DNA of 21,194 bases from a virus, in the IMG/VR virus record IMGVR_UViG_3300025887_000174, positions 1 to 21,194 of that record. One strand, given 5' to 3'. Positions 1-21,194 of the stretch are shown in pieces. Within the stretch, counting starts at the first letter, position 1, and each line of letters begins with the position of its first letter. A program made the translations under genes and the position numbers. Below the pieces are notes generated by a model. That model searched no databases. It saw only the letters and a list, made by a program, of their open reading frames with translations, and was not told the origin of the DNA.

Positions 1-561
1 AAAAACAACAGTCACTAGATTCCCAACTTTTGTGTAGTAGCCATTAGCCACGTTGATTGTTGCGCCAGAACCAGCAGCAGGTGTCCAAGTCGGAGTCCAA
101 GTTCCTTCCTCATAGTCATCGAGCAACTCGGATGTCATACCTGCGGCTTGACCGTCAGCAGAGAAGTCGATGCCTTTACCTGCTGTGCCGATGATGAGGT
201 TGCCTCTATTTACAGTAAGGCCATAAAAACCACCTCTAGCAATTTCAGTTGGCACGTCTGCTATTAAACTTTTTAGAACAAAGCCACCATTTGTCAAGTC
301 ATCGTTATAAGCACCAAACGTTGCTAGTTGTTTATCAGCACCAAATGAGCTACATGAAAACTCCCCGCCACGAATAAAAGCTGGCGTTAAAGCAGAAGCT
401 GCGCCATTTAGCGCAAGTGATGTAGCTGATACAGCACGACCAGCCGTTACGTTAGCAATAGACACCTGTTTAGTTGCACCACTTTGCACAATCGGCAATA
501 CTTCTGTGCCAACAAGAGGTGTAGTAGATGCAGGTAATGCAGAAATTTTGGCATCAGCCAT
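1..561 (-). CDS. Tail fibre-like / receptor-binding protein, C-terminus off window
   Basis: This is an open frame of 187 codons from ATG at 561 running off the left edge with no stop. It begins MADAKISALPAS and is low in complexity and rich in Ala, Thr, Gly and Ser. At residues 149-159 it carries DYEEGTWTPTW, followed by a GYYTKVGNLVTV segment. This combination recurs near the ends of many phage tail-fibre and distal tail proteins, and I recognise it from those families. An AAAGGA Shine-Dalgarno lies 8 bases before the ATG, and the gap to the preceding gene is 11 bases. It directly follows the tailspike and a small gene, so it is probably a second host-contact protein or a spike accessory. 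The receptor-binding end is not visible, so specificity cannot be read. The family assignment rests on the motif only. Confidence 0.72.
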   Translation of the reverse strand, partial: MADAKISALPASTTPLVGTEVLPIVQSGATKQVSIANVTAGRAVSATSLALNGAASALTPAFIRGGEFSCSSFGADKQLATFGAYNDDLTNGGFVLKSLIADVPTEIARGGFYGLTVNRGNLIIGTAGKGIDFSADGQAAGMTSELLDDYEEGTWTPTWTPAAGSGATINVANGYYTKVGNLVTVVF

Positions 562-572
562 GATTTAATCCT

Positions 573-743
573 TTATTTTCCAAGACGTTTTGGGTCATCA
601 GCTAAATACTGACCGCCATCATAACCAATTACAACTTCAGCCTCATGCTCTGTTGCACCTTCAGGCAATGGATTGCTACCTTTGAGGTCATCCCAATCGC
701 CAATGTTAATAAGGCTACCATCTTTATCTTTAATAATTTTCAT
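573..743 (-). CDS. Conserved-looking small protein of unknown function, 56 aa
   Basis: This short acidic protein starts MKIIKDKDGSLINIG and ends DDPKRLGK. I recognise no domain, signal peptide or membrane segment. I chose the ATG at 743 because it forms an ATGA overlap with the tailspike stop codon (TGA at 742-740), a classic translational-coupling junction. An in-frame ATG at 755 would add four residues but has only an AGG touching the start codon. It sits between the tailspike and a tail-fibre-like protein, and its stop is 11 bases from the next start, so it belongs to the receptor-binding cassette. An inferred role would be a small tail-associated protein or chaperone, but nothing in the sequence proves this. 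Confidence 0.62.
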   Translation of the reverse strand: MKIIKDKDGSLINIGDWDDLKGSNPLPEGATEHEAEVVIGYDGGQYLADDPKRLGK

Positions 744-2956
744 TTGGCTACCCATCCTGTATTGCCCGTTCCAGACTCTTTGACGTAAAACGATACCCCC
801 GCACCACCATTCATGTTCATGTAAATAGAACCTTGCGATGCGGTTTTGTTTCCTTCAGGGCTTCCAACGCCAGCAGATATTCCAGAAGACGCTGCAACAG
901 AACCTGTGCCAATTAGCACATCTTTCTGAAAAGCTCTCGACTGATACCACGGGTAAGTTTCTGCGTCATTTTTGTACGCCACACCGTCTCCAGCTTGAGC
1001 ATCAGTAATAAAAGATTTTGACCCCAATGAAAATTCAGGTGCGTCAATAAGTGCAATATTAAATAATTGCGTATGATTCCCATTTTCATCTTCAATCCAA
1101 TCGGTAGGAACAGAAATTGTTGCCCCAGTTGGATTTTCAAGATAAATAATAGCCGCACCGCCAGCCTTATTAACCCTGAATGGTGAATTAGAACCATTGA
1201 TAATTTTATATGACACGGCAGAAGCTGTCGATTCAACAACTTTTGCAAAACCACTATCAACAATTAATGCTCTATCTGGGCTATTTAACGCACCGTCACC
1301 AAAATGTTTCCAACCAGTTAATCGCAGTTGAGTCCCAATTCCAGAAACACCAGAGTTCATATAAATATGCGCGTCACACGGGCCTTCAGTCCATAAATCA
1401 ATAAAATGGTTTGGTACATAACTAGGTGATGTTACTTTAATGTTGTAAAAGCCAACACCATTAGTTGCGTATCCGTTGCGTTCAACAGACCCGCCAATAA
1501 AAGTATTACCGTTTGCTTCGTCAGCAATAATAATTCCGTCACCATCGTTATAAAGTATGCGAGGGCTAATAAAAGTGTTTGCGTTACATGGATACCCTGT
1601 CGTTCCTTCCATCAACATTAATCCGCATCCACCGCAATTTGCAATTTCCAAATCAATAATTGTGCTGTTAGAAGTTTCCCTCAAAATCATACCTTCAGCG
1701 GAACATGAATTTATCACCATTCCAATAATTTTCATGCCTACAGCTCGTAACAAATCCACGCCTACTTGTGAAGTAGTTAAAGCTCTATCACCAATAATCA
1801 TAAAATCTTGCAACGTAATACCTGCTTTGCCGTATTCGCCTGATTTTGTCGCAGGAGCCACATCAAGAATTACACCATCATAGGTACTGTAAATTGCGCT
1901 TGATGATTTTCCTTCGCCTTTTAACGAGACGTTTGGTCGAATTGTGACAGTTGACGTAGTAAGATATTTTCCTTGCGGAAGAACAACCGTCATGCCCCCA
2001 CGAGATTGCCAGCCATAATCATCAAATACTGTTTGTGTAATGATAAATGTATACGCATAATCAATCGCAGCCTGTATAGCAGACGTATCATCCGCCACCC
2101 CATCGCCAACAGCACCAAAGTCTTTGACCGATACTGTTTCACGCAATTTGGTTTGCACGTTTGTGGTGACAGCACCTGTACCTGCTGGTAGATACCTAAC
2201 ATCTTGTGCGTCCGCATCGTAAGATGTATAAACTTCTGCATACCTAGCAAGTATTTGACTAGCAGCAGCTGGTGGTGCGCTAGTAAATGTAAGCGTTGTG
2301 CCGCCAAGCGTGTAATCTACGTTTGGTACCTGTGTTACACCATTGATAGATACATCAATACCAAAAACCGAGCCTGGTGATCTTGTTAATGCAAAATCTG
2401 TTGTAACGCCATTGCCGGTAAACACATCCCCATAAGATGTTTGTTGACCAACAATAGTAATAATGTCAGCTGGGTCAAAGTTTATTACCGCGCTGGCATT
2501 GCTGTTCCATGCTAATAATTTATTGCCAACAGGAGCAGGCAGCTCTGTACTGGTAGTAGGCACCGCAGACAATGGTATCTTTAATGATCTATCATTCTCG
2601 CGTTCATTTTGCTGCACCAGCATTGTAAGCTTGTCTAACGCACGCTCATGCGACTCGGCAGGGAATGGATCATTAGCTAAGTAATCTGTCTCTTGCGTAG
2701 CAGGAACAACCCGCTGAATGACAACACTTACACCAGTAGGTGGCGACACTAGCATAGTGATAGAACCACCAGCCTCATTTCCTGCGCCCGTTACTGTGTA
2801 GTTAGTTGTTAACGTTTGTACAGTTTCAACGCCAGCAGTCGTAATAAGAACAACCTGCAAATGAGAATCAGCAAGAAAATAATAGTTAACTGAAAATACT
2901 TGAGTCGAACCATTTCCTGCGTAAGTAATTTTGTTTACATCTGACGATACAGTCAT
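740..2956 (-). CDS. Tailspike with T7-like attachment head and beta-helix (pectate lyase 3-type) domain
   Basis: This is a 738-residue host-recognition protein. Residues about 8-130 form a beta-rich N-terminal module (ITYAGNGSTQVFSV ... QNERENDRSLKIP) of the type that anchors podovirus fibres or spikes to the tail. Residues 178-240 form a second small beta module (FTGNGVTTDFALTR ...). At 275-299 the VSVKDFGAVGDGVADDT signature opens a right-handed beta-helix of the pectate_lyase_3 class. This fold commonly carries polysaccharide-cleaving activity, but catalytic residues cannot be assigned by eye. The last 40 residues contain GSPEGNKTASQGSIYMN and end TGNTGWVAK, a C-terminal segment shared by many podovirus spikes. 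The frame stays open to 3043, but I chose ATG 2956: it has an AGAGG site 6 bases upstream and follows the preceding stop by 13 bases, and the extra 29 residues would lie inside the giant gene. Confidence 0.88.
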   Translation of the reverse strand: MTVSSDVNKITYAGNGSTQVFSVNYYFLADSHLQVVLITTAGVETVQTLTTNYTVTGAGNEAGGSITMLVSPPTGVSVVIQRVVPATQETDYLANDPFPAESHERALDKLTMLVQQNERENDRSLKIPLSAVPTTSTELPAPVGNKLLAWNSNASAVINFDPADIITIVGQQTSYGDVFTGNGVTTDFALTRSPGSVFGIDVSINGVTQVPNVDYTLGGTTLTFTSAPPAAASQILARYAEVYTSYDADAQDVRYLPAGTGAVTTNVQTKLRETVSVKDFGAVGDGVADDTSAIQAAIDYAYTFIITQTVFDDYGWQSRGGMTVVLPQGKYLTTSTVTIRPNVSLKGEGKSSSAIYSTYDGVILDVAPATKSGEYGKAGITLQDFMIIGDRALTTSQVGVDLLRAVGMKIIGMVINSCSAEGMILRETSNSTIIDLEIANCGGCGLMLMEGTTGYPCNANTFISPRILYNDGDGIIIADEANGNTFIGGSVERNGYATNGVGFYNIKVTSPSYVPNHFIDLWTEGPCDAHIYMNSGVSGIGTQLRLTGWKHFGDGALNSPDRALIVDSGFAKVVESTASAVSYKIINGSNSPFRVNKAGGAAIIYLENPTGATISVPTDWIEDENGNHTQLFNIALIDAPEFSLGSKSFITDAQAGDGVAYKNDAETYPWYQSRAFQKDVLIGTGSVAASSGISAGVGSPEGNKTASQGSIYMNMNGGAGVSFYVKESGTGNTGWVAK

Positions 2957-2969
2957 TTTTTTCCTCTTG
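2957..2969 (-). promoter_or_regulatory. Ribosome binding site that sets the tailspike start
   Basis: The minus strand reads AAGAGGA (2968-2962) followed by five A before the ATG at 2956. It begins right after the TAG stop of the giant ejection protein gene (2972-2970). The match to AGGAGG and the spacing identify 2956, not the in-frame upstream ATG at 3043, as the tailspike start. Confidence 0.75.
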
Positions 2970-5900
2970 CTATTTAGGTACACCAAAAATAAGTGCGGCA
3001 GGATTTTTGGTGCGACCATCTTGAAGTGCATCAATTCCATCAATTATCCTATTTATTTGCCCTGCTGGATAGTGTAGAAGAGTGCCCACTGTTGATACTG
3101 TTGCTTTTCTCAACGCAGTATCTAAATCGCCCTGCGATACTTGCGTCACAAATCTGTTGAAATCAGCCATAAACCTAACCCCAGCTGGCCCACTATAACC
3201 AAATCTTGGATCAAAAGCTGTAGTAAATTCACGCAATCCAACCACTGTACCAAGAAGATATGACAAATGTTCGCGCTGCAACCTTACAATCATGTCTTCA
3301 TCGTCTTCTTCGTCTGTAATGAATGCTTTGGCAGCCTCTCTAATTGCAACGCCAAGCACGACAGGTACACTATAAAGCATAGCAACATCTACCGCTAGTC
3401 TTCCAATAGAAATCGGATCTTTAAAATTAGCGCGACCAAACACTTCTTTGGTTAAATTAAACGTTGTATTAAAGTAAGAATAAAAGTTTGTCCACAGTTT
3501 AAGCAATGGACTACCACGCTGTATAGCAGCTAAATCTTTAATTGAGCCACCACCTTGAGCGTCCAATACAGCTTGGTCAGCCAATGCCACGGCTTTAGCA
3601 GCATCAGCACCATTGGCTAGCGCTTTCTCTTGCGCACCCAGCCAAGTAGGAATATCAACTAGTTTTTGACCTTGAATAATCAACTGAAAAAAACTATCTT
3701 CCAGCACGCCCCAAGCTTGTCTCGCCATAGGGAAACGGCCTTGACGCTGTATCTGATTACGAATTTCGTTAATTTCACGATTCTGAGTCATGTTTCTGGT
3801 GCGCATGAAAGCAGACTGTTCGTAAATGTATTTAGCACTATTCTGCAAACCTACTGCGTCCATACCCCATTTCATCAAACCTTTAGAAATCCATTTAGGG
3901 CCAACCCTAACAAAAGACTGTGTTAAACCTAATGGCTGCATCAAACCAGTCATTAGATTCCAGCCCATGCCAGCAATTGACACACCAGCACGCAAGTGCG
4001 ACATGGATTGCTCAAATGCACTGTTAGCACTAATGTCACCAATAGCAACATCTCGCAACGTACCAACTATCTCGCGATACATTTGATCGCCATAGTTATC
4101 AATAATTTGCTGCTTTAACGTTGTACCATCAACACGATGGTTCATTAACTTATTGGTATCTAGCAAGTATTCACGCAATGCTAAGTCATGGATTACCTCA
4201 CCAACGTGCTCGTAAAGACTAGATAAATCCAGCTTTATAGGTCTATCCAGCTTTTCTAAAACTTCTTTTGTAAACCCGTTCTTTGTTTGGCTGCGCATAT
4301 AGGCGCCAGACTTCATTTGTTGCAACACTTCATCAGCTGACTGAGCTTGGGCTTGTGCTGTCTTTGTTGGATCATACTTAATAGGAAAATAACCGCCAGG
4401 CATCATGCCGTACTTAGTGTTAAAAGGTATTATTTCAGACTTTGTTGGCGCCACACCGTATAAGTTTTGATACTGTGTCTCAATTTTAGGCCAGTAAGAA
4501 TCAATAAATGACCAAATATTTTTGACAACATCCCAGTCGCGCTGGTCTAATGAGCCAAGTATTTCATCAATTTGTGGTTGAGTTAACCCGTTACCGTCCA
4601 TCAACCGCTGGCGGTTTTCTGCTCGCCCCCAGTTTAGGGCTACCATCAATCTACCTTGCAACGTCATAGACTGACCGAGCGTTTTAATGTGCTGCTTTTC
4701 AAAAATACTAGTGCCTCGGTACGCTTTAAATATGTCACGCAAGGCTTTTGTCGCATCAGCTCTATTAACAGCCTGAAAGTCTGCAGATTCGTTTAGTGGA
4801 CGTACAAACGTGTTCCACATAACGCCATCATCTTTCCAGCCATCCATTTGCCGCATCATTGTAGAAAACTTTGTATGCAGCAGCATAAAACCTTTTAGAA
4901 ACCGACCCGGTCTGTCTATTGGTAATGCGCTTTCCAACTTTTTAGCTTGACCGCCTTTTGCGTTTTCTTGCAAAGTTTCAATAGCATTTCTTGATGCTTC
5001 ATCTAGCGTGCGCTTTTCTGCACCACGCAACAGTTTGTTTTTTAACATTGCAACGTGCTCAATGTTTTTAACTGTTTCGTTTACAGCTTGTAATTGGTCA
5101 TACGACAACTGGCGATAATTAATCTGCCTAGCATCCTCTAGCACTGAGGCTGGAATGTTAATAGGCTCTATGCTAAAAACTTCATCATCTTTTGCTTTGG
5201 CTTCGTTACGATCAACAAATGCTTGCAATGTAGCTCTGCGATCAATACGTTTGTTTGGTACTTGCCTAAATTCATACCCGTTTAAAATGGCATCAATCTG
5301 CTCTAAATAGACTTGACCAGCTTTGCCAATTCGTTCACGAGTAGATTTTTTCTCAAACTTGCGCACATAATCAGCAATCTTTTCTGACCTTTCTTTAGCT
5401 TTTGTTGCTTCCAAATACAGAAAATGGTTAAGCAGCTCTTTTTGCTTTGCATCTGCAGCAAGCTGGGCATCACCAGCAATCAATGCCTTTTCAGCATCTT
5501 TACCGTGTTTGCGCTGAGCATTTAAGAATCTTTGTGGCTGAATATCTTTTACTGCAGTCTGACCTATCATGCCAGCAGCTATCTGTCTAAACACTGCAGT
5601 TGGCGGAACTTTTACAGCTTGCCGTAACGCTGTCTTTTCTGCAGCTTGTTTATTGCGTTCAGCTTGTACAAATGGCTTTACTTGCGCTTGCTTACTGCGC
5701 AGTGCACGCAGCTCTATCATTAATACTTTTTCACGCTGGGTATTAAACAATGCAAGCTTGGCTTCATCAGCCATCGTGCCATCTGTCATCATATCGCCAT
5801 GCCGTTCAAGCATAATGCGCTGGGCTTCTGCATTGATATATTCTTTGCGATTAGGCATACCAATCAACGCTTCAATCAACGCATCGCCAGAAGTAAAGTC

Positions 5901-8900
5901 AAACTCTCTAGCGACAACCTCTAACGGAAGCCCATCTTTAGCACTATATACGCGCTGAAACCCTCTTGGAAGCCGCTTAAGGTATTCTTTTCCATAAATA
6001 TTAATTAGGTCTTGCTTGTTTAGCTTGATGTCACCATCTGTTAATGCTTTAAATGCTTTATAAACTTGCAATTCATCAAAGTCTTTTGCAACGCCTTCTT
6101 TAACATTAGCAAGTTGTTCTTTCCACCATTTTTGTTGTTCGCGCTGCAGCTCTACCATTAACTTTAATTGCAACGCTTCTTTAGCATTTTCAGTAGCTTT
6201 GCTAACAGAACCTTTGTATACATCAAATTCTGCCTCTGTCATGCCAGCTGCAGCGGCATCTAAAAACAGTTGGTCAAACGATCCCTCTGCTTTAGCTGCT
6301 TGTATTTCTTGGTCTGTTGCATAAATGCGATCAAACACACCGCGCACTTCATCATTTATTTTTACATCAAGACGCAAAAAGTCTTTGTAAATTACAGTTA
6401 ACCAGTTTTTAAATCTTTGGAATATTGGACGCAGCTCTTCACTTGGCGCCTTACCTTCCATTAAATACAATTCGTGCGCACGCGCAAACTTCTCATGCGC
6501 ATCCACTGCCTTTTGGTACTCAGCTGTGCCAGGCTTCTTACCGTCTAACGTCAGCTCTTTGCGTGATTTAAGACCTAAAAACTTTAGTATTTCAGCATAA
6601 TCACTTAGCAACTGTGGGTTAGCATCCGTACCTTGTGCTAAATCACCAATTACTTCTAAGTAAAAGTGACCTGTTTCGTGCAAGAACGTAGATAAATCAG
6701 CATTTTCTAACAGACTAATATTAAATTTACGGTTTTTGCTAAACTGTATAAACCCGCGCTCTTGTTGATATAGCGCACGATTAAAATCAAACGTAGTCAA
6801 ATCTAGTATTTCAGATGTATATGCTGGTCTTTTACCAGTAGCTGGTTCTATTGTTACAACGCCATCATAACCAGCAGCAACTAATGATTGACTTAAGTCG
6901 CGCCCAGAAACACCATACACATCAAATAAATCTTGCTTCCAATTTGTAGCGTCAAGCACCAATGGGTTTTTAAATGTAATTGAACCAGCAATTACCGAGC
7001 CAGTTGTATCAACTTTTTTTGCATCAGGTACATTAGTTATATAACGACCAGATGGTTCAATGTCACGCTTAAACGTGTCACCAGCTTTTGGCAACCCAAA
7101 CATTTTAGTAGCGCTTTGTGTATTGTGCGCAAAGTCAAACGTGACTGGCTTACCTGTAGCAAATTGATTAAACTGCACAGTTCTATTTTGTAATAACGAT
7201 TCTTGCATTGCTTTAGTAGGCACTGCAAGCAACAAATCTGGAGCGTAACTATCTAGCATTTCTTTGCTAGTTACTAATGTTGGAGCATTGTCTTGCTCTG
7301 GGAAAGCAAAAAATACAAAATCTTGCCCCCACATTTTGTCGCGGTCTAAAATATTTGCTATTGGCACACCCTCTTCTTGCAACAAATTATCTAAATCATC
7401 TTCAGACAATCTATCTAATGTTTCTTGCGTTAGCTGCGGCTGTGCCTGACTTTGAAAAAGAATATTAGTTTGATCTACTGCCAATTGGTTAGCCAATCGC
7501 TGCACCGCCTCTTGACGGTCAAACCCTTCATGAAACTCTACGCGAATATTGTTATCTTCAAGTATCTTGATAACATCTGCGCTTGTATCCAGAGGCACGA
7601 CAGCACCAGCAAACTCGTCAAGCTTAACAATTCGCTGTGGCTTTGCTTCAAAATATGGCACTGGTGTACGCAACAATTGCTCTGCTGCGTTAATTGCAAA
7701 ATCAATATCGTTATTTGTAATGCTTTCAACTTGCTCAAAACCCTGCTTTTTTAAAGCTTGACGCATTGCTTCTGGCGTCTTGTTTTTAATAGTTGAAAAT
7801 GCTGCAATGGCACGCATAGAAGAATCGCGAATTTCAATTGAGCTAGTGTATTCGTGTGGATAACTAGACATCATTTCACGATAGCTTTCTAATGTTGCTT
7901 CTGTTTCCTGTCTCGCGTCAGCAAAATCAATCGGATCAACCAACATTGTTTTGGCTGCTTCCCGCATTTGCTCAATGTCTGAAAACTTAATAGCACTAGC
8001 TGCTTTTGTTTTTGCTGTTCCGTAAGTAGCTGTATCTTCTTGCGCTCTTTGCTCTTTTTTGTTTGTAACAACTTTAATAATGTTGTCCAACGTATAAGGC
8101 ATTTTCTTGCGACCAACAGTAATATACGGGTCTGGAAAACGACTTAATATTGTTTGCTCAACCCAATTTCTAAAATCCTCAAAAATAGGTTCAATTTGCT
8201 TTTCTATGCGGCTGCCAGTTTCGGCTTTGTTAATTTGTGGGCCACGAGCAATACGGGAATACTCTTGCCCAAGCGTTAATGTTGGATTAGCAGAGTATTG
8301 CTGCGTAATGCTATCAATTGCTGCTGAACGAATATTACGGCTTTCATATATAGCGCGGATCATATTAGCTAATTCTGTACGCAACTGGGTTGCTTCAGCG
8401 CTTTCCCTAATTCCTCTGTTTTCTTGCTGCATTACAACATCGTACAAAGGACGCAGTGATTGCACCTGCTCTTCTGTCAAATTAATTGGCGAACGAGATA
8501 AATTACGAATAATATCAACTTGCTGGCCTTGCTGCTGCAGATACAATGCGCGAATAGGGTCAGAGTTTAGCCAAAGTGAAACTAACCGACCACCATTAGG
8601 ATTGCGTGTCGTTAACCCATCTGTTTGTTGTGGCACGCCACCATCAATAATGGCTTCAGCTTGTACAGCAATGTCATACAACGCATCAGCGTCCGCACGA
8701 TTAGGTTTACTCCACTCTGGACTTGGGTAGCGCACTGTGTATGCATCAGAACTAAATACAGGCTCAACAGACGGGTCTACCAAGTCCTTAGAACCAATTA
8801 GTGTAATCTCCCCAAACCCCTCTACCATGCCTTTTGTGTCTGTGACAACCCCTACAGACGGAGATGCTAAGCCGCCCATCTTTGCGGTAAACCTAATATT

Positions 8901-11270
8901 TTCTTCTGATAGATTGTGAATTGCCATTAAGTTATCGCCTGGCGCACGCGCTGGTGCACCTTGGAATAACGTTTGACTAAGCTGGTCAACAACTCCCTGT
9001 AATTCTGGTGACCTGCTGGCTGCGTCCATAATCCTGCGAACTTCAGCGTTATCAGTAATTTGGCTTAAATCAATACCTATTTCTTTTAAATATTTATCTA
9101 TTTGATTAAGCTGCTCGTTTAATGACTGTAATTGTTCGTTTGTTTGATAAATTGAATACTGGTTTACCCCAGACAGCTCTTCATCAATTGCGTCAAACAA
9201 GTCGCGTTCGGTAACATCCTCAAAACCACGCCCCTGCAAGTAACCAGCTTCTACTGCTTGCTCTGCAGCTCTATCAGCGTCCATGCCAGTTTCAGGCTGT
9301 ACTAAATTGCGCTGGAATGGCCCACGCCCCAAGTCAACGTCAGTTAATTCACCGTATTTACGCAGCCCACCTCTTTCAATAAGAAAATCGACCAACGACT
9401 TACCATATATATCTTTTTCTGCAGGCAAGTCACCAGAGCGCAAACGGTCAAACAATGGGTCAATTTGCGCATCACTTCTACGGTCTCTAGTTAATACGTC
9501 AGGCAACGGTCTTGACACTGTTAACCCATACTTATCGTGCAATGCTCTTGGTGTGGAACCAGCCCGTTCAGCTAAATTGCTCATTGTTTTGGCATAAACA
9601 GTAGCGTATGCTTCAGCCGTTCTTTGTTCGTAACCAGTAGAAATTAACTGCTGCTGCATTTCATCTTTAATAAATTGCAGCTCTGGTGTTTGTATTTCAC
9701 CAACAGAGCGTTGCGCAGCTTCAAATATTTCAGCTTCTCTTGCCGCTTCTTCTTCTTGATACGCAGCAAACTCTCTGGAAGTTAACCCATCTTGCTCTAA
9801 CCGTATATCTTGAAACAGCCCTTGCAAATCATCAGTGGGAGCGAGCTTGCTAGCAAACTGTTCCATTGGAATAACAATGTCAGTGCCTGCTATTACAGCT
9901 TCATCATAATTTAACGCACCAAACTCAGCCGCTTTTGCTGCTGGGTCAATACTTTGGCTTTGGTAATATCTTTGAAACTGGTCTGCAGGTATAAATACTT
10001 CTTTGACCGGCCCTTCTTTAGTCATATTGTCTATGACTTTTTGAAATTGCTCTGGCATCCTATCGCGCAATTTGCTGGCTTTTGAGTTATCACTAATTGC
10101 GTTAATAAAATCTTCTTGCTGCTTTGACCTGTTGTAACCACGAACACCTAGCGCAGCACGCACAATAGCAGCAGAAATAGCAGCAGCCGAACCTTCTCGA
10201 ACTGCGCCTTCTAATATTGGCGCACTTTCGTTAGTAAACACTCTGCGAGTTAAGTCATGCAACAACCCTTCAGCAACTTCTTGCGCAGCTTCTATGCCAC
10301 CAGCAATGCCTTTGTCTGCAATAAAGCGTAATGTACGGTTTCTAATTTGAGGCGGCACACGATTTAAAATCTTATCAAGACCAATCCGCTCAGTTAAAGC
10401 AGTGATACCCGCGCCAGTAACAATGGCGGCATCTTTTTGAGCTTGTGTCGCATCGTCTTTTTCTGTCTTGTCAGCCATAATGTCAGCGCCTTGCCCTAAC
10501 ATTGTTATGGTTGTACCAACCCCGCCAGTTGTTAAAAATATAAACAACTGCGACCCAAGCTGAGTAATACCCTCTACAACATCAGTATCCAGTCCTTGAC
10601 GCTCTACTGGTGCACCAAGCATATTGCCAATGTTTTTTATGGTTTTGCCTGGTCTTTGTAAAATCTGCTGGGGATTTGCATACCACGGCACTGGCGTACG
10701 CAAATAACTCATTGCGCTATTTGGCAGCACTTGGTCTAAACCAGCTTCAATTCCTCGTGTAGCAATTCCATATAATGCACCGACACCAGATATAGCGCTA
10801 CCAACTAATTGCACTGGCCCCTTTGCCGCACTACCAACATAATCTCGCCCTTTGGTAATAACAGCTTCTAACCCTGATAATGGTTCATAATCATCATGTG
10901 CCAATGCTGCAAACTTAGGATCAGACATTTGACGCGCAAGAACTGGTGACAGCCTTGTTGCTTCTTTTAGCGTTTTGATTCGCTCTTGCTCTACTATTTT
11001 TGCTACGTTGCGTTGCACCAATTCAACAGGCATACCAGTTTGTTCTGATAACTTTTGTAATTGAGCCGCTTGGTCTGGATTTTTGTTTACAGAAACCATC
11101 AAGGACTGCTGTAAAACAGTTTCTTCTTGGTCAATCTGTGTTTTTACAATTCTTTGGTATGCATCTGCTTCATCATCAATAGGCTTAACTTCATTTGGTA
11201 TGCCAGTTTGATCAAGGCTTTGCCCGGCAATCCGACTATATGCCGCGTCATCAGAGAGCAAACCATTCAT
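2970..11270 (-). CDS. Giant polyvalent internal virion (ejection) protein with ART-like and zinc metallopeptidase domains
   Basis: This protein has 2766 residues, about twice T7 gp16. Hydrophobic helical stretches lie near 149-170, 238-262 and 281-295. A chain of modules then resembles those of phage and plasmid 'polyvalent proteins': 424-590 (EVFIPADQFQRYY ... ERAGSTPRALHDKYGLTV), 635-700, 782-910 (AIHNLSEENI ... GFGEITLIG), 1050-1200 and 1205-1275. An ADP-ribosyltransferase-like region spans 1290-1500. A metallopeptidase with HETGH lies at 1531-1535. Long charged helices fill about 1690-2100. The C-terminal 2110-2766 region is helical and resembles the LPD38-type tail of phage internal virion proteins, with a hydrophobic stretch at 2622-2650. 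The ATG overlaps the transglycosylase stop (ATGA), and GGAGG lies 9 bases upstream. Its place in the operon implies a virion protein ejected into the cell. Module names come from remembered family patterns, not from a search. Confidence 0.85.
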   Translation of the reverse strand: MNGLLSDDAAYSRIAGQSLDQTGIPNEVKPIDDEADAYQRIVKTQIDQEETVLQQSLMVSVNKNPDQAAQLQKLSEQTGMPVELVQRNVAKIVEQERIKTLKEATRLSPVLARQMSDPKFAALAHDDYEPLSGLEAVITKGRDYVGSAAKGPVQLVGSAISGVGALYGIATRGIEAGLDQVLPNSAMSYLRTPVPWYANPQQILQRPGKTIKNIGNMLGAPVERQGLDTDVVEGITQLGSQLFIFLTTGGVGTTITMLGQGADIMADKTEKDDATQAQKDAAIVTGAGITALTERIGLDKILNRVPPQIRNRTLRFIADKGIAGGIEAAQEVAEGLLHDLTRRVFTNESAPILEGAVREGSAAAISAAIVRAALGVRGYNRSKQQEDFINAISDNSKASKLRDRMPEQFQKVIDNMTKEGPVKEVFIPADQFQRYYQSQSIDPAAKAAEFGALNYDEAVIAGTDIVIPMEQFASKLAPTDDLQGLFQDIRLEQDGLTSREFAAYQEEEAAREAEIFEAAQRSVGEIQTPELQFIKDEMQQQLISTGYEQRTAEAYATVYAKTMSNLAERAGSTPRALHDKYGLTVSRPLPDVLTRDRRSDAQIDPLFDRLRSGDLPAEKDIYGKSLVDFLIERGGLRKYGELTDVDLGRGPFQRNLVQPETGMDADRAAEQAVEAGYLQGRGFEDVTERDLFDAIDEELSGVNQYSIYQTNEQLQSLNEQLNQIDKYLKEIGIDLSQITDNAEVRRIMDAASRSPELQGVVDQLSQTLFQGAPARAPGDNLMAIHNLSEENIRFTAKMGGLASPSVGVVTDTKGMVEGFGEITLIGSKDLVDPSVEPVFSSDAYTVRYPSPEWSKPNRADADALYDIAVQAEAIIDGGVPQQTDGLTTRNPNGGRLVSLWLNSDPIRALYLQQQGQQVDIIRNLSRSPINLTEEQVQSLRPLYDVVMQQENRGIRESAEATQLRTELANMIRAIYESRNIRSAAIDSITQQYSANPTLTLGQEYSRIARGPQINKAETGSRIEKQIEPIFEDFRNWVEQTILSRFPDPYITVGRKKMPYTLDNIIKVVTNKKEQRAQEDTATYGTAKTKAASAIKFSDIEQMREAAKTMLVDPIDFADARQETEATLESYREMMSSYPHEYTSSIEIRDSSMRAIAAFSTIKNKTPEAMRQALKKQGFEQVESITNNDIDFAINAAEQLLRTPVPYFEAKPQRIVKLDEFAGAVVPLDTSADVIKILEDNNIRVEFHEGFDRQEAVQRLANQLAVDQTNILFQSQAQPQLTQETLDRLSEDDLDNLLQEEGVPIANILDRDKMWGQDFVFFAFPEQDNAPTLVTSKEMLDSYAPDLLLAVPTKAMQESLLQNRTVQFNQFATGKPVTFDFAHNTQSATKMFGLPKAGDTFKRDIEPSGRYITNVPDAKKVDTTGSVIAGSITFKNPLVLDATNWKQDLFDVYGVSGRDLSQSLVAAGYDGVVTIEPATGKRPAYTSEILDLTTFDFNRALYQQERGFIQFSKNRKFNISLLENADLSTFLHETGHFYLEVIGDLAQGTDANPQLLSDYAEILKFLGLKSRKELTLDGKKPGTAEYQKAVDAHEKFARAHELYLMEGKAPSEELRPIFQRFKNWLTVIYKDFLRLDVKINDEVRGVFDRIYATDQEIQAAKAEGSFDQLFLDAAAAGMTEAEFDVYKGSVSKATENAKEALQLKLMVELQREQQKWWKEQLANVKEGVAKDFDELQVYKAFKALTDGDIKLNKQDLINIYGKEYLKRLPRGFQRVYSAKDGLPLEVVAREFDFTSGDALIEALIGMPNRKEYINAEAQRIMLERHGDMMTDGTMADEAKLALFNTQREKVLMIELRALRSKQAQVKPFVQAERNKQAAEKTALRQAVKVPPTAVFRQIAAGMIGQTAVKDIQPQRFLNAQRKHGKDAEKALIAGDAQLAADAKQKELLNHFLYLEATKAKERSEKIADYVRKFEKKSTRERIGKAGQVYLEQIDAILNGYEFRQVPNKRIDRRATLQAFVDRNEAKAKDDEVFSIEPINIPASVLEDARQINYRQLSYDQLQAVNETVKNIEHVAMLKNKLLRGAEKRTLDEASRNAIETLQENAKGGQAKKLESALPIDRPGRFLKGFMLLHTKFSTMMRQMDGWKDDGVMWNTFVRPLNESADFQAVNRADATKALRDIFKAYRGTSIFEKQHIKTLGQSMTLQGRLMVALNWGRAENRQRLMDGNGLTQPQIDEILGSLDQRDWDVVKNIWSFIDSYWPKIETQYQNLYGVAPTKSEIIPFNTKYGMMPGGYFPIKYDPTKTAQAQAQSADEVLQQMKSGAYMRSQTKNGFTKEVLEKLDRPIKLDLSSLYEHVGEVIHDLALREYLLDTNKLMNHRVDGTTLKQQIIDNYGDQMYREIVGTLRDVAIGDISANSAFEQSMSHLRAGVSIAGMGWNLMTGLMQPLGLTQSFVRVGPKWISKGLMKWGMDAVGLQNSAKYIYEQSAFMRTRNMTQNREINEIRNQIQRQGRFPMARQAWGVLEDSFFQLIIQGQKLVDIPTWLGAQEKALANGADAAKAVALADQAVLDAQGGGSIKDLAAIQRGSPLLKLWTNFYSYFNTTFNLTKEVFGRANFKDPISIGRLAVDVAMLYSVPVVLGVAIREAAKAFITDEEDDEDMIVRLQREHLSYLLGTVVGLREFTTAFDPRFGYSGPAGVRFMADFNRFVTQVSQGDLDTALRKATVSTVGTLLHYPAGQINRIIDGIDALQDGRTKNPAALIFGVPK
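2973..4943 (-). other. C-terminal helical region of the giant protein (residues 2110-2766), LPD38-like
   Basis: This is a domain annotation within the giant gene, reading from 4943 down to 2973 on the minus strand. It is a mostly helical region containing MPGGYFPIKYDP (2289-2300), several hydrophobic helices (about 2424-2445 and 2622-2650) and the ending NPAALIFGVPK. I recognise this pattern from the C-terminal halves of large phage internal virion proteins and polyvalent proteins. I infer that it is the structural part that holds the protein in the capsid or spans the envelope during ejection. Confidence 0.55.
6321..6758 (-). other. Zinc metallopeptidase domain inside the giant protein (residues 1505-1650)
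   Basis: This is a domain annotation within the giant gene. The sequence STFLHETGHFYLEV puts HETGH (the HExxH zincin motif) at residues 1531-1535, encoded at 6680-6666. Some 56 residues later, AHEKFARAHELYLMEGKAPS (1591-1610) offers acidic and His residues that could supply the third zinc ligand, followed by a helical FQRFKNWLTVIYKDF. Peptidase domains with this layout occur in other polyvalent proteins. The substrate is unknown; self-processing of the virion protein and cleavage of host proteins or incoming factors are both possible. Confidence 0.78.
6771..7403 (-). other. ADP-ribosyltransferase-like region inside the giant protein (residues 1290-1500)
   Basis: This is a domain annotation within the giant gene. 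Residues 1428-1500 run AGSITFKNPLVLDATNW ... AAGYDGVVTIEP ... SEILDLTTFD. The order 'KNPLVLDA', 'GYDGVV', then a late 'E-[IV]-x-x-[FL]-x-x-[FT]' strand matches what I recall of ART-type domains fused in polyvalent proteins, with E1487 as the candidate catalytic glutamate. The Arg/His of strand 1 and the Ser/Thr of the central motif are not clear by eye, so activity is uncertain. The host target is unknown. Confidence 0.5.
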
Positions 11271-13459
11271 TTAGCACCGCCTCCAGTTTTGTTAGCCTTG
11301 ATTTCATCTTGTCTTGCAGACCATATTTGCGCAATTGCAGCTTCAGTAACAGGTCTGTTAGCACCTTTTAACGCATCTATAATTTTAAGTCTTTCACTTG
11401 CATTAATTTGATTAACGTAAACTTTTTTCTTATTAACAAGAACGTATGACTCGCCCAATTCATCTTTGGTGACTTGAAACAATGGTTTTTCTGTATCGCT
11501 AAAGAACCCATCTACATAGACTTTATCATTAATAACACGATACATCACCTCTTCTTTTTCAGCTCTAGTTAATGGACGTTTTAAAGCATTTTGCTGTGTT
11601 TGTATATCTCGCTCAAACACATACTTTAATTCGCCAAGAGCTTTTTTATCAGAAGTGCTAGGTGTTCTGTCGTATGGTTTAAGACCAGCTTCTGCAGCCA
11701 CTCTCTTAAACGTATCATCATCTATTTGTGCTTGACCAATATCTTGTGGCGTAATCAAGCCAGCCCTGTCTTTTACAAGCTGACTGCCTAAAGTGTTGCC
11801 AAGTGAGCCAGCAGCAACTAAAACTTGCTCTGTGCTCATGCTTGCAAGCTTTTGTTTGTCGGAAGTCAATTCATAATACAAAGCAGTTTGCTCTGGACTG
11901 GTTGGCTTAGTTCTAAATGTACTAATTTGCCCAATCAGCGTGGCTTTATCTTTACCATCAAGATTATTCCATTCTGGACTTGCCTGTATTTCTGTCATCG
12001 ACTTATTGTTAATAACTTGCGACCATATAACAGATTGACGCGCTGCTATGCGCTGGTCAGCTGATGCTTTAAAAGCTGAAGCATGTTGACTTATTAATGC
12101 CTTTGCAGTCTTGCGCTCTTCAACAGTGTTACCAGCCATTGTCCTGTCTATTTGAGCGTTAAGCACATCAAGTTCAATGGGATCATTGTCCGACTGTGGC
12201 CCAAATGTTTTAAACACAGCACCAACTGTAGATTCTACAATTTGAGCGCTTTCATTGTCTTTAGCAAGCTGAATGTATTTAAGTCTTTCACCAAGAGGCA
12301 GGGCATTTAATACTGTGTTGCCATCGCCTTCGCCACTAGTAATGCCAGACCGCGCTAATACGGCTGGAATATATTTGCGCGTTTCTGTTGGCAGCTTATC
12401 CATATCTGCGCCATCAGCAATCCATTTATCTGTATTGCCTGGCCCCCAATTGTAAGCAGCAAGGGCAGGAACTGGATCGTTATCATACTTTTTTAGCATC
12501 GCAGTCATGTAAGCTTGACCGTATTCAGCTCCAATTTTTGGGTCTTGCAATAATGCGGTTGCGGTTGCTTCATTGCGAGGGCCGACAGGAATGCCTTTTG
12601 ATGCCGCAAAATCAAATATGTTTGGCAAATTAAAGCCAGGCTTTACTGCGGTAGCTGGCATGACTTGCATTAAGCCAGTAGCACCTACAGGGCTAACCGC
12701 TTTAGGATTGTTTGCGCTTTCAACAAATTGCTGCGCTTCAAACAATTTTGTTAAATTTACCTTGCCAGTTACTTTTGGCACATTTTCAGACAGCATAACG
12801 CGCAATGCTGCAGGGTTTGTTTTAGCAAGGGAAGATACCAACGATACGGATATTGTTCCGCTTACCTTGTCTTTTGCTTCTTGTTTTTGTGATGGTGTTA
12901 AATACTTGCTGCTATCAATAATTGCAAATTGCTGCCCTATTTGTTGATTAGCAAAATTCATGTCTGGATTTATAGCAACCGCAGTAGCAATGCTTTCAGC
13001 TGATTTGCTAATTGAATTAAGACTATTTGCTCTGCTTTCTGTTACCTCAAATTTTATTCCGTCTGAAAGTAAATTTTGACGTATTGACAATAAATTTTGC
13101 GCAAGGTATTTACGCGATACATCATCTGGGGCTTCTGCTATTAACTTGTCAGCCCTTGATTGATACTCTGTATTTAATGTTTTGACATAATTAGAGCCAT
13201 CAGAACCAATTGAACCTTTTAATGCAGTTGAGCGTTCAGTCCAATACAGCGCCTCATTTGCAGATGTTTGTGCAGCCCAAGACTTTGAGTTTTCTTCAAA
13301 TATGTTTGCTGTAACCGCAGCCGCTTTGTTTAAAGCCGTGCCAACTTGCTGCATTGACCGACCAATAAGACCTGCGCCAGCATCAGGGGCACTTAGCTCA
13401 GACACCGCCATCAGCCTGTTTGGTGCTTGACTTTCTTGATATACAGGTATGCGTGCCAT
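11267..13459 (-). CDS. Internal virion protein with central lytic transglycosylase (SLT) domain
   Basis: This 730-residue protein is expected to open the peptidoglycan during DNA ejection, cleaving between MurNAc and GlcNAc. Residues 1-235 are helical and Ala/Ser-rich with no recognised domain. The SLT domain covers about 236-370: QQFVESANNP with catalytic candidate E247, SPVGATGLMQVMPATA (256-271), LQDPKIGAEYGQAYM, AAYNWGPGN (334-342) and the closing LPTETRKYI (356-364). The remaining 360 residues are charged and helical. In T7 the transglycosylase sits at the N-terminus of gp16; here it is in the middle of a separate protein encoded just before the giant ejection protein, whose ATG overlaps this stop as ATGA. 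The start at 13459 has only a distant AGGG, so initiation may be weak. Confidence 0.9.
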   Translation of the reverse strand: MARIPVYQESQAPNRLMAVSELSAPDAGAGLIGRSMQQVGTALNKAAAVTANIFEENSKSWAAQTSANEALYWTERSTALKGSIGSDGSNYVKTLNTEYQSRADKLIAEAPDDVSRKYLAQNLLSIRQNLLSDGIKFEVTESRANSLNSISKSAESIATAVAINPDMNFANQQIGQQFAIIDSSKYLTPSQKQEAKDKVSGTISVSLVSSLAKTNPAALRVMLSENVPKVTGKVNLTKLFEAQQFVESANNPKAVSPVGATGLMQVMPATAVKPGFNLPNIFDFAASKGIPVGPRNEATATALLQDPKIGAEYGQAYMTAMLKKYDNDPVPALAAYNWGPGNTDKWIADGADMDKLPTETRKYIPAVLARSGITSGEGDGNTVLNALPLGERLKYIQLAKDNESAQIVESTVGAVFKTFGPQSDNDPIELDVLNAQIDRTMAGNTVEERKTAKALISQHASAFKASADQRIAARQSVIWSQVINNKSMTEIQASPEWNNLDGKDKATLIGQISTFRTKPTSPEQTALYYELTSDKQKLASMSTEQVLVAAGSLGNTLGSQLVKDRAGLITPQDIGQAQIDDDTFKRVAAEAGLKPYDRTPSTSDKKALGELKYVFERDIQTQQNALKRPLTRAEKEEVMYRVINDKVYVDGFFSDTEKPLFQVTKDELGESYVLVNKKKVYVNQINASERLKIIDALKGANRPVTEAAIAQIWSARQDEIKANKTGGGAK

Positions 13460-13489
13460 TATAGTATTTGCCCTATATGTGTTGTTACT

Positions 13490-14020
13490 TTATGACAGCT
13501 TTGCAACTTCAGTTGTTTTGCCGCCTTTGCTATAGTAACCGTAAGATGCCGCGCCTGAAAGTATTGATGCGCCAGCTGATATGTAAGATGCTGTCTTTGC
13601 ATTTTCACCAGCAGCTGCAGCCACCTCACCTTGGTAAATGTCTTGCTGAGCTGAAGCCAACAAACCTTTTGCCTGCAATTCGCCTTCATAGGCAATAGTC
13701 AACGCGTCTAACTCAGCACGCACAGCTGACTGCTCTTCAATATCCAGAGCTGAGCCGCCTGTACCAATACCAGCTTGCGCCAATGCAGCCCGTTGCTGCC
13801 CTAATAGTTGACGTGCACCTCTACGTTGCTGCTCTTCTCTGGCGCCTGCTTGCTGCCTTGCTAATGCAGCATTTTGTTGTTTGACAATAGCGTTATAATT
13901 TTGTGCTTGTTTCTGTGCATCTGCTTGAGCAGCCGCAGCTTGACCTTGCTGGATTGCACCAACAGCAGTCATTGCCGTACTTGCAGCAACTAAAACGCCA
14001 ATGGTTACTGGATCAGCCAT
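13490..14020 (-). CDS. Internal virion protein, T7 gp14-like
   Basis: This 176-residue protein starts MADPVTIGVLVAASTAMTAV, a hydrophobic N-terminal helix. A long Gln/Ala-rich coiled-coil-prone helix follows (about residues 25-90), with ARQLLGQQRAALAQAGIGT near 70-88, then a second helix and a Gly/Ala/Ser-rich hydrophobic end (ISAGASILSGAASYGYYSK). This layout is typical of the small internal core or ejection protein of T7-like phages, which forms a pore in the outer membrane. It overlaps the preceding GNAT-like gene by 8 bases, and a GAGG site lies 7 bases before the ATG. Its neighbours, an SLT protein and a giant ejection protein, fit an ejection module. The name is inferred from composition, length and position rather than strong sequence identity. 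Confidence 0.78.
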   Translation of the reverse strand: MADPVTIGVLVAASTAMTAVGAIQQGQAAAAQADAQKQAQNYNAIVKQQNAALARQQAGAREEQQRRGARQLLGQQRAALAQAGIGTGGSALDIEEQSAVRAELDALTIAYEGELQAKGLLASAQQDIYQGEVAAAAGENAKTASYISAGASILSGAASYGYYSKGGKTTEVAKLS

Positions 14021-14441
14021 TTTTTAGCCTCGCATACAACATTGCATCACCACCATCTGGATTAAATTGTTCCATATACCCTTCACGTTTGAAACCCAAC
14101 ATTTCTATCCAGCGATGACCTTGTTCAAAATTAGCATCAACAAACGCTTCGATACGATTGTACTCACTTAGTTTCAGAAACCGCATAACTGCTTTGTGGA
14201 TACTTATAAAGTCGTTTCCAATATCGCCTGAAAGTAATGACCAAGCAATAGCTCTATTTTCCCACTGTTTAACCAATCCCGCACAACCTAATACGCGACC
14301 ATTTTTAATACCTGTAAAGCAGGGGCCTGATACTTTTAAATCCTTTGCGTATTCTTTATTGAAATACGTAAAAAACCGCTGTTGTGCCGGTTGCAATATA
14401 AGCGTTTCCATGTGTTCAGGTTCAAACGGTACGACATCCAT
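14013..14441 (-). CDS. GNAT-fold acetyltransferase-like protein (T7 gp13-like)
   Basis: This 142-residue protein shows the order of a GNAT fold: strand and helix (MDVVPFEPEHMETLIL), the strand VSGPCFTGIKNGRVLGCAGL (residues about 37-56), a long helix (DFISIHKAVMRFLKL), then RIEAFVDANFEQGHRWIEMLGFKREGYM, where 'A..N..Q.HRW.E.LGF..EG' is the usual GNAT ending. Phage homologues near the tail and ejection genes are related to T7 gp13, an internal virion protein that seems to aid assembly. The classical acetyl-CoA loop (Q/RxxGxG/A) is not obvious, so enzymatic activity is doubtful. The ATG follows the nozzle gene's TAA with no gap, and GGATAGG upstream serves as Shine-Dalgarno. Confidence 0.78.
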   Translation of the reverse strand: MDVVPFEPEHMETLILQPAQQRFFTYFNKEYAKDLKVSGPCFTGIKNGRVLGCAGLVKQWENRAIAWSLLSGDIGNDFISIHKAVMRFLKLSEYNRIEAFVDANFEQGHRWIEMLGFKREGYMEQFNPDGGDAMLYARLKNG

Positions 14442-17123
14442 TTACCTATCCATTGTATGTAATTGAGCCATAATTGCCACAATTGTCATGGGCAATGGTT
14501 GGTTTTGCTTGATTACAACATACCCATCAAAATCATACCCACTAGGCCATTCCATTAGCTTATCACCAGTAAACAATGGTACAGCTTGATCCATAGAGTC
14601 AGAGCCTGTACGAAACTGTATTCTGTCTAGGTTGTTTTCGTCAGGCCCAGCCACCGCACCGACTGTAGCCAAAAACCGTATCACCATTTTATTAATACGC
14701 TTAGTCTTACCCTGAGCAGTGCCGTCAGCCGCACCAGCTTCTATACGCATAGTTTGCAATGTAGATTCGTACCCAAGACCAGCAGCAGCGGATGTGGCTG
14801 AAACCTGTAGTGTTATAGCACCACTTGCGACTACTCTGTCTGGATGTGTGGCGCCATTTACTAGCACCTGCACTGTTTCACCTTCTAAATGACCTAACCC
14901 AGACAATGTAGTTGTTGCCGCACCGCTATAAGACAAACCAGAATCAACAAAAAATGCATTTTCTAATGCAGTATCTTGTGTGAAGTCAGTCTCTAGGTAC
15001 TCTATGTATCGTTTTGTTTGCCCGTTAATTGTTCTGCGCACGATAAGCCAGATGTCGTCTTGCGTGCCATTTGGGTTTGGAATGTGCTCAACGCATTCCA
15101 CGATTCCATTGCCACCAAGTATATGTCTGTGCCAGCCGAGAACGTCCTGCTCCCTGTTGTAAGTAAATCCGAGTAATACTCCATCAGCGCGTGCTGCCCA
15201 GAGAATAGAGTGCGGTTCTTGTTGGTATGCGATGTCAACGATGCCTCCATCAGTAATATGTTCTGCTAATACGGTTACATCATTAGACTTGTAACCATTA
15301 GAATTAAACTCATACTGCAATTCGCGTATCTTTTTGCCAGACCGTTGTACAAACAATACTAAGTCACCAATTTGAGACGGAATAACTGAACGCGATCCAA
15401 ACAAAGACTGCTGGGTTATCTTTACGTTGCCTGGCCCCAACGGGGAATCTGTCGTAACTTCACCCGCAACAAACTCACCACCAGCTGTACCAATTAACAA
15501 ACCGTCACTTGGTGCTAACCATTCAATAGTGTTGACAGTATCACTAGATACATCAATTGCGATAGCCATGTCAGGTGACACTTCGCCAGATGTATTGCGA
15601 TCCGAAAAGTTTTCAAAGTCAGCTGCTACCGACATATCTATTGTTTGCTTAGTAGCAAAGACCAGTCTTTCCCTAAAGAATGCAATTTGAGATGGATAAC
15701 CTCTAACTGATGACCATCTTGAAAAAGCAAATCTAGGTGTAATGTTTGATGTTGACCCAAACGCAATTAACTGCATGGTGCCAGCTGTAAACGCATTGTA
15801 TGTACCAATAGCCGTGTCAGCAATGTATACGCAGCCAGAGCCAGGATCATCTAAGTAACTGTAATCATAATCTTTGGTGGACGGAAAAGCCAAACCAAGA
15901 ACATCAAACGTATCTGCATCTATAACGTAAATGTTATATGTGCCAGAAGTATTTATGTTTGAACTAAATGGTGACGTGCCACCAGGCCCACCGCACGCTA
16001 ACGAATCATTTTGCAATGTAAAGTCGTAATCAGCATCAATAGACACGTTAATTGTGTCACCATTGCTATAGCCATGCCCTACTTTGGTTACTCTTACTTG
16101 GCTAGTTCCGTTAACTGCAATAGATGTAATACTTTGCGCAGAGCCAGCTGGCGTATAAACAACATTAAACGGCAAGGTTAGCTCGACTGTACCTGTAACC
16201 TGCGTAGCGCTTGTATAGCCCGTTATTTTAACAATACCATAGTCAAGTGACTCATACGTCCAATCAACGCCTATAGAGCCATCTAGTGATGTTCCTGTAA
16301 TCGTACCCGAACCATCTCTGTATGTCCCAACAATATGTGTTGGTCTAGTTGAACCAGTGTATACAGCTTGCCCTGCAGCTGGCGTGACATTAGTTGCGCA
16401 AATATATATCTTGCCGTCTGACCTGCGTCTTTCATTAAACGGGTTGACATTAACGCCAAAGTCTTTTTGCGACTCCCAAGGGATAATGTCACCACCATCT
16501 TTAGCTTCAATTAACAACCGGCTGCCAACATCTGTTGCACTAAATAAAGCAGTAGATGCTGTAAGTGTTACTGCACCAGTGGCTGCTGATGCAAAAACAG
16601 TAATTGTTTGGTCAGGATCAACATCTTCAAATGGGCCACCCTCAAAATCTACTTCGGTCAACGTCCAATTTGTGGCGCCAAACCTTGATAGTTTTCTAGG
16701 TGCATAATTTGGGTGAACAAAATACACCACGTCACCAGATTGCACAAAACGTAGACGCAAAGAATTATTATCATTAGTAAGGTCAGCGGCAGTGTATGGG
16801 CTTGCTATTTCGTAAGTAGAACCGCCCGACAATACTTGACCATGGTTTGTATAAAACCGTATGTATTGATCGCCAAACTCTAGTATGTACGCTTGGGTTT
16901 CACTAAACTCAAACCGTATTAGCCAAGTTCGATTGGCGCTGGTTTTTACTTCTTCTACAAATCTCGTACCAGAACGCCTCCGCGCTGGCCCCTGAATCAT
17001 AGGTATAAAATTCTCTAACCTCTTGCAGCCAGAGGCATACTTACCTAAATCTACTCGACCTTCTAGTGCTGGTGACAGCTCGCCAGCGTTAAAAGATGTC
17101 TGAATAGGGCTGGCTTTAGACAT
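14442..17123 (-). CDS. Large tail protein, probable tail nozzle (T7 gp12-like position), 893 aa
   Basis: Residues 11-46 carry the hallmark of this phage tail family: FNAGELSPALEGRVDLGKY, then RLENFIPMIQGP and ARRRSGTRF. The rest is long and beta-rich, with FSRWSSVRGYPSQIAFFRERLVFA in the middle, a segment also typical of the family, and a C-terminal beta domain. The gene lies directly after the gp11-like adaptor and a small beta-rich gene and before the ejection proteins, the place of the gp12 nozzle in T7-like phages. I chose ATG 17123, which overlaps the previous stop by 8 bases and gives the usual MSKASPIQTSFNAGELSP beginning. An in-frame TTG at 17141 would add six residues. The nozzle role is inferred from position and size; the family membership is clearer. 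Confidence 0.85.
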   Translation of the reverse strand: MSKASPIQTSFNAGELSPALEGRVDLGKYASGCKRLENFIPMIQGPARRRSGTRFVEEVKTSANRTWLIRFEFSETQAYILEFGDQYIRFYTNHGQVLSGGSTYEIASPYTAADLTNDNNSLRLRFVQSGDVVYFVHPNYAPRKLSRFGATNWTLTEVDFEGGPFEDVDPDQTITVFASAATGAVTLTASTALFSATDVGSRLLIEAKDGGDIIPWESQKDFGVNVNPFNERRRSDGKIYICATNVTPAAGQAVYTGSTRPTHIVGTYRDGSGTITGTSLDGSIGVDWTYESLDYGIVKITGYTSATQVTGTVELTLPFNVVYTPAGSAQSITSIAVNGTSQVRVTKVGHGYSNGDTINVSIDADYDFTLQNDSLACGGPGGTSPFSSNINTSGTYNIYVIDADTFDVLGLAFPSTKDYDYSYLDDPGSGCVYIADTAIGTYNAFTAGTMQLIAFGSTSNITPRFAFSRWSSVRGYPSQIAFFRERLVFATKQTIDMSVAADFENFSDRNTSGEVSPDMAIAIDVSSDTVNTIEWLAPSDGLLIGTAGGEFVAGEVTTDSPLGPGNVKITQQSLFGSRSVIPSQIGDLVLFVQRSGKKIRELQYEFNSNGYKSNDVTVLAEHITDGGIVDIAYQQEPHSILWAARADGVLLGFTYNREQDVLGWHRHILGGNGIVECVEHIPNPNGTQDDIWLIVRRTINGQTKRYIEYLETDFTQDTALENAFFVDSGLSYSGAATTTLSGLGHLEGETVQVLVNGATHPDRVVASGAITLQVSATSAAAGLGYESTLQTMRIEAGAADGTAQGKTKRINKMVIRFLATVGAVAGPDENNLDRIQFRTGSDSMDQAVPLFTGDKLMEWPSGYDFDGYVVIKQNQPLPMTIVAIMAQLHTMDR

Positions 17124-17640
17124 ATTCAATCCATTGAACAAACAATTCTGCGATGCGGGTTTGCCCTGACCTGTTAGTCAGCCTAAACAAATACGATGTA
17201 TCTGCTCTAAGAATAGCGTAATCACCCTCAAGTGATGCTCCTGCCGCATTGCCGCCAGAGCCACCTACAATAATTTCCTCGTACAACACGCCATTTGTTG
17301 TAAGGCTTGTTGGCTGAATAATTACGCCTGTTTGAGCTGTTCTGCTTGATGCACGGTTGCGGTTCTTTGGCACATATATCGTGCCGCCGACCACGTTTGA
17401 TACATTTTCGTACACCTTAAACTCAGCGTCACCACCAATGCGGGTTATAAACCCAATGCCAATTTCATTATCTACTGGTGGAGTCACGACAATATCTACA
17501 TTCTCATCATCAGGCAACTTGTTGCCATTGCCTCGGCTGGAATACGCATAGAACACGATTCCTTCAATGATGTGCTGCACCGCTTCGCCTCTATTGACAA
17601 CGTAGCGCATTGCAGTGTGATCGGACTCCGGTACTCTCAT
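17116..17640 (-). CDS. Beta-rich virion-associated protein of unknown function, 174 aa
   Basis: The protein starts MRVPESDHTAMRYVVNRGEA. It has a central beta-rich part (DNEIGIGFITRIGGDAEFKVYE), a basic patch PKNRNRASSRT, a Gly-rich loop VGGSGGNAAG, and ends ILRADTSYLFRLTNRSGQTR then QWIEYV. Proteins with this 'ADTSYLFRLTNRSG' ending are common beside the tail genes of podoviruses, but I know no assigned function. I chose ATG 17640 because it forms ATGA with the adaptor's stop codon. The frame could extend to a TTG at 17658, which lacks a Shine-Dalgarno. The gene sits between adaptor and nozzle genes and is likely a tail or head-tail joining component. Confidence 0.72.
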   Translation of the reverse strand: MRVPESDHTAMRYVVNRGEAVQHIIEGIVFYAYSSRGNGNKLPDDENVDIVVTPPVDNEIGIGFITRIGGDAEFKVYENVSNVVGGTIYVPKNRNRASSRTAQTGVIIQPTSLTTNGVLYEEIIVGGSGGNAAGASLEGDYAILRADTSYLFRLTNRSGQTRIAELFVQWIEYV

Positions 17641-18236
17641 AGCCTGCTCAACAACCAAGAGTTATCTGGTAAAGCTTGGGCTGGTTGTTCTACAGAGCTT
17701 GCCCGTATAGCACCACGCAAAGCAGCCATGTATTCGTTTTGAGCCAATTCACGTTTAGTATTGGACTGCGTTAAGTCTTCAGCTAATTCCATAGCCAACC
17801 TGCACGCAAAAGCTTCTACAAACATAGAATCCCACTGTGTCGTATCAGTTACGCGAGACACATAGCGAATCTTTAGTGGTGCAGCAAAGTTAGCTAAAAT
17901 TTTATTGCCTTCTAAGGAGTAGTCCGCAACGGGTTGGTTGCGATAGTCTTCCATAGATGGCCCATTATAAATATCATTGACCATAAGCAGCCGTAAACTA
18001 TCAGATGGCATTTGGTACTCATAACTAAAGCCCCAGGCAGGTGTGCTAGTAAGGGCTGGCAACGAATCCCGCTTAACCGAAAACGACCATATATGCGAAC
18101 GCAGCTCTGCATCGCGCACAATGTCAAACATAGAAAGAATAGCGCGTGACTGTTTATTGTCATCGCCAAACGAAATAATGCGAGATGCACCCAGCTTAGT
18201 GAGCGCACGATTCGCAATGTCAACCTGTGAAGTCAT
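17637..18236 (-). CDS. Tail tubular protein A / head-tail adaptor, T7 gp11-like
   Basis: This 199-residue protein begins MTSQVDIANRALTKLGASRI, then SFGDDNKQSRAILSMFDIVRDAELRSHIWSFSVKR. This 'N.AL..LG ... D.....R ... W.F...R' pattern defines the gp11-like adaptor, which forms the ring that joins portal and nozzle. A beta part ending KIRYVSRV (about residues 126-133) and a C-terminal helical pair (FVEAFACRLAMELAEDLTQS) complete the usual layout, and length is normal for the family. The start at 18236 follows the preceding stop by 10 bases, with AAGGGG upstream. Its stop overlaps the next gene as ATGA. Confidence 0.9.
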   Translation of the reverse strand: MTSQVDIANRALTKLGASRIISFGDDNKQSRAILSMFDIVRDAELRSHIWSFSVKRDSLPALTSTPAWGFSYEYQMPSDSLRLLMVNDIYNGPSMEDYRNQPVADYSLEGNKILANFAAPLKIRYVSRVTDTTQWDSMFVEAFACRLAMELAEDLTQSNTKRELAQNEYMAALRGAIRASSVEQPAQALPDNSWLLSRL

Positions 18237-18246
18237 GACCTACCCC

Positions 18247-18435
18247 TTATGCAGGAGGCCAAACATCTTGCAGAATGTAGTTCTTGATATTCTCTAATGC
18301 AACCAATACTTGATCGCGAGTAGCGCTGTCAGCAAGGTCAACCGCAACTTCAACAGTTTTAGACTGTGTACTTGATCCTTCAGCTACATCTGTTTGAGGA
18401 AGACCAATATCTAAAGCATAATAACGTGACGCCAT
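18247..18435 (-). CDS. Small protein of unknown function between head and tail genes, 62 aa
   Basis: This short protein (MASRYYALDIGLPQTDVAEG ... ALENIKNYILQDVWPPA) has a Ser/Thr-rich, probably beta-forming half and one C-terminal amphipathic helix. I recognise no domain. It is the first gene after the intergenic hairpin that follows the cement gene. Its Shine-Dalgarno, GGGGAA at 18446-18441, is well placed 5 bases from the ATG but could be hidden by the C-rich arm of that hairpin. Its conserved-looking place between decoration and adaptor genes suggests a small structural or joining protein. Low certainty on function, fair certainty that it is translated. Confidence 0.68.
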   Translation of the reverse strand: MASRYYALDIGLPQTDVAEGSSTQSKTVEVAVDLADSATRDQVLVALENIKNYILQDVWPPA

Positions 18436-18454
18436 TTTAATTCCCCATATATAA

Positions 18455-18478
18455 GTAGGGGAGCATTCGCCCCCCTAC
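18455..18478 (-). terminator. GC-rich intergenic hairpin, possible terminator or attenuator after the capsid/cement genes
   Basis: In minus-strand RNA, GUAGGGG (18478-18472) pairs fully with CCCCUAC (18461-18455). The stem extends inward by one G-U wobble and two GC pairs to a GAAU tetraloop, giving a 10-bp stem. It starts 10 bases after the cement gene's stop codon. The downstream bases are UUAUAUAU, U-rich but not a clean U run, so termination would be partial. On the plus strand the wobble becomes an A-C mismatch, so the structure is better as minus-strand RNA, which matches the transcription direction. Confidence 0.55.
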
Positions 18479-18487
18479 CATTACTCG

Positions 18488-18910
18488 TTAAGGTGCTGAG
18501 AAATACAAATCAACGATCAACGTACCAGAGCTTGGTAAAGCTGCAGTAGTGTTGGTCAGAATAACTGTTTCACCAGAACCTAATGGTGCATCATCCATAG
18601 CAGTAGAGACACCAAACAATGTAGGTGCAGCAGCCGTAAATACAGCAGCAGCACGATACTTTGCAGGAGTTCCAGACACGCCAACCGCAATGGTTGATGT
18701 AGCTAGCGTAGCAGATGCATTCAAAATACCATAAGCAAATGCATAGCCAGCAGGAACTTGAGCCAAAACAACTGTATCGCCATCACCTTGTGATGCTAAA
18801 GTGATTGTTGCACGGAAACGTCTTACTCGACCACCTTGTACAGCACCGTTGCTATTGGTTGTAGGAGTTGTACCGAGACCCGATACTTCACTTGCGTAGG
18901 TTTGAGCCAT
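18488..18910 (-). CDS. Head decoration / cement protein candidate, 140 aa
   Basis: This is a compact, Ala/Thr/Gly-rich, beta-predicted protein without Cys. It starts MAQTYASEVSGLGTTPTTNS, has RRFRATITLASQGDGDTVVL (about 30-49), LNASATLATSTIAVGVSG in the middle and ends TLIVDLYFSAP. It follows the major capsid gene by 11 bases, with AAGGGG before the ATG. The position directly after the capsid gene and the length match the cement protein of Bordetella phage BPP-1 as I remember it (a jellyroll of about 140 residues on the capsid surface). The decoration role is inferred from position, size and predicted fold. A tail or neck role is less likely. Confidence 0.7.
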   Translation of the reverse strand: MAQTYASEVSGLGTTPTTNSNGAVQGGRVRRFRATITLASQGDGDTVVLAQVPAGYAFAYGILNASATLATSTIAVGVSGTPAKYRAAAVFTAAAPTLFGVSTAMDDAPLGSGETVILTNTTAALPSSGTLIVDLYFSAP

Positions 18911-18921
18911 GATATATCCCC

Positions 18922-19803
18922 TTATTCAGCGCAAACGATTTCAACAACTTTGCCTTCTTCGGTGCGAGTAGCACCAAACGTGCCCTTGACGTAGACTTGT
19001 GTTGCATAGCCCTTGTCAGCACGTTCAGAAATCATAGTGTTAATGTCGTTAAAAAGACCAAGATGCATACCAGACTTGGCAAACGCAGGAACTCTACGCT
19101 GTGAGCTGCCATTTAGTGGTAAACGCTCAGTATGGATGAAGTTAAAGCCCATAAATGCAGTAATCTTGCCATCAACAAGCACAGGACGTGTGTTGTAGTC
19201 GAGCGAGATTGCTTGAGCTTCGTTCAACAAATCATCATGTTGTTCAGCAGTAATAATGCAAAACAATGGATCATTGTCGATGTCGACTTCGTTAGCCATC
19301 AAGATTTTCTTGGCTTCACGCAATTTACTGATATTTAAACCAGTAGCACCAGTTGAACCTGTACCAACTACAACGTCTTGGTCTACACCAAATGATGTTG
19401 TTGTTGAACCATTTTCACCAGTTTTAGCGTCAGCAAAGAATGCAGAAATGATCTCATCATCCATTGCGCGACCTAGTGCATAAGCACCATTTTGCGAATA
19501 AGAAGATGTTGGATCAATTAGCATACGCAATTTATCTTGGTCATCAATCAAGTCAGCCCACTCATAATCGACTGGGAAAACCCAGCGAGCATCAGCAGGT
19601 GTCGAGATTAATGGTGTATCACCATGACGAATAGTGCGCTTCTGTGCGGTAACGGGGCCGACTTGCTCAATTGCTTTAGCAGCCTTACCAGTATACGAAC
19701 CAACCGTAACTGTGTTACGAAGTTTAGAGCCTTTCTGCTGTAAAAGCAGTTGCACGTTCGTAGTGTATTGTTGTACGAAGTGCGTAGTGACGTTGAATGA
19801 CAT
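18922..19803 (-). CDS. Major capsid protein (BPP-1-like, HK97-related fold expected)
   Basis: This 293-residue protein begins MSFNVTTHFVQQYTTNVQLL and contains WVFPVDYEWADLIDDQDKLR and a helical GAYALGRAMDDEIISAFFADA, features I recognise from the major capsid proteins of BPP-1-like podoviruses. Later parts (CIITAEQHDDLLNEA, FMGFNFIHTERLP, AFAKSGMHLGLFND) match the usual order in which the second half of the shell domain returns. It follows the scaffold-like gene, is preceded by the best Shine-Dalgarno of the window (GGAGGA) and by a possible promoter, and is followed by the cement candidate. All of this fits the most abundant virion protein. There is no N-terminal propeptide signature and no fused protease. 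Confidence 0.92.
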   Translation of the reverse strand: MSFNVTTHFVQQYTTNVQLLLQQKGSKLRNTVTVGSYTGKAAKAIEQVGPVTAQKRTIRHGDTPLISTPADARWVFPVDYEWADLIDDQDKLRMLIDPTSSYSQNGAYALGRAMDDEIISAFFADAKTGENGSTTTSFGVDQDVVVGTGSTGATGLNISKLREAKKILMANEVDIDNDPLFCIITAEQHDDLLNEAQAISLDYNTRPVLVDGKITAFMGFNFIHTERLPLNGSSQRRVPAFAKSGMHLGLFNDINTMISERADKGYATQVYVKGTFGATRTEEGKVVEIVCAE

Positions 19804-19811
19804 GATTCAAG

Positions 19812-19817
19812 TCCTCC
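19812..19817 (-). promoter_or_regulatory. Strong ribosome binding site of the capsid gene
   Basis: GGAGGA on the minus strand, 8 bases before the capsid ATG (19803). It is the closest match to the consensus among the gene starts here, in keeping with high capsid expression. Confidence 0.75.
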
Positions 19818-19824
19818 ACAAAAA

Positions 19825-19854
19825 GTTAAATTGAAAGAAACAACTCATTGTCAA
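19825..19854 (-). promoter_or_regulatory. Possible sigma70-type promoter for the capsid gene
   Basis: In the 64-base gap before the capsid gene, the longest gap in the window, the minus strand has a perfect TTGACA (19854-19849). After 18 bases comes TTTAAC (19830-19825), a 4-of-6 match to TATAAT. A start near 19818 would leave an extremely short leader with the Shine-Dalgarno at its 5' end, which weakens the case. If real, it would boost capsid and cement expression, with the hairpin at 18455-18478 as the downstream border. Confidence 0.3.
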
Positions 19855-19867
19855 AAGACTTGTCCGA

Positions 19868-20059
19868 TTACTCGGGGTCATTTCTAGCCACTGTAGCAGG
19901 CTTATTTCTTATCGGTCTTTCCCGCGTCACTGGGCTTGTTGCCAAGTTCTCCAGCACATACTCTTCATATATTTTCGCACGAAACACTATATCTTTGGGT
20001 AAAAAGTCCGTGCGATACGCTAATTTTATACACTCTAGTCGTATTTGTGCAAGTTCCAT
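19868..20059 (-). CDS. Small protein of unknown function between scaffold and capsid genes, 63 aa
   Basis: The protein starts MELAQIRLECIKLAYRTDFL and is predicted helical for its first 40 residues (DIVFRAKIYEEYVLENLA), followed by a basic, Pro/Arg/Asn-rich disordered tail (VTRERPIRNKPATVARNDPE). The ATG shares one base with the scaffold-like gene's stop (TAATG), indicating coupled translation. I recognise no domain. A helix plus basic tail between scaffold and capsid genes could suit a head-assembly helper or nucleic-acid contact, but this is speculation. Confidence 0.7.
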   Translation of the reverse strand: MELAQIRLECIKLAYRTDFLPKDIVFRAKIYEEYVLENLATSPVTRERPIRNKPATVARNDPE

Positions 20060-20883
20060 TAGCCTGGGTACCCTGCACGCATCAATCTTTCTAGCTCAGC
20101 TTTAGCGTTAGCATCACCACCCAAATACTTAGCAGTCCATGCTGGGTCTTGCTTTAGGTTGTTAACACGCACCCGTGCAGCTTCTGGACTCATGCCAAAT
20201 TTACCACCGCTTGAGCCTTCAACAAACGAATCCTCGCCTATGCCTCGACCAACATTAGAGAAAAATTTGAGCATATCTTTTGTGCCCAAAGCATTTTCCA
20301 TCTTGTTTAGCATTTCTTCACTTACGCCAAATTGCCTAGCAGCTCTGCGTCCAGACTCTATGTTGGCATCAAACTCTTTGCCCCACTCTTTCTGCAGCTC
20401 AGACATTTGCTGCTCTGCCGACTGCACTTGCTGGCTTTGCATATCTGACATGGCGCCAGATGACTTGTCGTTAAACCACTCAGTCAATTGCTGGGCTTGC
20501 TTAGAAGTAAGACCTAACTCATGAAACTTGCCTGCAGCTTCTTGTGCAAATGCCCCATCCGTGCCATCTGGTACAGGTAAGTTATAGCCTGCCGCGTCTT
20601 TTGGTCTACCAAGCCTGTCATAAACTTGGCTCCATTCGTCTGCTGTCGCATCATCTTTTGGCACAATAAGACCGCGCCCTGCCTTATCAGCACCAAGAAA
20701 CTTCTCTAAATTGGTGTAAGACTGTATTGCATCGACTGGTGATTGCCAGCCCTTTGTTTCAACTAAACCGCGTACATCTTCCGGAAACTCCTGATACCAC
20801 GGAGACTGTTGACTGCCTGCTGGAGTAGCAACCTGACCGCCAACATCAGGGTTGCCAGCATCTACTGACCCTTGCTCATTCAT
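20059..20883 (-). CDS. Capsid assembly scaffold-like protein, 274 aa
   Basis: This protein lies one gene ahead of the capsid gene, where podoviruses encode the scaffold. The first 30 residues are Gln/Gly/Asn-rich and disordered. WYQEFPEDVRGLVETKGWQS (about 29-48) and SYTNLEKFLGAD come next, then RLGRPKDAAGYNLPVP, a set I know from scaffold-like proteins of this phage group. A charged helical core (QQVQSAEQQMSELQKEWGKE) and a helical end with MSPEAARVRVNNLKQDPAW follow. I chose ATG 20883 because GAAGGT lies 7 bases upstream. The alternative ATG at 20898 has no such site. The start overlaps the Bbp19-like gene's end by 8 bases. The role is inferred from position and composition; no protease motif is visible. 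Confidence 0.8.
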   Translation of the reverse strand: MNEQGSVDAGNPDVGGQVATPAGSQQSPWYQEFPEDVRGLVETKGWQSPVDAIQSYTNLEKFLGADKAGRGLIVPKDDATADEWSQVYDRLGRPKDAAGYNLPVPDGTDGAFAQEAAGKFHELGLTSKQAQQLTEWFNDKSSGAMSDMQSQQVQSAEQQMSELQKEWGKEFDANIESGRRAARQFGVSEEMLNKMENALGTKDMLKFFSNVGRGIGEDSFVEGSSGGKFGMSPEAARVRVNNLKQDPAWTAKYLGGDANAKAELERLMRAGYPG

Positions 20884-21163
20884 TTGTATTACCTTCATCT
20901 AAGTTAAAAACCACTCGCTCATCTATGTGCAAGTGAGCCATCAATCTCAACCAAACTTCCCGCCTGCCTTCAGCCATAGCCATAGCAATAGGGTCAACTG
21001 ACCGAGAAACTGGGGATACTATCGCTGTACTATTGTTTGCGCGACAGAACTTTGCTAAGTCAGCCAATACTATTTGACCATCAGCATTCAATCCATTTTC
21101 GCCTAAAAACATTCTGCGATAGGCATAACGTCTACGTCTTAACTTTGCAAGTAAATCTATCAT
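20876..21163 (-). CDS. Bbp19-like phage protein, 95 aa
   Basis: The protein starts MIDLLAKLRRRRYAYRRMFL, and the continuation reads GENGLNADGQIVLADLAKFC, later DPIAMAMAEGRREVWLRLMA. The order 'FLG...L..DGQ.VL.DL..FC ... DP ... EGRR.VWL.L' is the signature of the Bbp19 family, named from Bordetella phage BPP-1, which is encoded between portal and scaffold genes. Its function is not established; a head-assembly or packaging accessory role is plausible from position. The very basic N-terminus (RRRR) is noteworthy. The ATG overlaps the upstream gene's stop as ATGA, with no clear Shine-Dalgarno, so translation is probably coupled. Confidence 0.85.
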   Translation of the reverse strand: MIDLLAKLRRRRYAYRRMFLGENGLNADGQIVLADLAKFCRANNSTAIVSPVSRSVDPIAMAMAEGRREVWLRLMAHLHIDERVVFNLDEGNTNE

Positions 21164-21194
21164 ATCGGCAACGCAGCTGGTTGTTGACCAGACA
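21160..21194 (-). CDS. C-terminal end of an upstream gene, probably the portal protein
   Basis: On the minus strand the last ten codons before TGA (21162-21160) read SGQQPAALPI, and a tandem TAG follows in frame. The stop overlaps the Bbp19-like ATG as ATGA, the junction type seen repeatedly in this operon. The portal gene normally precedes the Bbp19-like gene in this phage group, so a portal C-terminus is the best guess. Ten residues cannot prove it. Confidence 0.4.
   Translation of the reverse strand, partial: SGQQPAALPI

Follow-up and report, generated by a model that had tools for sequence, protein, structure and literature searches.

A hairpin of fixed position and varying sequence at the head-tail gene junction of marine podophages

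A very stable RNA hairpin lies between the head and tail genes of a 21,194-base virus fragment (IMGVR_UViG_3300025887_000174; this whole stretch of DNA is referred to here as the window), and in most of the lineages tested the junction position of the hairpin is fixed while its sequence varies. On this comparative evidence the hairpin is a real mRNA element, as distant relatives hold a hairpin at the same spot with altered letters. The function favoured here, with somewhat better than even confidence, is that of a leaky terminator for the host RNA polymerase and a guard of mRNA 3' ends, by which the expression of tail genes would be lowered relative to that of head genes. Few ocean viruses are as common as the HTVC010P-like phages, and as no T7-type polymerase was found in those searched, the hairpin bears on how they set the ratio of head to tail protein from one late operon. 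The junction offers a precise and testable control point in phages that can be cultured.

The junction hairpin and its conservation

The genes flanking the hairpin all lie on the minus strand, in the order capsid, 140-aa ORF, gap with the hairpin, 62-aa ORF and tail gene. The major capsid gene (18922..19803(-); phrog_3437, E 5.3e-90; PF19821, E 4.6e-87) forms the upstream end of the unit closed by the hairpin, and it matches HTVC010P-group pelagiphages in short stretches, which cover 3 to 5% of the query at identities of 68.8 to 76.3%. The 140-aa ORF (18488..18910(-)) is probably a small virion protein, and its counterparts in relatives match phrog_486; an earlier note on this sequence had called it a cement gene, in favour of which there is a weak match to the virion structural protein phrog_8455 (E 0.0013), while Pfam gave no match. 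Its stop codon is 9 bases upstream of the outer G-U pair of the hairpin, within an intergenic gap of 52 bases (18436..18487(-)). Directly 3' of the hairpin are the 62-aa ORF (18247..18435(-)), which has no PHROG or Pfam match, and a tail-tubular-A-like gene (17637..18236(-); phrog_394 tail protein, E 9.2e-55), the first recognised tail gene past the hairpin. Elsewhere in the window, a single ORF of 2766 aa and 8.3 kb (2970-11270(-)) adjoins lytic and tail genes.

The hairpin (18454..18479(-)) is composed of ten pairs at 18455-18478, a GAAU loop at 18465-18468 and an outer G-U pair, which lengthens the stem as an 11th pair. The coordinates 18455-18478 of the earlier note are exact and take in the two arms and the four-base loop, and its strand-specific wobble is borne out: in minus-strand RNA all ten stem pairs form, one of them as U-G, whereas the plus strand has A-C in place of this wobble pair. 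The 81-nt minus-strand fold reaches -27.0 kcal/mol (z -3.08; equalled by 1 of 200 shuffles), compared to -17.9 kcal/mol (z -1.95; equalled by 10 of 200 shuffles) for the plus-strand fold of the same site. The hairpin itself (-18.4) is the strongest uninterrupted one on both strands of the window, the runner-up being at -13.3, and when the whole minus strand was dinucleotide-shuffled an equally strong hairpin appeared anywhere in 1 of 40 shuffles. A terminator-pattern scan of the region includes the window hairpin among 12 patterns, against 10.3 expected, and is uninformative alone. Two other identities for the site were rejected: a sigma-70 promoter, as the region has 19 promoter-like matches where chance would give 22.5, and a known RNA family, as Rfam at curated scores gave no match in the window and the hairpin site reaches only chance-level scores. 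Following the stem is a U-rich but interrupted tail, TTATATAT (18447..18454(-)), with five T in eight bases, which may be a weak-terminator release tract; it is succeeded by GGGG (18443..18446(-)), which likely belongs to the ribosome-binding site of the 62-aa ORF, with GGGGA or GGAG aligned ahead of the ATG in relatives. The lack of a clean U run had been remarked on in the earlier note.

Relatives were collected by four capsid-query scans of viral contigs, each represented by the best 80 of about 600 loci, to which seven annotated phage records were added. The resulting 324 sequences, including the window, were filtered to 304 that were long enough and had a usable capsid end, then to 176 that are non-redundant and 168 that have a second gene and a readable junction. 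A strong hairpin, defined as uninterrupted with at least 8 pairs and -12 kcal/mol or better, is found at the junction after the second gene in 119 of the 168 non-redundant relatives, compared to 53 of 3360 random windows from the same loci; a fold z of -2 or lower is found at 133 of 168 junctions and in 12 of 161 control windows. Grouping by capsid cluster (80% identity) leaves 41 clusters testable; 29 of these contain one or more strong hairpins, and in 24 every member has one. The earlier note had held that stem loss in close relatives would speak against a role for the hairpin; the stem is instead kept at the frequency above, which favours function. The window's exact 24-base hairpin is shared by only two loci (L001 and L002) besides the window's own (L081). 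The median distance from the preceding stop codon to the stem is 8 to 11 bases in each of the four groups of relatives (window-type, HTVC010P-type, L078-type and Baldr-type). The 49 junctions that fail the strong-hairpin test include some at which a stem is visible but has fewer pairs or is broken by internal loops (e.g., L030, L031, L036, L047, L083 and L085). A group of seven loci (L062, L064, L066, L069, L076, L079 and L080) is without the second-gene hairpin and has its strongest hairpin immediately downstream of the capsid gene, where the first 60 bases form a very stable structure of two parts around a conserved core. One locus (L063) has no clear hairpin after either the capsid gene or the second gene.

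The stem changes in a compensatory manner. In 21 window-type tetraloop stems, both-side changes occur at 7 of 10 pairs, 38 cells are double changes where shuffling gives 11.9 on average, and the covariation vanishes when the partner strand is slid by one to three columns. These stems were hand-picked from first-scan loci with tetraloops, their register was set from folds and sequences, and L016, L036 and L041 (other loop sizes) were left out along with loci that have no recognisable tetraloop stem; the proportion of paired cells (95.2%) is thus partly a product of choice. Tetraloops close 87 of the 119 strong hairpins (47 GNRA-type and 15 C(UNCG)G), and the GAAU loop of the window is one base off the GAAA of its near relatives (L003 to L009).

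The strand on which the structure acts can be read from its wobble pairs and mismatches. A strand-neutral search found 84 G-U pairs, 3 A-C mismatches and 12 other mismatches in 111 junction stems, compared to 24 G-U, 25 A-C and 95 other in 113 control hairpins; this tally counts sequences rather than independent events, and the per-position counts come from stems preselected for at least 8 pairs. When counted by capsid cluster, G-U occurs in 20 of 29 and A-C in 3 of 29. That G-U is kept and A-C avoided identifies the sense-strand RNA as the conserved form, and a DNA-level or antisense function was rejected on this ratio. A strand argument of the same sort is made for the L17 downstream element (PMC2864571). 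Chance, or a signal in the DNA or the antisense strand instead of a structure in the sense mRNA, is nearly refuted as an account of the hairpin: the regional terminator-pattern scan that does not exceed chance and the one shuffle in 40 with an equally strong hairpin are in its favour, but the position is fixed while the sequence changes, and neither an antisense RNA nor a cruciform in the DNA would give the excess of G-U over A-C.

Tail, polymerase and proposed function

The bases that follow the stem differ between groups. In the eight bases past it, T exceeds A in window-type (L001-L057; T 3.96 vs A 1.58), HTVC010P-type (L083-L168; 4.57 vs 2.43) and L078-type loci (3.34 vs 1.23), while Baldr-type loci have no T excess (3.29 vs 3.10). 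A T excess is also present ahead of the junction ribosome-binding sites of window-type (0.51 vs 0.17) and L078-type (0.41 vs 0.18) loci and is absent upstream of their other ribosome-binding sites (T 0.31/A 0.30 and 0.25/0.24, respectively); at the HTVC010P-type junction Shine-Dalgarno sites, of which three entered this comparison, T is low (0.04). In HTVC010P the stem is followed by TTTT and then by a start codon, and L110 and L125 carry long T runs. The HTVC010P record annotates the start of gp11 (I900_gp11) inside the junction hairpin (L086 1956-1982(-)), where the ATG right after TTTT is the likelier start. By a terminator score modelled on the formula of d'Aubenton Carafa and colleagues, with energies from ViennaRNA, the window hairpin reaches 2.9 and T7 T-phi 22.3; scores above 0 are found in 6 of 24 window-type, 14 of 21 HTVC010P-type, 2 of 21 Baldr-type and 20 of 53 L078-type hairpins. 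Thus, by the T counts and scores, the terminator would be good in some members and weak in the window, and others carry a hairpin with no U run.

The search for a T7-type RNA polymerase (PF00940) covered relatives of the window, which is itself a fragment, and detected none in 13 distinct records (0 of 7 and 0 of 11, with five common to both sets); T7, the positive control, matches with E 9.9e-110. This points to a late operon that is probably transcribed by the host's polymerase. No sigma-70-type promoter-like site was found on the minus strand from the hairpin to the tail gene, so the tail genes would need read-through and any termination at the hairpin would be partial. Dependence on read-through is likewise reported for T7 genes 11 and 12 (PMC5592923). 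Skadi-1 is reported to lack an RNA polymerase gene, and its authors identified no terminator in it (PMC10504331); the sister isolate Skadi-5 has a junction hairpin of the purine-core type described below.

In the proposed mechanism, the host RNA polymerase would transcribe the minus-strand late operon and, once past the capsid and 140-aa genes, the nascent RNA would form the very stable tetraloop stem followed by the interrupted U-rich stretch. A fraction of the polymerases would halt at the hairpin, while the remainder would go on to transcribe the 62-aa ORF and, beyond it, the tail genes; the stem left on the shortened RNAs would also guard their 3' ends against exonucleases, and more head protein than tail protein would be made. 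What we infer in this scheme is that transcription stops at the hairpin, that exonucleases are kept off, that the polymerase is the host's and that the protein ratio shifts. The reading is supported by the conservation, the compensatory changes, the strand asymmetry, the U-biased tail, the relatives with cleaner U runs, and the negative searches for a T7-type polymerase in relatives and for a promoter-like site ahead of the tail gene, while the interrupted U tract of the window, the few scores above 0, the lack of a T excess in Baldr-type loci, the low T at the three HTVC010P-type sites and the purine-core hairpins with no U run count against it.

Some of this evidence would fit a hairpin that stops no polymerase and serves purely in mRNA stability or processing, either as a guard of the head-mRNA 3' end after downstream cleavage or as a processing site itself; the earlier note had named such a role alongside partial termination. 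REP hairpins protect mRNA 3' ends after cleavage, and RNase sites act as processing sites in T7. Such a role, which is judged possible but rather doubtful, accords with a hairpin that stays constant among relatives while the U run comes and goes, with the predominance of tetraloops and with the occupation of the same slot by purine-core hairpins that have no U run; it sits poorly with the T excess directly past the stem in three of the four groups, with the lack of this excess before other ribosome-binding sites of window-type and L078-type loci, and with the clean U runs of HTVC010P-type members. A role in translation, in which the stem would set ribosome access to the 62-aa ORF or couple this ORF to the preceding gene, is improbable, as the ribosome-binding site is outside the stem in the window and in the window-type relatives inspected, and Baldr-type phages keep the hairpin with no small ORF, their next gene being a tail gene; the short distance of the stem from the preceding stop codon in every group, and of the purine-core hairpins from the next start codon, which they stop a few bases short of, would be in keeping with it. 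A leaky terminator with a guarded 3' end is the simplest account of the junction.

Purine-core hairpins and other occupants of the junction

The junction of several pelagiphages is occupied by a hairpin of another kind. In HTVC035P, HTVC100P, HTVC024P and Skadi-5, the hairpin ahead of a small ORF has a purine internal loop that contains the core AAGCGAGAGUGGAA, has no U run and is followed a few bases further by a start codon; HTVC100P and HTVC024P are without the second gene, and their purine-core hairpin comes directly after the capsid gene. The window hairpin is similar to this element in its place in the gene order and its sense-strand stem, but it has no match to the purine-core model R1 at E 0.1 and the AAGC-GAGA-GUGGAA core is absent.

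A scan of contigs for the 14-base core returned at least 120 stretches. Among 122 core occurrences in the loci examined, a count that includes near-identical contigs, 98 are flanked by at least 6 pairs, compared to 975 of 20,000 random positions; an ORF end lies within 200 bases upstream of these 98 paired occurrences on the same strand in 89 cases and on the other strand in 22. The outer stem covaries, with 98.4% of cells paired and both-side changes at 8 of 8 outer pairs in an alignment of 38 of the 68 listed sequences, in which the core is invariant because it was itself the search pattern. Examples from marine phage contigs are L083 2006-2041(-), L085 1978-2013(-), L132 2134-2169, L342 2243-2278 and L361 949-984(-). 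In L342 the hairpin lies between a T7-kind capsid gene (phrog_267, E 9.5e-85) and a tail gene (phrog_446), while elsewhere it follows other genes, such as those of a phrog_2402 protein and Hsp20. Two of the hairpins occur in tandem, 38 bases apart, at L359 1301-1352. Rfam gave the element only chance-level scores and no match at curated scores in the purine-core loci, where its sole two hits fall within a single tmRNA region of L398, well away from the motif; this region (L398 4-269(-)) is a permuted tmRNA gene of alphaproteobacterial type in a viral contig that also carries a purine-core hairpin. An occurrence of the purine core in bacterial or archaeal genomes was considered and rejected, as a narrower GGCG-stem pattern led to two contigs, of which one (L446) carries an HTVC010P-type junction.

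Strong hairpins are also formed by the capsid/tail gap of the autographivirus records S30-C28, HTVC025P, HTVC011P, Eyrgjafa and Gjalp. A long loop, GAUUAACACAGACAAUC, is common to HTVC011P and three Fussvirus records (L448, L450, L451 and L452) at the T-phi position on stems that differ, and is not found in HTVC025P. The variety of these hairpins suggests that the place held by T-phi in T7 can be filled by several hairpin types. A broader proposal is tentative: the head-tail junction of marine podophages may be a fixed slot for structured RNA that is filled by unrelated hairpins according to lineage, among them an undescribed portable element (a covarying stem, a purine internal loop and a GC-GAGA-GU cap) that is found after further phage genes as well, lies at the capsid/tail-tubular-A junction of a phage whose capsid is T7-type, and might depend on a specific fold or a host factor, instead of a U run, for an effect at the 3' end of the preceding mRNA.

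Likeness to terminators and stabilising hairpins

No description of the window hairpin was recognised in a literature search of open-licence PMC papers. Intercistronic hairpins that stabilise mRNA include the REP-type and the C(UUCG)G hairpins of T4; the window hairpin is similar to these as a stable tetraloop stem placed after a gene inside an operon, and differs from them in its additional U-biased tail. With intrinsic (Rho-independent) terminators it shares a stable GC-rich stem and a tetraloop, and its tail is U-biased, with a U run in some relatives. By contrast to such terminators, the tail in the window is interrupted, and any termination there would have to be leaky given that no promoter-like site was found between the hairpin and the tail gene on the minus strand.

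The closest counterpart by position is T-phi, the terminator between genes 10 and 11 of T7, to which the hairpin was likened in the earlier note. This likeness stands for the T-phi-like place and for a role at the mRNA level, as indicated by the conservation, compensation, strand preference and U bias, and does not extend to T-phi itself. Both are GC-rich hairpins between head genes and a tail-tubular-A gene in a late operon, and the genes downstream of the window hairpin would need read-through as do those of T7 (PMC5592923). The two differ in the tail, which is TTATATAT in the window, TTTT in HTVC010P and TTTTTT in T7, in the two extra small ORFs of the window, one on each side of the hairpin, and in the T7-type RNA polymerase, which was not found among the relatives. 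Homology to T-phi was rejected, as no sequence kinship was seen, the window has no clean U run, no T7-type polymerase was found in the relatives searched, and a 62-aa ORF intervenes. The window hairpin, as far as sequence comparison can tell, resembles T-phi in its place and its probable effect, and not in its U run, polymerase or sequence.
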